Source: Pleomorphomonas sp. PLEO (GTDB lineage: Bacteria; Pseudomonadota; Alphaproteobacteria; Rhizobiales; Pleomorphomonadaceae). From it: a DNA stretch of 64,000 bases. How positions within the stretch are numbered: position 1 is the first letter of the stretch; each line of letters begins with the position of its first letter. The position numbers and the translations under genes are program-made. A model generated the notes under the pieces. The model did not search any database and was not told the DNA's origin. It was given only the letters and a program-made list of their open reading frames with translations. Location: NCBI RefSeq assembly GCF_041320595.1, contig NZ_CP166625.1, positions 2,726,001-2,790,000 of the forward strand, given 5' to 3'. Positions 1-64,000 of this stretch are shown here, piece after piece.

Positions 1-563
1 GTACCGACGTATTCGGCATCGTCCGCTGTCTCCTGGGCTTCTTCTCCGGTGTTCTCGCGGAGTGTCTGCATCGCCGGGGATCGTTCCGGTCACTCGCCGA
101 CGGTCGGGCGGAGATCCCAATGGCGCTAGCGGGTATTGGCCTCGTCTGGGCAACTGCCTCGCTGCCGGAAGCTCGCTACTTTGCGCCTCTGGTGTTCCTC
201 GCCTTGGTATTCGCCCATGCCGACGATCGCGGCCTGCTATCGCGCTTCATGGCAACCTGGCCCGTGCAGTGGCTGGGCCGGCTCTCCTACTCGATCTACC
301 TGACCCACCTGTTCCTGGTCGCCTATGTCGTGCCGCGCCTGTCGCAGACCATCGACCGGCTGATGCCGGATGCGGTGGCGACACGCGAGGGCCTTGTGGC
401 GGCGATCTACATTGCCTTGGTGATGGCCTTCTCGTTGGCCACATGGCGGTTCATCGAGCTGCCGGGGCAGCGTCTCGCGGCGGCAATCGCCGGCCGCATC
501 CGCCAGTCTCAGACGTTGAGCAGCAAGTACTCGCGTTCCCAGCTCGAGATAACGCGGTTGTAG
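1..563 (+). CDS. Acyltransferase family 3 membrane protein, C-terminal part
   Basis: The frame is open from the left edge of the window, so the start lies outside it. The visible 187 or so residues contain hydrophobic membrane segments and a 'LGRLSYSIYLTHLFLV' stretch, which is typical of the C-terminal transmembrane part of acyltransferase-3 (OafA/OatA-like) proteins. These transfer acyl groups, often O-acetyl, to surface sugars from the inner membrane; the substrate here cannot be told. The 3' end runs 55 bp into the 3' end of the convergent glutamine-synthetase-like gene, so the last residues are encoded opposite that gene's C-terminus. An internal ATG at 120 is unlikely to be the start, because family-like sequence ('LLGFFSGVL') precedes it in frame. 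Confidence 0.8.
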   Translation, partial: TDVFGIVRCLLGFFSGVLAECLHRRGSFRSLADGRAEIPMALAGIGLVWATASLPEARYFAPLVFLALVFAHADDRGLLSRFMATWPVQWLGRLSYSIYLTHLFLVAYVVPRLSQTIDRLMPDAVATREGLVAAIYIALVMAFSLATWRFIELPGQRLAAAIAGRIRQSQTLSSKYSRSQLEITRL

Positions 564-1888
564 AGCCTGAGTTCAAGCTGCTTGACGTCGATGTAGGCCT
601 CGACGAAGCGGGCGCCCAGCACGGTTTTCAGGCGTTCGCAGTCGCCAAGTTCGATCAGCGCATCCGACAGATGGATGGGCAGCGTCACGCCGAGCGTCTT
701 GGCGTCGACCGTCACCGCTTCGTCCGGCTCAATCTTGTCCTCAAGACCGATCAGACCGCAGGCCAGCGTTGTCGCCGTGGCAATGTAGGGATTGCTGTCG
801 GCACCGATCACCCGGTTCTCGACGCGGCGCGATTCCGGTCCCGAATCCGGCACGCGCAGGCCACAGGTGCGATTGTCGCGCCCCCAGTGGACGTTGATCG
901 GCGCGTCGCTTTCGAGACGAATGCGGCGGTAGCTGTTCACGTTGGGGCAGAACAGGCTCATCGACATCGGAACATAGCGCTGCAGGCCGCCGATATAGTG
1001 GTGCAGCTCTTCAGTGTCGCTGCCGTCGGGATTGGCGAAGATGTTGCGACCGTCGGCGACGCCGACCACTGACTGGTGGATATGGGTGGCCGAGCCCGGC
1101 ATTTCCTGATGCGGCATGGCCATGAACGTGGCGACCATGCCGTACTTGCGGGCGGCGAGGCGGGCGGTGCGCTTGAACAGGAATGTCTGGTCGGCAAGCT
1201 CGATCGGGTCGCCGTGGCGGAAATTCATCTCAAGCTGAGCCGGGCCGGCCTCGTGCGCCATGGTGGCGATCTCGATGCGCGAGGCCTCGCAATAGTCATA
1301 CATCTGGTTGACGACGTGGTCGTAGTCGTTGGCGTGCTCGATGCCGTAGGCTTGGCTGCCGCTTTCCTTGCGGCCGGATAGACCAATCGGCACTTCCAGC
1401 GGCAGATCTGGGTCGTCGTTCTGGCCGGTCAGGTAGAATTCCACCTCAGGGGCCACCACCGGGCGGATGCCGCGATCGGCGTAGAGTTCGATGACGCGAC
1501 GCAGAACCGAGCGGGGCGCGAAGTCGACGAGGCGGCCATCGGCGAAATGGCAGTCGCAAATCACCTGCGCCGTCGGCTCGTCATACCAGGGCACGAGGCG
1601 CAGCGTGGCAAGATCGGGGATGCAGCGGATGTCGCGGTCGAGTGGGTTGACGATCTTGCTCTCGACGGCACTGTCACCGGTCACTGCCTGGAAGAATACG
1701 AATTCCGGAAGCCGGATGCCGGCGTCGATGATGCGGATAAAATCTTCGCGCGGCACGATCTTGCCGCGCATGATGCCGTTCATGTCCGGAATGATGCACT
1801 CGACCTCGTTGATACGACGATCGCGAAGCCAGTGGATGGCGTCAGCCTGGTTGGAAAAGCGCGGCGCGACGTCCGAAGCGGTAGGCAT
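509..1888 (-). CDS. Glutamine synthetase family protein (gamma-glutamylpolyamine synthetase-like)
   Basis: A 459-residue ATP-dependent ligase of the glutamine synthetase superfamily. The C-terminal catalytic barrel shows the conserved blocks 'GPAQLEMNF', 'GSATHIHQS', 'NSYRRI' and 'WGRDNRTCGLRVP' (metal and ATP/glutamate-binding region). It is shorter than, and unlike, the housekeeping GlnA: I see no adenylylation-site tyrosine motif near the C-terminus. It fits the PuuA/GlnA3-type group, which glutamylates amines such as putrescine. Polyamine or amine utilisation is therefore the family-level expectation, not shown here. No puuBCD-like neighbours are present. Its end overlaps the convergent acyltransferase by 55 bp. 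Confidence 0.85.
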   Translation of the reverse strand: MPTASDVAPRFSNQADAIHWLRDRRINEVECIIPDMNGIMRGKIVPREDFIRIIDAGIRLPEFVFFQAVTGDSAVESKIVNPLDRDIRCIPDLATLRLVPWYDEPTAQVICDCHFADGRLVDFAPRSVLRRVIELYADRGIRPVVAPEVEFYLTGQNDDPDLPLEVPIGLSGRKESGSQAYGIEHANDYDHVVNQMYDYCEASRIEIATMAHEAGPAQLEMNFRHGDPIELADQTFLFKRTARLAARKYGMVATFMAMPHQEMPGSATHIHQSVVGVADGRNIFANPDGSDTEELHHYIGGLQRYVPMSMSLFCPNVNSYRRIRLESDAPINVHWGRDNRTCGLRVPDSGPESRRVENRVIGADSNPYIATATTLACGLIGLEDKIEPDEAVTVDAKTLGVTLPIHLSDALIELGDCERLKTVLGARFVEAYIDVKQLELRLYNRVISSWEREYLLLNV

Positions 1889-2037
1889 GAAATAATCCTT
1901 GGCGGCCCTGACCGACGGAGTTTGCGAGCCCGATAGGACGGCAGATCGTCGGGGGGCCGCGTCGGCAGCCCGGAATCAGGTTAGAATGAGTGGACATTAC
2001 GCCAAGTCCGGCGCGATGGGAGTCCCGGAGCCCGCCA

Positions 2038-2565
2038 ATGCCACGTCTTTTTCTTCTCCGTCACGCCAAATCGCCGCCGGCTCTCTCCGGCCAGAAGGAT
2101 TTCGACCGGCCGCTCGCCGAACGGGGAAGGGCGGCCGTGGCGGTTGTCGGCCGCCATATGGCCAAAGAGGGTCATGTGCCCGATCTCGTTCTCTGCTCGC
2201 CATCGGCGCGGACACGCGAGACGCTGGAGGAATTGCGGCCATTTCTGCCGGATCACGTCGCCATGGATTACGTGCGCGATCTCTATGAGGCTTCGCTGGG
2301 AGCGATGCTCAAGGTGATCGCCAGTCACGCCGACAGTTCCGAGCGGCTTCTGGTGGTGGGGCATAATCCGTCGATCCACCGACTGGCGACGACACTTCCG
2401 GGGGAGGGCGATCCCGGCATGTTGGCCCAGCTTGAGGAGAGGTTTCCAACCGGTTCGTTGGCCGTGATCGATTTCTCCGTCGCTTGGCGGGACGTTGGGC
2501 CTGGCAGCGGCCGGCTCGTAGCCTTTGTGACGCCGGCCGATCTCGGCGCTCCGGCTGGCGACTGA
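2038..2565 (+). CDS. SixA-type histidine phosphatase
   Basis: A 175-residue member of the histidine phosphatase superfamily. The N-terminal 'LFLLRHAKS' is the catalytic RH(A/G) signature, and 'VVGHNPSIH' supplies the second catalytic histidine. SixA-like proteins remove phosphate from phosphohistidine (in E. coli, from the phosphotransferase-system protein NPr or the ArcB HPt domain); the partner here is unknown. The start at 2038 is chosen because the RHA motif normally lies within the first ten residues and a GGAG sequence stands about 8 bases upstream. An in-frame ATG at 1990 would add 16 unconserved residues. It precedes the ycjX-like gene on the same strand. Confidence 0.85.
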   Translation: MPRLFLLRHAKSPPALSGQKDFDRPLAERGRAAVAVVGRHMAKEGHVPDLVLCSPSARTRETLEELRPFLPDHVAMDYVRDLYEASLGAMLKVIASHADSSERLLVVGHNPSIHRLATTLPGEGDPGMLAQLEERFPTGSLAVIDFSVAWRDVGPGSGRLVAFVTPADLGAPAGD

Positions 2566-2671
2566 CCCGCGGTCTGGGTGGCGGCCATTGTGGCGGCGCC
2601 GGATGTGCCTACATAGAGGCCGCGGCGCCTTTCGCGTCGGACGAGGTTCGAGGACGGGGTGCCACTGGGTC

Positions 2672-4135
2672 GTGAGCTTCACCACGCTATCCGACGGGGC
2701 GCGTATCGCCCTCGACAACATGGCCGATTTCGCCTGGAGTCTCGGTTCGCCATCGCTTCGGCTCGGTGTCACCGGATTGTCTCGCGCCGGCAAGACCGTG
2801 TTCATTACGGCGCTGATCCACAACCTGACGCATGGCGGCCGGCTGCCGATGTTCGAGCCGTGGCGGGCGGGGCGGTTGCTGGGGGCGGAGATCCGGCCGC
2901 AGCTTCATCCCGACGTCCCGACCTTCGATTATCGCGGCCATGTCCGGAAGTTGACCGATGCCCGCGTCTGGCCGGAGTCGACCCGGCAGATCTCCGAGCT
3001 GCGTCTCACCATCGCCTATGAGAGCGCCACCTTCCTCGGTCGGTCGCTGGGGCGCGGCAAGCTCGATCTGGACATCGTCGACTACCCCGGCGAATGGTTG
3101 CTCGACCTGCCGCTCCTGTCCAAGGATTTCCGTACCTTTTCCCGCGAGACGCTGGAACGGGCGCGCGAGCCGCGACGCAACGGCATCGCCACCGACTGGC
3201 TCGTCCATAGCGCCGGCATCGATCCGCTGGGGCCCGCCGATGACGAGACAGCGGGACGCTTGCACGAACTGTTCTCGGCCTATCTCGGCGCGGCGCGCGG
3301 CGGCAGTCTCGCGCTTTCCATGGTGCCGCCCGGTCGCTTTCTGATGCCGGGGGATTTGGCCGGTTCGCCGGCGCTGACCTTTGCCCCGCTCGATCTGCCG
3401 GAGACCGGCGAGGCGCCGCGCGACAGCCTGTGGGCGATGATGGAGAGCCGCTTCGAGGCCTATAAGGATGTGGTGGTCCGGCCATTCTTCCGTACCCATT
3501 TCGCCCGTCTCGACCGGCAGGTGGTGCTGGTGGACGTGCTGGCGGCACTGAACGGCGGACGCGAGGCGCTGCTTGACCTTGAAGTGGCGCTCGGCGAGAT
3601 CCTCGCTTGTTTTCGTCCGGGACACGCCTCCTGGCTTGGGCAGATTTTGACGCGGCGTATCGACCGCATCCTGTTCGCCGCCACCAAAGCCGATCATCTG
3701 CACCATGCGAGCCACGATCGGCTGGAGTTGATCCTCCGCCGGCTCACTGACCGGGCGATCGCCCGCGCGTCGTTTTCCGGCGCCGAGGTGGACGTCAAAG
3801 CTCTGGCGGCCGTGCGGGCGACGCGCGAGGCAACGATCCGCCGCAACGGCGAGAGCCTGCCCTGCATTCTTGGCGTGCCGCAGGAGGGCGAGCTTTTCGA
3901 CGATCATCTCTATGACGGCAAGGAAGAAATCGCCCTGTTCCCCGGTGACCTGCCGGACAATCCACAGGCCCTGTTCCGCGCGCCCGAGGCGGAGGAGCAG
4001 CCGCTTGATGCGCTCCGTTTCCTGCGGTTCCGGCCGCCGCCGGTGGAAGTGACGGCCGAGGGTGTCAGTCTGTCGCTGCCGCACATCCGCCTCGACCGCG
4101 CCCTCGATTTTCTGCTTGGAGACCGCCTGGCATGA
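2672..4135 (+). CDS. YcjX-family P-loop protein (DUF463)
   Basis: About 487 residues. 'GLSRAGKT' near the N-terminus is a Walker A P-loop, and 'DIVDYPGEWLLDLPLL' is the downstream block typical of the YcjX/DUF463 family of GTPase-like proteins of unknown function. In proteobacteria these occur next to ycjF, as here: the stop overlaps the next gene by 4 bp (ATGA). The start is uncertain. The frame is open to a TTG at 2588, but family members begin shortly before the P-loop, so the GTG at 2672 or the ATG at 2720 is more likely. Links to envelope stress are known for E. coli ycjXF; here that is only inference. Confidence 0.85.
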   Translation: MSFTTLSDGARIALDNMADFAWSLGSPSLRLGVTGLSRAGKTVFITALIHNLTHGGRLPMFEPWRAGRLLGAEIRPQLHPDVPTFDYRGHVRKLTDARVWPESTRQISELRLTIAYESATFLGRSLGRGKLDLDIVDYPGEWLLDLPLLSKDFRTFSRETLERAREPRRNGIATDWLVHSAGIDPLGPADDETAGRLHELFSAYLGAARGGSLALSMVPPGRFLMPGDLAGSPALTFAPLDLPETGEAPRDSLWAMMESRFEAYKDVVVRPFFRTHFARLDRQVVLVDVLAALNGGREALLDLEVALGEILACFRPGHASWLGQILTRRIDRILFAATKADHLHHASHDRLELILRRLTDRAIARASFSGAEVDVKALAAVRATREATIRRNGESLPCILGVPQEGELFDDHLYDGKEEIALFPGDLPDNPQALFRAPEAEEQPLDALRFLRFRPPPVEVTAEGVSLSLPHIRLDRALDFLLGDRLA

Positions 4136-5127
4136 CGCGTCGCCCCACCGCCTTCGATCTTTCTGCCGACGACGTCAGCCACGTCCGTCCGGGCGAGGCG
4201 CCATCATCGGATGCCACCGTCATTGTCGAGGAGGCAGTGGAGGCCGAGGATTTGCCGGTGCCGCTGCTGCCGGTCCGCCGGCGATTTGCCTGGTCGCGGC
4301 TGTTCTTCGGCGCGGTCGCCGGTATTCTGTCAATGGCGGTCGGGCTCTGGCTCGACCAACTGGTCCGCGAGCTGTTTGCGCGCGATGATTGGCTCGGCTG
4401 GCTGGCGATTGCCCTGATCGCTCTCGCCGTTATCGCCGTGGTCGCGATTGCCGTCCGCGAGATCGCTGGCCTCATCTGGCTGAGGCGGATCGATCGCATG
4501 CGCCGGCGTGCCGATCTCGCCGCCGCCCGCGATGATCGGCCGGAAGCTGAAGCGGTGGTGAGTGAATTGGTCACGCTCTATGCCGACCGGCCCGAGCTTG
4601 CACTCGGACGGCGAGCGACGGAGGCCCGTGTCGACGACATCATCGACGGCCGCGACCGGCTGGTGCTGGCCGAGGCCGATCTTCTCGCCCCACTCGACGC
4701 AGCCGCGCGGCGGCTGGTGTCGGATGCCGCCGCCCGTGTGTCGGTGGTGACGGCGGTGTCGCCGCGTGCCGCCGTCGACGTCATCTTCGTGGTGGTGGCG
4801 ACGCTGGGCCTGATCCGCCGCCTTGCCGCTCTCTATGGTGGCCGACCGGGGTTCATGGGGATGGCGCGGCTGACCCGTCTTGTCCTCACCCACCTCGCGG
4901 TGACCGGCTCGATCGCGGTCGGCGATGGTCTGGCGCAGCAACTGATCGGTCACGGACTTGCCGCCAAGCTGTCGGCGCGCCTTGGCGAGGGAGTGATCAA
5001 CGGTCTTCTGACCGCCCGTGTCGGCGTTGCCGCCATCGATGTCTGCCGCCCCCTGCCGTTCCTCGAACGGCGGCGGCCGCAGATCTCCGAAATCATGGCC
5101 GGCATCCGGGCGCCGCGCGCCAAATAG
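4132..5127 (+). CDS. YcjF-family inner-membrane protein (TIGR01620/DUF697)
   Basis: A 331-residue protein translationally coupled to the ycjX-like gene (4-bp ATGA overlap). An acidic N-terminal tail is followed by two adjacent transmembrane segments (about residues 60-110). The C-terminal DUF697-type region contains 'PRAAVDVIFVVVATLGLIRR' and 'GRPGFMGMARLTRLVLTHL'. It probably anchors YcjX at the membrane; the function is unknown. The gene ends about 20 bp before the regulatory region of flgE, so it marks the left boundary of the flagellar cluster. Confidence 0.85.
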   Translation: MTRRPTAFDLSADDVSHVRPGEAPSSDATVIVEEAVEAEDLPVPLLPVRRRFAWSRLFFGAVAGILSMAVGLWLDQLVRELFARDDWLGWLAIALIALAVIAVVAIAVREIAGLIWLRRIDRMRRRADLAAARDDRPEAEAVVSELVTLYADRPELALGRRATEARVDDIIDGRDRLVLAEADLLAPLDAAARRLVSDAAARVSVVTAVSPRAAVDVIFVVVATLGLIRRLAALYGGRPGFMGMARLTRLVLTHLAVTGSIAVGDGLAQQLIGHGLAAKLSARLGEGVINGLLTARVGVAAIDVCRPLPFLERRRPQISEIMAGIRAPRAK

Positions 5128-5149
5128 TGCCGAGTGACCGGTTTGACTC

Positions 5150-5162
5150 GGCAGGTTTTGCC
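5150..5162. promoter_or_regulatory. GGCA-N5-TGCC palindrome upstream of flgE (ftr-like)
   Basis: The sequence GGCAGGTTTTGCC is a dyad whose left edge is about 107 bp upstream of the sigma-54 -24 element of flgE. The same GGCA-N5-TGCC form recurs at 21802, 26760 and 36994, always in flagellar promoter regions. Its form and distance suit an enhancer site for a FlbD-like sigma-54 activator. The binding protein is inferred, not seen. Confidence 0.5.
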
Positions 5163-5187
5163 TGTCGCACCGAACCTTGCCGTAGCG

Positions 5188-5202
5188 TTAACCCTTTGTT
5201 AA
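5188..5202. promoter_or_regulatory. CtrA-type box (TTAA-N7-TTAA) upstream of flgE
   Basis: An exact TTAA-CCCTTTG-TTAA lies 133 bp before the flgE start codon. TTAA-N7-TTAA is the recognised consensus of the alphaproteobacterial response regulator CtrA. The site lies between the ftr-like palindrome and the sigma-54 promoter, so flgE may have two layers of control. Confidence 0.55.
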
Positions 5203-5256
5203 TTAAGGAAACGCGTCTCTTTCCCAGAAACAACTGGAAAAAAACCGGAAAGCCAT

Positions 5257-5273
5257 TTGGCACGTCCATTGCG
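5257..5273 (+). promoter_or_regulatory. Sigma-54 promoter of flgE
   Basis: TTGGCACGTCCATTGCG matches the RpoN consensus (TTGGCACG-N4-TTGC), with GG and GC exactly ten bases apart. It lies 62 bp before the flgE ATG, leaving a leader of about 50 bases with a purine-rich ribosome site (AAGGGA). It implies that flgE is a late, activator-dependent gene. Confidence 0.85.
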
Positions 5274-5334
5274 CTTGTCTTCGTAGCGGCCATTTGTCCG
5301 GCCGACCGCGTTGCAGATCGTAAGGGAAACGAGA

Positions 5335-6843
5335 ATGGGTATCCTGACCGCAATGAACTCGGCCGTCGGTGGCCTTGGAGCTCAGTCCTTCGCCCTTGAG
5401 AATATCTCGGGCAATATTGCCAACTCATCGACGACTGGCTTCAAACGCAAAGACACCAGCTTCGCCGACCTCGTGCGCGGCAATGCTTCCAATCCCGCCC
5501 GCGTTACAGCGGGTAGCGTGAGCGCCTCGTCGCGCTCGACCATCACACTCGACGGCGATATCCAGGGATCCAAGGTCGATACCCATCTCGCCATCAACGG
5601 CACGGGCTTCTTCTCGGTGTCTGCCGATCCGCTCGATAACACCCTTGGCACCCGCTACACCCGCGCCGGCGATTTCGAGCAGTATTATGATTCCCGCGAC
5701 GGCCAGACTTACCTGCGCAACGGCTCCGGCTACAGCCTGATCGGCATCAACCAGTCGCCGGCGGTGGGTGAGGATCCGAAGGGCCCGATCACCGTCGACA
5801 AGACGTCGCAGAGCGCCAAAGCCAGCACAGAGATCACCTACAAGCTCAACCTGCCCACGGAACCGGTGACGACCAACTCCACCGCCCATCCAACGGTGAG
5901 CACGGCCAACATCTACGATCCTGACTGGCCGTCCGCCACGACCTCGGCGACGACTGCGCCCATCAGCTATCAGATCGCCAGCACTGGCAAGGTGGTTGGT
6001 ACCCAAGTCTCCGATTTCATGAGCAATTCGATTTCCGGTGGAACCGTCACGGTTTACGACGCCCAGGGCACGCCGGCCGTCGTCCAGCTCCGCTGGTCGA
6101 AATTCGACGAGGCGAGCACCGGACGCAGCGAGTGGGGCCTGTTCTATCGCAACCAGGAGACATACAGCGCATCTGATAGCACCATTCCCGTCTGGACGCA
6201 GATCCCCTCGGGCACCTCGGTCACCAACGGTACGCTCGGTCGGCAGGCGATCACCGACGGCACTCATGCACCGGGCGCGCTTGGCTGGACGGAGACCTAC
6301 GCCACCCCCGTTGCCGGCACAGGCTTCTTCTTCGATAGCGCCGGCAAGCAGCTCGATTCGACCTCGGCGCTTCCCATTAACAACCTCACTGTCGGTGGCA
6401 AGAATTTCGGCACGATCGCCCTCGACATGGGGGCCACGGAATTTGCCGACAAGAACGGCCTTGCCACAGCCAACCAGTTGACGCAGGACGGTTATTCGAC
6501 CGGCGCCTTCGAGGGGCTGTCGATCGACGATAATAGCGGCATCGTCAGCTACAACTATTCGAACGGCCAGACCGTCGCGAAGTGGAAGATCCCGATCGTC
6601 GCCTTCAACGGTGCGAGCTATCTGAAGGCGGAAGACGGCGGCGCCTATACCGAGACCATCCAGAGTGGCAGCCCGATCGATATCGACGGCGCGCTGTCGA
6701 GTTCGGCTCTCGAAGCGTCCAACGTGGATATCTCCGAGGAATTCACCAAGCTGATCGTAACGCAGCAGGCGTTCTCGGCCAATTCCAAGGTGATTACCAC
6801 CGCCGACCAGATGATGTCGGACATCCTGCAGATCATCCGCTGA
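5335..6843 (+). CDS. flgE: Flagellar hook protein FlgE
   Basis: A 502-residue axial protein that polymerises into the hook joining rod and filament. The N-terminal 'GILTAMNSAVGGL' and the 'NISGNIANSSTTGFKR' rod/hook signature, with the C-terminal 'SNVDISEEFTKLIVTQQAF', are the paired D0/D1 coiled segments of the flgE/flgF/flgG family. The long middle region suits hook length rather than rod. The start at 5335 has AAGGGA about 10 bases upstream and matches the conserved N-terminus. The gene heads flgE-flgK-flgL and is served by the sigma-54 promoter at 5257. Confidence 0.95.
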   Translation: MGILTAMNSAVGGLGAQSFALENISGNIANSSTTGFKRKDTSFADLVRGNASNPARVTAGSVSASSRSTITLDGDIQGSKVDTHLAINGTGFFSVSADPLDNTLGTRYTRAGDFEQYYDSRDGQTYLRNGSGYSLIGINQSPAVGEDPKGPITVDKTSQSAKASTEITYKLNLPTEPVTTNSTAHPTVSTANIYDPDWPSATTSATTAPISYQIASTGKVVGTQVSDFMSNSISGGTVTVYDAQGTPAVVQLRWSKFDEASTGRSEWGLFYRNQETYSASDSTIPVWTQIPSGTSVTNGTLGRQAITDGTHAPGALGWTETYATPVAGTGFFFDSAGKQLDSTSALPINNLTVGGKNFGTIALDMGATEFADKNGLATANQLTQDGYSTGAFEGLSIDDNSGIVSYNYSNGQTVAKWKIPIVAFNGASYLKAEDGGAYTETIQSGSPIDIDGALSSSALEASNVDISEEFTKLIVTQQAFSANSKVITTADQMMSDILQIIR

Positions 6844-6919
6844 TCCCTCAGTGGCCGCCGCGCCCTCGGCATGGCGGCCGTTCCCCGTAGCCTAGACGTT
6901 CTCTGACCGCGAGACGGAT

Positions 6920-8806
6920 ATGCCTGTTTCGAGTGCCCTTTCCACGGCCCTGTCCGGCATCAGGACGACCCAAGAGCAGTTGGGCGTCACGTCGGCCAAT
7001 ATCGCCAATGCCAAGAGCACCGGCTACAGCCGCCAGACGTCGTCCTCATCACCGCAGGTCGCCGGTGGGCGGGTCTATGGTGTCCAGGCCAGTCAGGTCA
7101 CGCGCGAGATCAACCTTCTCGTGCAGAAGCAGTGGCGGACCTCTCAGGCCAACTCGGCCTATGCCGATACGCGCGTCACTTCGCTCTCGGCGCTCGACAG
7201 CTACTGGGGCGCTCCCAACAGCAGCAGTTCGCTGAATTCGGTCTTTAGCGCCTTCACCACCTCGCTGCAAAAACTGGCGACGACGCCGAGCGATACGGCG
7301 ACGCAGGGCAGCGCCGTGTCGGCCTCCCAGACCCTCGTCACCCGTCTCAACCAGCTGTCGAGCGACGTTCAGTCGCTGCGCCAGGAGGCGGAAACCAATA
7401 TCTCCGATGCCGTCAGCCGCGTGAACTCGCTGCTATCGACCATTGCCGATCTCGACAAGCAGGTGGTCGCCGTCGGCGCCGGCGGCACCAACAGCACCGC
7501 TGGCTTGCAGGACAAGCGGGACGCGGCCATCGACGAGCTGTCCGAATACATGGACATCCACGTCACCGACCAGCCCGGTGGCGCCGTCGCCATCTCGCTG
7601 ACCGACGGCACCCAGCTCTACGACGACGTGCCGGTGACGCTGAGCTTCGACCAGCAGGGCGTAGTCGACGCCTCGCGCGTTTATTCCACTGACGATACCC
7701 AGCGTTCGCTCGGCACCATCCGCATCAGTTCCGGTTCCGGTTCCGGCGTCGATCTGTTCAAGAGCGGCTCCATTCGCTCGGGCAAGATCGCCGCTTACAA
7801 GGAGTTGCGCGACGATACTCTGGTCGACGCCCAGGCCCAGCTCGATACCATTGCCGCGACCCTGTCGAAGGCCACATCGACGCGGCAAGCCTCCGGGACC
7901 ACCGCCACCACAGCCACCACCGCCGGCTACACGATGGATATCTCCGGGCTTACCGAGGGTAATACCCTCAAGGTCGGATATACCAATGCTTCCGGCACCA
8001 CGAGCTCGATCACCTTCGTCGCCTATAACGGTGGCACAGCCCCCGGCAATGGCTTCACCCCCGAGCCGGGCGATACGGTCGTCGGGATCGATCTTTCCAG
8101 CGCCACCGACGTCGGCACCCAGATCGCCAACGCGCTCAACGCCGCCACCGGCAGCACCGATTTCTCCGGGGGGGTCGTCACATCGGGCTCCACCTCCACG
8201 ATGACCCTCGCGGCATCGACGGTGGCGGCCAGTCATGGCACCATCAACAGTGTCAGCGGCGAGATCTCGTCGAGCGAGCAGGGGGGCTACCAAGCCTATC
8301 CGCTGTTCATCGACGGCTCTACCGGCAAGGCCTACTCCGGCCTGAACAACGGCACTGACAACATTACCGGCCTCGCAGGGCGCATCTCGGTCAATCCCAA
8401 GGTGGTGGCCGATCCCTCGCTGACGGTGAAATACAGCAGCGGTACCTTATCGGGCGATGGCACGCGGCCGCAGGCGATCCTCGATGCGCTCGATAGCCGC
8501 GTCTATTCCTATTCCTCCTCGATCGGCATCGGCTCGTCGACGACCCCGTTCACCGGCACCTTCGAGGGGCTGCTGTCGCAGGTCGTCAACACCCAGGGTG
8601 CCCTGGTCGAGGACGCGCAGAATGTGGCCGACGGCCAGTCGGTGGTCACCTCCAACCTCAAGGAGCGCTACGACAATAGCCGCTCCGTCGACCTCGACAC
8701 CGAGCTTGCGTCGCTCATCCAGCTACAGACGTCCTATTCGGCCAACGCCCGGGTGCTTTCGGTGGCGCAGGAGCTGATGGACACGCTGATGAACGCGTTC
8801 CAGTAG
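6920..8806 (+). CDS. flgK: Flagellar hook-associated protein 1 FlgK
   Basis: A 628-residue protein forming the first hook-filament junction. The N-terminus 'SSALSTALSGIRTTQEQLG' with 'TSANIANAKSTGYSRQ' is the characteristic FlgK block, and the C-terminus 'ELASLIQLQTSYSANARV' is the paired D0 helix. The centre (residues about 330-470) is Thr/Ser/Gly-rich and variable, as expected for exposed domains. It follows flgE by 76 bp without an obvious terminator and precedes flgL by 50 bp, so the three are probably co-transcribed. Confidence 0.93.
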   Translation: MPVSSALSTALSGIRTTQEQLGVTSANIANAKSTGYSRQTSSSSPQVAGGRVYGVQASQVTREINLLVQKQWRTSQANSAYADTRVTSLSALDSYWGAPNSSSSLNSVFSAFTTSLQKLATTPSDTATQGSAVSASQTLVTRLNQLSSDVQSLRQEAETNISDAVSRVNSLLSTIADLDKQVVAVGAGGTNSTAGLQDKRDAAIDELSEYMDIHVTDQPGGAVAISLTDGTQLYDDVPVTLSFDQQGVVDASRVYSTDDTQRSLGTIRISSGSGSGVDLFKSGSIRSGKIAAYKELRDDTLVDAQAQLDTIAATLSKATSTRQASGTTATTATTAGYTMDISGLTEGNTLKVGYTNASGTTSSITFVAYNGGTAPGNGFTPEPGDTVVGIDLSSATDVGTQIANALNAATGSTDFSGGVVTSGSTSTMTLAASTVAASHGTINSVSGEISSSEQGGYQAYPLFIDGSTGKAYSGLNNGTDNITGLAGRISVNPKVVADPSLTVKYSSGTLSGDGTRPQAILDALDSRVYSYSSSIGIGSSTTPFTGTFEGLLSQVVNTQGALVEDAQNVADGQSVVTSNLKERYDNSRSVDLDTELASLIQLQTSYSANARVLSVAQELMDTLMNAFQ

Positions 8807-8856
8807 GAAATTGGCGGCGCCAGGCGTCGTCGAAGTTACGTTATGGGTAGGATGCC

Positions 8857-10539
8857 ATGTCGATCAACAGCGTGCTCGTCGGTTCGAACATGTCGCTTCT
8901 GTCGACCATGCGGCAGCAGCTCGAGGATATGCAGCGCCAGCTCTCCACCGGGCAGAAAGCGGATACCTACGGCACGCTCGGTTCGGGGCGCACGCAGTCC
9001 ATCACTTTCCGATCGAAGATTTCGGAAATCAGCGGCTATCTTCAGAACACCGACGTTCTGAACATGCGCATTTCCTTGCTCGATAAGTCGATGAGCCGGC
9101 TCGAAGACATTCCGAGCGAGGCCTCCGCCGCTATCGATCCGAACACCTACAACATCGATTCCACCGGCACCACCACCGGCCAAAAGGGCGCCAAGATCGC
9201 CCTCAATGAAGTGATCGGCCTGCTCAACTCGGAGGCCGACGGCCGTTATCTGATGTCCGGCAAGACCACCGATACCAAGCCTGTGGTCAGCGCCAACGAC
9301 ATGCTCTACGGCACGGACAACAAGTACGGTCTGCAGCAAGTGGTCAAGGAGCGCTACACGGCCGATCTCGGCACCAACAAGCTCGGCCGTCTCGACCTTG
9401 GTACCGCGACGGGGACTGTTGCCGGCGACACCGTCACCATCACGCGTCAGGGCGCCACCACCACTCCAGCGTCGGTGTCATCCGAGTTCGGTTACAAGAT
9501 TTCCAGCGCTTCGGCGTCGACGACCGATGCCACGCATATCAAGCTGACGCCGACGACCGGCACGGATAGCGCCGGCAATACGGTCACCACCTCCTACGGA
9601 GTTCAGTTTGGCGCTGGCTTGCAAGCCGGTGACAGCGTCTCGCTCGAGCTGACAAATCCCGACGGGACGAAATCGACGGTGAAATTGGCCGGGACGCTGA
9701 CCAGCCCGCCGGGCGATGGTCAGTTCACCATCGCTCAGGATACCAGCACTACGCCACCCACCGTCGACATCGCGGCGACCGCTGCCAATTTCAAGACCAG
9801 GCTCACCGATAGCCTCCAGACCGAGACCAAGACCACCTTCCAGGCCGCTTCGATGATGCGCGCGGGGGATACGTTTTTCGATACGGCCGGCGGCGCCAAG
9901 CCGCAGCGGGTCAACGTGACCGATCCGACCGACAACAGCCAGTTGGCCACCGCCACCGGCCTGCGCGACGGCACCGACACCGATACCGTGTCGTGGTATG
10001 CCGGCTATAACGCGGCGATCGACCCGACCGACACCTCCACTTCGCCGCGCAACGATGTGACGGCGCGCGTCGACAGCAACATCACCGTCGGTTACGGCGT
10101 TCGGGCCAACGAGACCGCCTATGCGCAAACCGTGCGTTCGCTCGCCGTCATGACCATCGCCGAGTTCGATCCCAAGGCCGGCACCCTGGGCGACACCAAT
10201 GCCACCACGGATGCCGAGCGGCAGAAGAACCTTCAGGTGGAGAAGTCTCGCTATACGGCGCTGGCTTCGCGGGTCGACGGCGTCCTCGCCTTTGCCGATG
10301 GCAGCCAAAAGCCGACCGACATCCATACGGAGATCGCGGTGTCCGGCAACGTCGCCAAGAGCGCGGCCGACCGCCAGACCAATTCCAAGACGACGCTGCA
10401 GGTGATGCTCGACGGCGTCGAGGGTATCAACAAGGAAGATCTGACCGCGCAGATCCTGACGCTGCAGACCCGCATGGAAGCGAGCTACACGACGTCGATG
10501 ATGCTCAACAACCTCAGCCTGCTCAACTACATGAAGTAA
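8857..10539 (+). CDS. flgL: Flagellar hook-associated protein 3 FlgL (flagellin-like)
   Basis: 560 residues. The N-terminal 'MRQQLEDMQRQLSTGQKA' and the C-terminal 'LTAQILTLQTRMEASYTT' are flagellin-type D0/D1 helices. Together with its place directly after flgK, this points to FlgL, the second junction protein. It is longer than classical FlgL (about 300-400 residues) because of a variable central insert (about residues 170-400) rich in Thr, Asp and Gly. A minor flagellin is the alternative, but gene order favours FlgL. A strong hairpin follows at 10579. Confidence 0.85.
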   Translation: MSINSVLVGSNMSLLSTMRQQLEDMQRQLSTGQKADTYGTLGSGRTQSITFRSKISEISGYLQNTDVLNMRISLLDKSMSRLEDIPSEASAAIDPNTYNIDSTGTTTGQKGAKIALNEVIGLLNSEADGRYLMSGKTTDTKPVVSANDMLYGTDNKYGLQQVVKERYTADLGTNKLGRLDLGTATGTVAGDTVTITRQGATTTPASVSSEFGYKISSASASTTDATHIKLTPTTGTDSAGNTVTTSYGVQFGAGLQAGDSVSLELTNPDGTKSTVKLAGTLTSPPGDGQFTIAQDTSTTPPTVDIAATAANFKTRLTDSLQTETKTTFQAASMMRAGDTFFDTAGGAKPQRVNVTDPTDNSQLATATGLRDGTDTDTVSWYAGYNAAIDPTDTSTSPRNDVTARVDSNITVGYGVRANETAYAQTVRSLAVMTIAEFDPKAGTLGDTNATTDAERQKNLQVEKSRYTALASRVDGVLAFADGSQKPTDIHTEIAVSGNVAKSAADRQTNSKTTLQVMLDGVEGINKEDLTAQILTLQTRMEASYTTSMMLNNLSLLNYMK

Positions 10540-10578
10540 CGGCGGTTTGCGCCTTGCCGTTTTGGCCTTGTTAAACGA

Positions 10579-10608
10579 ATGCCGCCGATCGGACCCGATC
10601 GGCGGCAT
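10579..10608. terminator. Hairpin between convergent flgL and flbT
   Basis: A perfect 14-bp inverted repeat (ATGCCGCCGATCGG and its complement) with a 2-base centre lies between two convergent genes. There is no clear T-run on either side, so it may act as a bidirectional or Rho-assisted terminator. Confidence 0.6.
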
Positions 10609-10648
10609 TGTCGCATTGTGCTCTGCTCTGAACTGACGAGCCCGCCGG

Positions 10649-11056
10649 CTATTTTCCCTCGGCCGATGCCGAATTCAGGGCGGCAAAGATCTTCTTTTCA
10701 TGATCGATCAATGCGCGGGCTTCCTTCAGCGCCTTGTAGAGCTGATCGGCGATCATGTAGTTGCTGATCTTGGCCACGAAGGGGATGGTGCTCGGCGCCG
10801 CCAGCATGATGTCATGGATCAGCGAGAAATAGTTGTCCTGGAACTTGGTGACCTCTTGCGACAGGTACATGAGCTGTACGGCGAGGTAGATTCGCTTGGC
10901 CGGTGTGTTGGCCGAATCGACGGTCAGGATATCCTTCTCGCGAAGGATCGGGGCGTTGCCCTCGATGTAGAGGCGCGTACGCTGATCATCGTTGGTGATC
11001 ATCGACTCGCCGATGATGATGCGTTCGCCGGGCTTCAGTTCAACCTTGAGGGTCAT
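10649..11056 (-). CDS. flbT: Flagellin synthesis regulator FlbT
   Basis: A 135-residue protein beginning 'TLKVELKPGERIIIG', the conserved FlbT N-terminus. In Caulobacter, FlbT acts after transcription, binding the flagellin mRNA leader to limit its translation and stability until the hook is complete. The frame is open upstream, but the start at 11056 fits the family. It lies 22 bp downstream of the divergent flagellin gene on the same strand and is probably co-transcribed with it. Its expected targets, the two main flagellin mRNAs, are encoded just to the right and carry leader hairpins. Confidence 0.92.
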   Translation of the reverse strand: MTLKVELKPGERIIIGESMITNDDQRTRLYIEGNAPILREKDILTVDSANTPAKRIYLAVQLMYLSQEVTKFQDNYFSLIHDIMLAAPSTIPFVAKISNYMIADQLYKALKEARALIDHEKKIFAALNSASAEGK

Positions 11057-11078
11057 CGTGCCAAATCCTGTCAGGGTG

Positions 11079-12551
11079 TCAGCTGTTTCCGCCGCCGAGC
11101 AGGCGGAGGATGCCGTTATCGGCTGTCTGGGTGATCGAGAACGAGCTGATGGCCAGCTGCTGCTGGGTATTGAGCGCCAGCATGATGGCCGCCTCCTCGT
11201 CCTTGTCCGAGGCACGCATCGATTCCGCTGTCGAGCTCAGAACGTCCGAGAAGCTGCTAACATAATTGGCGCGGCTCTTCAGCAATGTCAGGCCGATGCC
11301 GATATTGGTGGCGTGTTTTTCGTTGGCGTGACGGGCGTCGGTGACGGTCTGCTGACTGGTCTCGGCGTCCGTCCGCTTCACCCAGGACGAGGCACTGCCC
11401 GTCGTCAGGTCGGCATAGGTCGAGGTACTCGCTTTGTCGATCGTGAAGGCAGCGGAAGCTGAGTCGGTCGTCAGCACGCCGGCGGCGTCGAGCGACGCGC
11501 TCAGATTGCTGGCGGGAATATTGAGGGCGTTGACGAGATCGCCCACCGTTGTGGCGGCTCCAACCGTCAGCGAACCCACCACCGTGCTGCCCTGGCGGAT
11601 GGAAATGACATCGCCCGCCTTGTATTGGCCGGTCGCGGTCAAGAGACTGGTCGCTGTTGCTGGCAGTCCACCGTCGGTCAGGGTCGATGAAGCCGACGGG
11701 GGCGATCCCGCCGATGTCGCGACATTGGATGTGTGCGTGTTGTCGATGGAAAGCTTGTCGGCCGCCTCAAGGGTCAGCACGCCGTCACTGCCGAACGTGG
11801 CGCGCAGACCTTTGTCGGGCAGGGAGAAAGCCGTAACGAGATCGCCGACCGTCGTATCGGCGGAAACGGTCAGCGAGCTGATGATCGTTCCCGTTGAATC
11901 CTTGACGGCAATCTGATCGCCAACCGCGTATTGGGCGGACTGGGTCAGTTTGCTGGTGGTCTTGAGAGGATTGGCCGGCGAGCCGCCATCGGTCAGTTTT
12001 GTCTCGTAGGTGGCGAGTTTGCCTTCATCGAGCTTCTTGAGGCCTAGCGTGTTGAGCAGGTCGGTGAAGTCCACCGCATTGATCGTGACGGACTCGTTCT
12101 GGTCGGCGGAAAGATAGAGCGTCAGGTCGTTGCCGTCGCCGAGCAGCAGGTTCTTGCCGCTATAGGAGGAATCCTTGGCGGTATCGACGATCTTGTCGAG
12201 AACGTCGTTGTATTCCTTGGCAAGGTCGGCCCGGCTGAAAGCGTCCTTGCTGGAGGCCGCGCGCGTGACGATGCCCTTCAGGGTATTGATGCTGTCGGTG
12301 ATCGAGGTCAGGCCATTGTTGGCGGCGTCGATGACGCCAAGCCCCTGATCAAGGCGCTCGAGATACTTGTCGAGCGCGGCGGCGTGCAGCGACAGGCTCT
12401 TGGCCGAAATGTAAGTGCTGGGATCGTCGAGCGCGGTCTGGACTTTGACGCCCGAGGTCAGGCGCTGGCTTGACGCGGCGGATTCATCGCTGACCCTATT
12501 GAGCGTTGCGACAGTGCTGCGCAGCGATTGCGAGAGGGAAATGTCGACCAT
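11079..12551 (-). CDS. Divergent flagellin with duplicated central domain
   Basis: A 490-residue flagellin-family protein. N-terminal ('SLRSTVATLNRVSDESAASS') and C-terminal ('EEAAIMLALNTQQQLAISSF') D0/D1 helices are present but differ clearly from those of the two main flagellins on the other strand. The centre holds two related copies of about 82 residues (about 186-269 and 291-371), each starting 'LTDGG' and containing 'LTV-A-TTVGDLV'. It is transcribed away from the main flagellins and leads into flbT. Likely a minor or specialised filament subunit; the duplicated part should be surface-exposed. Confidence 0.85.
   Translation of the reverse strand: MVDISLSQSLRSTVATLNRVSDESAASSQRLTSGVKVQTALDDPSTYISAKSLSLHAAALDKYLERLDQGLGVIDAANNGLTSITDSINTLKGIVTRAASSKDAFSRADLAKEYNDVLDKIVDTAKDSSYSGKNLLLGDGNDLTLYLSADQNESVTINAVDFTDLLNTLGLKKLDEGKLATYETKLTDGGSPANPLKTTSKLTQSAQYAVGDQIAVKDSTGTIISSLTVSADTTVGDLVTAFSLPDKGLRATFGSDGVLTLEAADKLSIDNTHTSNVATSAGSPPSASSTLTDGGLPATATSLLTATGQYKAGDVISIRQGSTVVGSLTVGAATTVGDLVNALNIPASNLSASLDAAGVLTTDSASAAFTIDKASTSTYADLTTGSASSWVKRTDAETSQQTVTDARHANEKHATNIGIGLTLLKSRANYVSSFSDVLSSTAESMRASDKDEEAAIMLALNTQQQLAISSFSITQTADNGILRLLGGGNS
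11439..11996 (-). repeat. Tandem duplication inside the divergent flagellin
   Basis: Two copies of a coding unit, 11745-11996 (residues 186-269) and 11439-11681 (residues 291-371), separated by a short linker. Shared blocks are LTDGG, (Q)YxxGD, SLTV, TTVGDLV and GVLT. The copies are diverged, so this is an old internal duplication rather than a recent slippage event. Confidence 0.7.
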
Positions 12552-12877
12552 CCGCGTGCCTCTGATGGATGCCTGTTGGGGCGACCCGTTGCATTTTGAG
12601 AATCATAGCGCCCAATTCGTTAAGAATAGCTGTTCGCAGATCGAAGAAAAGCCACGAAGACCCCGAAAAACCGACCGATTTCGATGTTTTTGACCGTTAA
12701 CTATTCAGGTGGCCTGCGATGGGAGCCCTATGCAACTAAAGTAGTGCTCATTGGGAATCTGCTGGCCAAGATGGCATTTGAACCAATGCGTTAACGGCTC
12801 GGCAACACCTCGGCGCTAGGTTCGGCCCACTTCCTCAGAAGGGGAAGATGAGTTCACCCAAGGAATGGGATGTAAAA
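12552..12877. promoter_or_regulatory. Divergent intergenic region between two flagellin genes
   Basis: 326 bp holding the promoters of the minus-strand flagellin and of the first main flagellin. There is no convincing sigma-54 site. The best match, at 12800-12816 (TCGGCAACACCTCGGCG), has GG-N10-GC spacing but a poor -12 box. Several TTAAC half-sites are present (near 12703 and 12791). The last 25 bases form the hairpin leader described at 12857. Confidence 0.4.
12857..12869 (+). promoter_or_regulatory. Leader hairpin over the flagellin 1 ribosome site
   Basis: CCCA-AGGAA-TGGG can fold so that AGGA lies in the loop and the GGGA 7-10 bases before the ATG lies in the stem. The same structure is found at 15152-15165 before flagellin 2. 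Because FlbT-type proteins act on flagellin leaders, this is a candidate translational control site. Confidence 0.4.
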
Positions 12878-14632
12878 ATGTCTGACATCAACCTTACCTC
12901 TGCCGTCCGTCAGAACCTGCTCTCGCTGCAGGGCACCGCCTCGATGATGGCGAAGACGCAGAACAAGCTGTCGACCGGTAACAAGGTCAACACCGCCCTC
13001 GACAATCCCTCCAACTTCTTCACCGCGTCCTCGCTGAATTCGCGTGCCAGCGATCTCGGCAATCTGATGGACTCGATGGCGAATGGCGTCAAGACGATGG
13101 AAGCCGCCGACAACGGTCTGACGTCGATCACCAAGACGCTGGAATCGATGCAGTCAACCCTGCGTCAGGCGCGTCAGGACAAGACGTTCGAGACGAACTC
13201 TTATTCCATGTCGAACCTCGATCCGAACTCCGGCGCGACCAGTCAGCTGGCTCTTTCGGGTGGTGGATTCACGGGCACGACCAATCTTGCCCTGACCAAG
13301 ACCGGGACCGGCGACATCGGTGCGATGAGCGCCACCTATGCTGCCCCAGCCGCGAGCGCTGCCACCGAGACCGGTACCGTCGATATCGATGCAGGTGGTA
13401 ACACGGCTGGTACGCTGAACTTGACCTATGGTGGCACCTCGGTCTCGCTCGACATGACGGCAACCACCGCCGCCGTCGGTGCCGGCACGACACTTGCCGG
13501 CAAGATAAACACTGCGCTCGGCGCCACGGCGCTCGCTGGTAAGCTGACCGCCACCGTGAATGCCAGCAAGCAGATCGTGCTGACCGCTGCCAATAACGAA
13601 GACGCTTCGTTCGCCGTCTCCGGCTCGGCCGCGACCCCCATCTTCGGCGCCTCGCCTACGGCGGCTCGCGGTTCCGATGGCAAGCTGTCGTTCACCGTCA
13701 ACGGCGCGGCAGTCAGTCTCGACTCTACGACTGGAACGGATCTGGCGACTGCGGTTGCCAACACGAACGTTGCCCTGAAGGCGGCCGACTCGAAGTTCCA
13801 AGCTTACTCCACAGGCGGCAAGCTCGGTATTCGCGCCATCACGACTGACGCTGGAACCCTCAGCATCGGCGGCAACGATGGTGCGCTGTTCGGCGCGACG
13901 TCGTCGGCGACCAACCTGTCGCTGAGTTACACGACCGATGAACTGGTTGCCAACGTCAACAACTCGACGACCTTCAACACCAAGATCAAGGCCTCGAACG
14001 ACAACGGCAAGCTGCGCATCCAGAACCTGTCGACGCAGGATCTGACCGTCGGTGGTACGAACTCGTCGAACCAGATCATAGGCACGGCCACTGCCAGCAC
14101 GACGATCAAGGGCAACTCTGTTCGCTCCGGTTTGGCCGACCAGTTCAATGAGCTGCGCGATCAGCTCGACAAGCTGGCCGACGACGCCTCCTTCAACGGT
14201 ATCAACCTGCTGCGCGGCGACAAGCTGTCGATCACCTTCAACGAGACCGGCACCTCGTCGATCGACATTCTGGCCAAGGACGGCAAGTCGGTCGACTCGA
14301 CCAGCCTTGGTGTGCCGACCACGCTGACCGCTAAGGACCTGGACTCGGACGACTCCATCGACAGTACGCTGACTCAGGTGAAGACGGCCATCAGCACGGT
14401 TCGCTCGCAGTCTTCAGCCTTCGGTTCGAACCTGTCGGTCGTGCAGAACCGCCAGGACTTCTCCAAGAACATGATCAACACCCTGGAGACTGGTGCCGGT
14501 AACCTGACGCTCGCCGACATGAACCAGGAAGCGGCCAACATGGTGGCGCTGCAGACTCGCCAGTCCCTGGCGACCTCCTCGCTCTCCATGGCCAACCAGG
14601 CCGACCAGAACGTGCTTCAGCTGCTCCGCTGA
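12878..14632 (+). CDS. fliC: Flagellin (main copy 1)
   Basis: A 584-residue filament subunit. The N-terminal D0/D1 block 'AVRQNLLSLQGTASMMAKTQ', 'LSTGNKVNTALDNPSNFF' and the C-terminal 'EAANMVALQTRQSLATSSL' with final 'QNVLQLLR' are classic alphaproteobacterial flagellin. The central region is Ala/Thr/Gly-rich. The start at 12878 is preferred over an in-frame ATG at 12848 because it matches the conserved N-terminus and has GGGA 7 bases upstream. It is nearly the twin of the next gene (same length, long identical blocks), so the pair is a tandem duplication. A strong terminator follows. Confidence 0.93.
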   Translation: MSDINLTSAVRQNLLSLQGTASMMAKTQNKLSTGNKVNTALDNPSNFFTASSLNSRASDLGNLMDSMANGVKTMEAADNGLTSITKTLESMQSTLRQARQDKTFETNSYSMSNLDPNSGATSQLALSGGGFTGTTNLALTKTGTGDIGAMSATYAAPAASAATETGTVDIDAGGNTAGTLNLTYGGTSVSLDMTATTAAVGAGTTLAGKINTALGATALAGKLTATVNASKQIVLTAANNEDASFAVSGSAATPIFGASPTAARGSDGKLSFTVNGAAVSLDSTTGTDLATAVANTNVALKAADSKFQAYSTGGKLGIRAITTDAGTLSIGGNDGALFGATSSATNLSLSYTTDELVANVNNSTTFNTKIKASNDNGKLRIQNLSTQDLTVGGTNSSNQIIGTATASTTIKGNSVRSGLADQFNELRDQLDKLADDASFNGINLLRGDKLSITFNETGTSSIDILAKDGKSVDSTSLGVPTTLTAKDLDSDDSIDSTLTQVKTAISTVRSQSSAFGSNLSVVQNRQDFSKNMINTLETGAGNLTLADMNQEAANMVALQTRQSLATSSLSMANQADQNVLQLLR

Positions 14633-14663
14633 GGCCAGTCGGTCCGAATCAAAAGACAAAAGA

Positions 14664-14693
14664 GGGGCGGGCCAGAAGGCCCGCCCCTTCTTT
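14664..14693 (+). terminator. Rho-independent terminator of flagellin 1
   Basis: A perfect 10-bp GC stem (GGGGCGGGCC / GGCCCGCCCC) with an AGAA tetraloop, followed by TTCTTT. It starts 31 bp after the stop codon. Confidence 0.92.
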
Positions 14694-15173
14694 GTATGCG
14701 GGCTTGTATCTGCGCTCAGCCCCTTCTGGCCAATTTGCCGCCGGTTAACGCGGCCTCGATTCCATTTCTTAACAATTTGTTCTATCCGGCGGCGGGGAGG
14801 ATTCCTCGCCGGTCGCTATGCCATGTCGTTTTGGCTTGGAAATATGTCCATACGGTTCAATGGCTTGTCGCTCATCGCTGGCCATTGTCGGACGACTTTG
14901 GCTGAATGACGCCTGAGAAGCATGGAGAAACACAAGCCATCGAGCTGCTTCGTTTCGGCACGGATTGTTTCCCAGGGTTAACAATGGTTTATCCAGATTA
15001 ATTCTGGATTGTTGCAAACTGCCACTCGGAAACTTTTTGTTAACCATGTCGGGTGTTAACTTGCATCTGAGAAGGTACCGCCGCGTCCGCCATACATGGA
15101 TGGTCGACGGTCAGGTCCAGTTCGTTTTCGGGTTGCAAGAAACCCGTCAGCCCCAAGGAAATGGGATGCAGAA
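14694..15173. promoter_or_regulatory. 480-bp region upstream of flagellin 2
   Basis: No gene is supported here. It contains several TTAA(C) motifs (around 14743, 14770, 14978, 15041 and 15057) and a TCGGCACG at 14955 that resembles a sigma-54 -24 box but lacks a proper -12 box. The 15038-15060 element is shared with the flaF promoter region, and the leader hairpin CCCA-AGGAAA-TGGG lies at 15152-15165. The length suggests a complex promoter. Confidence 0.45.
15038..15060. repeat. 23-bp promoter element shared with flaF (copy 1)
   Basis: TGTTAACC-ATGTCGGGTG-TTAAC. A second version (19 of 23 bases, by my alignment) lies at 17078-17100 upstream of flaF. It begins with TTAACC, a CtrA-like half-site, and ends in a second TTAA. 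It lies about 115 bp before the flagellin 2 start. Confidence 0.5.
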
Positions 15174-16928
15174 ATGAGCGACATCAATCTGACCAAGGCC
15201 GTGCGACAGAATCTTCTGTCTCTGCAGAACACCGCTAAGCAGATGGCAACGACGCAAAATCGACTGTCGACCGGCAACAAGGTCAACACCGCCCTCGACA
15301 ATCCCTCCAACTTCTTCACGGCGTCTTCGCTAAATTCGCGCGCCAATGAGCTCGATTCACTCCTCGACTCGATGAACAATGGCGTCAAGACGCTGGATGC
15401 GGCCGACAACGGCCTAACTTCCATCACCAAGACGCTGGAGTCGATGCAGTCGACGCTGCGTCAGGCGCGTCAGGACAAGACTTTCCAGACGACGTCGTAT
15501 TCTCTGTCGAACCTTGATCCGAACTCCGGTGCGACCAGCCAGCTGGCTCTTTCTGGCGGCGCCTTCACGGGTACTACGAACGTTGGTCTGACGACCACGG
15601 GGTCCGGATATATCTCGACGATGTTGGGCGGTGCCTATGCCGCGCCCGCAGCAAGCGCGGCCACCTACACTGGTGGCAACAACATCGACACCGGCGGCAA
15701 CACGGCCGGTACGCTGAACCTCACTTACGGTGGCACGACGGTCGCGCTTAATATCTCCGCGACGACCCTGGGTGTCGGTGCGGGTACGACGCTGGCAGGT
15801 AAGATCAATACCGCCCTTTCGTCGACATCGCTTAGTGGCAAGCTGACCGCGACGGTGAACGGCAGCAACGAAATTGTGCTGACCGCCGCCAATAACGAAG
15901 ACGCTTCGTTTGCCGTCTCCGGATCGGCTGCGAGCAGTATTTTCGGTGTGTCAACTTCAACTCGCGGTTCCGATGGCAATCTGGCGTTCACGGTCAACGG
16001 CACAGCGGTCAGTCTCAACGCCACGACTGGCGTTAATTTGACCACCGCGATCGCCAACACGAACATCGCATTGAAGACAGCTGGATCGAAGTTCCAAGCC
16101 TATGACAATGGCGGCAAGCTTGGCATTCGTGCCATCACGACGGACGCTGGCGCGCTCAGCATGGGCGGCGTCGATGGCGAACTGTTCGGTGCCTCGTCAC
16201 AGCAGAACAACCTTTCGCTGAGCTACACGACCGACGAACTTGTTGCCAACATCAACAACTCGACGACCTACAACACGGCGATCAAGGCCTCGAACGACAA
16301 CGGCAAACTGCGCATCCAGAACCTGTCCACGCAGGATCTGACCGTCGGTGGTACCAACTCGTCGAACCAAGTCATCGGAACGAATACGTCCAGCACCACT
16401 ATTGATGGCAACTCGGTTCGTTCCGGCCTTGCCGATCAGTTCAATACCCTGCGCGATCAGCTCGACAAACTGGCCGACGACGCCTCGTTCAACGGTATCA
16501 ACCTGCTGCGCGGCGACAAGCTGAAGATCACCTTCAACGAGACCGGAACCTCATCGATCGACATTCAGGTCGAGGGTGGCAAGTCGGTCGATACGACCAC
16601 TCTAGGTCTACCGACGACACTTCAGGCGAAAAGTCTCGACTCGGACGATAGCATCGATTCCCTTCTGGATAACGTGAAGTCGGCCATAAGCACGGTCCGT
16701 TCCCAGGCTTCGACTTTCGGTTCTAACCTGTCGGTCGTCGAGAACCGTCAGGACTTCACCAAAAAGATGATGAATACCCTGCAGACGGGTGCCAGCAACT
16801 TGACCCTCGCCGACATGAACGAGGAAGCGGCCAACATGGTGGCACTGCAGACCCGCCAATCGCTGGCGACCTCGTCACTTTCCATGGCCAACCAGGCCGA
16901 CCAGAACGTGCTCCAGCTGCTCCGCTGA
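15174..16928 (+). CDS. fliC: Flagellin (main copy 2)
   Basis: A 584-residue paralogue of the preceding flagellin, with the same D0/D1 helices ('AVRQNLLSLQNTAKQMATTQ', 'EAANMVALQTRQSLATSSL') and a closely similar middle region. Most changes are conservative and lie in exposed stretches. The start at 15174 is set by the conserved N-terminus. The longer reading from 15096 is rejected because the extra residues fall in the leader shared with flagellin 1. Each copy has its own promoter region and terminator, so they may be expressed separately. Confidence 0.93.
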   Translation: MSDINLTKAVRQNLLSLQNTAKQMATTQNRLSTGNKVNTALDNPSNFFTASSLNSRANELDSLLDSMNNGVKTLDAADNGLTSITKTLESMQSTLRQARQDKTFQTTSYSLSNLDPNSGATSQLALSGGAFTGTTNVGLTTTGSGYISTMLGGAYAAPAASAATYTGGNNIDTGGNTAGTLNLTYGGTTVALNISATTLGVGAGTTLAGKINTALSSTSLSGKLTATVNGSNEIVLTAANNEDASFAVSGSAASSIFGVSTSTRGSDGNLAFTVNGTAVSLNATTGVNLTTAIANTNIALKTAGSKFQAYDNGGKLGIRAITTDAGALSMGGVDGELFGASSQQNNLSLSYTTDELVANINNSTTYNTAIKASNDNGKLRIQNLSTQDLTVGGTNSSNQVIGTNTSSTTIDGNSVRSGLADQFNTLRDQLDKLADDASFNGINLLRGDKLKITFNETGTSSIDIQVEGGKSVDTTTLGLPTTLQAKSLDSDDSIDSLLDNVKSAISTVRSQASTFGSNLSVVENRQDFTKKMMNTLQTGASNLTLADMNEEAANMVALQTRQSLATSSLSMANQADQNVLQLLR

Positions 16929-16957
16929 GACCCGTTCTGGAGCTTGGGAGAAACGAC

Positions 16958-16987
16958 AAGGCGGGCCGGTTGGTCCGCCTTTTTCTT
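16958..16987 (+). terminator. Rho-independent terminator of flagellin 2
   Basis: Stem AAGGCGGGCC / GGTCCGCCTT (one G-U pair), loop GGTT, followed by TTTCTTT. Confidence 0.92.
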
Positions 16988-17077
16988 TGCGTTTGTTTCG
17001 GACTTTTGTTTCTATGCTCGATGTTAGTTCCTTGTTGTTAACTTCGTTTGATTACAAGTTGCTTTGGAGAAACCTGT

Positions 17078-17100
17078 TGTTAACCGTGCCGGGTGTTTAA
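17078..17100. repeat. 23-bp promoter element shared with flagellin 2 (copy 2), upstream of flaF
   Basis: TGTTAACC-GTGCCGGGTG-TTTAA, 171 bp before the flaF ATG in a 283-bp terminator-to-gene gap. Its match to 15038-15060 suggests that flaF and flagellin 2 share a regulator. Confidence 0.5.
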
Positions 17101-17270
17101 ATGTATCGACGGCCGATCTATGGCAGTCAGAGCTTCGGACACCAAAACGCGCGATAAAACGGTATCGTCTGGCAAGGGGCCGCGTGGTCTTCTGACCGGA
17201 TGGAAGAACGATGTGCCCGAGGTCGCCTGATTGGGCAGCGGGCTAGAATGCACTGGGGAGTGTTTGCTCG

Positions 17271-17645
17271 ATGAACGGTTATGGAGCGTCGGCGTACCAG
17301 CGGGTCCAGACAACGTTGGGTCCGCGCGAACTTGAAGCGCATCTGTTGCTCAAGGCGGCGGCTCAGTTGCAGTCCTTCAAGGACAACTGGTCGTATGAAG
17401 CCGAAGCCGTGGCCGAAGCCCTGGCCTTCAACCGCAAGCTCTGGACGATTCTTGGCACATCGGCGACCGACGAGAGCAATCCTCTGCCGTTGGAAATCAA
17501 GGAAAACGTCGGCAACCTCACTGTGTTCGTTCTAAAGCGGACTCTCGAGATCATGGGCGATCCGTCGCCCGAGAAATTGTCGTCGCTCATCACCATCAAT
17601 CGTTCGCTGGCCCAGGGGCTGCGCGGGCAGGGTGATGACGAATAG
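17271..17645 (+). CDS. flaF: Flagellin synthesis regulator FlaF
   Basis: A 124-residue protein with the FlaF landmarks 'ELEAHLLLKAAAQL', 'AFNRKLWTILGT' and 'NVGNLTVFVLKRTLEI'. In Caulobacter FlaF is needed for flagellin synthesis or secretion and works in opposition to FlbT. Here flaF and flbT flank the three flagellin genes on opposite sides. The start ATG at 17271 has GGGGAG about 12 bases upstream. It is followed by its own terminator. Confidence 0.93.
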   Translation: MNGYGASAYQRVQTTLGPRELEAHLLLKAAAQLQSFKDNWSYEAEAVAEALAFNRKLWTILGTSATDESNPLPLEIKENVGNLTVFVLKRTLEIMGDPSPEKLSSLITINRSLAQGLRGQGDDE

Positions 17646-17672
17646 GGTGAGTGTGTTGATTGCTATAAAGCG

Positions 17673-17698
17673 AAAAGGCGCCCTGTGAGGCGCCTTTT
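17673..17698 (+). terminator. Terminator of flaF
   Basis: A perfect 10-bp stem (AAAAGGCGCC / GGCGCCTTTT) with a 6-base loop. The A/T ends make it usable from both strands, and the FlaG-like gene converges on it. Confidence 0.88.
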
Positions 17699-17769
17699 GT
17701 CATTCTAGGGAATGCTCGGACATACAAAAGCAGTTGGTCGGTAGGGGAGCTCTAGAGGCACAGCCGCCG

Positions 17770-18144
17770 TCAGGCGAGGGTGCTCACTGAACTCGTCGAT
17801 CCATGCATGGTTTCGGTCCAAGCATTAATCATTGCCCTGATGCGCAAGCGGCTTTCGTCGGGGATCTGGGTGACGACGCTTCCCGTTATATCGTCTATCT
17901 GCCGATAGACGATGGTGTCGGCTTCCTTGTCGACGGTGACGGTGGAACGCAGATTGGACGTATAGAGGGCCGACTGATCGGCGTTGCCGCGCGTATCGTT
18001 GCCGGAGTTGGCCGTCTCACTCGATTTGCTGACCGCCGATTCGACGGGCAGGTCGGTGCTTGCCGCCTGTCCCGCGGCCGCCGGCGCTCTAGGCACCGGC
18101 ACGCTTAGGCCCGGTACTCCCGGTCTCACGCTGCCGATATCCAT
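17770..18144 (-). CDS. FlaG-like flagellar protein
   Basis: 124 residues. The Ala/Pro/Ser-rich N-terminal part looks disordered. The C-terminal half 'STVTVDKEADTIVYRQID' followed by 'GSVVTQIPDE' and 'LRIRA' matches the pattern of the FlaG family (D-E/K-tD-ivv-iiD--TGevvrqIP-e). FlaG proteins affect filament length or flagellin handling, with no enzymatic activity known. The start at 18144 has AAGGA 8 bases upstream. The convergent neighbour is flaF. Confidence 0.7.
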   Translation of the reverse strand: MDIGSVRPGVPGLSVPVPRAPAAAGQAASTDLPVESAVSKSSETANSGNDTRGNADQSALYTSNLRSTVTVDKEADTIVYRQIDDITGSVVTQIPDESRLRIRAMINAWTETMHGSTSSVSTLA

Positions 18145-18611
18145 AACCCACGTCCTTTTCCGCAAATCCCAAAGGGTTCGCCTGAAAAAGACTGTAACAT
18201 GGGAAATTGAAGACGGTATTTATGGAATAGTTAAAGTTTTACCGATCCGGCGTTTTCCGCAGGTTTTCTCGGTTGCTCGAAATGTGTCTGGAGTAATGCC
18301 TGACGCCCCTCCGGCCGGCTCAGATAAGGGGAGGAGTCTTAACAAACAGCGAAGGAATGACACCTCCGGCCGTGGAAATATTGACAATCCGTATCGACGC
18401 GTAGAGGCCGCCCGATCCGATTGCTTTTGGCGAGGCAACGGGACCCCATATTCGCACTTGGAGTCGTTGCCGCATCTCGTGTCATCGAGAGCGGGGCATG
18501 GTTCAATTCCGCGCCGGGTTAACCGAGTACTCACCCAAACGATGGTAGAAACGGTCCGTCATCGCCGCCTTTCGGTCGGGATGGCGTCCACGCCATTGCG
18601 GAGCTGGGCAG
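18145..18611. other. Intergenic region, 467 bp
   Basis: No supported gene. The half next to the FlaG-like gene is less GC-rich than its surroundings. A TTAACC half-site occurs near 18522. Short frames on both strands lack ribosome sites and recognisable content. Confidence 0.4.
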
Positions 18612-19718
18612 ATGCGGGTGAATTTTCAGGACGTGAAATACATACCCGGCCTTGACGGCTTCCGCGCCATCGCCGTCCTGCTCGTTCTCGTCGCCCATTT
18701 CGGTTACGACCGCATCGTGCCGGGCGGCCTCGGGGTGACGATATTCTTCTTCATCTCCGGCTTTCTGATCACCTCGTTGCTGCTCAGCGAGAGAAACAAG
18801 TTCGGCTCGATTTCGATCCGCAACTTCTACATACGGCGCTTTCTGCGTCTATTGCCCGAACTTACGGGACTGGTCGTCGTCTCCGGCTTTTATCGCGCGC
18901 TGCTTGGGCACCCGCTCGGCATCGGTGAAATCGTGGCCGCGTTCACCTACACGACCAATTACTTCGTCTTCTGGCTGGAAAATCATGGTGGGGCATTTTC
19001 GCTCGCCTGGCCGCAGCTGTGGTCGCTGTCGGTCGAGGAGCACTATTACATTACCTTCCCGGCGATCTTCGCCTTCCTGCTGACCAGCTCTGCACGGGCG
19101 AGGGTATTCTTTGCCTCGGTGTTCATCCTGGGGCTCGCCTATCGCCTTTTCCTGGTGCTTGGCGGGCACGTCGACGTGTTGGCCCAGCATCCTTATACAT
19201 ATCTGGCCTCGGAGGCGCGGTTCGACTCCATCGCTTACGGTGCCGCTCTTGCCTTTCTCTGCCAGCGGGCGTGGGAGCTGTCTCGTGGCAAGGGGATGGC
19301 CGTGGGGCTAGCCGGTGGTCTTCTGCTGCTGCTGACGCTCCTGGTCCGGGGGGATGTCTTCCGCGAGACGATCCGTTACTCCATCCAGGGCGTGGCGTTG
19401 CTGTTGGTATTCACGGCGATCTATCGCTCAGCGGCTTGGGACTGGACCATGTCCATCCTGGAGTCATCGCTGTTCCGCCGGCTCGGCGTACTGTCCTACG
19501 GCGCCTATCTCTGGCACTTCGAGTACCTGTTCCTGTCGGGCTACGTCTTCGGCGATGTGCCGCCGACGAGCGGTGCGGAGCGCCTCATCTTCCTTGCTTG
19601 CGGTCTTGTCTTTTCCTTTGGAGCCGCCGAGCTGTCCTACCGCTTTATCGCGCAGCCGATGCAGACACTCAGGCATCACTTCTCCATGCGGGCACCAAGT
19701 CCCACCGCGGCGGAGTAA
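18612..19718 (+). CDS. Acyltransferase family 3 membrane protein
   Basis: 368 residues, about ten membrane segments. 'YIPGLDGFRAIAVLLVLVAH' is the acyltransferase-3 entry motif with its catalytic-type histidine, 'FFFISGFLIT' follows, and 'WSLSVEEHYYITFP' is the second conserved block. Such proteins O-acylate extracytoplasmic sugars. It lies between flagellar genes, so modification of flagellin glycan or surface polysaccharide linked to motility is possible, though only by context. It is full length, unlike the fragment at the left edge of the window, and is transcribed alone. Confidence 0.88.
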   Translation: MRVNFQDVKYIPGLDGFRAIAVLLVLVAHFGYDRIVPGGLGVTIFFFISGFLITSLLLSERNKFGSISIRNFYIRRFLRLLPELTGLVVVSGFYRALLGHPLGIGEIVAAFTYTTNYFVFWLENHGGAFSLAWPQLWSLSVEEHYYITFPAIFAFLLTSSARARVFFASVFILGLAYRLFLVLGGHVDVLAQHPYTYLASEARFDSIAYGAALAFLCQRAWELSRGKGMAVGLAGGLLLLLTLLVRGDVFRETIRYSIQGVALLLVFTAIYRSAAWDWTMSILESSLFRRLGVLSYGAYLWHFEYLFLSGYVFGDVPPTSGAERLIFLACGLVFSFGAAELSYRFIAQPMQTLRHHFSMRAPSPTAAE

Positions 19719-19735
19719 ACAAGCGGGACGGTCGA

Positions 19736-20215
19736 TCAGAGGCTGCGGTTGACGGCGACGCCGCGCGCGCCCATGAGGTAGGGGGGCTGCGTGTGGCCGC
19801 TGCGGCCATAGACGGCGGGTGCCTCGGCTCTGCCGACTTCGGTCGCAACGGTGCGCAGGATGTCCTCGGCGACGTCGCGGGCGGTGTCGAGAACGGCCAG
19901 GTTGATCTGCACTTCCGAGCGGAACAATTCATGACGCTTGAGGAGGGCGGCCGTCTCGTCCGGCATATAAGCCTTGAGCGTCTCGATCTCGTCGCGGGCG
20001 GCCAGCATAAGGCGGGTATAGAGGGCCGCCTTCTCTTCCTTGTCCATGGCCAGTTCGCCAGCCAGCCGAAGCTTGCCGGCCTTGACCAGAGCCGTTTCCT
20101 CGCGAAGCAGGACCAGCAGGTCCTCCATGGCATTGCTTAGCTTTTCAACAAGCTTGCCGGCGATCTCCGGGCTCGTGATGAGCTTCGGGCGGTTATCCTG
20201 CAGCGCGATGCTCAT
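19736..20215 (-). CDS. FlgN-like flagellar export chaperone
   Basis: 159 residues, almost entirely helical, with 'KLVEKLSNAMEDLLVLLREE' and 'RDEIETLKAYMPDETAALLK', the coiled-coil layout of FlgN. FlgN binds the hook-associated proteins FlgK and FlgL before export. Identification rests on helical pattern, size and place at the end of flgI-flgJ, because FlgN sequences are weakly conserved. Its start overlaps the flgJ-like stop by 4 bp. Confidence 0.7.
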   Translation of the reverse strand: MSIALQDNRPKLITSPEIAGKLVEKLSNAMEDLLVLLREETALVKAGKLRLAGELAMDKEEKAALYTRLMLAARDEIETLKAYMPDETAALLKRHELFRSEVQINLAVLDTARDVAEDILRTVATEVGRAEAPAVYGRSGHTQPPYLMGARGVAVNRSL

Positions 20216-20532
20216 CCGGCGTGCCCTTCTTGTATCTTGATCAGTTCGGACGCTATGCCGTCGGCAATGCCTAGGCCGCCCTTCTTGACGAAATCCTTCG
20301 CATACTGGTCGAGCAGCATGTCGCGCCAAGTCTCGTTGGAGCTGTCCGACTTGCCGTTCAGGGGGTCGACGGAGACGTCCTTGAACATGGACTTGAAGGC
20401 GTCGGCGACATAGACGGACTCGAAATCCTCGGCGACGGCGTGCGCCTTCTTGGAGACGGCGTCCTTGTCCATGCCGGAGTAGGCCTTGGAGGCGAAGGCC
20501 GAAGCGGCGGAGGAGAGGCTGCTGGTCTCCAT
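20212..20532 (-). CDS. flgJ: Rod-binding protein (FlgJ N-terminal domain type)
   Basis: 106 residues matching the rod-binding domain of FlgJ: 'AVAEDFESVYVADAFKSMFK' and 'WRDMLLDQYAKDFVKKGGLG'. It lacks the C-terminal muramidase domain, which is normal for alphaproteobacteria, where a separate lytic enzyme is used. The ATG at 20532 shares one base with the flgI stop (TGATG) and has GGAGG 7 bases upstream. A GTG one codon earlier is less likely. Confidence 0.88.
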   Translation of the reverse strand: METSSLSSAASAFASKAYSGMDKDAVSKKAHAVAEDFESVYVADAFKSMFKDVSVDPLNGKSDSSNETWRDMLLDQYAKDFVKKGGLGIADGIASELIKIQEGHAG

Positions 20533-21644
20533 CACATCACCTCCACGTTGGCTTGTAGCGCGCCGGCCGCCTTGATCGCCTGCAGGATGGAAATGAGGTC
20601 GCGAGGACCGAGGCCAAGGGCATTGAGCCCGTCGACCAGCTCCTGCAAGGTCACGCCCGAACGGACGACGGCGAGCTTGTGTTCCTTGCCGTCCGCCACT
20701 TGGATCTGCGTCTGAGGCGTTACGACGGTCTGGCCGCTGGACAATGGCCCTGGCTGCGACACCTGAGGACTTTCGGTGATCATCACCGTCAGATTGCCTT
20801 GGGCGACGGCGACCGTCGACACGCGCACTTCCTGGCCCATGACGATGATGCCCGTTGCCTCGTCCACCACCACCTTGGCCGGTAGGTCGGGCTCGACAAT
20901 CAACTGTTCGACGTCGGTCAGCAGGTCGACGATATTGCCCCTGAACTTGGGGGGCATCGACAAGCGGACCGTCGCCGGGTCGGTCGGCTCTGCTACTGGC
21001 GATCCGTAGAGATCGTTGATGGCAAGCGCGATGCGGCGTGACGTGGTGAAGTCAGGGTTGCGCAGGGACAGGCGGACGGTGCTGAGGTCGGTCAGCTTGA
21101 ATTGCAGCTCGCGCTCGATGACGGCGCCGTTGCTGATGCGGCCTTGCGTGGGCACGCCGCGGGAAATCTTGGCGGCGTCGCCCTGGATGTCGAAGCCGCC
21201 GACGGCGATCGCCCCCTGGCCAATGGCGTAAACCTCGCCATCGGCGCCCATGAGCGGCGTCACCAGCAACTGGCCGCCCTGGAGATTCTTGGCATCGCCG
21301 AGCGCGCTGACCGACACGTCAATGGCCGTACCTTGGGCAGCAAAGGCCGGCAGTTTGGCCGTGACCATGACCGCCGCGGTGTTGGCGGTGCGCATGGTGG
21401 CGTCGCGGACGTTGACGCCGAGCCGTTCGAGCATCGCCTGGAGGCTCTGCTTGGTGAAAGGCGAGTTGTTCAGGCTGTCGCCGGTGCCTTGCAAGCCGAC
21501 AACGAGGCCGTAGCCGATGAGCTGGTTCTCGCGAACCCCCTCGACATTGACGATATCCTTGATGCGCGAAGCGGCGATCGCCGCTTCGGCGCCCATCAGG
21601 ACGAACATGAGGGCGCCTAGCGCGCCGAGAATCCTAAATCGCAT
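20532..21644 (-). CDS. flgI: Flagellar P-ring protein FlgI
   Basis: 370 residues with a Sec signal peptide (first about 25 residues, ending 'AEAAIAAS') and the diagnostic mature start 'RIKDIVNVEGVRENQLIGYG'. FlgI forms the periplasmic P ring around the rod. The start at 21644 is chosen because GGGG stands 9 bases upstream and the signal peptide then has normal length; ATGs at 21650 and 21653 are too close to that site. It is the first gene of flgI-flgJ-flgN-like, under the sigma-54 promoter at 21691-21707. Confidence 0.95.
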   Translation of the reverse strand: MRFRILGALGALMFVLMGAEAAIAASRIKDIVNVEGVRENQLIGYGLVVGLQGTGDSLNNSPFTKQSLQAMLERLGVNVRDATMRTANTAAVMVTAKLPAFAAQGTAIDVSVSALGDAKNLQGGQLLVTPLMGADGEVYAIGQGAIAVGGFDIQGDAAKISRGVPTQGRISNGAVIERELQFKLTDLSTVRLSLRNPDFTTSRRIALAINDLYGSPVAEPTDPATVRLSMPPKFRGNIVDLLTDVEQLIVEPDLPAKVVVDEATGIIVMGQEVRVSTVAVAQGNLTVMITESPQVSQPGPLSSGQTVVTPQTQIQVADGKEHKLAVVRSGVTLQELVDGLNALGLGPRDLISILQAIKAAGALQANVEVM

Positions 21645-21690
21645 TGTCATCATCCCCGTGTTTCCCGACACGGCTTCCCAACAGTGTTTT

Positions 21691-21707
21691 CGCAATCGGC
21701 ATGCCAA
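21691..21707 (-). promoter_or_regulatory. Sigma-54 promoter of flgI operon
   Basis: Read on the minus strand, TTGGCATGCCGATTGCG matches the RpoN consensus with correct GG-N10-GC spacing. It ends 47 bp before the flgI start. Confidence 0.83.
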
Positions 21708-21801
21708 GACTTTGCCAAGGGCCAATTTGGTTAAGGTGCTGATATGAAAATATTATTTTGTGCTCCGCCAAATGGGCGATCACGGTTTGCGCTTTATGGC
21801 C

Positions 21802-21814
21802 GGCATTTCTTGCC
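21802..21814. promoter_or_regulatory. GGCA-N5-TGCC palindrome between flgI and fliX (ftr-like)
   Basis: GGCATTTCTTGCC, extended by flanking C and G to CCGGCA-N5-TGCCGG. It lies about 95 bp upstream of the flgI sigma-54 promoter and 66 bp before fliX, so one site could serve both genes. Confidence 0.5.
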
Positions 21815-21879
21815 GGGTGGGCCCGGAAGCGGTAACCTTGCCGTGTCGAAACTGCCGGGTCAGCCTCAGGGAACGATTG

Positions 21880-22302
21880 ATGCGCATTCAGGGTCCGAAC
21901 CGCCTCGGGGGTGTCTCCTCGGGGTCGTCGACGAAGCGAACCGATGGATCGGGGTTCTCGCTCCCATCCGAAGGGGAAGGCGACGCGCCGAAAACGTCTA
22001 CCGCGACCGCTACTCATGCGCTTGCCGGGCTCGATGCGTTGATCGCCCTGCAGTCGGTCGATGCCGACGCGCCACGCAAGAAGCGCAAGGCGGTGAAACG
22101 GGGGCGCGACCTTCTGGACAAGCTCGACGAAATCCGCATTGGTCTCTTGTCGGGGCAGATGTCGGGCGAGGCGATCGCTCGCATTCTCAACCTGCTCGAC
22201 GAGACGGAGCCGACCGGCGATCCGCGGCTCGATGGCCTTATGGAGGACATCGCGCTCAGGGCGGAAGTAGAGCTTGCCAAGCTCGGCTATTTCCGGAATT
22301 GA
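21880..22302 (+). CDS. fliX: Flagellar assembly regulator FliX
   Basis: A 140-residue protein beginning 'MRIQGPNRLGGVSS', with C-terminal 'ALRAEVELAKLGYF', the conserved ends of FliX. In Caulobacter FliX couples assembly of the early basal body to activity of the sigma-54 activator FlbD. The frame is open further upstream, but the start at 21880 fits the family. Its presence supports a FlbD-type circuit here, matching the sigma-54 promoters and palindromes; flbD itself is not in the window. Confidence 0.88.
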   Translation: MRIQGPNRLGGVSSGSSTKRTDGSGFSLPSEGEGDAPKTSTATATHALAGLDALIALQSVDADAPRKKRKAVKRGRDLLDKLDEIRIGLLSGQMSGEAIARILNLLDETEPTGDPRLDGLMEDIALRAEVELAKLGYFRN

Positions 22303-22465
22303 GTCCTTCGCTCGCCGCTGAAACGGCGGGAGGCCGCTTAATCGATTGATATGTATTGGTAAACGCCAACCCTACAAGGTTTGGTGATTTTCTTGCATTT
22401 GCCGTTGTAGGGCGAGGGGCAGATAGCTATATTCCGCCCGCCTTCGTGGTATGTGAGGACCGTCG

Positions 22466-22882
22466 ATGTCGATTGAGCTTGCGGATGACTACCGGCCGTC
22501 CGACGACGAGCCGTTCATGAATGATCGCCAGCGCGAATACTTCCGGCGCAAACTGCTTCAGTGGAAGGAGGATATCCTCCGCGAGAGCAAGGAGACCCTC
22601 GTAAATCTTCAGAACGAGAACACCAATCTGCCGGATATCGCCGACCGTGCGTCGTCGGAAACCGACAGGTCGATTGAACTCCGTGCGCGTGACCGCCAGC
22701 GCAAGCTGATCTCCAAGATCGAGTCGGCCATCAAGCGGATCGAGGATGGCTCCTACGGCTATTGCGAGGAGACCGGCGAACCAATCTCGCTGAAGCGTCT
22801 CGACGCTCGCCCTATCGCCACGCTGTCGATCGAGGCGCAGGAGCGGCATGAGCGGCGCGAGAAGGTTTATCGCGACGAGTGA
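22466..22882 (+). CDS. dksA: RNA polymerase-binding transcription factor DksA
   Basis: 138 residues: an N-terminal coiled coil ('MNDRQREYFRRKLLQWKEDI'), then the 'ERIEDGSYGYC'-type finger region and C-terminal helix 'EAQERHERREKVYRD'. DksA binds the RNA polymerase secondary channel and acts with ppGpp. Only one cysteine of the zinc finger remains (in 'YGYCEETGEP'). The positions equivalent to the other three carry non-Cys residues, as in other rhizobial DksA proteins, so it is probably zinc-independent. It follows fliX, as in many alphaproteobacteria. Confidence 0.93.
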   Translation: MSIELADDYRPSDDEPFMNDRQREYFRRKLLQWKEDILRESKETLVNLQNENTNLPDIADRASSETDRSIELRARDRQRKLISKIESAIKRIEDGSYGYCEETGEPISLKRLDARPIATLSIEAQERHERREKVYRDE

Positions 22883-22910
22883 CAGAACCACCTGTTCCCA
22901 AAACATGATG

Positions 22911-22939
22911 AAAGGGGCGCTCTCGAGGCGCCCCTTTTC
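22911..22939 (+). terminator. Terminator of dksA
   Basis: Perfect 10-bp stem AAAGGGGCGC / GCGCCCCTTT with a 7-base loop, then TT. It begins 29 bp after the stop codon. Confidence 0.9.
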
Positions 22940-22995
22940 GTTTGCCGGTTTTTCGGCGCCGGCATCGGATGCTTTCTGATCGGAGGTTCCGCTTG

Positions 22996-23151
22996 GGCGC
23001 GACCTCCCGGAATGACTTGGGAAGGGGAGGTCGCGCCGCTCGGGAAAGCCGGCCTGGACTTTGGGAAGGGGCCGGCGGGATCGCTTCGGGCCAATTGGGG
23101 AGCGGCCCTTCGGCGACACGGCTCGCTTGGGATGCTTGGGGAGCGCGAGCC
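22996..23151. repeat. Tandem array of four inverted repeats between dksA and flgH
   Basis: The dksA-flgH gap (22883-23279) holds no supported gene but has four successive perfect inverted repeats: 13 bp at 22996-23008/23025-23037, 7 bp at 23048-23054/23070-23076, 5 bp at 23088-23092/23104-23108 and 7 bp at 23120-23126/23145-23151. Stem sequences differ, but the 3' part of each loop is similar (TTGGGRAG). This suggests a structured RNA or a repetitive element with pairing conserved. It could also serve as the 3' end of flgH transcripts. Confidence 0.5.
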
Positions 23152-23279
23152 GATCTCTGGTGTTCGTCTCGAAAACCTGAAAGGCCAGGATTTCGGTGTT
23201 GCGGCCTGACCGGCCTGTGCCCGTTCGGGCTTGTCTTCACCTGGGGATTTTTCAGTTCAGGAAATTCCCCAGGCTCCGG

Positions 23280-24023
23280 TCAGAATGGCAGGAGGATATC
23301 GAGCACCTGCTGGCCGCTGCGGGGCTGTTGCACGTCGGAGATCTGACCACGGCCACCGTAGGAGATGCGGGCTTCCGCGATCTTGGTGCTCTCAATGGTG
23401 TTGTCGGATGCGATGTCTTCCGGGCGGACGACACCTGCCACCACAAGTTCGCGGATCTCGTAATTGACGCGTACTTCCTGACGACCTTCGATGACGAGAT
23501 TGCCGTTAGGCAGAAGCTGGGTCACCACGGCGGCGACGTTGGTCGACAAGCTTTCCGACCGGTCGATCGTGCCTGTGCCCTTGTAGGAGGACGCGCCGTC
23601 CGTGGAGGCAAGATCACTCGACGACATGCCGGCGGGCAGGACGATTTTATCGATCGCCGTGCCGACCGCGCCGCCGACGCCGGTCGAGTCGCTCGACTTG
23701 CGCGTCCGCTCGGTTGAGTTGTCGAAGGCTGCCTTATCGGAAATCTCTACCTTGACGGTGAGAATGTCGCCGATGTTACGGGCGCGCTGGTCCTTGAAAA
23801 AGGTACGCGAGCCGGACTGCCACAACGAGTTGGGGCTGTAGGCCATAGGCTGCACGCTGGGCATGGGCATCTGCACCGGCTTGTAGCCGGCCTGAGCGGT
23901 GGGGTTCTCGATCGCCGACAACTTGGGTGTCTGGCCAACCTGCGACAGGCGATCCATGGTGCTGCCGCAGGCGGCGAGGCCGGTGCCGACGAGGGTGATG
24001 GCGAGGACATTGGGCAAACGCAT
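23280..24023 (-). CDS. flgH: Flagellar L-ring lipoprotein FlgH
   Basis: 247 residues with a lipoprotein signal ending at the lipobox 'GLAACG'. Conserved 'SLWQSGSRTFFKDQRARNIG' and 'DILTVKVEI', and C-terminal 'EARISYGGRG' followed by 'VLDILLPF', are FlgH landmarks. It forms the outer-membrane L ring. Last gene of the flgF-flgG-flgA-flgH unit, 10 bp after flgA. Confidence 0.95.
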   Translation of the reverse strand: MRLPNVLAITLVGTGLAACGSTMDRLSQVGQTPKLSAIENPTAQAGYKPVQMPMPSVQPMAYSPNSLWQSGSRTFFKDQRARNIGDILTVKVEISDKAAFDNSTERTRKSSDSTGVGGAVGTAIDKIVLPAGMSSSDLASTDGASSYKGTGTIDRSESLSTNVAAVVTQLLPNGNLVIEGRQEVRVNYEIRELVVAGVVRPEDIASDNTIESTKIAEARISYGGRGQISDVQQPRSGQQVLDILLPF

Positions 24024-24033
24024 CTTACGATCC

Positions 24034-25032
24034 TCAGTTCATCGCCGTCTTCAAGACGGACGGGCCGCTCGACGCGGTCACCTCGACGGTGCCGGCACTG
24101 GTGACAACGCCCTGGATGGTGCGCTTGGACTGTTCGTTCAGCACGGAGACGAGGTCGCCCTTGGCGCCGTCGCCGAGGGCGCGGCCGCGAGCGCTGAGCG
24201 TCAGGCCGGGGCGGGAATACTGTAGCGTGACCAGGTCGCCGCGCAGGATGATACGGGGCGGTTCGATGTCGGCGGTGGCGATGAGCTCGCCGGCTCGGAG
24301 GGGGCGCTTGGCGGCCATGTCGATGAGCTCGTTGGTGTCGATCGCAGTCGAGCCGGGCACACGCCGCTTGTCGATGCGGACGATGGTAACGTCGGACGCG
24401 TGGATGACGTCGCGGCGGTCAATCGGTCGGCTGAGAACCGGGACGGCCATGGTCTCCACGGCGCGGCCGGTGACCGTCAGCGTCCGCTCGTCGCCACCAA
24501 GGTCGATGGCGACGGTGGCGTTGAAGCGGCCGGATTCTGGCTGAACAAGAAAGTCGGAGAGAATGGCCGGTGTGGCGGCGCTGGCCGCGGCGGTAACCGG
24601 AGCGATCATTCCGTCGAAGGCGATGTCGATGTTGTCGGCCGCGACGCCGAGGCGGGTGGCGGCGGCGGCGGCGACAAGGGCCTTGATGGTGGTCGCGTCG
24701 ACCATGACGGCGCGGCGGACGACGGTAACGTTGGTGAAGGTCGGTAGACGATCGACGGCAAGGCCGGCGGCTTCGGCGGCCTTGACCGCGGCGGTGGCTG
24801 GCAGAGCTCCGGTGACGCCGAGTTCCGGGGCTCTGAATACGGCCCGGTCGGCGAGATCGCCGGCGCCGTCGAACAGGTCGCCCAGGGTGACGATGGAGCC
24901 ATTGATCTCGACGCGCTGCCTGAGTTCGGCGGCGGACGCCTGATGGGTGGCAATGAAGCCGGCTGCCAAGCTCGCGAGGGCCGCGGCGAGGAAGATCCGG
25001 AGAAGGAGGGCGCGCATCATGGCGGTTCTCAC
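24034..25032 (-). CDS. flgA: Flagellar P-ring assembly chaperone FlgA
   Basis: About 332 residues with a Sec signal peptide (cut after 'THQASA') and the C-terminal SAF-type domain ('RRDVIHASDVTIVRIDKRRV', 'PLRAGELI', 'VSVLNEQSKRTIQGVVTSAG'). FlgA is the periplasmic helper for FlgI polymerisation. A GTG start at 25032 overlaps the flgG stop by 4 bp (GTGA), suggesting coupling. ATGs at 25020 or 25017 are alternatives that keep the signal peptide. Confidence 0.92.
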   Translation of the reverse strand: MRTAMMRALLLRIFLAAALASLAAGFIATHQASAAELRQRVEINGSIVTLGDLFDGAGDLADRAVFRAPELGVTGALPATAAVKAAEAAGLAVDRLPTFTNVTVVRRAVMVDATTIKALVAAAAATRLGVAADNIDIAFDGMIAPVTAAASAATPAILSDFLVQPESGRFNATVAIDLGGDERTLTVTGRAVETMAVPVLSRPIDRRDVIHASDVTIVRIDKRRVPGSTAIDTNELIDMAAKRPLRAGELIATADIEPPRIILRGDLVTLQYSRPGLTLSARGRALGDGAKGDLVSVLNEQSKRTIQGVVTSAGTVEVTASSGPSVLKTAMN

Positions 25033-25817
25033 TTACCGAGGCTGGCGGTTGTCTGCGACATTTCGTCGGCGGCCGTGATGATGCGGGAGTTCATCTCATA
25101 GGCACGCTGCGCCGAGATCAGCGACGACAGTTCGTTCACCGACTCGACGTTCGAGGACTCGAGATAATTCTGCAGCAGCGTGCCGTAGCCGGCATCCCCG
25201 GGGTTGCCGGTCTGGGCGGTGCCGCTCGAAGCTGTCTCGAGGAACAGGTTGTCGCCCATCGAGTCCAGGCCGTTCTTGTTGACGAAGCGGGCGAGCTGAA
25301 TCTGGCCGAGCACTGTCGCGGTGTTGGCGTTGCCGATCTTGGCCTGCACCTGGCCGGTATTGGAAATGGTGAGATCGCTGGCGTTGTTCGGCACCGTGAT
25401 GGCCGGGTTCACAGTGTAGCCGTCGGCGGTCACCAGCGTGCCGGTGGAGTCGAGTTCGAAGGAGCCGTCGCGGGTATAGGCGGCGCGGCCATCGGGGAGG
25501 GTGATCTGGAAGAAACCATCACCACGGATGGCGATATCCTTGTCGTTGCCGGTGGACTCCGGGTCGCCCTGGGTCATGTTGCGCGGCGTCCCAACGACGC
25601 GGACACCCGAGCCGAGCTGAACGCCAGCGGGTACCTGCGTGCCGGAATCGGACGTGTTCGAACCCTGACGGCGCAGCGTCTGGTACAATAGATCCTGGAA
25701 ATTGGCGCGCTGGCTCTTGTAGCCCGTGGTGCGCATGTTGGCGATGTTGTTGGAGATGACGGAGACGTTGGTCTCCTGGGCCTTCATGCCGGTGGCGGCG
25801 ATGGTAAGGGCTTTCAT
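25029..25817 (-). CDS. flgG: Flagellar distal rod protein FlgG
   Basis: 262 residues, the usual FlgG length. 'MKALTIAATGMKAQE' and 'NISNNIANMRTTGYK'-type N-terminus, 'IRGDGFFQI' in the middle and C-terminal 'SNVESVNELSSLISAQRAYE' identify the distal rod subunit. It lies 28 bp downstream of flgF. Confidence 0.95.
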   Translation of the reverse strand: MKALTIAATGMKAQETNVSVISNNIANMRTTGYKSQRANFQDLLYQTLRRQGSNTSDSGTQVPAGVQLGSGVRVVGTPRNMTQGDPESTGNDKDIAIRGDGFFQITLPDGRAAYTRDGSFELDSTGTLVTADGYTVNPAITVPNNASDLTISNTGQVQAKIGNANTATVLGQIQLARFVNKNGLDSMGDNLFLETASSGTAQTGNPGDAGYGTLLQNYLESSNVESVNELSSLISAQRAYEMNSRIITAADEMSQTTASLGK

Positions 25818-25845
25818 TGCGGGCGCTCCCTAGAGCAAAAATCGA

Positions 25846-26589
25846 TCAGGCGTTGACGGAACCGAGGCGCTCGATCGCCTTGGAGCTGAGGTCGTTCTGT
25901 TGCTTGACCATGTTGGTGATGCGCTCGTAGGCGCGCTGAACGTCCATCATGGCGGTAAGCTCCTGGACGCTCGAAACATTGGATTTCTCGAGGGAGCCCT
26001 GGCGGACGCGGACGTAGGCGGGCGCCTGTGGCGCTACGCTGGCCGAATAAAGGTTTCCGCCGTCCTTGGAGAGGACCGTGGTGTCGGGGAAGTCGGCGAT
26101 GCGCAGCTTGCCCTTCAGCCCGGCGCTGGTGGAAATCGTTCCGTCATGGGCGATGGAAATATTAGTTTCGTCGGACCCGAAGGTCACTTCGCCGCCATCG
26201 GCGAGTACCGGCTTGCCATCTGAGGTCACGAGGCGGCCAGTGTTGTCGAGGGCAAAATCGCCGGCGCGTGTGTAGCGGTCGCCGGCCGGTGTTTTGACGA
26301 CGAAGAAGCCGTTCTCGCCCTCAATGGCCACATCGAGATCGTTGCCCGTCGTCTCGACCGATCCGGCTGAGAAGTCATGCACGGTGGCGAGCTCGCGAAC
26401 GAACTGATTGTCGCGGTCGCGGCGGGCAAATAGACTGGCTGACGCCTTCGGCATTGTGGTTTGCTCGAAATCGAGCGAAACGCGCTTGAAGCCGGCGGTG
26501 TCCATGTTGGCTACGTTGTTGGCGATGACGTCCAGCTTGCGCCTCAGCGCAACCTGACCCGACAACGCCACCAGAGTTGCATTCTGCAT
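25846..26589 (-). CDS. flgF: Flagellar proximal rod protein FlgF
   Basis: 247 residues of the FlgF/FlgG family. 'LDVIANNVANMDTAGFKR' and the C-terminal 'SNVSSVQELTAMMDVQRAYE' are diagnostic, and gene order before flgG points to FlgF. First gene of the flgF-flgG-flgA-flgH operon, with a sigma-54 promoter 69 bp upstream. Confidence 0.94.
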   Translation of the reverse strand: MQNATLVALSGQVALRRKLDVIANNVANMDTAGFKRVSLDFEQTTMPKASASLFARRDRDNQFVRELATVHDFSAGSVETTGNDLDVAIEGENGFFVVKTPAGDRYTRAGDFALDNTGRLVTSDGKPVLADGGEVTFGSDETNISIAHDGTISTSAGLKGKLRIADFPDTTVLSKDGGNLYSASVAPQAPAYVRVRQGSLEKSNVSSVQELTAMMDVQRAYERITNMVKQQNDLSSKAIERLGSVNA

Positions 26590-26657
26590 GGCAAATCGTT
26601 CCCAAGTCCTAATCGGGCGGCGTCACGCTCCCCAGCGTCGCTGTCCGAAATAGGTAT

Positions 26658-26674
26658 CGCAGGGAACGTGCCAA
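26658..26674 (-). promoter_or_regulatory. Sigma-54 promoter of flgF operon
   Basis: On the minus strand TTGGCACGTTCCCTGCG. The -24 half is perfect consensus and the -12 half is CTGC, with GG-N10-GC spacing. Together with those of flgE and flgI it defines TTGGCAyG-N4-yTGCG in this genome. Confidence 0.83.
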
Positions 26675-26729
26675 CTAAATATTGTATTAATAACAATGCG
26701 TTAATGAATATTCCCGGCTGACCGGTCCT

Positions 26730-26772
26730 GGCGTTTCTTGCCGACCGGCAGCTGGAAGCGGCAACATTTGCC
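26730..26772. promoter_or_regulatory. Two ftr-like palindromes in the flgF/fliL divergent region
   Basis: GGCAACATTTGCC (26760-26772) is an exact GGCA-N5-TGCC dyad. GGCGTTTCTTGCC (26730-26742) is a one-base variant. They stand about 55-100 bp upstream of the flgF sigma-54 promoter and immediately beside the CtrA-type boxes of fliL. One regulator could activate flgF and repress fliL from here. Confidence 0.5.
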
Positions 26773-26778
26773 GGGGCG

Positions 26779-26804
26779 TTAACTAATTATCAACCAATCG
26801 TTAA
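26779..26804. promoter_or_regulatory. Tandem CtrA-type sites upstream of fliL
   Basis: TTAA-CTAATTA-TCAA-CCAATCG-TTAA: three TTAA-like half-sites, each separated by exactly 7 bases (the middle one is TCAA). It lies about 130 bp before the fliL start. CtrA activates fliL-fliM in Caulobacter, which fits. Confidence 0.55.
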
Positions 26805-26933
26805 CTATCCTGACCGCTAGTGAAAGGGCTGTGGGTGTCGGCAAAGAATCGTTGTCGCTTAACAGGGGCCGACCCATAGCTTTCCGGTGGAAGCGTTCAG
26901 CTTTCCCCGATTCCGGAGCAGGCGCCAGAGGCC

Positions 26934-27443
26934 ATGGCCAAGACCCCGAAAGCAGACGGCGAACCGGAAGGCGGCGAGGCTGGCGGTTCCTCTTCAAAGA
27001 AGAAGCTGATCATCATCGGCGGCGCGGCCGTGGCCGTGCTGCTGGTCGGTGGTGGCGCTGCCTTCTTTCTGACGGGTGGTACGCCGGCAACACCGGCGGT
27101 GAGTGATGTCGCGGCGGTCGAGGCGGCATCTCAGCCGCATGCCTATTACTACGATCTGCCGATGATGATCCTCAATCTGTCGACCGCCGACGAGCGGCCG
27201 ACTTTCGTCAAGATGGAGATCGCTCTCGAGGTCAGTGACGAGAAGATGCTCGAGGTGATCAAGCCAAACCTGCCGCGCGTGCTTGATGCCTTCCAGACCT
27301 ACATGCGCGAACTTAGGGCCTCCGACCTGCAGGGCTCGGCCGGTTTGTTCCGCCTGAAGGAAGAGCTGCAGCGGCGCGTCAACATCGCGGTCTATCCGGC
27401 TCGCGTCGACGATGTGCTCTTCAAGAATGTGATCGTGCAATAA
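26934..27443 (+). CDS. fliL: Flagellar basal body-associated protein FliL
   Basis: 169 residues: a charged cytoplasmic tail, one membrane helix (about 25-47), then a periplasmic domain with 'RPTFVKMEIALEV', 'LPRVLDAFQTYMRELRASDL' and the final 'VDDVLFKNVIVQ', all FliL hallmarks. FliL surrounds the stator and supports torque. First gene of fliL-fliM-DUF6468-motE, with 11 bp or fewer between fliL and fliM. Confidence 0.95.
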   Translation: MAKTPKADGEPEGGEAGGSSSKKKLIIIGGAAVAVLLVGGGAAFFLTGGTPATPAVSDVAAVEAASQPHAYYYDLPMMILNLSTADERPTFVKMEIALEVSDEKMLEVIKPNLPRVLDAFQTYMRELRASDLQGSAGLFRLKEELQRRVNIAVYPARVDDVLFKNVIVQ

Positions 27444-27454
27444 GGATGTCGAGC

Positions 27455-28675
27455 ATGGCTGGCGACGACGACGATCTCTCGGCGGACTGGGGCGCGGCAC
27501 TGGCTGAACAGCGGGCCGATAGCGGCGAAGACATGGACGACCTCGCGGCCGAATGGGGCGCCGCGCTTGAAGAGCAGGGCGTCGAGAATGCCGACGCCGT
27601 GGCTGCCCAGTGGGCGGCGATGATCGATGACAACGACGCCGAGCTCGATTCCACGAGCCGTGGCGCTGATCGCGTGCTCAACCAGGAAGAAATCGACAAT
27701 CTGCTCGGCTTCAATGTCGAGGATCACGTCTCCAGCGATCAGAGCGGCATCCGTTCGCTGGTTAACTCGGCGCTGGTTTCCTATGAGCGCCTGCCGATGC
27801 TGGAGATCGTCTTCGACCGCTTCGTGCGCGAGACGACGACGACATTGCGCAATTTCACGTCGGACAATGTCGAGGTGTCGCTCGACGGTATCTCGTCGGT
27901 GCGTTTTGGCGATTATCTCAATTCCATTCCACTACCGGCCATCCTGGCGGTGGTGAAGGCAGAGCAGTGGGACAACTACGGCCTGATGACGGTCGACAGC
28001 TCGCTGATCTACTCGATCATCGACGTGCTGCTGGGCGGTGGTCGCGGCACCTCGGCGATCCGCGTCGAGGGGCGGCCGTACACGACGATCGAAATGAACC
28101 TCGTGCGGCGGATGATCGATCTCTTGCTCGCCGACTGCGAGAAGGCCTTCGCGCCGCTCACCCAGATCAACTTCACGCTGGAGCGCCTCGAGACCAACCC
28201 GCGCTTCGCACCGATCTCACGTCCGGCCAACGCCTGCATTCTCATCCAGTTCCGCGTCGACATGGAAGATCGAGGCGGCATCGTCGAGATGCTGCTTCCC
28301 TACGCCACCATCGAGCCCATCCGCAATCTTCTGTTGCAGATGATCATGGGCGAGAAGTTCGGTCGCGACAATATCTGGGAAGGTCACCTCGCGACCGAGA
28401 TCTACAATGCCGACATCGAAGTCGATGCCGTGCTGGTCGAGGAAGAGCTGCCGCTTTCCATGGTGATGGACCTTGAGGTGGGGCAGACGCTGTTGTTCGG
28501 CGTGTCGCCGGATGACCCGGTGGCCATCAAATGCGGTGATGTTCACATCACTTCAGGTAACATTGGCCGGCTCGGTGATAAGGTGTCGGTAAAGATCAAC
28601 AGGAACCTTAAGCGGCCGCGTATGACGCTGGCGGCCTTCGAGCGCGCGGTTCAGAAGGAGATGCAGAACACATGA
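27455..28675 (+). CDS. fliM: Flagellar motor switch protein FliM with repeated N-terminal extension
   Basis: About 406 residues. The family core begins at 'LNQEEIDNLLGF' (about residue 75) and includes 'NSALVSYERLPMLEIVFDRF' and the C-terminal SpoA domain. FliM is the C-ring protein that receives CheY-P. Before the core are about 74 extra residues with three related units, each with a central Trp (W12, W34, W53): 'LSADWGAAL', 'LAAEWGAAL', 'VAAQWAAMI'. The start at 27455 has AAGGA 8 bases upstream; an ATG at 27446 lies too close to it. Confidence 0.93.
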   Translation: MAGDDDDLSADWGAALAEQRADSGEDMDDLAAEWGAALEEQGVENADAVAAQWAAMIDDNDAELDSTSRGADRVLNQEEIDNLLGFNVEDHVSSDQSGIRSLVNSALVSYERLPMLEIVFDRFVRETTTTLRNFTSDNVEVSLDGISSVRFGDYLNSIPLPAILAVVKAEQWDNYGLMTVDSSLIYSIIDVLLGGGRGTSAIRVEGRPYTTIEMNLVRRMIDLLLADCEKAFAPLTQINFTLERLETNPRFAPISRPANACILIQFRVDMEDRGGIVEMLLPYATIEPIRNLLLQMIMGEKFGRDNIWEGHLATEIYNADIEVDAVLVEEELPLSMVMDLEVGQTLLFGVSPDDPVAIKCGDVHITSGNIGRLGDKVSVKINRNLKRPRMTLAAFERAVQKEMQNT

Positions 28676-29148
28676 CCTCCGGCCTCAATCTCGGCGTGGC
28701 GATCGAGATCGTCGTTGCCATCCTTCTTGCGCTCACCATCGTCTATTGCGCCATTCTCAACCGCCGTCTGACGCGGCTGAGGGCTGACGAAGAGATATTG
28801 CGCGCCACCATTTCCGAGCTGATCACCGCCACCGAGATCGCCGAGCGGGCGATTCTCGGCTTGAAGGCGACGGCGTCCGAGTGCGAACGGGCGGTGGGTG
28901 GTCGCATGTTGGCCGCCGAGACGCTGCTCGGCGATCTGGATCAGCGGCTGACCGCCGGCAATGAGATCATCAAGCGGATCGGAGCCATCGTCGGCGCGGC
29001 GCGCACCAGCGCGCTCACACCGATGCCGGATGTCGACGTGGAGCCCGTGGGGCGCGAAAGCTCGGCACGTAACCTCAAGGCGGCGGCCGAGGCGGCCGCG
29101 GAGCGTCTGTCGGCTCTCCGGCGCGGCAAGCGGGAGGCCGCTGCGTGA
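28672..29148 (+). CDS. DUF6468-type membrane-anchored flagellar-cluster protein
   Basis: 158 residues: an N-terminal membrane helix (about 9-28), a helical stretch with 'RRLTRLRADEEILRATISEL' and 'LGDLDQRLTAGNEIIKRIGA', and an Ala-rich tail. It matches the small protein commonly found between fliM and motE in alphaproteobacterial flagellar clusters; the function is unknown. It overlaps fliM by 4 bp (ATGA) and motE by 4 bp (GTGA), so it is made with them. Confidence 0.75.
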   Translation: MTSGLNLGVAIEIVVAILLALTIVYCAILNRRLTRLRADEEILRATISELITATEIAERAILGLKATASECERAVGGRMLAAETLLGDLDQRLTAGNEIIKRIGAIVGAARTSALTPMPDVDVEPVGRESSARNLKAAAEAAAERLSALRRGKREAAA

Positions 29149-30467
29149 AAAGGATCCGCCTGCTCCCGCTGGTGCTGATCGCTGTTTCCGCGTTGCTCGC
29201 CGTGAAGGTGCTCGGCTTCGTGATGGGAGTGGAGCCGTTCGCGGTGGGGCCGCATCCGGCGATTGCATCTGGCGCCGAGGCGGCTGGTCATGGTGAGGCA
29301 GCGGCTCCGGCCGCCGCTGGGGCCGACACGTCGGCGGTCGACCGCCTGACGGCGCCCGTCGATCTCGCCGAGGAATACAAGAAGCTGAAAGACGCGCAGG
29401 ACAAGGCCGCGGCGGGGCATGGCGAAGCGCCGGCTGAAGGGCACGGCGGCACGCCGGCTGGCGCGCCGGCCGCGGGTGCCACTCACGAGGCCGCACCGGC
29501 GGCCGACGCTTCCCATGGTGCTGCGCCTGCCGATGGGAAACCAGCCGGAGAGGCCGCGCCGGCAGCCGATGCCACGAAGACCGCAGCGCCTGCCGACGCT
29601 AAGCCGGCCGGGTCGGGTGGCAATGGGGCCGCGCCGACGGATGCCAAGCCGGCCGATGCCGGCCATGCCGCGCCGGCGGATGCAAAGCCGGCCGACGCCG
29701 GTGGTCACCAAGCCGCTCCCGCCGCGGATGCCGCGCCGGCCCAGGGAGGACACGCCGCGCCTGCCGAAGGCGGGCATGGCGCCAAGGCGAAGACCGACGT
29801 CTATACAGAGCGGCCAAAGGAATATTCGCCGCCGATTGGCTCGTCGGAACGAGCTATCCTCGAGGGGCTGGGCGTACGGCGTGACGAGCTCGACAAGCGG
29901 GCGCAAGACCTCGATTTGCGCGCCAAGCTGCTGCAAGCGGCGGAACAGCGCCTCAACGATCGCCTGAATCAGCTGCAATCCATCGAAACCCAGCTCGGTG
30001 GAGCCACCGGCGGAAGCGCCCCGGCGGCTCCCGCTCCCGCGCCGGCTTCGACGCCCGCCTCCAAGCCGGCATCCGCGCCGCCGACGACGGCGGCAGCCGC
30101 GACCCCGGCCCCGGCCGGGGCGGCACCAGCTATGAACGAGCAACTGGCGTCCCTGGTGTCGCTTTACGAAAGCATGAAGCCAAAGGCCGCCGCCGCCGTG
30201 TTTGACAAGCTCGACACCGCCACGCTGCTGGAGCTTGCCACCCACATGAACCCGCGCAAGCTGTCGCCGATTATCGCCGCCATGGACCCTGAGAAAGCCG
30301 GCCACATCACCGGCCTGATGGTCGGTGCCCAGGAGGCGCAGAAGCGCGTGGTTGTCCAGGTGGAGCAAGTGGCGCCCTCGCTCGGGCCGGTATCGGGAAA
30401 TGGCGGCGCAGCACCAGCCGATAACTCGCAATTACCGCAGATCATGCCGGCGCCAGCCGGGCAATGA
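29145..30467 (+). CDS. MotE-like flagellar motor protein with long Ala/Pro linker
   Basis: 440 residues. An N-terminal signal or anchor helix (about 5-28) is followed by about 200 residues of low-complexity Ala/Pro/Asp/His/Gly with recurrent 'APADAKPADAG'-type units. A coiled coil ('RAQDLDLRAKLLQAAEQRLN') comes next, and a C-terminal MgtE_N-like domain ('LYESMKPKAAAAVFDKLD', 'LSPIIAAMDPEKA'). MotE in Sinorhizobium is the periplasmic chaperone of MotC. The domain order fits; the linker is unusually long. GTG start coupled to the previous stop. Confidence 0.8.
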   Translation: MKRIRLLPLVLIAVSALLAVKVLGFVMGVEPFAVGPHPAIASGAEAAGHGEAAAPAAAGADTSAVDRLTAPVDLAEEYKKLKDAQDKAAAGHGEAPAEGHGGTPAGAPAAGATHEAAPAADASHGAAPADGKPAGEAAPAADATKTAAPADAKPAGSGGNGAAPTDAKPADAGHAAPADAKPADAGGHQAAPAADAAPAQGGHAAPAEGGHGAKAKTDVYTERPKEYSPPIGSSERAILEGLGVRRDELDKRAQDLDLRAKLLQAAEQRLNDRLNQLQSIETQLGGATGGSAPAAPAPAPASTPASKPASAPPTTAAAATPAPAGAAPAMNEQLASLVSLYESMKPKAAAAVFDKLDTATLLELATHMNPRKLSPIIAAMDPEKAGHITGLMVGAQEAQKRVVVQVEQVAPSLGPVSGNGGAAPADNSQLPQIMPAPAGQ

Positions 30468-30520
30468 TTGCCGGGTCAAGCGCGGCATTTCCCAGAAAAC
30501 CGCTTATTTCTAGGGCGGAA

Positions 30521-30535
30521 GTAACCGCAAATTAA
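30521..30535. promoter_or_regulatory. Possible CtrA-type site upstream of the exported TPR gene
   Basis: GTAA-CCGCAAA-TTAA differs from TTAA-N7-TTAA by one base and lies 60 bp before the start at 30595. Weak alone; noted because it repeats the pattern at other flagellar units. Confidence 0.35.
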
Positions 30536-30594
30536 GCGCAGGTCGCCTAGGCTTCCGAAGCGTCGGCACGTCCCGACGTCATCGGGGTGTGTTC

Positions 30595-32691
30595 ATGCGT
30601 TTTGCCCGGTTGTTGCGTGAGGCTGCGTTGCGTATTCGGTCGTCGGTCCAACTTGTGGCCGTCGCCGCGACGCTATGCCTTGTGGCGATCGGCGCGCCAA
30701 ATGTGGCGCAGGCTCAGCAAGCTAAGCAAGCGGCCGAGCCGGTGACCGTCGAATTCCGGTCCAATCCCGATTTCGGCCGAATGGTCCTGACCTTCCCGAA
30801 CCTCAACCTTCTGCCGCCGCACAAGGTGACATCTGACAGCGGTGTCCTGGTCATTCAGTTCGACCAACCGGTTGACCTCAACGCCGAGGCGGCGGTAACC
30901 CGGCTCGCCAACTATGTGCTGATCGTGCGCACCGATCCCGATGGTCTCGGTGTCCGCATGGCGTTGGGCCGCTCTATCAAGGTCAACGTGATGGAGGCCG
31001 GGCCGCAACTGTTCGTCGACTTCCTTCCGGGAACCTGGAAAGGCGAACCGCCGCGTCTGCCGGACGAGGTGGTCACTGCGCTTGCCAAAAAGGCCGACGA
31101 CATGGCCAAGGCGGCCCAGGCGGCGCAAAGACTCGTTGCCGAGACAGAAAAACCGATCCGGATCGATGTCTCCGCGGCGCGTGCGCCGACGTTCAGCCGC
31201 CTGACCTTCAAGTGGAATGTGCCGTTCGACGTCGACTTCCGCCGCACCGATCTTGGGGTCGATCTGCGATTCAATCGGATGGCGATGCCGGACTTGACGG
31301 CGATCCGTGCCGATCCTCCGCCATTCGTCAGCGACATCACCGCCGAGCAGGGCGATCAGGGGCTCACCGTGCACGTGCTGGCCGAGAGCGTCGCCGACGT
31401 TCGCGCCTATAAGGATGGCGACAGTTATGTCGTCGACGTGCGTGGCCCTGATAATCCTGCCGCCATGACACCGCTTGATCACGCCCTGCAGGCGGCCGTC
31501 TCGTCGCTGCCCGCCGTTCCCGCTGGCGCGACGCAGGCCGTTGCCGCCGGTGGTCGCGATGCCCCCGCGCCTGCCGCTGAACACCCGGTCACCGATCAGT
31601 CGGCCGCCGCTGCGCCGGCTCCCAGCCCCACTCAGCCGGCAGCTTCCCCGGCGGCCGATAGCAATCCAGTGTCTCACGCCGAGGTGGCCTCTCCCGATCA
31701 TGCCGCCGTGCCGGCCGATAACGCCGCGCCAACGAGCGGCGATGCCGTGTCTCACACACAAACGCCGCCTGCGGTGCAAGTCGCCGCTGCCGACCCGGCC
31801 GCACCGACGCAACAGCCGAACACTCAACCGGTCCAGGTCGCTGGGGCCTCGCCGACGCGGCCGGAAATTGTCGCTCCGGCGGGCAAGCCGAAAGCCGATA
31901 TCGCAGAATTGCCGGAGAACGCGGTTGCACGGGCGCTGGTCGATGGCGTCATTCGCGTCGAGTCCGAGCGTGTCGGACAGGCCGTCCACATCACGTTCCC
32001 CTACAAGAGCGAAGTCGGCGCGGCTTTGTTCATGCGTGACAACACGCTCTGGATGGTGTTCGACGACACGGCCCCGATTGATGCTGCCACCTTGCAGGAC
32101 GCCTTTGTCGGCTTTGCCCGCAGCATCGAGCCGACGACGGTCGATGGCGCTCAGCTTATCCGCATTGAGATGACCGATCATTTCGTATCGACCATGAGCC
32201 CGGATGGTCCCAAGTGGGTGATAACGATCGGCGAGATGATTACTGATCCGACTCGGCCGCTATCGATTGCCCGGCAGGTTCACCCGGATGGATCCAAGTC
32301 GCTCGATATTCCCTTCGGACCTGTTTCCCGCGTCCACAAGCTGACCGACCCGCGCAGCGAGGATTCCGTTATCGTCGTAACCGGCAAGGGGCAGGCGCGT
32401 GGCCTGGTCAAGCCGCACTCCTTCACCGAGCTTGACGCACTGGCCTCGATTCATGGGCTGGCTTTGCTGCCAAAGGTCGATGATCTCTCCGTCGTCGCCG
32501 ATGGCATTCTGGTGTCAGTCAGCCGGCCGGGGGGCTCGCCGTGTCGACGCTCGCCGAGGAGAAGAAGGCGACTCTGTTCGACCTGCCGGCCGCGCTCGGG
32601 TCGTCGGTCGCTCGCAAGGCGGCTTTCATCGATTTTGGCGACGCCCGCGCCGCCGACGTCGCCGGCTACGGTCAAGCCCGACAAAAGCTGA
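30595..32691 (+). CDS. Exported protein of flagellar cluster, N-terminal half (frame broken at 32529-32534)
   Basis: The frame codes for a Sec signal peptide (to about 'NVAQAQQ'), a domain with 'VEFRSNPDFGRMVLTFPNL' and repeated beta-rich blocks, a long Ala/Pro linker and a second such domain ending about 'VADGILVSVSRPGG'. After 32535 the frame turns into Arg/Ser/Pro nonsense. The real continuation is in the +1-related frame that starts the next entry. Adding one G to the G6 tract at 32529-32534 would join both into one protein of about 1,280 residues. The function is unknown. Linkage to motE suggests a periplasmic motor or flagellar accessory role. The start at 30595 has GGGG 7 bases upstream. 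Confidence 0.75.
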   Translation: MRFARLLREAALRIRSSVQLVAVAATLCLVAIGAPNVAQAQQAKQAAEPVTVEFRSNPDFGRMVLTFPNLNLLPPHKVTSDSGVLVIQFDQPVDLNAEAAVTRLANYVLIVRTDPDGLGVRMALGRSIKVNVMEAGPQLFVDFLPGTWKGEPPRLPDEVVTALAKKADDMAKAAQAAQRLVAETEKPIRIDVSAARAPTFSRLTFKWNVPFDVDFRRTDLGVDLRFNRMAMPDLTAIRADPPPFVSDITAEQGDQGLTVHVLAESVADVRAYKDGDSYVVDVRGPDNPAAMTPLDHALQAAVSSLPAVPAGATQAVAAGGRDAPAPAAEHPVTDQSAAAAPAPSPTQPAASPAADSNPVSHAEVASPDHAAVPADNAAPTSGDAVSHTQTPPAVQVAAADPAAPTQQPNTQPVQVAGASPTRPEIVAPAGKPKADIAELPENAVARALVDGVIRVESERVGQAVHITFPYKSEVGAALFMRDNTLWMVFDDTAPIDAATLQDAFVGFARSIEPTTVDGAQLIRIEMTDHFVSTMSPDGPKWVITIGEMITDPTRPLSIARQVHPDGSKSLDIPFGPVSRVHKLTDPRSEDSVIVVTGKGQARGLVKPHSFTELDALASIHGLALLPKVDDLSVVADGILVSVSRPGGSPCRRSPRRRRRLCSTCRPRSGRRSLARRLSSILATPAPPTSPATVKPDKS

Positions 32692-34427
32692 TGACAGCGA
32701 TCACCCAGGCGCGCGATATGCCAGAGCGCGTCAATCTTTGGTACAAGGCGTCGACCCTTGCACTAGCCGAGGGGCTAGGCCCCGAGACGACGGGTATGCT
32801 CGATCTTGTCGGTAAACTAGCGCCGGAAGAAACCGCGTCGAGCCGTATGGCCGCCCTGAGGGCGGGCGGCGAATATTTTACCTACCGACCGGAGCAGACC
32901 CTGAAGCTCCTGGAACGGCACGACTTTGACGACAGTCCCGACGCATCGGTGTGGAAGGCGATGTCGCTCAGCGATCTTGGCCGGCATGAAGAGGCCGTGG
33001 TTGAGTTTGCCAAGGGCGACTCGGTGATCGGTAGCTTTCCGCCGGCTATTCAGCGACGCTATGCGCTGAGCCACATCGCCTCGGCGATCGATCTCAAGGA
33101 CTACACGACGGCGCGCGATCTGCTAGCGAAGATCGACCCGGCCAGCCTCAGCGCCAACGAGCGTGCCCGGCTCGACCTCCTCAACGCCCTGGCGCGCGAT
33201 GCGGCCGGCCACGCCACGGATGCGGTGGCGCTCCTGTCCAACATTGTGCGCGAAGATCAGGGGCCGGTCGCCGCCGAGGCCACATATCGTCTCGTACAGT
33301 TGCAGCGGCGGGAGGGTCTTATCACCCTCGACCAGGGTATCGATCGACTGGAGCAATTGGCCGTCTCTTGGCGCGGTGACGAACTGGAACTCAAGACGCT
33401 GCGTCTGCTCGGCCAGTATTCCATCGAGCGCGGCAATTATCGGCGCGCCTTCGAGGTGATGCGTGTCGCCGAACAGGTCAATCCGAACTCCAGCACGTCG
33501 CGCTTGATGACGGACGAGATGCAGTCGGCCTTCTCGCAGGTTTTCCTCGACAAGAAGAGTTCCGATCTTAGTCCGGTGCAGGCCCTGTCACTCTACTATG
33601 ACTACCGCGAATTGACACCGAGCGGGCGCCGCGGTGATGCCATGGTGCGCAAGCTCGCCGATCGCCTCATCGATGTCGACCTTCTGCCTCAAGCGGCATC
33701 TCTGCTCGACTATCAGGTGAAGAACCGGTTGCGCGGCGCGGCGCGCGCTCAGGTGGCCGCCGACCTCGCGCTCGTCTATCTTCTCGACCACCGGCCCGAC
33801 AAGGCGATGTACACCTTGTCAACCACCCGGCAGGCCTCGCTGCCGGTGGCGATCGAACGGCAGCGGCGCACCGTCGAGGCCAAAGCCATGGCCGAGTCTG
33901 GCAATCCGGACGGCGCGCTCGAGGTGTTGCAGCCGCTCGACGGTGTCGAGATTGCGCGTCTGAAGGCAGATATTCTCTGGTCGGCGGATCGTTATGCCGA
34001 CGCGGGTACGGCCTACGAGCGGATGCTAGGCCCCCGCTGGACCGACGCGATGCCGCTGAGCGACAGCGAGCAGTTAGCCATACTGAAGGCGGGGATCTCC
34101 TACACGCTGGCCGGCGACCGCATGAGCGTCGACCGGCTGCGCTCCAAATATACCGAGAAGATGGCGCCGACCGCCAATGGCTCGGCCTTCGACGCGGTGA
34201 CCGGCCCGATCGTGGCAAGTGGCAGCGACTTCCAAGGCATCGTCAAGTCGATCGCCGATGCCGATACCATGAAGAGCTTCCTGGCCGATTACCGCAAGCG
34301 CTACCTCAACGTCGAAACCGGCGGCGACAAGCCGAACATGGTCCTTCCCGCCGACGGCGCCGCCGCGCCAAAGCCCACGGCCTCCAACGCACCGCCAGAT
34401 GCCGGCGGTACGACCAACACCGGCTGA
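32541..34427 (+). CDS. TPR-rich protein of flagellar cluster, C-terminal half
   Basis: 628 residues, mostly helical with TPR/Sel1-like repeats ('NLWYKASTLALAEGL', 'WKAMSLSDLGRHEEAVVEFA', 'ERGNYRRAFEVMRVAEQV', 'LWSADRYADAGTAYERML'), and a Pro/Ala-rich tail. It has no signal peptide of its own. It is probably the second half of the exported protein encoded just upstream. As the sequence stands it could also start independently at the GTG at 32541, with the G6 tract 6 bases upstream acting as a ribosome site. A short GGGCCC inverted repeat follows at 34437. Confidence 0.75.
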   Translation: MSTLAEEKKATLFDLPAALGSSVARKAAFIDFGDARAADVAGYGQARQKLMTAITQARDMPERVNLWYKASTLALAEGLGPETTGMLDLVGKLAPEETASSRMAALRAGGEYFTYRPEQTLKLLERHDFDDSPDASVWKAMSLSDLGRHEEAVVEFAKGDSVIGSFPPAIQRRYALSHIASAIDLKDYTTARDLLAKIDPASLSANERARLDLLNALARDAAGHATDAVALLSNIVREDQGPVAAEATYRLVQLQRREGLITLDQGIDRLEQLAVSWRGDELELKTLRLLGQYSIERGNYRRAFEVMRVAEQVNPNSSTSRLMTDEMQSAFSQVFLDKKSSDLSPVQALSLYYDYRELTPSGRRGDAMVRKLADRLIDVDLLPQAASLLDYQVKNRLRGAARAQVAADLALVYLLDHRPDKAMYTLSTTRQASLPVAIERQRRTVEAKAMAESGNPDGALEVLQPLDGVEIARLKADILWSADRYADAGTAYERMLGPRWTDAMPLSDSEQLAILKAGISYTLAGDRMSVDRLRSKYTEKMAPTANGSAFDAVTGPIVASGSDFQGIVKSIADADTMKSFLADYRKRYLNVETGGDKPNMVLPADGAAAPKPTASNAPPDAGGTTNTG

Positions 34428-34512
34428 GGGCGGTTGGGGCCCGTTTGAGGGCCCGTCGGCCAATGGCCAAGCGGTTCGTCGCTTTGATGGGCAGGTCCGC
34501 GCGCGCTCCGCC

Positions 34513-35358
34513 TCAGGTGGCGTAGCTTCGTACCAAGCTGCCAGCGAGCAACGCCCAGCCGTCGACCAGCACGAAGAAGATCAGTTTGAACGGCAACGAT
34601 ACCACCTGCGGCGGCAGCATCATCATGCCCATGGCCATCAGGATCGACGACACCACCATGTCGATGATCAGGAAGGGCAGGTAGATCAGGAAGCCGATCT
34701 CGAAGGCGCGGCGCAGTTCGGAGATCATGAAGGCCGGAATGATGATGCGAGTCTCGAGATCGGCCTGACTCTCGGGCTGCGGCAGGTTGGCCAGATCGAC
34801 GAACAGGCGCAGGTCAGTTTCGCGCGCATGCGCCAGCATGAAAGCGCGCATCGGCTGCATGGTGCGAGCAAAGCCCTCGGTTAGCTCGATCTGATTGTTG
34901 ACCACCGGCTCGATGCCGTTGGTGTAGGCCTCCTGGAAGGTCGGGGCCATGATGAAGGCCGTCAGAAACAGAGCCAGGGAGATCATCACCGCGTTGGGAG
35001 GGGCCGACTGCAAGCCAATTGCCGATCGCAACAGCGACAACACGACGACGATGCGTGTGAATGACGTCATCATCACGACAATCGACGGGGCCAGGCTGAG
35101 GACGGTGAGCAGCCCGACCAGCTGGACCGCGCGTTCGGTCAGCGTCGATCCCTGACCGAGCGAAATGCTGACATCCTGGGCCTGTGCAAGCCCGGCGGAA
35201 AGGCCGAGCCAGAGGACGCCGAGCAGGACAGGGAAGAGGAGGGCGAGGAGCGGCCGCAAGATGGTGCTATGACGGCGTTGCACCGGAGCGGTCGTTGCGT
35301 TCTCGTCGGTCCTGAAATCGTCTGTCGCCATCGCGCCCATCCGAGAGGACCGGCGCAT
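34513..35358 (-). CDS. fliP: Flagellar type III secretion core protein FliP
   Basis: 281 residues (start uncertain; ATGs at 35358, 35340 and 35331). A signal sequence and four membrane helices with the FliP motifs 'PSIVVMMTSFTRIVVVLSLL', 'APPNAVMISLALFLTAFIM' and 'AFEIGFLIYLPFLIIDMVV' identify the pore-forming export gate subunit. It lies after fliO on the minus strand, 104 bp apart, and converges on the TPR gene. Confidence 0.94.
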   Translation of the reverse strand: MRRSSRMGAMATDDFRTDENATTAPVQRRHSTILRPLLALLFPVLLGVLWLGLSAGLAQAQDVSISLGQGSTLTERAVQLVGLLTVLSLAPSIVVMMTSFTRIVVVLSLLRSAIGLQSAPPNAVMISLALFLTAFIMAPTFQEAYTNGIEPVVNNQIELTEGFARTMQPMRAFMLAHARETDLRLFVDLANLPQPESQADLETRIIIPAFMISELRRAFEIGFLIYLPFLIIDMVVSSILMAMGMMMLPPQVVSLPFKLIFFVLVDGWALLAGSLVRSYAT

Positions 35359-35462
35359 AACATACCGGTCGCGGCCGGACGCGAATCATCCGGCTTCTCA
35401 CGATACTGTCGCCCCGGCCGGAGGGCGGCTCAAGGCGACAGCTATCGAAAGCGGTGAGGCAG

Positions 35463-36719
35463 TCAGCGTTTTCCCTTGGAATCGCCAGCCAACTCGTCGA
35501 GCAGGCGGGCCATCTCGTTTTCCAAGGATGAGAAGTCAGCACTGTTCTGGGCGTCGTTCTCCGTCGCCTCGGCAGGCTTGGCGGACGCACGAGGGGTAGC
35601 CACCGGCTCCGGCGCAGCCACCGGCTCGGCCGGTGGCTCAACCGCGCGAGGTGGCTCCACGGCGACGGGCGGACGTACCGGTGAGCGCTGCTGAGCGGCC
35701 GGTGTGGCCGACTCTCGAGACATGGTCGGCTCCCGCTGAACGGTCGGACGGGGCGGCTGAGCGGGGCGGGGCCGAAGCCAGGCGGAAGCGGCGGACTGGC
35801 TCGCTTTCGGCGGCTCTGGCTTGGGGGCAGGCTCTGCGACGACGGCGGGCGGCTGGGCCGCCTCAATCTTCATTTCCTCGATCTCGCTCTTCAGCGCTTC
35901 GTCGAGCTGCCGGGCCAGGTCGTCAAATCCGGGGCCATCGTTGAGGGCGGACACGGATTCGCTAGCCGGACCCGCGCGCTGGGCTTCGACGGCTTTATGC
36001 TCGGCTTGCTGTGCCTCGTGCGACGGCCTTTCGCTGACCGCCTTGTCGGGCACGATCGGCGAAATGGGAGCCACCGTCGGCTCTACGCGGTGCGCTTCCG
36101 GCGGTATGTAAGGTGATGTCGCCGCGGTACGAGCCACGTCGGGCGCCCGGGGCGGAACGCGATTGAGGCGGGCCTGGATTGAGGTCGCCTTAGGGTGCTC
36201 GCTGGCAACATGCGAGGGGAAAGTCGGACGGGCCGGCTCGACCGCCAACGCTTGCCGCGGCGCCGGCATGACGCGGGGGGCGACAACAGGAGGCTCTACG
36301 GTCGGCGCGGCGGATGACGTCCCGACGGCGGGCGTCTCCACGGCGGGATGCTCGGCGTCGTCAGTCGCAGTTTGCGAGGCGGGTGCTGGACGGGTCGCAC
36401 GTCCAAGGCTGCCGACGGGTACGCCGCGAATAATGGTCGGCTCGACGACGAGGTCGTTTCCGCCGCCCACCAGAATCAGATGCTCGACACCATCGCGCCG
36501 CACGAGCAGGAGTCGCCGGCGCTGGTCCAGGGCGATCTGCTCGACGATCGTCAACCGGTTGTGGCGGCTCCGGCCGATCGATAGCTGGCCGCCGGTCGCA
36601 TAGTTCCGAAGAACCCAGCGGAGCAGCAGCAGCAGTCCGATCACTACGGCGAGGGCTACGGCGTAACGCACAGCGGTTGCTCCCGTGGCGCCAAACCAAG
36701 TTACCAGCAATTCCTGCAT
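35463..36719 (-). CDS. fliO: Flagellar biosynthetic protein FliO with long Pro/Ala-rich tail
   Basis: 418 residues. An N-terminal membrane helix (about 15-35) and a small cytoplasmic domain ('LTIVEQIALDQRRRLLLVRR', 'HLILVGGGNDLVVEP') are FliO-like, and fliP follows. FliO helps FliP assemble. About 300 further residues are low-complexity Pro/Ala/Glu with one short helical segment ('DDLARQLDEALKSEIEEMKI') and a C-terminal helix 'LENEMARLLDEL'. Typical FliO is only about 100-150 residues. Confidence 0.85.
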   Translation of the reverse strand: MQELLVTWFGATGATAVRYAVALAVVIGLLLLLRWVLRNYATGGQLSIGRSRHNRLTIVEQIALDQRRRLLLVRRDGVEHLILVGGGNDLVVEPTIIRGVPVGSLGRATRPAPASQTATDDAEHPAVETPAVGTSSAAPTVEPPVVAPRVMPAPRQALAVEPARPTFPSHVASEHPKATSIQARLNRVPPRAPDVARTAATSPYIPPEAHRVEPTVAPISPIVPDKAVSERPSHEAQQAEHKAVEAQRAGPASESVSALNDGPGFDDLARQLDEALKSEIEEMKIEAAQPPAVVAEPAPKPEPPKASQSAASAWLRPRPAQPPRPTVQREPTMSRESATPAAQQRSPVRPPVAVEPPRAVEPPAEPVAAPEPVATPRASAKPAEATENDAQNSADFSSLENEMARLLDELAGDSKGKR

Positions 36720-36968
36720 CTCACTTTATCCACTCAAGACCCGTTTCGTTGAAGGGGCCAGTTCGTCAAGTCGATAGCCGGTTTATCTCGAAATGGGAAA
36801 TTATTCGGAAACGTCTTCCGGCGCTGCTTTTAGCGTTTCGCTTAACCCTGTTACTCTTCATCGTTCGGTTGTTGCAGAGCGCAACCCTAAGCCCATTAGG
36901 CACTTTTCCCCAGCTATCAGCCAAATTGGGCGTTTTTCAAGTCTCTCCTCCTCACGAACAATAGATTG

Positions 36969-36983
36969 TTAACCATTCATTAA
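36969..36983. promoter_or_regulatory. CtrA-type box upstream of flgB
   Basis: Exact TTAACCATTCATTAA (TTAA-N7-TTAA) in the 397-bp fliO/flgB divergent region, 134 bp before the flgB ATG. It is the best CtrA consensus match in the window. The rest of the region shows no gene. Confidence 0.65.
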
Positions 36984-36993
36984 CCACGAGGTC

Positions 36994-37006
36994 GGCAAAT
37001 ATTGCC
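36994..37006. promoter_or_regulatory. GGCA-N5-TGCC palindrome at the flgB promoter (ftr-like)
   Basis: GGCAAATATTGCC is a near-perfect dyad 10 bp downstream of the CtrA-type box. No sigma-54 site accompanies it. Placement next to an early promoter suggests repression once a FlbD-like protein becomes active. Confidence 0.5.
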
Positions 37007-37116
37007 TATGGTTTTCACGTTGCGAATCCTTGTGCTGGGTCGCGACATTTCGGGCGCCGCTCCCCATGCGGTGTGTCAGGCAGCCGGGTCGGCCGCCATT
37101 TCCGGTGAGTTCTTCG

Positions 37117-37527
37117 ATGTCGATCACCGATCTGCCGGTTTTGCAGGCTCTCAAGGGAAAGCTTCGGTTCCACGAGGCCCGGCAAAAAGTGCTCGCCGAA
37201 AACGTCGCCAATGCCGAAACGCCTGGCTACACCGCGCGTGACATCAAGGCACCCGACTTCTTTCGCGTGGCGGTCGAAGGCGAGTCGGATTCCGGTGTCG
37301 CGACCGTACTGACCAACCCGATGCATATCGCAGGGCCAATGATCAGCAACGTTACACCGGTCCGGACAGAGAAGGTCGGTGGCTATGACGTAACGCCCGA
37401 TGGCAACGCAGTGTCTCTCGAAGACCAGATGATGAAGGTCACCAGCAACCAGATGGACTTTCAGACGGTGACTTCGCTCTATCAGCGCAGCCTCGGTCTT
37501 TTGAAAACCGCTGTCGGCAAGAAGTGA
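37117..37527 (+). CDS. flgB: Flagellar proximal rod protein FlgB
   Basis: 136 residues: 'ARQKVLAENVANAETPGYTA' near the N-terminus and 'SNQMDFQTVTSLYQRSLGLL' near the end are FlgB signatures. The start at 37117 matches the family length. First gene of flgB-flgC-fliE-fliQ-fliR-flhB, whose early products (rod and export gate) suit CtrA control. Confidence 0.94.
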   Translation: MSITDLPVLQALKGKLRFHEARQKVLAENVANAETPGYTARDIKAPDFFRVAVEGESDSGVATVLTNPMHIAGPMISNVTPVRTEKVGGYDVTPDGNAVSLEDQMMKVTSNQMDFQTVTSLYQRSLGLLKTAVGKK

Positions 37528-37536
37528 GGTGAGGCC

Positions 37537-37947
37537 ATGGATTTTCTCAAGACACTGATGATCTCCTCCGCCGGCCTCAAGGTGCAGACCGGCCGAATGC
37601 GGATTATTGCCGAGAATGTGGCCAATGCCGATTCGATCGCCTCGACCCCGGGCGGCGATCCCTACCGCCGCCAGATTCCGACGGTGACCTCCAAGTTCGA
37701 CAAGGAACTTGGGGCGGAAATGGTGAAGCTCGGCAAGGTGGTGCCCGACCGTACAGACTTCGAAGTCAAATACGAGCCGAACAGCCCAGCCGCCGACGCC
37801 AACGGCAACGTCAAATATCCGAACGTGTCGCCGCTCATCGAAATGGTCGACATGCAGAGCGCTCAACGCACTTACGAGGCCAATCTCAACGTGGTCTCGT
37901 CGACGCGCAACATGCTCCAGAAGACCATCGACATCCTGCGCAGCTGA
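37537..37947 (+). CDS. flgC: Flagellar proximal rod protein FlgC
   Basis: 136 residues with 'SSAGLKVQTGRMRIIAENVA', 'GGDPYRRQI' and the C-terminal 'VDMQSAQRTYEANLNVVSS', the FlgC pattern. It starts 9 bp after flgB with GAGGTGAG upstream. Confidence 0.95.
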   Translation: MDFLKTLMISSAGLKVQTGRMRIIAENVANADSIASTPGGDPYRRQIPTVTSKFDKELGAEMVKLGKVVPDRTDFEVKYEPNSPAADANGNVKYPNVSPLIEMVDMQSAQRTYEANLNVVSSTRNMLQKTIDILRS

Positions 37948-37973
37948 GCGCCCTCAAGAGGAGATTCGTCATC

Positions 37974-38315
37974 ATGGCGCTCACCACCACCGCGCTCAAC
38001 GCCAGCAATGTGTATGGCTCCATGTCGAGACTGGCGAATCGCGGCCAGTCGGGGCAGGCTAGCACTGGTGCGGCCGATCTGACCGCCGGGGTGAAATCGC
38101 CGGACTTCGGCGCCATGGTGCGCGACCAGGTCCAGCAGGTGGTCGACCAGGGTAACGTCTCGGAAGCCAAGCAGGCGAGCTACATGTCCGGCAAGGGCAA
38201 CATTATTGATGTCGTCACGGCCGTATCCGAAGCCGAGGTGGCGCTCGATACCATGGTGTCGGTGCGTGACAAGGTGATCTCGGCCTATGAGGAAATCATG
38301 CGCATGGCGATCTGA
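37974..38315 (+). CDS. fliE: Flagellar hook-basal body protein FliE
   Basis: 113 residues ending 'VVTAVSEAEVALDTMVSVRD' and 'AYEEIMRMAI', the conserved C-terminal helix of FliE, which links the MS ring to the rod. A GAGGAG ribosome site precedes it. Confidence 0.93.
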   Translation: MALTTTALNASNVYGSMSRLANRGQSGQASTGAADLTAGVKSPDFGAMVRDQVQQVVDQGNVSEAKQASYMSGKGNIIDVVTAVSEAEVALDTMVSVRDKVISAYEEIMRMAI

Positions 38316-38342
38316 CGCCAGCGCCGACTTGGAGCGGACGGA

Positions 38343-38606
38343 ATGGGTGGCGCTGAGGTTCTCGACCTGGCCCGGACCGCTATCTGGGTGACCATCAAGG
38401 TGGCGGCGCCGGTGATGCTGACCGGTCTCGCTGTTGGCTTCATCGTGTCCTTGTTCCAGGCGCTTACCCAGATTCAGGAACAGACGCTGGCTTTCATTCC
38501 AAAGATCCTGTCGATTTTCGTTGTACTGCTGCTGACGCTGCCGTTCATGGCGGACTCGCTCAACAGCTTCATGGTGACGATTACCGAAATGATCGTCCGG
38601 GGATGA
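38343..38606 (+). CDS. fliQ: Flagellar export gate protein FliQ
   Basis: 87 residues, two membrane helices, with 'ALTQIQEQTLAFIPKI' characteristic of FliQ. It is part of the FliPQR export gate. The stop overlaps fliR by 4 bp. Confidence 0.95.
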   Translation: MGGAEVLDLARTAIWVTIKVAAPVMLTGLAVGFIVSLFQALTQIQEQTLAFIPKILSIFVVLLLTLPFMADSLNSFMVTITEMIVRG

Positions 38607-39367
38607 CCATTCACATCCTCCCCGATGTGACGGTGTTGTTTTTGCTGCTGTTCGCTCGTATCGGCGCGTTGTGCATGCTGATGCCCGGCATCGGCGAGCA
38701 GACGATCTCGACAAGCGTCCGGCTGACCTTTGCCTTGCTGCTCACCGCCGTCTTCTACCCCGTTCTGTCGAGCCGGCTTCCCTCGGGGCTCGCCAACGAC
38801 ATGAGCCGCCTGATCTTCGCGCTCGTCGCCGAGGTGATCATCGGTGTGGCCATCGGCCTCACCGCGCGTTTGTTGATGAGCGTGATACAGACCGCCGGCA
38901 CGGCCATCGCGTCCGACATCGGCCTTGGCTTTGCCCAGAGCGTCGACCCCACCATGGGCCAGCAAGGGGCGATCATCTCGTCCTTCCTATCGGTGACCGG
39001 CGTGACGGTCATTTTTGTGACCGACCTGCACCATGTGGCGCTGGCCGGTATCGCCGGCAGCTACACCATGTTTCCGCCCGGCGAGATGATACCGGTCGGC
39101 GACTTCAAGGACGCCGCCATTCTGACCATTGCCGAGTCGTTCAAGACGGCGCTGCAGATCGCCGCGCCCTTCATGGTGTTCGCGCTTGTCTATAATCTCG
39201 GACTCGGCGTCTTGCAGAAGCTTATGCCGCAATTCCAGGTCTATTTCCTGGCGATGCCTCTCACCATCTTGATCGGTCTCGCCATCCTGGCTTCGCTGAT
39301 CGTCACCATCATCGGCCTCTACCGGTCCTTCGTCGAGACCGGTCTGATGCGCCTCATTCCAAGCTGA
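38603..39367 (+). CDS. fliR: Flagellar export gate protein FliR
   Basis: 254 residues with about six membrane helices; 'LFARIGALCMLMPGIGEQ' and 'ASDIGLGFAQSVDPTMGQQG' are FliR-type blocks. Translationally coupled to fliQ (ATGA); flhB follows after 7 bp. Confidence 0.94.
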   Translation: MTIHILPDVTVLFLLLFARIGALCMLMPGIGEQTISTSVRLTFALLLTAVFYPVLSSRLPSGLANDMSRLIFALVAEVIIGVAIGLTARLLMSVIQTAGTAIASDIGLGFAQSVDPTMGQQGAIISSFLSVTGVTVIFVTDLHHVALAGIAGSYTMFPPGEMIPVGDFKDAAILTIAESFKTALQIAAPFMVFALVYNLGLGVLQKLMPQFQVYFLAMPLTILIGLAILASLIVTIIGLYRSFVETGLMRLIPS

Positions 39368-39374
39368 GGCAGCC

Positions 39375-40451
39375 ATGGCCGGTCCGGACGACGACAGCGA
39401 CAAAACAGAAGAACCAACACAACGAAAACTCGAGCAGGCGCACGAGCAGGGCGACGTCATCAAGAGCATGGAGGTGAGCACCTTCTTCGGGCTCGTCGGC
39501 GTGACCGCCGTGATCGGGCTTACCGGTTCGGGAGTGATCGGCGTGCTCCTGTCGCCTTTGCGTGGCCTTATCGAGCATGCCGCCGAGATCGCCGTCGATG
39601 GCGGCGGTCTCCGCCGTCTCTATATCGCTCTGGTGAGCGGTTTTCTGCTCTCACTGGCTTTTCCGCTGGTGCTGATGGCCCTGGGCGGCATCATTGGCAG
39701 CCTTGCCCAGCATCGCATGGTGTTTTCCTGGAAGTCGCTGGAACCCCGCTTCGACAAGGTATCGCCGCTTGCCGGGCTCAAGCGCATGTTTTCGCCGGAA
39801 AGCTTTGCCAACTTCATCAAGGGCCTGTTGAAGATCGCCGCGCTCGGCACGGTTATGGTCTCCGTGTTATGGCCGGAACGCGACCGACTTGACGCACTGG
39901 TGACTATCGACATCGCGCGTACGATCCTGGTGGCAAAATCGCTAGCGCTTCGTATGCTCGGCTTCACGCTGGCGCTGCTGTTTCTGATCGCTGCCATCGA
40001 CTATTTCTGGGCGCGCTTCCGCTACATGAAGCGCCAGCGCATGTCACTGCAGGAAGTCAAAGACGAGCACAAGCAGACCGAGGGCGATCCGCATATCAAG
40101 GGTCGTATCCGCCAGTTGCGCATGCAGCGGGCCAAGCAGCGCATGATGCAGAAGGTACCGTCCGCTACGGTGGTCGTCACCAACCCGACCCACTACGCGG
40201 TGGCGCTGAAGTATGATCATACGACGCCGGCACCGGTTTGCGTTGCCAAGGGGGCCGACGAGGTGGCGCTCCGCATTCGCGAATTGGCGAAGGCGTCCGA
40301 CGTGCCGATCGTTGAAAATCCGCCGCTGGCCCGCGCGCTCTATGCCAGTGTCGATCTCGATGAAACCATTCCGGAGCAGCACTACAAAGCCGTGGCGCAA
40401 GTGGTGGGCTACGTTCTGAATCTCAAGAAGAAGTCGAACTGGCGGTCCTGA
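39375..40451 (+). CDS. flhB: Flagellar export switch protein FlhB
   Basis: 358 residues. N-terminal 'DKTEEPTQRKLEQAHEQGDV', four membrane helices, then the cytoplasmic domain with the self-cleavage motif 'TNPTHYAVAL' (cleavage between N and P). FlhB switches export from hook to filament substrates. Last flagellar gene of the flgB operon, 188 bp before cckA. Confidence 0.96.
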   Translation: MAGPDDDSDKTEEPTQRKLEQAHEQGDVIKSMEVSTFFGLVGVTAVIGLTGSGVIGVLLSPLRGLIEHAAEIAVDGGGLRRLYIALVSGFLLSLAFPLVLMALGGIIGSLAQHRMVFSWKSLEPRFDKVSPLAGLKRMFSPESFANFIKGLLKIAALGTVMVSVLWPERDRLDALVTIDIARTILVAKSLALRMLGFTLALLFLIAAIDYFWARFRYMKRQRMSLQEVKDEHKQTEGDPHIKGRIRQLRMQRAKQRMMQKVPSATVVVTNPTHYAVALKYDHTTPAPVCVAKGADEVALRIRELAKASDVPIVENPPLARALYASVDLDETIPEQHYKAVAQVVGYVLNLKKKSNWRS

Positions 40452-40639
40452 CAGAGGGTGATCGCGACGCGGACGGGCAGCAAAAGCTGGTATCATCCGC
40501 ATCTATTCGCAAAAAGGCGCAAGTCAGCGTTTGCCTCGTCACGGGCGATTGCTAAAGATCATGGTTCGAAGAGGCGATTCCCGGCCGGTGCGTGGATCCA
40601 TCCAGTACGGCGTCGGCGGGCGGGCAGGGCAAGAGTAGC

Positions 40640-43183
40640 ATGAACGAAACCGAGTCATCGGTACCTTCCGTCGAAACGCCGATCGTCGACCGTTCCGAGC
40701 GCGGCGGCAACGTCGGCTTGGTGATTGCGCTGGCGTTGGCACTGGTGGCCGCCGCCGCGGTATTTGCCGTGCTCGACCGAGCCGCCGCCGAACCCTATGT
40801 GCTCGGCCTGCTCGGTCTTCTGGCGGTGATCGGCGTGTTCTCGCTGTTTGCCATCGCCATCGGCCTCGTCCGTCTTTCTTCGCGCAACGACGGTCAGGTG
40901 CAGCTCGCCAAGCGGTTCCTCGACACCATGACCGACGGTGTCTGCGTTACCGACGGCGACGGCCGCATCGTCTATGCCAACGCGACCTATGGCCGGCTGA
41001 TCCGCGCCGAGGCGGCGGTCGACGTCCGCACCGTTGAACGGGTGTTTTCCGGCGATCCCGATACGGCCGATGTGATTTTCCGCCTGGCCCAGGCCTCGCG
41101 GGAGGGCCGGCGGGCGATGGAAGAGGTGCGCGTCGCCCATCCGCTTGGCCGGATCGACGGCCCGGCCCGCTGGTATCGTATTCGCGTGCGGCCGCTCAAC
41201 GGTCTTTCCCAGCCACTCAATGTCTGGCAGGTGGCTGATATTACCCGCGACCGGGACGAGCAGGAAAACAGCTTCCAGGCGCTGCAGCGGGCAGTGAATT
41301 TCCTCGATCACGCGCCGGCCGGCTTCCTTTCGGCCAATGCACTTGGCCGCGTCGTCTACATGAACGCCACGCTGACCGACTGGCTCGGCTACGATCTCGC
41401 CGAGTTCGAGGCGGGCGCCATGCAGCTCAAGGAAATCGTGGTTGGCGACGGGGTGGCGCTGCTCGATGGCATCCGGGGCACCTCGGGCGAGGTGAAGACC
41501 GGCATCGTCGACCTGGACATGATGAAGCGTAACGGCCAGATCCTGCCGGTTCGCATCATCCATCGCGTGCCGGTGGGCAGCGACGGCGCGGTCGGCGACA
41601 GCCGCACGCTGGTGCTGAACCGGTCGCCGGGCGAAGACATCTCGGAATCTTTGCGCGCCGCGGAAGTGCGTTTTACCCGCTTCTTCAACAATACGCCGGC
41701 CGCCATCGCCTCCATCGACAAGGAAGGTCGCATTGGCCGCAACAATGCGCCATTCATGCGCCTGTTTGGCTCCTCGATAAAGCCGGACGCCTCGGCGCCG
41801 CGCGGCCGTCTCGCCGACGTGGTCGCCGAGCGTGACCGCAAGGCGATTTCCGAGGCCATCGTGTCGGCGGTGAACGGGCAGGGCAACATCTCCGGCATCG
41901 ACGTTTCGCTGCCCGGCGAGGGCGACCGTTCGGCCCGCTTTTATGTGTCCACCGTCGAGGAGGGGGCCGGCGACGGCGAGGTGGCGATCGTCTACGCCCT
42001 CGAGACCACCGAGCAACGGGTGCTGGAAGCGCAATTTGCCCAAGGGCAGAAGATGCAGGCGGTCGGTCAGCTGGCCGGCGGCGTGGCGCACGACTTCAAC
42101 AACGTGCTCACCGCCATCATCGGCTTCTCCGATCTCCTGCTCAACAACCACCGACCGACCGACCCGTCCTTCCAGGACATCATGAACATCAAGCAGAATG
42201 CCAACCGCGCCGCCGGTCTCGTCCGGCAGCTCCTGGCCTTCTCGCGCCGCCAGACGCTCAGGCCGCAGGTGCTGGTGCTCTCCGATGTGTTGGCTGAACT
42301 TTCCAATCTGCTGAGCCGGCTGCTCGGCGAGAAAGTGCAGCTCAAGGTCAACAACGGCCGCGACGTCTGGCCGGTGATGGCCGACCTCAACCAGTTCGAG
42401 CAGGTGGTCATCAATCTCGCCGTCAACGCCCGCGACGCTATGACCAAGGCCGGCAAGCTGGAGATCCGCACCTCGAACGCCACGGCCGCCGATTGTACCA
42501 GGTCTTATACTTTCAAGGGTATGCCGGCGGCCGAGTATGTCCACATCGAGGTGGAGGATAACGGCTCGGGAATGACGCCGGAGATCATGGAAAAGATCTT
42601 CGACCCGTTCTTCTCGACCAAGGAAGTGGGCAAAGGCACGGGCCTCGGTCTTTCAACCGTCTACGGCATCATCAAGCAGACCGGCGGCTATATTTATCCG
42701 GTGTCGGAGGTGGGCGTCGGTACCACGTTCCATATCTTCCTGCCGCGCCACGAGGCGCCGGCCGAGACGGCGCCCAAGAAGAACGTCGAGGCCACGCCGA
42801 TGGCCGATCTCACCGGCACCGCTTCGATTCTGCTGGTCGAGGACGAGGAAGCGGTGCGCGCCTTCGCTGCTCGCGCCTTGATTTCGCGCGGCTATACCGT
42901 CCATGAGGCATCGACCGGCACCGAAGCGCTGGAGGTGATGGCTGAGGTGGATGGCAAGGTCGATCTGGTGGTATCCGACGTGGTGATGCCGGAGATGGAC
43001 GGGCCGACGCTGCTCAGGGAACTGCGCAAGACGCGACCGGACCTCAAGATCATCTTCGTGTCGGGCTATGCCGAGGATGCCTTCAAGAAGAACCTGCCGG
43101 AGAACGAGCAGTTCAACTTTCTGGCCAAGCCGTTCTCGCTGAAGCAACTGGCGACGACGGTGAAGGAAACGCTGGCTGAATAA
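40640..43183 (+). CDS. cckA: Cell-cycle hybrid histidine kinase CckA
   Basis: 847 residues: two N-terminal membrane helices (about 25-80), PAS-like domains (about 95-450), then a HisKA domain with '[17 protein letters not shown]' (phospho-accepting His near 484). The HATPase domain ('[10 protein letters not shown]', 'DNGSGM', '[14 protein letters not shown]') and a receiver domain with phospho-acceptor Asp in '[11 protein letters not shown]' (near 780) follow. CckA sends phosphate through ChpT to CtrA. Position after flhB is conserved in alphaproteobacteria. It joins the cell-cycle pathway to the CtrA-type boxes upstream of flgE, fliL and flgB. The start at 40640 is preferred over 40592. Confidence 0.92.
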
Positions 43184-43217
43184 TTCCGGACTGAGTTTCG
43201 GCAACGAGGCTGATTTC

Positions 43218-43244
43218 TTCGGGGCTGGGCGGACCAGCCCCGAA
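43218..43244. terminator. Bidirectional terminator between cckA and psuG
   Basis: Perfect 11-bp stem (TTCGGGGCTGG / CCAGCCCCGAA) with a 5-base loop, between two convergent genes. Confidence 0.82.
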
Positions 43245-43256
43245 GCGTATTTGAGA

Positions 43257-44168
43257 TCAGGCCTTCAGCGCCTTGGCGATGTCGGCGGCGAGGCGGGCGT
43301 TGTTCATGACCAGCGCGATGTTGGTCTTGAGCGACGAGCCGGCGGTGCGCTCGAACATGTCGGCAAGCAGATAGGGTGTCACCTCCTTGGCGGAGATGCC
43401 GGCTTGCTTGGCCGAGGCCAGTGATGCCGTAATGAAACCCTGCATGCGAACGGCCGGGATCTCGTCGGTCTCAGGCACGGGATTGGCGATCAGCATGCCG
43501 CCATCGATGCCGATCGTTTCGCGAGCCTTCTGGAAGGCGGCGATTTCGGCTGCCGAGTCGAGCCGGAGGGGGGCCTTCAGGCCGGAACCGCGCGACCAGA
43601 AGGCGGGGAACTCGTCGGTGCGGTAGCCGACCACCGGCACGCCCTTGGTCTCCAGCACTTCCAGCGTCTTGGGCAGGTCGAGGATGGCCTTGGCACCAGC
43701 GGCGACGACGATGACCGACGTGCGGCCAAGTTCCTCGAGGTCGGCGGAGATGTCGAAGCTCTCCTCGGCGCCCTGATGTACACCGCCGATGCCGCCGGTT
43801 GCGAACACGTCGATGCCGGCTAGGCAGGCGCAGATCATGGTCGCAGCGACGGTGGTCGATCCCGGCCGGCCGGTGGCCAGCGCAAAGGCAAGGTCGGCCC
43901 GCGACAGCTTCATGACGCCGGTCATGGTGCCGAGGCGATCGAGCGTGTCGGCATCGAGACCTATGCGAATCTTGCCGTCCAGCACGGCGATGGTGGCTGG
44001 CACGGCGCCACGGCCGCGGATCTCGGCTTCGACGGCGCGCGCCGTCTCGACGTTGTCCGGGTAGGGCATGCCATGGGTGACGATGGTGGATTCAAGCGCG
44101 ACAACCGGCTTGCCGGCGGCGATCGCAGCTTCAACTTCAGGCGAATAGACGAGTGGCAGGGATGCCAT
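43257..44168 (-). CDS. psuG: Pseudouridine-5'-phosphate glycosidase
   Basis: 303 residues of the indigoidine-synthase-A/PsuG family: 'VVALESTIVTHGMPYPDNVE', 'ATGGIGGVH', 'VVAAGAKAILDLPKTLE' and 'LKTNIALVMNNARLA'. It cleaves pseudouridine 5'-phosphate to uracil and ribose 5-phosphate. GGAGG stands just upstream of paired ATGs at 44171 and 44168; the second has better spacing. Downstream of the kinase gene on the same strand (193 bp apart), completing the two-step pathway. Confidence 0.93.
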   Translation of the reverse strand: MASLPLVYSPEVEAAIAAGKPVVALESTIVTHGMPYPDNVETARAVEAEIRGRGAVPATIAVLDGKIRIGLDADTLDRLGTMTGVMKLSRADLAFALATGRPGSTTVAATMICACLAGIDVFATGGIGGVHQGAEESFDISADLEELGRTSVIVVAAGAKAILDLPKTLEVLETKGVPVVGYRTDEFPAFWSRGSGLKAPLRLDSAAEIAAFQKARETIGIDGGMLIANPVPETDEIPAVRMQGFITASLASAKQAGISAKEVTPYLLADMFERTAGSSLKTNIALVMNNARLAADIAKALKA

Positions 44169-44361
44169 CATGCCTCCGAATGTGGCCGCGCGACAGGGCC
44201 ACGGAGCGGGCACGCAGCGTCGGCGGCGAGTGATGGATCTCCGAACTTTGCTCTATACGACGAGACGACGGGTTTGCGAAAGAGGGAAGACGCACCTTCG
44301 CAAAAAGTTGACAATTGCCGTGTCTTTTCAATGACGCATCATTCCGATGGCGGATGGCGCT

Positions 44362-45258
44362 CTAAGTTTCGGCCTTGTCTCCGGCTATCAGGGCCGCCGC
44401 TACCACGCCGGTTGGCAGTTCGCGCAGCGCACCCGCGGTGGCGAGCGCGGCGCGGGCCGCCGCCATGCCCACCTCAACGGCGGCAACGAGCGAGGCGCCT
44501 GCCGACAATGCCAACAGGATACCGGCGGTCTGCGCATCGCCGACCCCAGTGACGTCGACCACTTGGGTCGGCTGGGGCTTCAGTTCGCAGACGTGGCCGT
44601 TATCAAGGACGGCTAGCGGCTTCGAACCGCCGGTGATCACCGCCCGTCGGGCGCCGGCCTTTGCCAGCCATTCCGCCGCCTCGACCGGTCGGCCGATCGG
44701 CTGGCCGACCAACAGCTCCGCCGACGGGAGGTTGCAGATGAACAGCGCGCCAGAGCCGACAAGGGGGCGCAGGCGCGGCGCTTTGGCGCGCGAAATGGCA
44801 TCCAGCACCAGCCTGTCGCCATGGGTGTCGGCGAGCCGGCGAAGTTCGGCCGGCGCGAGATTGGCATCGGCGAAGACCAACCGGTGCTTGCCGACGTCGA
44901 GCGCGGCTACCGGTAGCACGAAGTCGTCATAGAGGCCGAGGTCGGAGATGGCCGAGACGAGTTCGCCGGCCTCGTCGTGAATGGCAAGGTAGGTGCCGGT
45001 CCGGCCGTTGGCGTCCACCACCATTGCCGATGTATCGATGCCGGCCGTGGCAAGTTCGGCCATGAGGTCTCGGCCGGCCGCGTCTTCGCCGACCACCGAG
45101 ACGAAGCGGCAAGGCGCTCCGGCTCGCCCGAGCAGCACGACGACATTGCGCGCCACGCCACCGGGGCGATACGTCACAATCCCCGGACATGAGGTCGCTG
45201 GCTCATAAGCATTGCCGGCCCGGCCAAGCACATCCTGATGACAGCCGCCGACCACCAA
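44362..45258 (-). CDS. psuK: PfkB-family kinase, probable pseudouridine kinase
   Basis: 298 residues of the ribokinase/PfkB fold: 'GGVARNVVVLLGRAG' near the N-terminus and 'DVTGVGDAQTAGILLALSAG' at the C-terminal catalytic site (Asp acting as base; the usual GAGD reads GVGD). Pairing with psuG makes pseudouridine the likely substrate. The N-terminus begins directly at the first beta strand ('VVGGCHQDVLG'), with a TTG at 45258 or GTG at 45255 and no ATG upstream, so the start is uncertain. Confidence 0.85.
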   Translation of the reverse strand: MVVGGCHQDVLGRAGNAYEPATSCPGIVTYRPGGVARNVVVLLGRAGAPCRFVSVVGEDAAGRDLMAELATAGIDTSAMVVDANGRTGTYLAIHDEAGELVSAISDLGLYDDFVLPVAALDVGKHRLVFADANLAPAELRRLADTHGDRLVLDAISRAKAPRLRPLVGSGALFICNLPSAELLVGQPIGRPVEAAEWLAKAGARRAVITGGSKPLAVLDNGHVCELKPQPTQVVDVTGVGDAQTAGILLALSAGASLVAAVEVGMAAARAALATAGALRELPTGVVAAALIAGDKAET

Positions 45259-45335
45259 AAGTGGCAGAAAGCCCTTGTTTCGATTCCCCGCGTCCAGAGC
45301 TTTTCTCCCGGCTTTCCGACGTTTTAACCCTGCCG

Positions 45336-45350
45336 GAACACGTCGGGAAC
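45336..45350. promoter_or_regulatory. LexA (SOS) box upstream of recA
   Basis: GAAC-ACGTCGG-GAAC is an exact alphaproteobacterial LexA site (GAAC-N7-GAAC, the complement of GTTC-N7-GTTC). It lies just upstream of a possible promoter (TTGCTT near 45361, TATATG near 45383) and 121 bp before the recA start. Confidence 0.82.
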
Positions 45351-45470
45351 GAAACCAGACTTGCTTTTTCCTGTCAAGGACATATATGCCGCTTGCTCAC
45401 GGGAACAAATCGTGTACATTTACGGTGAGTTTGAAATCCGGGAACGGCCGTGAAATAAGGAGCGAACCCA

Positions 45471-46556
45471 GTGTCGCAGAATTCACTTCGCCTCGTGGAA
45501 GGAACCTCCATGGACAAGACCAAGGCGCTTGACGCCGCCCTGTCGCAGATCGAACGGGCCTTCGGTAAGGGCTCCATCATGCGCCTCGGCAAGGGGCAGG
45601 TGGTGGAAATCGAGACGATACCGACCGGCTCGCTCGGACTCGACATCGCGCTTGGCATCGGCGGCTTGCCGAAGGGGCGCGTCGTCGAGATCTATGGCCC
45701 GGAGTCGTCGGGCAAGACGACGCTGGCATTGCATACAGTGGCCGAAGCGCAGAAGCGTGGTGGCGTTTGCGCCTTCATCGACGCCGAGCACGCGCTCGAC
45801 CCGGTGTATGCCCGCAAGCTCGGCGTCAACCTCGACGAGCTCCTGATCTCGCAGCCGGATACCGGCGAGCAGGCGCTTGAGATCACCGATACGTTGGTGC
45901 GCTCCGGTGCCATCGACGTGCTGGTGATCGACTCCGTGGCAGCGCTGACGCCGCGTGCCGAACTCGAAGGCGAAATGGGTGATCAGCTGCCGGGCCTGCA
46001 GGCTCGACTGATGAGCCAGGCGCTCCGGAAGCTCACCGCGTCGGTCTCAAAATCCAAGACCATGGTGATCTTCATCAACCAGATCCGCATGAAGATCGGC
46101 GTGATGTTTGGTAGCCCGGAGACGACGACCGGCGGCAATGCCTTGAAGTTCTATGCCTCGATTCGTCTCGACATTCGCCGCATCGGCGCGCTCAAGAATC
46201 GTGAGGAGATCGTCGGCAATCAGACCCGCGTCAAAGTGGTCAAGAACAAGCTGGCGCCGCCGTTCCGCGAAGTGGAATTCGATATTCTCTACGGCGAGGG
46301 CGTGTCCAAGGTGGGCGAGTTGATCGATCTTGGCGTCAAGGCTGGAATCGTCGAGAAGTCAGGCGCCTGGTTCTCCTACAACAGCCAGCGTCTCGGCCAG
46401 GGTCGCGAAAATTCCAAGCAGTTCCTGCGCGACAACGAGGCGCTCGCCAATGAGATCGAGGCGGCTATCCGGCAGAACGCCGGCGTCATCGCCGACTCCA
46501 TCCTGAAGGGCGACCCCGAGGATGACGCTGACGGAACGCCGCCCGAGGCTGAGTGA
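45471..46556 (+). CDS. recA: Recombinase RecA
   Basis: 361 residues. '[13 protein letters not shown]' is the Walker A motif, '[20 protein letters not shown]' the Walker B/L1 region and '[19 protein letters not shown]' a conserved core block. The tail is acidic ('[14 protein letters not shown]'). It catalyses strand exchange and LexA self-cleavage. GTG start at 45471 with AAGGAG 7 bases upstream; an in-frame ATG at 45510 is an alternative that loses only 13 residues. Confidence 0.98.
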
Positions 46557-46636
46557 GGGCTGGGTCCAAGGCCTCTCGTCCCGTTTGGGTGAGAGGCGGT
46601 GGTCGGCTGGTACGCGGTCGACCGAGGGAGAGATAG

Positions 46637-47032
46637 ATGCAGTTTCGCAATCCGGCCGGCGTGCATGCGCCGGTCGCTGCTTATAGCCATCAGATCGAGG
46701 TGCCTGCCGGAGCCCGTTGGCTCGTGTTGTCCGGGCAGATCGGCTTGCGGCCTGACGGTAGCTTGCCGACCGACCCGGTGGAGCAGATCGAGGTGGCGCT
46801 CGACAATGTCCGCCGCAATCTCGATGCAGCCGGCATGTCCGTTGGCGATATCGTCAAACTGACGACATATCTGGTTGGCGATGTTGATCCCGACCGCCGC
46901 CGGCAGGTGTTTGGGGCATTCTTCGGTGATCATCGGCCTTGCACGACGCTTCTTTACGTGTCGGCACTGGGCCTGCCCACGCTCAAGGTTGAGATCGACG
47001 CCTGGGCTGCGCGCGAGGCGCCGAAGGGCTAA
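46637..47032 (+). CDS. RidA-family protein (YjgF/YER057c/UK114)
   Basis: 131 residues with the RidA fold pattern: 'YSHQIEVPAGARWLVLSGQI', 'DNVRRNLDAAGMSVGDIVKL', 'DHRPCTTLLYVSALGLP' and 'KVEIDAWAA'. True RidA has a catalytic Arg before the V-V--L segment that deaminates enamine/imine intermediates. Here that segment reads 'PCTTLLYVSAL' with no Arg, so this is probably another subfamily without that activity. It stands alone between recA and alaS with a GAGAGATAG upstream. Confidence 0.85.
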   Translation: MQFRNPAGVHAPVAAYSHQIEVPAGARWLVLSGQIGLRPDGSLPTDPVEQIEVALDNVRRNLDAAGMSVGDIVKLTTYLVGDVDPDRRRQVFGAFFGDHRPCTTLLYVSALGLPTLKVEIDAWAAREAPKG

Positions 47033-47384
47033 TGCGGCCTTTATGGCAAAGGCGGGCCTATCGCGCCGAAATACCGCCATCGCGAGTCGGCCTCCGCCGC
47101 TGGACAGGCGCATGGCCGGCGGCTAAATAACGCTTTGCCTTGCATGGAACCGATCGTGTCGGAACCGGTCTGGCCTGCGCGTCCTTCCCTCCGGGGGGCT
47201 GCCTTCCGAGGCGCCATCCGGATTGTCGAGACGAACCTCGCCGGCCGGTGCCGTTTCCTCGATCGCTCGACGCAAGGTTCTGGGTTGCGGGAGCGTGCGA
47301 GCGGCTCGCGGGAAATGGGGTTCGGGCGGACCGGCCGCGCGGTGATGCGAGCGGTGCCGTCTCAGCGTAGGCAGGCGAATCGTC
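47033..47384. other. Intergenic region upstream of alaS, 352 bp
   Basis: GC-rich. I see no gene, terminator with T-run, or recognisable leader element. Short frames on both strands have atypical composition. Confidence 0.4.
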
Positions 47385-50039
<2,655 letters not shown>

Positions 50040-50064
50040 TCCGTCCGCGTAGCACGAACAAATT

Positions 50065-50103
50065 CGCTCGTCCGAGCGTTGGCTCGGGCGGGCGTTTGCT
50101 TTT
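50065..50103 (+). terminator. Terminator of alaS
   Basis: 13-bp stem (CGCTCGTCCGAGC / GCTCGGGCGGGCG, with G-U pairs), GTTG loop, then TTTGCTTTT. Confidence 0.85.
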
Positions 50104-50115
50104 GGGACGGCGCCT

Positions 50116-50730
50116 TCAGATCTGTTCGATCTTGCGGGCGGTATCGTCGAGCAACTCCGCCAGCGCGTCGATCTGGCTGGCCGTCAGCGTGGCGCTTTGC
50201 GTCTTCAGGCGAAGAGCAAGGCGCATGTTTTCGACGGCGCGGATAAGGCGGGGGTCGCGCTCCGGCCGGCGGTCCGAGCCTGCTTCGGCGAAGCGAGCGA
50301 GGACGGCGTCGATAGCGGCGCGGTTTTCCTCCACGGTGGCGCGGCCGGCCTCAGTGGCGGCGTAGAGCTTTTTGTTGCCCTCCGAACTCACGACCTCGAT
50401 CAGGCCCGTCTCTTCAAGCAGAGTCAGCGTCGGATAGATGACTCCGGCGCTCGGCGCATAGGCGCCGCCGGTGCGCTCCTCGATCTCCTTGATGATCTCA
50501 TAGCCGTGGCGGGGCTGTTCGGCGATCAGCGCCAGTACGACAAGGCGCAGTACGCCATTGTCGAAGAAGCGGCCGCGACCGAACGGGCCGCCACGCTGAC
50601 CGGGGCCATGGCGTTCGGGGCGCTCGCCCCGCTCACCCCAAAGCGGGCGGCCGAATGGACCGCGGCCGCCGGCAGCCCGGGGGTCGTCATGATCATGGAA
50701 ATCGTGGGGAAAGTGGAACTTATGGTGCAT
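50116..50730 (-). CDS. PadR-family transcriptional regulator with His-rich N-terminus
   Basis: 204 residues. The winged-helix PadR core starts at 'FDNGVLRLVVLALIAEQPRHGYEIIKEIEE' (about residue 56; key features LRLVVLALI and HGYEI), followed by 'GVIYPTLTLLEETGLI' and a C-terminal helical dimerisation part. The first about 55 residues are rich in His, Gly, Arg and Pro ('HHKFHFPHDFHDHDD'), so metal sensing or binding is conceivable. Such regulators usually repress their own gene, and an inverted repeat lies just upstream of this start. No obvious target operon is adjacent. Confidence 0.88.
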   Translation of the reverse strand: MHHKFHFPHDFHDHDDPRAAGGRGPFGRPLWGERGERPERHGPGQRGGPFGRGRFFDNGVLRLVVLALIAEQPRHGYEIIKEIEERTGGAYAPSAGVIYPTLTLLEETGLIEVVSSEGNKKLYAATEAGRATVEENRAAIDAVLARFAEAGSDRRPERDPRLIRAVENMRLALRLKTQSATLTASQIDALAELLDDTARKIEQI

Positions 50731-50756
50731 GAATAACTCCTGTTTCGTTTTGATGT

Positions 50757-50785
50757 AATTAGATATATCGAAAATGAATCTAATT
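50757..50785. promoter_or_regulatory. Inverted repeat operator of the PadR gene
   Basis: AATTAGAT-N13-ATCTAATT, a perfect 8-bp dyad centred about 40 bp before the PadR start. A related TCTAATC...TAATT stands near 50853. The 307-bp gap up to 51037 is AT-rich and contains no supported gene. Autoregulation is the likely role. Confidence 0.6.
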
Positions 50786-51037
50786 TCAAGTGGCCAGTGC
50801 CGATCGCGTCTAAGGCGCGCGCGGAATTTTGGTCTCTCCGAGTATCTAATCTGGACTAATTGACTGTAATAAAATGATATTTTGTCATATTCACGAATCC
50901 GTGTCCTGCGACGCTTGGTATGAACAAAGTTGTTTGCCTGGAATGGCCATAGGGATCGGCTATATCTAAACCGAGTTTTTGGATGGCAAGCCGCTGGCTA
51001 TGCGGCTGCGCCTGCCTGGTGAAAGGGGGATCTGGAA

Positions 51038-51523
51038 GTGACCTTCGACGCAGACATCGTTATCGGCGAGATGACCGGCGAGGAGCGCGAGATGGTGATC
51101 GCGCTCTGGTCGCGGTGTGGTTTGACGCGACCTTGGAACGACCCCGAGGCCGATGTGACGCTCGTTGAGACAACGGAGACCGCCACCATTCTTGTGGCGC
51201 GGGCAGGGGGACGCATCGTCGGAGCCGCGATGACGGGGCATGACGGCCATCGGGGCGCTCTTTATTATCTTGGGGTCGATCCCGATCAGCGTCGAGGCGG
51301 TGTCGGCCGTGCGTTGGTGCGGGCGGCCGAGGACTGGTGTCGGTCGCGGGGGGCTCCGAAGGTCAATCTTCTGGTTCGCAGCGAGAATCAGGCTGTTCTC
51401 GCCTTTTATGCGGCGCTTGGCTATTTGCCGACCAACAGCATCTCACTTTATCGCACGCTCGATTCGGAACGCGCCGAGTGGGAGCGGGCGCAGAAGGAGG
51501 CCTGGGCGGCGGCGCATGATTGA
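51038..51523 (+). CDS. GNAT-family N-acetyltransferase (YpeA-like)
   Basis: 161 residues. The acetyl-CoA-binding segment 'LGVDPDQRRGGVGRALVRAA' (Q/R-x-x-G-x-G/A) and 'NQAVLAFYAALGY' are GNAT hallmarks. The N-terminal 'LWSRCGLTRPWNDPEADV' resembles YpeA-type enzymes; the substrate is unknown. GTG start with GGGGG about 8 bases upstream. It is divergent from the PadR gene, beyond the AT-rich gap. Confidence 0.87.
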   Translation: MTFDADIVIGEMTGEEREMVIALWSRCGLTRPWNDPEADVTLVETTETATILVARAGGRIVGAAMTGHDGHRGALYYLGVDPDQRRGGVGRALVRAAEDWCRSRGAPKVNLLVRSENQAVLAFYAALGYLPTNSISLYRTLDSERAEWERAQKEAWAAAHD

Positions 51524-51816
51524 TTGCTGACGATCACTTGCCTAATTGTCCGGAGGCGTAGCGACTAAAGTCTAACTGGGGCGATGTTCTTGCCGAAACG
51601 CGGAACAAAGCGGGCTATTTAACGCTAGGATAGAAACTCTGGCGAACATTTCTACGAAAGTTGTGCACGCTTCACGTGATACTACGACTAAGTAGAAATA
51701 GACTGCGTCGTAAATTTTAAACATGATAGCTTCGTGATAGAATTTAACCGCAGCCTGAATGGTTCGCTCTGATCCCGCGGCGGGGGATGGCGATCTCAAG
51801 TATCGGAGGCCGATAC

Positions 51817-52077
51817 ATGCTTGCGCTCGAGGTGGTACTGGTGCTGGTTGTGGCCGGCCTGGTGGTTGGTACGCAATTTCGGGTGTTTGCCATGGCGCCG
51901 CTGGCGCTTGCGGCCTGTGTGTGTGCTTTTTTGGAAGCCATGACCATTGGTGCGTCCGGACCGCGCATTGCCTTGCATATTGCCGAGGCGGCGATTTTCT
52001 TTGAGATCGCTTATGCTCTGGGGGCTATGCTGGTCTATGTGAGGCTGCCGTTTCTTCCGGTACGGCCCCGCGCCTGA
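51817..52077 (+). CDS. Small hypothetical membrane protein
   Basis: 86 residues, very hydrophobic, with three likely membrane helices ('ALEVVLVLVVAGLVVG', 'FAMAPLALAACVCAFLEAMT', 'IALHIAEAAIFFEIAYALGA') and a short basic tail. I do not recognise a family. GGAGG stands 7 bases before the ATG at 51817; an ATG at 51787 lacks a ribosome site. The 293 bp upstream (51524-51816) is AT-rich with no gene seen. Confidence 0.65.
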   Translation: MLALEVVLVLVVAGLVVGTQFRVFAMAPLALAACVCAFLEAMTIGASGPRIALHIAEAAIFFEIAYALGAMLVYVRLPFLPVRPRA

Positions 52078-52192
52078 GCAGCGTCGCTTGAGTACCATCT
52101 CATTGTGAGCTGGTTTTTTGGTGAAGATGCTGACAAAATTTGGCAGCAGCGCGTCGTAAGCATGCTCATCGCAAAGATGCGAGGAGATGCTG

Positions 52193-52561
52193 ATGTTTAC
52201 GCCTACCTACTACCTGCTGCATGTCGCCGATCCCGCCAAGAGCGCCGGCTTCTACACCGAGCTGTTTGGCCGGCCTCCGGTCGAGACTTCCCCCACGTTC
52301 GCGCTGTTCGTTCTGGGTGGGGGCATCAAGGTCGGCCTATGGTCCAAAGCCACCGTCGAGCCAGCCACCGGAGGGGCGCCGGGCGCGCTTGAGATCGGCA
52401 TCGCTCTCGCGGCGCCCGCCGATGTCGATGCCTTCCATGAGAACTGGGTTGCGCGCGGTCTGCCGGTATTCCAATCGCCCACCGACATGGATTTTGGTCG
52501 TAGCTCCATGGTGACCGATCCGGATGGGCATCGCATCCGCGTCTTCGCCACAACTGGCTGA
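52193..52561 (+). CDS. VOC-family (glyoxalase-like) protein
   Basis: 122 residues of the vicinal-oxygen-chelate fold: N-terminal 'YLLHVADPAKSAGFYTELFG', C-terminal 'MVTDPDGHRIRVFA'. These small proteins are often dioxygenase-like, resistance-related or of unknown role. Catalysis cannot be assigned. The ATG at 52193 has GAGGAG 6 bases upstream, and the ATG at 52187 is too close to it. Confidence 0.85.
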   Translation: MFTPTYYLLHVADPAKSAGFYTELFGRPPVETSPTFALFVLGGGIKVGLWSKATVEPATGGAPGALEIGIALAAPADVDAFHENWVARGLPVFQSPTDMDFGRSSMVTDPDGHRIRVFATTG

Positions 52562-52574
52562 CCGGGATCTGAAT

Positions 52575-52599
52575 GCCCGCCGGTTGCGCTCCGGCGGGC
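52575..52599. terminator. Hairpin between convergent VOC and YegP-like genes
   Basis: Perfect 9-bp stem GCCCGCCGG / CCGGCGGGC, 7-base loop; no clear T-run. Confidence 0.6.
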
Positions 52600-52616
52600 T
52601 CATCATGTTACGGGGA

Positions 52617-52793
52617 TCAGCTGTTATCCTCGGTGGGCGCCGTCGGGCCATTTTTCTTGATCGACTCGATGGCATTGATCGCCGAGGCCTTGGTTTTGTA
52701 GCCCTCAGTCCAGAAGATGGTTTCGCCGTTATATTTGAAATAGGCGACGTATTCGTCGGCCTTATTCTTCTTGATCTCGAACTTGTGCGCCAT
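52617..52793 (-). CDS. YegP-family small protein (DUF1508)
   Basis: 58 residues: 'FEIKKNKADEYVAYFKYNGE' with 'YKTKASAINAIESIKKN' is one DUF1508 repeat of the YegP family; E. coli YegP has two. The function is unknown. GGAGGGGA lies upstream of the ATG at 52793. Confidence 0.85.
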   Translation of the reverse strand: MAHKFEIKKNKADEYVAYFKYNGETIFWTEGYKTKASAINAIESIKKNGPTAPTEDNS

Positions 52794-52950
52794 GTTTTCC
52801 CCTCCGTTTGGCCCTTTGTCCGCAAAAATGGCGGCTGGGGCTTGGAAATATAGGGCGGAGCTGCCGGATACACGCGACGTCGTCGGAGGTATCAGAGCCA
52901 TTTCCGCCCGTCGTAAAGGTATTGACGGATGGGCAGGCTGTCATTGGTCT

Positions 52951-54570
52951 TCAAGTATAAGGTAGTCGCTGATCCTCATTGAATAAGTCTGGTAGTTCGG
53001 GCTCTGGCCGTTCGCGGGGAGGGGCGTCCTGTGCGGCATGCTTTGAGAGAAGCCGTCGGTCGCTTCCGGCGATGTGATGGGCGCACATCTCGAAAGCGAT
53101 GAATTGCACGAGCGCCTCCAGCGGTAGCGCATCGCTTTGAAAGCGTTCGGTGAGGAAGGATAGACGGGCGATCAGCTCCAGGTGTTCGGAACGATGCTTT
53201 TGAAGACCGGCCGGGCTGATCTCCGCGATGGCGATCTCTTCCCGAACGAAATGGTGGCGCATGTGGAAGGCGATTTCGTTGAGGTCCTGGGTGATCGTTA
53301 CCTTGTCGCCCGTCGTCTTGACAGTGCGCAGCAGCCGGTTAGAGCGCTCGACGAGTTCGATATGATCGGCGTCGAGTTCCGGTATCGCCGTTTCGAACAG
53401 GGGAGACCATTGGATGACAGATGTCCCATCCTCCCACTTGATCGGGATGTCATGACACACTTGGTTCTTGCCCGCTGCCTTGGCGCGATAAAGCGCCGCG
53501 TCTGCGCGGTCAAACCAGCTTTTCCAGCTGTCATGGCTGAGACAGAGCGACACGCCGATGCTGACGGTGATCCGCAGCGGGCTGCCGGTGTTCGTCGTGC
53601 TCGTCGCATCGCACAGCCGTTCGGCAAGAAGCTGCGCCTCCCGCACGCCGGTGCCCGGCAAGATGATGGCGAACTCCTCTCCGCCCCAGCGGCCCAGGAT
53701 ATCGGTGTCCCTCAGGATCTTGCGCCAGGACTTAGTGACGGCCTGCAAGACTACGTCGCCCGCCGCGTGGCCGAGGGAGTCGTTGAAGCTCTTGAAGTCG
53801 TCAAGGTCGAGGATCAGCAGCGAAGCCAACGTGCCGTGGCGAACGAGCCGGTGGATTTCGCCGTCTCCAACCTGTTCCAGTTTCCGCCGATTCCAAACGC
53901 CGGTGAGCTTGTCGTGGAGGATCATCTGCTGATTGAGGTGCTCGGTGCGCTCCTTGTTCATCAGCAGGAAGCCGACCGTGATCAGCGTCACGCCGATGAG
54001 GGTGGCTATAAAGAGAAGGGCTTGCGCCAATTCGCTCAGCGTAACCGCGCCAAAGGCCTGGAGCGATAGAAGCGCTGTGACTTCGCGATAGAGCATCATT
54101 GTCATGCTGAGCAAAATCGCGGCCATGAACAAATACTGGCCCTTGCCCGATGTTGTCCTCCGTCTCATCCAGAGATGCTGCAAGACGACGGCTTCGGCGA
54201 GAACGTAGATCAGGCTGTTGCAGATGATCCTGATCGGCCGCTGGTCGAGAAGCAGGAAGGTCACCAGGGCGATCGAGCCGACGAACAGCAGATGCTGCTT
54301 CCAGCGCCTTGCCCTGCCGAAAAAGATCTCGAGGGATTGGATGACGAAAGAAAAGAACAGGGCCACAGAGAGCTCGGCAAACCAGACGGACCAGGGGCCA
54401 AGTTTTGGCGACAGGACATATAAGGCATAGGCCACGCTGTGGGCGATCAGACCGTAGGAAAACTCTTGAAGCCCCCACTTCAGCTCTGTCGTCTGGGTAA
54501 CAAGAATCGCCCCGCCAAGAGTTAGGCTGAGAACCGATATCAAGACGAACACGGTGGGAATATCAATCAT
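52951..54570 (-). CDS. Diguanylate cyclase fused to bacteriohemerythrin
   Basis: 539 residues. About six membrane helices (1-205) form an N-terminal sensor. The GGDEF domain (about 215-370) keeps the active motif GGEEF at 296-300 and an RxxD inhibitory site at 287-290 (RDTD). The C-terminal domain (about 390-505) is a bacteriohemerythrin with all expected di-iron ligands at canonical spacing: H403, H440-E444, H458-H462, H499-D504. It should make c-di-GMP in response to O2 (or NO) bound at the iron centre. No adjacent partner gene; upstream is the icd duplication region. Confidence 0.92.
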   Translation of the reverse strand: MIDIPTVFVLISVLSLTLGGAILVTQTTELKWGLQEFSYGLIAHSVAYALYVLSPKLGPWSVWFAELSVALFFSFVIQSLEIFFGRARRWKQHLLFVGSIALVTFLLLDQRPIRIICNSLIYVLAEAVVLQHLWMRRRTTSGKGQYLFMAAILLSMTMMLYREVTALLSLQAFGAVTLSELAQALLFIATLIGVTLITVGFLLMNKERTEHLNQQMILHDKLTGVWNRRKLEQVGDGEIHRLVRHGTLASLLILDLDDFKSFNDSLGHAAGDVVLQAVTKSWRKILRDTDILGRWGGEEFAIILPGTGVREAQLLAERLCDATSTTNTGSPLRITVSIGVSLCLSHDSWKSWFDRADAALYRAKAAGKNQVCHDIPIKWEDGTSVIQWSPLFETAIPELDADHIELVERSNRLLRTVKTTGDKVTITQDLNEIAFHMRHHFVREEIAIAEISPAGLQKHRSEHLELIARLSFLTERFQSDALPLEALVQFIAFEMCAHHIAGSDRRLLSKHAAQDAPPRERPEPELPDLFNEDQRLPYT

Positions 54571-54990
54571 ATCGTCCAGGAGCGCTGGAGTGGTCGACGA
54601 GCGGTAGCGCTCGTGTAATGCCGCTGGACCGAGTCAAGCCGACGTAGCCCATGGAAACTTGAGCCTAGCCGTTGATAGAACATTACAAAGGTGAACAAAG
54701 CCCTATTTGCGACTGACGCTACGCGTTATTGTCTATCGAGCTGATCATTTCTGTTACCTTTATCGGGTGCTTCGTTATTGGCTGCCAACGGTCTTTTTTG
54801 ACTACCAACCCAAACAACGATCTCTTTTGGTCTTCTGAAATTGTGAAACAAACATGAGGTATCCGATATCGAGGGCATGTTGAAATGCCAGCGCATCGGT
54901 CTCCATTTCGCGGCGCTCAAGAGTGTTCTTTCGGCCGCGCTAGATTACCCACTGAATAAAGCTGAGTCCGCTTTGCAGTTTTGCCGATGC
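54571..54990. other. Intergenic region, 420 bp
   Basis: Upstream of the diguanylate cyclase, less GC-rich than surrounding DNA. I see no supported gene, tRNA or integrase remnant. A 64-residue minus-strand frame at 54726-54920 lacks a ribosome site and recognisable content. Confidence 0.4.
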
Positions 54991-55024
54991 AATAAAGGCG
55001 GCGGACCGTTGCCGATCCGCCGCC
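54991..55024 (-). terminator. Terminator after the displaced icd 3' end
   Basis: On the minus strand a 9-bp stem (GGCGGCGGA / TCCGCCGCC) followed by TTTATT. It is a diverged copy of the one that follows intact icd at 56247-56280. Confidence 0.8.
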
Positions 55025-55050
55025 CTATTGTTTCGTCCTTGACCGGCTGA

Positions 55051-55207
55051 TTACCACTTGGCCATTTCAGCTTCGAGGTTGGACGCAACCTTCTCGAGGA
55101 AGCCGGTCGTGGAGAGCCACTTCTGATCCGGCCCGATCAGCAGGGCGAGGTCCTTGGTCATGAAGCCGCTTTCCACGGTGTCGACGCAGACCTTCTCCAA
55201 CGTGGCG
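55051..55207 (-). pseudogene. Displaced copy of the icd 3' end (last 51 codons and stop)
   Basis: 157 bp aligned without gaps to 56307-56463, the end of icd, with 6 differences, all synonymous; the encoded 51 residues are identical. Homology continues downstream through the terminator at lower identity but stops upstream at 55207, so there is no start or catalytic domain. The coding match with only silent changes, next to a more diverged non-coding flank, indicates two icd alleles from related lineages rather than a fresh local copy. This is the pattern left when an element integrates in the icd 3' end. Confidence 0.88.
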
Positions 55208-55275
55208 AGGCCGCAGCAGGATGGTGGTTGACCCCGGACGGGCACCGCCTCCGCATCTTCGCCGTTACGGCCTGA
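55208..55275 (+). pseudogene. Remnant of a VOC-family gene 3' end
   Basis: The plus strand reads 'LTPDGHRLRIFAVTA' then a stop, the C-terminal beta-strand motif of VOC proteins (compare 'TDPDGHRIRVFATTG' in the gene at 52193). It abuts the displaced icd end and has no 5' part. It is probably debris from recombination at this junction. Short, so moderately sure. Confidence 0.55.
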
Positions 55276-55349
55276 CGATCGGTTCGGGCGCTCGTCGGTT
55301 TCGGTCCGGCGGGCTGCCGATTTGCCGGAAGTCAGCCGTATCATTCACT

Positions 55350-55982
55350 TCATTCGAAGTAGTTGCTTGCGTAGTTGCTTATTTCTATAAATAGTCTAGC
55401 ATTTTTGGCAACCCCAATGTATCTTGAATGATAACCATTGAATATTGGTTCGAACGGCTGGTCATCACTAACCACCTTATCAATAGATGACTTATTATTT
55501 ATTTTCGAGATTTCTAATATTAGACGTAATGTACCATATTTCCAGGCATAAATGACATCATAGTTCTCTGTATATTCCTTCTTACAGCCTCTATTTACGC
55601 ACTCAGAATTGTGCGCCGTACAGATAGACATTTGAGTATTATTGATTGGAATATCTAAATTCTTCCTGGTAATAAATTTTATGAACTCGTTACTAATACG
55701 GCAAGAACTCCCCCTACACGAAACTAGTTCAGATTCAAAGCCCAGGCGCCTCTCAAGAGAACTCTCGACAAGCCTGACGATGTCTTCGTTTTCTGGGCGT
55801 ATATAATAATTTCTCGGGTATCTGGCGATCACAACATCAATCGCATCATTCGGAGGCGGCGTGCATGACCAACTGTCGGCGAACGAAAAATCAGCCCACA
55901 AAAAAGAGCAGACGAAAATAAAGGCCATTATAAGCTTGGGGGATTTGGCTTTTTGCCGAAATTTATTGCGAACGTAGCTCAT
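55350..55982 (-). CDS. Hypothetical secreted cysteine-containing protein (AT-rich)
   Basis: About 210 residues from the ATG at 55982 (GGAGG about 5 bases upstream). Signal peptide with hydrophobic core 'LIMAFIFVCSFLWADFSFA' followed by 'DSWSC'. The mature part has six Cys (in 'WSC', 'VSC', 'SSC', 'SIC', 'SEC', 'RGC'), enough for three disulfides, many Asn/Ile/Tyr, and no family I recognise. Base composition is far lower in GC than the neighbours and codon use is A/T-ending, indicating acquisition. It lies between the two icd 3' ends. Confidence 0.7.
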   Translation of the reverse strand: MSYVRNKFRQKAKSPKLIMAFIFVCSFLWADFSFADSWSCTPPPNDAIDVVIARYPRNYYIRPENEDIVRLVESSLERRLGFESELVSCRGSSCRISNEFIKFITRKNLDIPINNTQMSICTAHNSECVNRGCKKEYTENYDVIYAWKYGTLRLILEISKINNKSSIDKVVSDDQPFEPIFNGYHSRYIGVAKNARLFIEISNYASNYFE

Positions 55983-56246
55983 AAGCCCCTCCAATGAACT
56001 GTGCGTCCGAAGCTCTCTTGAGCCTGTCCGTCGCCTTGAGATTCGATCCAGTCGTGACATGCCCAAAAGTGGGGCTGGCGCTTATTGTGCATGTCAAAAG
56101 TTGTCGAGTACAACTAGAAACATATCTACGTGACACGAAAATCATCCCCTGGTCGCATTGTGTCGCACTAGCGCACAATCTGGCCCTCCGAACTTCGAGC
56201 CCCATAGGCTTCTGTGGGCCCTGCTGGGCTATGGCTCGTCTATCAA
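55983..56246. other. AT-rich spacer between the secreted-protein gene and icd
   Basis: No gene supported. An inverted repeat ATTGTG-N11-CACAAT stands at 56157-56179. This DNA, with 55350-55982, forms the low-GC part of the segment bounded by the two icd ends. Confidence 0.4.
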
Positions 56247-56280
56247 TCAAAAGGCGGCGAACCGTTGCTGATCCGCCGCC
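56247..56280 (-). terminator. Terminator of icd
   Basis: On the minus strand stem GGCGGCG / CGCCGCC followed by TTTTGATTGA; same layout as at 54991. Confidence 0.8.
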
Positions 56281-56306
56281 TTATAATTTCATCGATGATT
56301 ACAGGC

Positions 56307-57524
56307 TTACCACTTGGCCATTTCGGCTTCGAGGTTGGACGCAACCTTCTCGAGGAAGCCGGTGGTGGAGAGCCACTTCTGGTCCGGCCCGATCAACAGG
56401 GCGAGGTCCTTGGTCATGAAACCGCTTTCCACGGTGTCGACGCAGACCTTCTCCAGCGTGGCGGCGAACTTGGCCAGGTCGGCGTTGTCGTCGAGCTTGG
56501 CGCGGTGGGCGAGGCCACGCGTCCAGGCGAAGATGGAGGCGATGGAGTTGGTCGAGGTCTCCTTGCCCTTCTGATGCTCGCGATAGTGACGGGTGACGGT
56601 GCCGTGGGCGGCTTCGGCCTCCACTGTCTTGCCGTCCGGCGTCAGCAGCACGGAGGTCATCAGACCAAGCGAGCCGAAGCCCTGGGCCACGGTGTCGGAC
56701 TGCACGTCGCCATCGTAGTTCTTGCAGGCCCAGATATAGCCGCCCGACCACTTCAGCGCCGAGGCGACCATGTCGTCGATCAGGCGATGCTCGTAGGTGA
56801 TGCCGAGCTTTTCGAATTCGGCCTTGAACTCGGCCTCGTACACCTCCTGGAAAATATCCTTGAAGCGACCGTCATAGGCCTTGAGGATGGTGTTCTTGGT
56901 CGAAAGATAGACTGGCCATTTGCGCATGATGCCGTAGTTGAGGGAGGCGCGGGCAAACTCGCGGATCGATTCATCGAGGTTGTACATGGCGAGCGCCACG
57001 CCGGCGCCGGGGGCCTTGTACACTTCCTTCTCGATCACCGCGCCGTCTTCGCCGACGAACTTGATGGTGAGCGTGCCTTTGCCCGGGAACTTGAAGTCGG
57101 TGGCCTTGTACTGGTCGCCGAAGGCATGACGGCCGACGACGATCGGCTGCGTCCAGCCGGGTACGAGGCGCGGCACGTTCTTGCAGATGATCGGTTCGCG
57201 GAAGATAACGCCGCCGAGGATGTTGCGGATGGTGCCGTTGGGCGACTTCCACATTTCCTTGAGGTTGAATTCCTTCACGCGCGCTTCGTCGGGCGTGATG
57301 GTGGCGCACTTGATGCCGACGCCGTGCTTCTTGATGGCGTTGGCGGCGTCGACCGTCACCTTATCGGCCGTGGCGTCGCGGTTCTCGACCGAAAGGTCAT
57401 AATAATCAATGTCGATATCTAGATAGGGCAGGATCAGCTTGTCCTTGATCAACTGCCAGATGATCCGGGTCATCTCGTCGCCGTCGAGATCGACGACCGG
57501 GTTCGCAACCTTGATTTTCGCCAT
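56307..57524 (-). CDS. icd: NADP-dependent isocitrate dehydrogenase
   Basis: 405 residues of the eukaryote-like (IDH1/2-type) group common in alphaproteobacteria: '[20 protein letters not shown]', '[19 protein letters not shown]', '[20 protein letters not shown]' and '[19 protein letters not shown]'. It converts isocitrate to 2-oxoglutarate with NADPH in the TCA cycle. The start at 57524 gives normal length; a longer open frame upstream is low-complexity Arg/Ala. The last 52 codons are repeated at 55051-55207. Confidence 0.97.
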
Positions 57525-57682
57525 AGTGGGGTGACCTTCCGAACGTGTGGCCGGGCTTTGAGGCCGGTTCGTGCGCCTGCCGGTACGCAAACGCACGGAT
57601 GTTTCGCCTGTAGCATGGCGTTGCCGCCGAGGCCAGTGCAACCGCTTGGCTTTTGGGCGTACGCTAACGTAAACGGAAGGTG

Positions 57683-58432
57683 TCAGGAAGGGAGCGTGAC
57701 GACGAGCGGCCCGTTTCGCGTTGCGACGATGGTATGCTCGAACTGCACGGTCGGTGCGCGCGGCTCTGAGTACAGCGTCCAATCGTCGTCGCCATCCTCG
57801 GCCCATTCGGCGCCGAGCGACAGAAAGGGCTCGACGGTGAAGACGAGACCGTCGGTGATGACGCGCCGCTCGTGCGGGTTGGGCCATGTGGCGATGTCCG
57901 ACGGCTCTTCATGCAGCGAGCGGCCAACGCCATGGCTGCCGAGATTGCGCACCAACGTGTAGCCGTTCTTGCGGGCAAACGCGCCGACAGCACGGCCGAC
58001 ACCTGCAAGTGGCCGTCCGGGTGCGACGGCGCCGATGCCGGCCCACATGGCCCGCCGGCCGTCGCGGCACAGCCGGTCGAGCTTGGCGGGAACAGGCGAG
58101 ACGGCAAAGGAAGCGCCGCTGTCGGCGAAGAAACCGTCCTTGGAGGCGGAAACGTCGAGATTGATGAGGTCTCCGACTTTCAGCACCCGGTCGCCGGGGA
58201 TGCCGTGGGCGATCTCCTCGCTGACCGAGATGCAGGCGATGCCGGGGAAGCCGTAGGTCGCCTTCGGCGCGGGTATGGCGCCGGCCTCGTCGAGGACGCG
58301 GCCGGCGATTTCGTCGAGTTCGGCTGTGGTGATGCCGGGTCGGACGGCGGTGGCCATGGCGGCGATGGCATCGGCCACGGCGCGGCCGATTGCCTTGAGC
58401 CCGTCGAGCTCGTCTTCGCTGGTGATGGTCAT
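57683..58432 (-). CDS. map: Methionine aminopeptidase, type I
   Basis: 249 residues. Metal ligands are seen in 'INLDVS' (Asp), 'FFADSGASF' (Asp), '[10 protein letters not shown]' (His), 'FTVEPF' (Glu) and 'QFEHTIV' (Glu), and '[10 protein letters not shown]' holds the substrate-binding His. It removes the initiator Met from nascent proteins. Alone between icd and the FMN reductase on the same strand. It may be an accessory copy, since many genomes carry two. Confidence 0.93.
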
Positions 58433-58461
58433 GTCGTCTCCTTACGGCGCTCAGCGCGGTG

Positions 58462-59013
58462 TTATTTGTTTCTGCCGATCCAGGTAGCGAAGGCGGTGAG
58501 GAAGCCGCCCAGGAAGGACTTGGTGTCCTCGCTCACGAACTTGCCATCCTTATCTAGGAGATCTCCCACCTTGGAAATATAGGCTTCAGGCTGCTGCATG
58601 ACTGGCATGTCGAGGAAGACAAGCGGCTGGCGCAGGTGATGGTTGGCGCCAAAGGCGCCCAGATTGCCCGGCGAAACGCTGACGATGGCGGTGGGTTTGC
58701 CCTTCCAGGCGCTCTTGCCATAGGGGCGGGAGCCGATGTCGATGGCGTTCTTCAGAAGGCCGGGGATCGACCGATTGTATTCGGGCGTCACGAACAGCAC
58801 GGCGTCCGCGCTGACGACTTCGCTCCGGAACTTCGCCCAGGTAGCCGGCGGCGAGCCCTCATCGAGATCCGGGTTGTAGAGCGGCAGTTCGCCGATCTCC
58901 ACGATGCGGAGTTTCAGCTTATCGGTGGCAAGCGTTGCGAGGTTGTCGGCCACCGCCCGGGAGAAGGATCCCTTGCGCAGACTGCCAACGAGAACCGCGA
59001 CATCATAGGCCAT
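58462..59013 (-). CDS. NADPH-dependent FMN reductase
   Basis: 183 residues of the flavodoxin-like FMN_red family: 'VAVLVGSLRKGSFSRAVADN' (phosphate-binding loop), 'VLFVTPEYNRSIPGLLKNAI' and 'IVSVSPGNLGAFGANHHLR'. Quinone, azo or chromate reduction is known for relatives. ATG at 59013 with GAGGAG upstream; the upstream extension is not conserved. 29 bp before map on the same strand. Confidence 0.92.
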   Translation of the reverse strand: MAYDVAVLVGSLRKGSFSRAVADNLATLATDKLKLRIVEIGELPLYNPDLDEGSPPATWAKFRSEVVSADAVLFVTPEYNRSIPGLLKNAIDIGSRPYGKSAWKGKPTAIVSVSPGNLGAFGANHHLRQPLVFLDMPVMQQPEAYISKVGDLLDKDGKFVSEDTKSFLGGFLTAFATWIGRNK

Positions 59014-59242
59014 GCTTTTCTCCTCTGCCGACGAGAGCGGCGGTCGCCGCGCTCCGTCCCAACGCCGTCGACCCAGGGTTGGGCGACGGATTGTCCTCAC
59101 GTTTATAGGGGATTTCTCGGAGGACTGTCCATGTAGGACAACGTCGCGTTTGGTGGTTCTGTGGCATTAAAATTTCCTGATATTTGGTTATATGTCAGGA
59201 AATCGTATTGATAAATCGCCATTTGTAAGTAATTATTGCGGT

Positions 59243-59692
59243 ATGGATGAAATCGATCGTCAAATCGTGATGTGCCTCGGCCAGGATGCGCGCCGCTCGC
59301 TCGCCGATATCGGTGGCGAGGTCGGTCTGTCGACGTCGGCGGTGAACGAGCGCATCCGCCGCCTCACGGCGAGCGGCGTGATCCGCCGCTTCACCATCGA
59401 CGCCGACGCCGAGGCGCTGGGCTTCGCCGTCACCGCCTTCGTGTTCGTCGGCCTCGCCCCCGATGCCGACGAGACGGCGTTCCGGGCGGTTGCTACTGAG
59501 CATCCCGCCATCGTCGAGTGCCAGCACATCACCGGCAGTTGGAACTATCTGATCAAGATCCGCGTGGCGTCGCTGGCCGGCATCGAGACTTTTCTCGATG
59601 ATTTCAAGCGGCAACGGCTGATTGCCCGCAGCGAGACGATGATCGCGCTGTCGACCGTCGTCGAGCCACCATTCAAACCTCGGGAGCGATGA
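59243..59692 (+). CDS. Lrp/AsnC-family transcriptional regulator
   Basis: 149 residues: N-terminal helix-turn-helix ('MDEIDRQIVMCLGQDARRSL', 'VGLSTSAVNERIRRLTASGV'), then the RAM ligand-binding domain. The start at 59243 matches the usual Lrp N-terminus; a start at 59192 would add unconserved residues. It overlaps the LysE-type exporter by 4 bp, so the regulator probably controls that gene in response to an amino acid. Confidence 0.92.
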   Translation: MDEIDRQIVMCLGQDARRSLADIGGEVGLSTSAVNERIRRLTASGVIRRFTIDADAEALGFAVTAFVFVGLAPDADETAFRAVATEHPAIVECQHITGSWNYLIKIRVASLAGIETFLDDFKRQRLIARSETMIALSTVVEPPFKPRER

Positions 59693-60324
59693 CCGTGAGT
59701 TTGCTGCTCTTTGCCGCCAAGGGCTTTGCCCTCGGCTTCGCCGTGGCCGCGCCGCTCGGACCGATCGGGGCGCTCTGCATCAACCGCACGCTGCAACGCG
59801 GCTTCTGGGTGGGGCTCTCCGGCGGGCTCGGAACGGCGCTCGCCGATGCCTTCTATGGCGCCCTGGCGGCGCTTGGCTTTGCCGCCTTTTCGGCCTTTCT
59901 CGCCGGGATCGATGGCCCCATGCGCCTCATTGGCGGCGTCGCGATGATCTGGTTCGGCTGGCAGGGGATGAAGCCGAAGCCGCCACGGCAGGCCGCCGAG
60001 ATCGGCGCCCGCGATCTCCTGGGCACCGTGGGCGCTACGTTTCTGCTGACCATAGCCAACCCGACGACCATTTTGTCCTTCGCCTTGTTCTTTGCCGGGC
60101 TGGGCCTTGCCTCGACGGCCGATGCCCCATCGACGCTGGTGGTGGTGGCCGGCGTGTTTGCCGGTTCGCTCGCCTGGTGGATCATCCTGACGGGCGGCGT
60201 GGCGCTGGTGCGTCATAAGGTCAGCGATCGCTTTTCGCTGTGGGTCGGGCGGCTGTCCGGCGGCCTGATCCTCGCCTTCGGACTGTTGGCGGTGGGATCT
60301 TTCATCGCCGGACTGTGGCGCTAA
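59689..60324 (+). CDS. LysE-family amino-acid exporter
   Basis: 211 residues, six membrane helices. 'GFALGFAVAAPLGPIGALCI' is the LysE/RhtB signature region, and 'FLLTIANPTTILSFALFF' is a second conserved block. It expels an amino acid; which one is unknown. Translationally coupled to the Lrp gene. Its stop overlaps the 3' end of the convergent LysR gene by 4 bp. Confidence 0.9.
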   Translation: MTVSLLLFAAKGFALGFAVAAPLGPIGALCINRTLQRGFWVGLSGGLGTALADAFYGALAALGFAAFSAFLAGIDGPMRLIGGVAMIWFGWQGMKPKPPRQAAEIGARDLLGTVGATFLLTIANPTTILSFALFFAGLGLASTADAPSTLVVVAGVFAGSLAWWIILTGGVALVRHKVSDRFSLWVGRLSGGLILAFGLLAVGSFIAGLWR

Positions 60325-61235
60325 TCCTTCGATCGCTCGCGCATGCTACGCAGGCAGGCGTCGATGAAGACGCGCAGCTTGGGCTGTAGCCGGCTCGACT
60401 TGGGATAGTAGAGATAGAGCGCATCCTGGGCCGGCGCGAAGTCGTCAAGACAGGTTTCAAGGCGGCCGTCGGCGAGTTCATGGCGGACATTCTGCGACGA
60501 GGCGTAGGTGAGGCCGAGGCTGGCCACCGCCATGGCGCGCAGCAGGACCCAATCGTCGGAGGTGATCTGCCCCGGCGGATCGATGGCAACGGCGACGCCG
60601 TCTCGTTCGAACTCCCAGCGGTAGACGTTGCCACTGTCGGGCAGGCGGTAGCGCAGGCATCTGTGGTTGGCCAGATCATCCGGTGTCTCGGGCCGTCCAT
60701 GGGCGGCGAAATAGGCCGGCGAGCCGACCACCCCCCAGGAAAAGGGCGGGGTGACGCGTATGGTCAGCATGTCCTGATCGATGAATTCGCCGATCCGGAT
60801 GCCGGCGTCGAAACCGCCGCCGACCATGTCGCGGCGCTTGATGTCGGTCACCACGTCGACGGCGATGTCCGGGTAGGCCGCCAGGAAGGCCGGCAGCACG
60901 GGCGTCAGCACTTCCTGGGCCGCAATATGGTGGGCCAGGAGCCTGAGCGTACCCGACGGTCTTTCGCTGAGGTTGGCGAGGCCGTCGAGCGAGCCGGCAA
61001 TGGCCTCGGCCGCCGGCCGGACTTCGGTGAGAAACCGCTCGCCGGCCTCGGTGAGGGCGATATGGCGGGTGGTGCGATGGAAAAGCGGCAGGCCGATCCG
61101 CCGCTCCAGGGTCTGAACCGCCTGGCTGATCGCGCCGGGGGTGACACCCAGTTCGCGCGCGGCCGCGCGGAAGCTGCCGCGCCGGACCACGGTGAGAAAC
61201 TCGCTGATGCCGTCGAAAAGGTCGGTTCGGGCCAT
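60321..61235 (-). CDS. LysR-family transcriptional regulator
   Basis: 304 residues: winged HTH ('FLTVVRRGSFRAAARELGVT', 'AISQAVQTLERRIGLPLFHR') and a periplasmic-binding-like effector domain. It is divergent from the aldo/keto reductase gene, 257 bp away, a typical arrangement in which the LysR protein controls its divergent neighbour. Confidence 0.93.
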   Translation of the reverse strand: MARTDLFDGISEFLTVVRRGSFRAAARELGVTPGAISQAVQTLERRIGLPLFHRTTRHIALTEAGERFLTEVRPAAEAIAGSLDGLANLSERPSGTLRLLAHHIAAQEVLTPVLPAFLAAYPDIAVDVVTDIKRRDMVGGGFDAGIRIGEFIDQDMLTIRVTPPFSWGVVGSPAYFAAHGRPETPDDLANHRCLRYRLPDSGNVYRWEFERDGVAVAIDPPGQITSDDWVLLRAMAVASLGLTYASSQNVRHELADGRLETCLDDFAPAQDALYLYYPKSSRLQPKLRVFIDACLRSMRERSKD

Positions 61236-61492
61236 GGCAGCTTCCTGGAGTGCGCGGGCTCGCTCAAGCGTGATTTGGCGGGCCGCCAGAATGGACGCAT
61301 AATAATCCCCAATAGCAGATGATTGTATAGTTCATCTAATCAGGCTGTGACGTTCTGCTCGGCTATTCCAGCCACTGGCGGCGGCTTAGTCTCTCACAGG
61401 CGTTGGGGCCGCTTCGTTCTCGCCCGCATCCGCCCGCCGCGCATTCGTGCCGGCCGCTTTCACGTTTCTCAATACAATTTCAAGGTGATGAC

Positions 61493-62524
61493 ATGCGATA
61501 CAATACGCTCGGGGGCACCGGCCTTCTCGTCTCCGAAATCTGTCTGGGCACCATGACCTTCGGCGGTCGGGGCGTGTGGACGGCCATCGGAACGCTCGAT
61601 CAATCGGTGGCCGACCGCATCGTCGCCGGTGCGCTCGACAAGGGCGTCAACTTCATCGACACCGCCGACGTCTACTCGGAAGGCCTGTCGGAACAGATTA
61701 CCGGCCAGGCGATGCGCAATTCCGGCCGCGCCCGCTCGGACATCGTGCTGGCGACCAAGGTGTTCGCTTCCGTCGGCAAGGGCGTCAACGATCGCGGCGC
61801 CTCGCGCGGCCACATCATGGATGGCGTCAAGGCCAGCCTGAAGCGGCTCGGCACCGACTATATCGACCTCTACCAGATCCATGGCAACGACGTGGTGACG
61901 CCGATCGAGGAGACGGTGCGGGCGCTCGACGATCTCGTCCGCGATGGCCTGATCCGCTATGTCGGCGTTTCCAACTGGCCGGCCTGGCGCATCATGAAGG
62001 CGCTGGGTATCGCCGACCGGCTGGGCCTCGACCGTATCGCCAGCCTGCAGGCCTATTACACCATCGCTGGCCGTGACCTTGAGCGGGACATCGCGCCGCT
62101 GCTGCTCTCCGAAAAGGTGGGCCTGATGGTGTGGAGCCCGCTGGCTGGTGGCCTGCTGTCGGGCAAGTTCAGCCGCGATGGCTCCGGTGATGGGCGGCGT
62201 GCCAACTTCGACTTCCCGCCGGTCAACAAGGACCGCGCCTTCGACGCCATCGACGTGATGGCCGAGATCGCCAAGGACCAGGGCGTGTCGGTCGCGCGCA
62301 TCGCGCTCTCCTATGTGCTGCACAAGCCGTTCGTCTCCTCGGTGATCATCGGCGCCAAGTCGGTCGAGCAGCTCGACGACAATATCGCCGCCGGCGAGGT
62401 GGTTCTGTCAGCCGATGAACTCGCTCGCCTCGACGCCGTCTCGGCGCTGCCGGCCGAATATCCCGGCTGGATGCTGGAGCGGCTGAGCGGCGAGAGGACG
62501 GCAAGCGTCGCCAAACCCAGGTAA
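61493..62524 (+). CDS. Aldo/keto reductase
   Basis: 343 residues. TIM-barrel NADPH oxidoreductase with 'MRYNTLGGTGLLVSEICLGT', 'NFIDTADVYSEGLSEQITG' (catalytic Asp/Tyr), 'LVLATKV'-type Lys strand, 'YQIHGNDVVTPIEETV' (His) and 'SSVIIGAKSVEQLDDN' (cofactor binding). The start at 61493 has AAGGTG upstream and fits the family. Likely controlled by the divergent LysR gene. Confidence 0.94.
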   Translation: MRYNTLGGTGLLVSEICLGTMTFGGRGVWTAIGTLDQSVADRIVAGALDKGVNFIDTADVYSEGLSEQITGQAMRNSGRARSDIVLATKVFASVGKGVNDRGASRGHIMDGVKASLKRLGTDYIDLYQIHGNDVVTPIEETVRALDDLVRDGLIRYVGVSNWPAWRIMKALGIADRLGLDRIASLQAYYTIAGRDLERDIAPLLLSEKVGLMVWSPLAGGLLSGKFSRDGSGDGRRANFDFPPVNKDRAFDAIDVMAEIAKDQGVSVARIALSYVLHKPFVSSVIIGAKSVEQLDDNIAAGEVVLSADELARLDAVSALPAEYPGWMLERLSGERTASVAKPR

Positions 62525-62648
62525 AACACAAATCGGGTGGCGCGGGACCGCGCCGCCCGCCTTCCGAAGCGGCCATATCGGGGATTTCTCCCTTTTCTTG
62601 GCCGACGCGATGTGCCAAACCCGCGCCAAAAGCGGGATAGGCAAGATC

Positions 62649-63440
62649 ATGTCGGACGACAAAGCGGCCGGGCCGGGACCGGCCATCATCCTCTGCGAGC
62701 CGCAGATGGGCGAGAATATCGGCGCGGCGGCGCGCGCCATGGCCAATTTCGGGCTGTCCGATCTCAGGATCGTCGCCCCGCGCGATGGCTGGCCCAACGA
62801 GAAGGCGGAAGCCAACGCGGCCAAGGCGACGCACATCATCCATGCGGCCCGCGTCTACGACAGGCTCGAGGAGGCGATCGCCGACCTCTCCTTCGTCTAC
62901 GCGACGACGGCGCGCGATCGCGACGTTACCAAGGAAGTGCGCGGGCCGGTCCACGCCGCAAAGCACATCAGAGCATTGGAAGACCAGGGCGCGGCGGTGG
63001 GGCTGCTGTTCGGCCGCGAGCGCTGGGGACTCAACAACGACGAAGTGGCGCTGGCCGACGAGATCCTGACACTGCCGGTGGTGCCGGAATATGCCTCGCT
63101 CAACATCGCCCAGGCGGTGCTGGTGGTCGCCTATGAGTGGCGCAAGGCTGGCTTCGAGGATCCCGACAGCGCGCTGCCGTTTGCCGCCTCCGACCGGTCA
63201 CCGCCGGCCGGCAAGGCAGAGCTGCTCGGGCTGTTCGACCACCTGGAATCGGTGCTCGACGAGCGGCATTTCTTCCATCCGCCCGAGAAGCGGCCGACGA
63301 TGATCCATAACCTCCGTGCCATCTTCCAGCGCCAGCAATTGACGCAACAGGAGATCCGGACGCTTCGCGGCATCATCACCTGCCTCGACGGCAAGAATCA
63401 CCGGCCGAAGAAGCGGGCCGTCGACGAGGGCAAGGCGTAG
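62649..63440 (+). CDS. TrmJ-type tRNA/rRNA methyltransferase (SPOUT family)
   Basis: 263 residues: 'PAIILCEPQMGENIGAAARA' (motif 1), 'VGLLFGRERWGLNNDEVALA' (motif 2) and 'EYASLNIAQAVLVVAYEWRK' (motif 3) are the trefoil-knot SAM-binding motifs of SpoU/TrmJ enzymes. The C-terminal extension with 'HFFHPPEKRPTMIHNLRAIF' matches TrmJ, which 2'-O-methylates tRNA position 32. Start at 62649. Confidence 0.9.
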   Translation: MSDDKAAGPGPAIILCEPQMGENIGAAARAMANFGLSDLRIVAPRDGWPNEKAEANAAKATHIIHAARVYDRLEEAIADLSFVYATTARDRDVTKEVRGPVHAAKHIRALEDQGAAVGLLFGRERWGLNNDEVALADEILTLPVVPEYASLNIAQAVLVVAYEWRKAGFEDPDSALPFAASDRSPPAGKAELLGLFDHLESVLDERHFFHPPEKRPTMIHNLRAIFQRQQLTQQEIRTLRGIITCLDGKNHRPKKRAVDEGKA

Positions 63441-63541
63441 GATTTCATTAACCATGCGGGCCGAGGATGAGGGCCGCTCGGCCCGATGTCGCCGCATTCG
63501 GCTGGCAAAGCTGGGCGACGAGACAGGCTCCAAGGAATTCC

Positions 63542-64000
63542 ATGCGCATTCTGGTGTTCGATAGCGGTGTCGGTGGCCTTTCGGTCGCCCGCGAAATCGG
63601 CAAGGCGCTGCCAGCCGCCGGCATGGATTATGTCGCCGACCTCGCCGTGTTTCCCTATGGCGGGCTGGAGCCAGGCATGCTCATCGACCGCGTCGTATCG
63701 CTGATGGACGAGGCGCTGGCCGTGCTCGACCCGGCGGCCTTGGTGATTGCCTGCAACACCGCCTCGACGCTTGTACTGCCGCCGCTTCGCGCCCGCTTCA
63801 AGCTGCCGATTGTCGGCACGGTACCGGCGGTGAAGCCGGCCGCCGAGCACAGCCGATCGCGGTTGGCCTCGGTGCTGGCGACGCCGGGTACGGTGAAGCG
63901 CGATTACACGCGCGATCTGATCGATAAATTCGGCGGCGACTGTCATTTCACACTGGTCGGTTCGATGGTCCTGGCCGAGCTGGTCGAACGCGTGGTCTCC
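63542..64000 (+). CDS. murI: Glutamate racemase, N-terminal part
   Basis: Open frame of 153 codons running off the right edge. It begins 'MRILVFDSGVGGLSVAREI', with the catalytic-site 'FDSGVGGLSV', then 'FPYGGLEPG' and 'ALVIACNTASTLVLPPLRAR' holding the first active-site Cys (ACNTAS). It makes D-glutamate for peptidoglycan. AAGGAA stands 5 bases before the ATG. The second catalytic Cys region lies outside the window. Confidence 0.92.
   Translation, partial: MRILVFDSGVGGLSVAREIGKALPAAGMDYVADLAVFPYGGLEPGMLIDRVVSLMDEALAVLDPAALVIACNTASTLVLPPLRARFKLPIVGTVPAVKPAAEHSRSRLASVLATPGTVKRDYTRDLIDKFGGDCHFTLVGSMVLAELVERVVS

What the first reader, a model, noticed from the sequence alone, without database searches (positions are those of the whole stretch)
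54991..56463. Duplicated 3' end of icd brackets an AT-rich segment: integration-site scar
55051-55207 and 56307-56463 align over 157 bp without gaps; the 6 differences are all silent and 51 residues are identical. The terminator is also duplicated but more diverged. This pattern means two separately evolved icd ends were brought together, as when an element carrying its own icd 3' end inserts there (E. coli e14 and phage 21 use icd). The 1,256-bp unit holds a VOC gene remnant and a low-GC secreted-protein gene, but no integrase that I can see. It may be a remnant or a very small element using integrase in trans.
Basis: partly seen in the sequence, partly recalled or inferred. Interest (0 to 1): 0.8.

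Follow-up and report, generated by a model that had tools for sequence, protein, structure and literature searches.

The report
Foreign allele stitched beside icd gene
A short stretch of neighbouring chromosome from a related Pleomorphomonas lineage appears to have been added in tandem next to the icd gene, leaving a duplicated gene end and one unknown secreted-protein gene; it looks like an ordinary recombination scar rather than a new kind of mobile element.

Summary
55051-55207 repeats the last 157 bp of icd (56307-56463); the copies differ at 6 sites, all silent, while the adjoining terminators are only 74% alike. The integrase reading is not supported. In 13 same-genus genomes (Pleomorphomonas, by contig-length match) VOC - variable interval - icd is conserved and icd is single. 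The 1,256-bp insert reads: native icd 3' end | 3' end of a second VOC gene | AT-rich secreted-protein gene | GNAT-gene remnant | terminator and icd. The VOC fragment is 88% identical to the P. oryzae VOC end but 66% to this genome's own VOC; grouping the latter two is rejected (AU p 0.0003). VOC is icd's usual neighbour in the genus, so the insert is best read as another lineage's VOC-icd interval, added in tandem through homology in icd and one illegitimate joint at 55207/55209. No PF00589 or PF00239 recombinase match lies within 600 kb; two icd ends occur in 2 of 357 order genomes with a match, one being this one. The secreted protein has one detected homolog and no known family. The donor arrangement and the recombination route are inferred. 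Modest interest.

The parts
52187..52561 (+). this genome's own VOC (glyoxalase-family) gene, in its conserved place
   Evidence: Pfam Glyoxalase E 1.7e-11; found upstream of icd in 13 of 13 same-genus loci
52617..52901 (-). DUF1508 gene, native content of the VOC-icd interval
   Evidence: Pfam; present in 11 of 13 same-genus loci
52951..54570 (-). GGDEF gene (weak hemerythrin match in its tail), native content of the VOC-icd interval
   Evidence: Pfam GGDEF E 4.4e-41; in 4 of 13 same-genus loci
54994..55050 (.). icd terminator region, copy 1
   Evidence: repeat D1; 73.7% to copy 2
55051..55207 (-). icd 3' end, copy 1 (last 51 codons plus stop), read as the native end from its position
55207..55209 (.). 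illegitimate joint: icd homology ends at 55207, VOC homology begins at 55209, one base (55208) matches neither
   Evidence: blastn breakpoints against the relatives, alignment
55209..55339 (+). 3' end of a second, foreign VOC gene with its terminator region; a 1-nt insertion shifts its frame relative to the relatives
   Evidence: 88% to P. oryzae VOC end, 66% to own VOC; AU test p 0.00031
55350..55982 (-). AT-rich gene for a 210-aa protein, predicted by eye to be secreted, of unknown family (ORF open up to 56066)
   Evidence: only homolog found in P. oryzae, 37-38%
55963..56079 (-). remnant of the C-terminal end of a GNAT acetyltransferase gene that overlaps the start of the secreted-protein gene
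   Evidence: 55980-56079 is 90% to G005 and 81% to G004; protein match 76% over 38 residues
56084..56134 (-). weak match to the region upstream of the same GNAT gene; the gene body between is missing
   Evidence: 76% over 51 bp to L044 4453-4403, E 6e-4
56250..56306 (.). icd terminator region, copy 2
56307..57521 (-). complete icd (NADP-dependent isocitrate dehydrogenase, 404 aa); last 157 bp are copy 2
   Evidence: PRK08299 E 6.2e-235; Pfam Iso_dh

Best explanation
The segment is a scar of gene transfer within the genus. A piece of a P. oryzae-like chromosome, [VOC' 3' end - secreted-protein gene - icd' 3' end], entered this genome. It was held on one side by homology in icd and on the other by an illegitimate joint that fuses the native icd 3' end (55207) to the interior of VOC' (55209). 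The result is a tandem partial merodiploid: the native interval (VOC-DUF1508-GGDEF-icd end) stays, and the foreign version of the same interval follows it, keeping icd whole. Either a circularised fragment went in by single crossover, or a linear fragment bridged two sister chromosomes. Shown: the anatomy, the foreign affinity of VOC', the conserved order in relatives, no PF00589 or PF00239 match within 600 kb. Inferred: the donor arrangement VOC'-secr-icd', the vehicle, the direction of transfer and the recombination route.
For: In the 13 same-genus loci VOC precedes icd with a variable interval between, and icd is single. VOC' is 88% to the P. oryzae VOC and pairs with it (support 86/77, not strong); grouping it with own VOC is rejected (p 0.00031). 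The rest of the left flank places this genome with G011 instead (90/87). VOC' homology runs from the joint to the place where DUF1508 ends in P. oryzae (L031 4102 and 4098), so the cargo stands where DUF1508 and GGDEF stand elsewhere. Silent-only icd differences suggest that both ends were recently functional. Precedent in E. coli: 56 of 60 clones from linearised incoming DNA gave the PCR product of a partial duplication of the homologous locus, the 14 sequenced being 109-950 bp, read by the authors as recircularised DNA plus single crossover; 3 of 4 illegitimate-recombination clones had no homology at the joint (PMC3240628). The 214-bp repeat falls in that range.
Against: No genome with VOC-secr-icd order was found (0 of 13), so the donor allele is inferred. 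Copy 1 is not closer to G011 than copy 2 is (93.0 against 94.3%), so which end is native rests on position, not on a tree. icd beyond the repeat shares 6 derived sites with G010 and not G011, and 0 the other way, against 42 and 106 in the left flank (p 7e-4; 1.6e-4 and 2.5e-4 at the other two thresholds): this fits a foreign tract running into icd rather than a crossover confined to the repeat, or icd may have its own history, as G010 and G011 are 96.3% alike there. No Ku gene for end joining was found and no PF09343 gene (taken as a GTA marker from recall).
Confidence: 0.72

Rival explanations
1. Tandem duplication first: an ancestor with VOC'-secr-icd duplicated [VOC' 3' ... icd 3'], and later the left unit was overwritten by homologous exchange with DNA carrying VOC-DUF1508-GGDEF-icd end from another lineage.
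For: The joint icd|VOC' has the form of a tandem-duplication joint, with the spacing (1256) as unit length; icd shares derived sites with P. oryzae rather than G011.
Against: Needs two events. G011-shared derived sites exceed P. oryzae-shared ones in all four stretches of the left flank (33:12, 25:11, 28:7, 20:12 at the 60% threshold), though least in the stretch with VOC, and over the 5' part of VOC no relative stands out. The right flank (57683-60324) shows no P. oryzae excess over G003 (43 against 45).
Confidence: 0.16
2. Remnant or tiny site-specific element that uses the icd 3' end as attachment site, moved by an integrase in trans.
For: 157 bp of icd carried, near the 163 bp at E. coli e14 (PMC6379469, passages); icd is kept whole; 7 identical bases lie at the boundary before the first difference.
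Against: The insert begins with the end of icd's own neighbour gene; no PF00589 or PF00239 match within 600 kb (other recombinase families were not searched); no occupied icd site in 13 relatives; two icd ends in only 2 of 357 order genomes with a match; icd far below the cut-off of the prok_nadp_idh model.
Confidence: 0.07
3. In-place duplication of this genome's own DNA followed by drift.
For: Adjacent direct copies.
Against: The VOC end is 88% to another species and 66% to own VOC and grouping the two own ends is rejected; terminators 26% apart while coding copies differ only silently.
Confidence: 0.03

Closest known systems
Single-crossover integration of recircularised linear DNA, and homology-facilitated illegitimate recombination (PMC3240628; abstract, introduction and one results section read)
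   Same: Short duplication of the homologous locus, a joint without homology, no integrase
   Different: Seen there with selected plasmids in E. coli; here inferred from one natural genome, and the foreign DNA is the same chromosomal interval from a relative
Transformation-made merodiploids of Streptococcus pneumoniae (PMC3784515; abstract and section list seen)
   Same: Tandem duplication set off by incoming DNA that pairs with the chromosome
   Different: Those are about 100-900 kb and use repeats; here about 1.3 kb with an illegitimate joint
e14 and phage 21 at E. coli icd (e14 from passages of PMC6379469; phage 21 recalled)
   Same: About 160 bp of icd 3' end duplicated, host gene kept whole
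   Different: Here no integrase and no phage genes in the insert, chromosomal neighbour DNA inside, a different IDH model family

Membership tests
icd-integrating element (e14-like) | integrase gene carried beside the attachment site | tested here: not met
   ORFs of the insert show none (read by eye; Pfam on the secreted protein and the fused ORF); own-genome PF00589 (7 matches) and PF00239 (3 matches), none within 600 kb
icd-integrating element (e14-like) | duplicated icd 3' end with icd kept whole | tested here: met
icd-integrating element (e14-like) | element DNA unrelated to the host locus | tested here: not met
   the VOC end is the neighbouring gene's homolog
icd-integrating element (e14-like) | occupied and empty sites among relatives | tested here: not met
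   13 of 13 same-genus genomes have one icd end; 2 of 357 order genomes with a match show two
icd-integrating element (e14-like) | excises as a circle | not testable with these tools
   needs PCR or reads
recombination scar from a relative's DNA | foreign affinity of the inserted allele against the genome background | tested here: met
recombination scar from a relative's DNA | one side homologous, one side an illegitimate joint | tested here: met
recombination scar from a relative's DNA | donor allele known | tested here: not met
   0 of 13 same-genus loci carry VOC-secr-icd
recombination scar from a relative's DNA | foreign tract continues into icd | tested here: inconclusive
   derived-site sharing

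The most novel reading that the evidence does not exclude
The VOC-icd interval is a cargo-swapping locus of Pleomorphomonas in which homologous exchange between conserved flanks keeps replacing one set of genes by another, and this genome caught two alternative alleles side by side, including an orphan secreted protein paired with a GNAT-gene relic related to one that sits next to a type I secretion-like transporter gene in a relative.
Probability: 0.25. Interest if true: 0.45.

Novelty: new member of a known kind. Interest (0 to 1): 0.3.

Why it matters
It suggests that a duplicated gene end with silent-only differences, easily taken as an attachment-site signature, can come from homologous exchange with a relative's chromosome. 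Checking whether the DNA at the far end is the gene's own neighbour separates the two. It also points to an interval of variable gene content beside a core metabolic gene.

Tried and rejected
Integrase element: recombinase searches (PF00589, PF00239 only) and occupied-site searches negative. Identity of the secreted protein: no hit in Pfam, NCBIfam, PADLOC or PHROGs; PDB by sequence gave only 4 chance-level matches, best E 0.1; none in plasmids, phages, viral contigs or named genome contigs; 2 of 397 order genomes, this one and P. oryzae. One search also listed G005 (3 of 20 family genomes), but that match covers residues 3-36 of the longer ORF, the stretch that overlaps the GNAT relic, not the secreted protein. 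The AlphaFold model was too poor to search (mean pLDDT 38), so no fold search was run. No tRNA in the window; no Rfam match in 50000-60000. Promoter-like sites at chance, terminator-like sites 4 against 2.1 expected. Ku absent by PF02735 and PF09343 absent; a ComEC-type gene is present (PF03772), which does not show competence. Derived-site tests of a donor tract gave mixed results; the stretches, thresholds and comparison genomes were chosen after seeing the data, and G011 and G012 lack the 5' part of icd and what lies beyond it. Paper searches gave listings; no paper on this locus was looked for beyond them.

Full report
Observation. The repeat is real and as described: 214 ungapped bases, 54994-55207 and 56250-56463, 1,256 bp apart. 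The coding parts differ at six sites, all silent; the terminators are 73.7% alike. Compared with 11 relatives, copy 1 carries the minority base at four of the six sites and copy 2 at two. The two copies are thus about as far apart as icd ends of different species (copies 96.2%, own copy 2 against P. oryzae 95.5%). This does not look like a decayed duplicate.

Setting. The genome is a single 5.48-Mb contig. Its same-genus genomes include contigs whose lengths equal those of named Pleomorphomonas records; the genus and species names used here rest on that match alone, and the window's own species is not known. In the 13 same-genus loci examined, VOC lies upstream of icd with a variable interval between, and each of the 13 genomes has one icd C-terminal match. 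The G011 and G012 contigs end inside icd, the G001 stretch that I took begins in the left flank, and in G007 and G008 some flanking genes were not found in the stretch fetched. Of two genomes from outside the genus also examined (G014, G037), neither showed VOC in the stretch fetched, so the neighbourhood is a genus feature. From the coordinates the interval is roughly 0.5 to 4.2 kb. It holds DUF1508 in 11 of 13, GGDEF in 4 of 13, a chemotaxis-receptor-like ORF in G001 and a ParA-like ORF in G007; the last two labels are from reading the ORFs, not from a family search. None of the 13 holds the secreted-protein gene there.

Anatomy of the insert. Reading rightward from the native GGDEF gene: terminator and icd 3' end; a joint at 55207/55209; the end of a VOC gene and its terminator region (55209-55339); the secreted-protein gene on the minus strand (55350-55982); a GNAT C-terminal relic that overlaps its start (55963-56079) and a weak match to the region upstream of that GNAT gene (56084-56134); then terminator and complete icd. 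In one search the icd-side alignments of the 13 same-genus loci stop at 55205-55207 in 12 and at 55204 in one. A VOC-side alignment was found in 10 of the 13 and starts at 55209 in 8 of those. Base 55208 fits neither copy 2 of icd nor the P. oryzae VOC, so no microhomology is visible, though the true donor sequence is unknown.

Origin. Over the fragment, VOC' is 88% identical to the P. oryzae VOC end and 66% to this genome's own VOC; own VOC is nearest G011 at 77%. VOC' and the P. oryzae VOC form a pair (86/77, not strongly supported), and holding VOC' with own VOC is rejected (AU p 0.00031; 12 rows, 136 columns). The genome background is nearer G011 and G003: 88% and 88% against 86% for P. 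oryzae over the longest matches in an 11-kb stretch; in the left-flank tree own pairs with G011 (90/87). So the fragment looks foreign to this lineage and local to the genus.

Does the foreign tract reach into icd? Derived sites shared with P. oryzae and not G003, and the reverse, are 21 and 6 in 56250-57682, but 116 and 97 in the flanks (Fisher p 0.023). Against G011, icd beyond the repeat gives 6 and 0, the left flank 42 and 106 (p 7e-4 at the 60% threshold, 1.6e-4 and 2.5e-4 at 50 and 75%). This leans towards a foreign tract entering icd. It is not clean: over 56464-56813 this genome is 94.0% to P. oryzae, 93.1% to G011 and 93.4% to G003, while P. oryzae and G011 are 96.3% alike, so icd may have been exchanged elsewhere in the genus. 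Copy 1, which position marks as native, shows no G011 affinity. The tests were made after seeing the data.

Mechanism. The simplest account is a fragment of a relative's chromosome, homologous in icd, joined illegitimately at its other end. In E. coli, 56 of 60 clones from linearised incoming DNA gave the PCR product of a partial duplication of the homologous locus, the 14 sequenced being 109-950 bp, explained by recircularisation and single crossover; 3 of 4 illegitimate-recombination clones had no homology at the joint (PMC3240628). The introduction of the same paper says that in naturally competent species 3 to 10 bp of microhomology is found in most cases, which is not seen here. Pneumococcal transformation makes merodiploids by interchromatid integration (PMC3784515, abstract). 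The first route puts the crossover inside the repeat; the second allows a longer foreign tract in icd. The data do not choose firmly. The genome has a ComEC-type gene, no Ku by PF02735 and no PF09343 match (taken as a gene-transfer-agent marker from recall).

Why not an integrase element. The nearest PF00589 match lies about 610 kb away (3392655 against 2782600 in genome coordinates); the three PF00239 matches are farther. Other recombinase or transposase families were not searched. Of 397 genomes in the order, 357 have an icd C-terminal match and, by my reading of the listing, only this genome and G160 (61% complete) have two; one genome per species was examined. The icd is a PRK08299-type IDH that scores 26.7 bits against a cut-off of 567.3 for prok_nadp_idh (that the latter is the E. 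coli type is recalled). The near coincidence with the 163-bp e14 duplication (PMC6379469, passages) is noted but is only an analogy.

Cargo. The secreted protein (210 aa from the internal ATG; N-terminal hydrophobic stretch and several cysteines, by eye) has one homolog at 37-38%, in P. oryzae at another locus. It matches no family in the libraries tried. The GNAT relic resembles genes in G005 and G004 that are followed, with overlap, by AT-rich genes. In G005 the neighbour is an ABC transporter with a peptidase C39-like domain, which I read as type I secretion; the similar ORF in G004 was matched by eye only. The protein's function is unknown; a role as an exported accessory or immunity-like protein is a guess.

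Verdict. Real, and best explained as an intragenus recombination scar; modest interest. The integrase reading is unlikely but not formally excluded without more strains.

Noticed in passing
L044:4557-5598 and L045:1444-2914: A GNAT gene next to an ABC transporter gene (type I secretion-like in L044; by eye in L045) is followed, with overlapping ends, by different AT-rich secreted-type genes in two relatives; the relic in the window shows the same overlap with its own AT-rich gene.
   Followed up: partly
L045:309-1475: ORF with sub-threshold HINT / pretoxin-HINT matches and a LysM domain near the GNAT gene in G004, possibly part of a polymorphic-toxin-like locus.
   Followed up: no
window 54571-54993: About 420 bp between the GGDEF gene and icd copy 1 matches only 2 of 13 same-genus loci, weakly and in part (54571-54990), and is lower in GC (49.6%) than the window.
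   Followed up: no
L042:5379-6754 (G007) and L040:3866-5560 (G001): The VOC-icd interval holds other cargo in relatives: a ParA-like ORF set and a chemotaxis-receptor-like ORF, by reading of the ORFs.
   Followed up: partly
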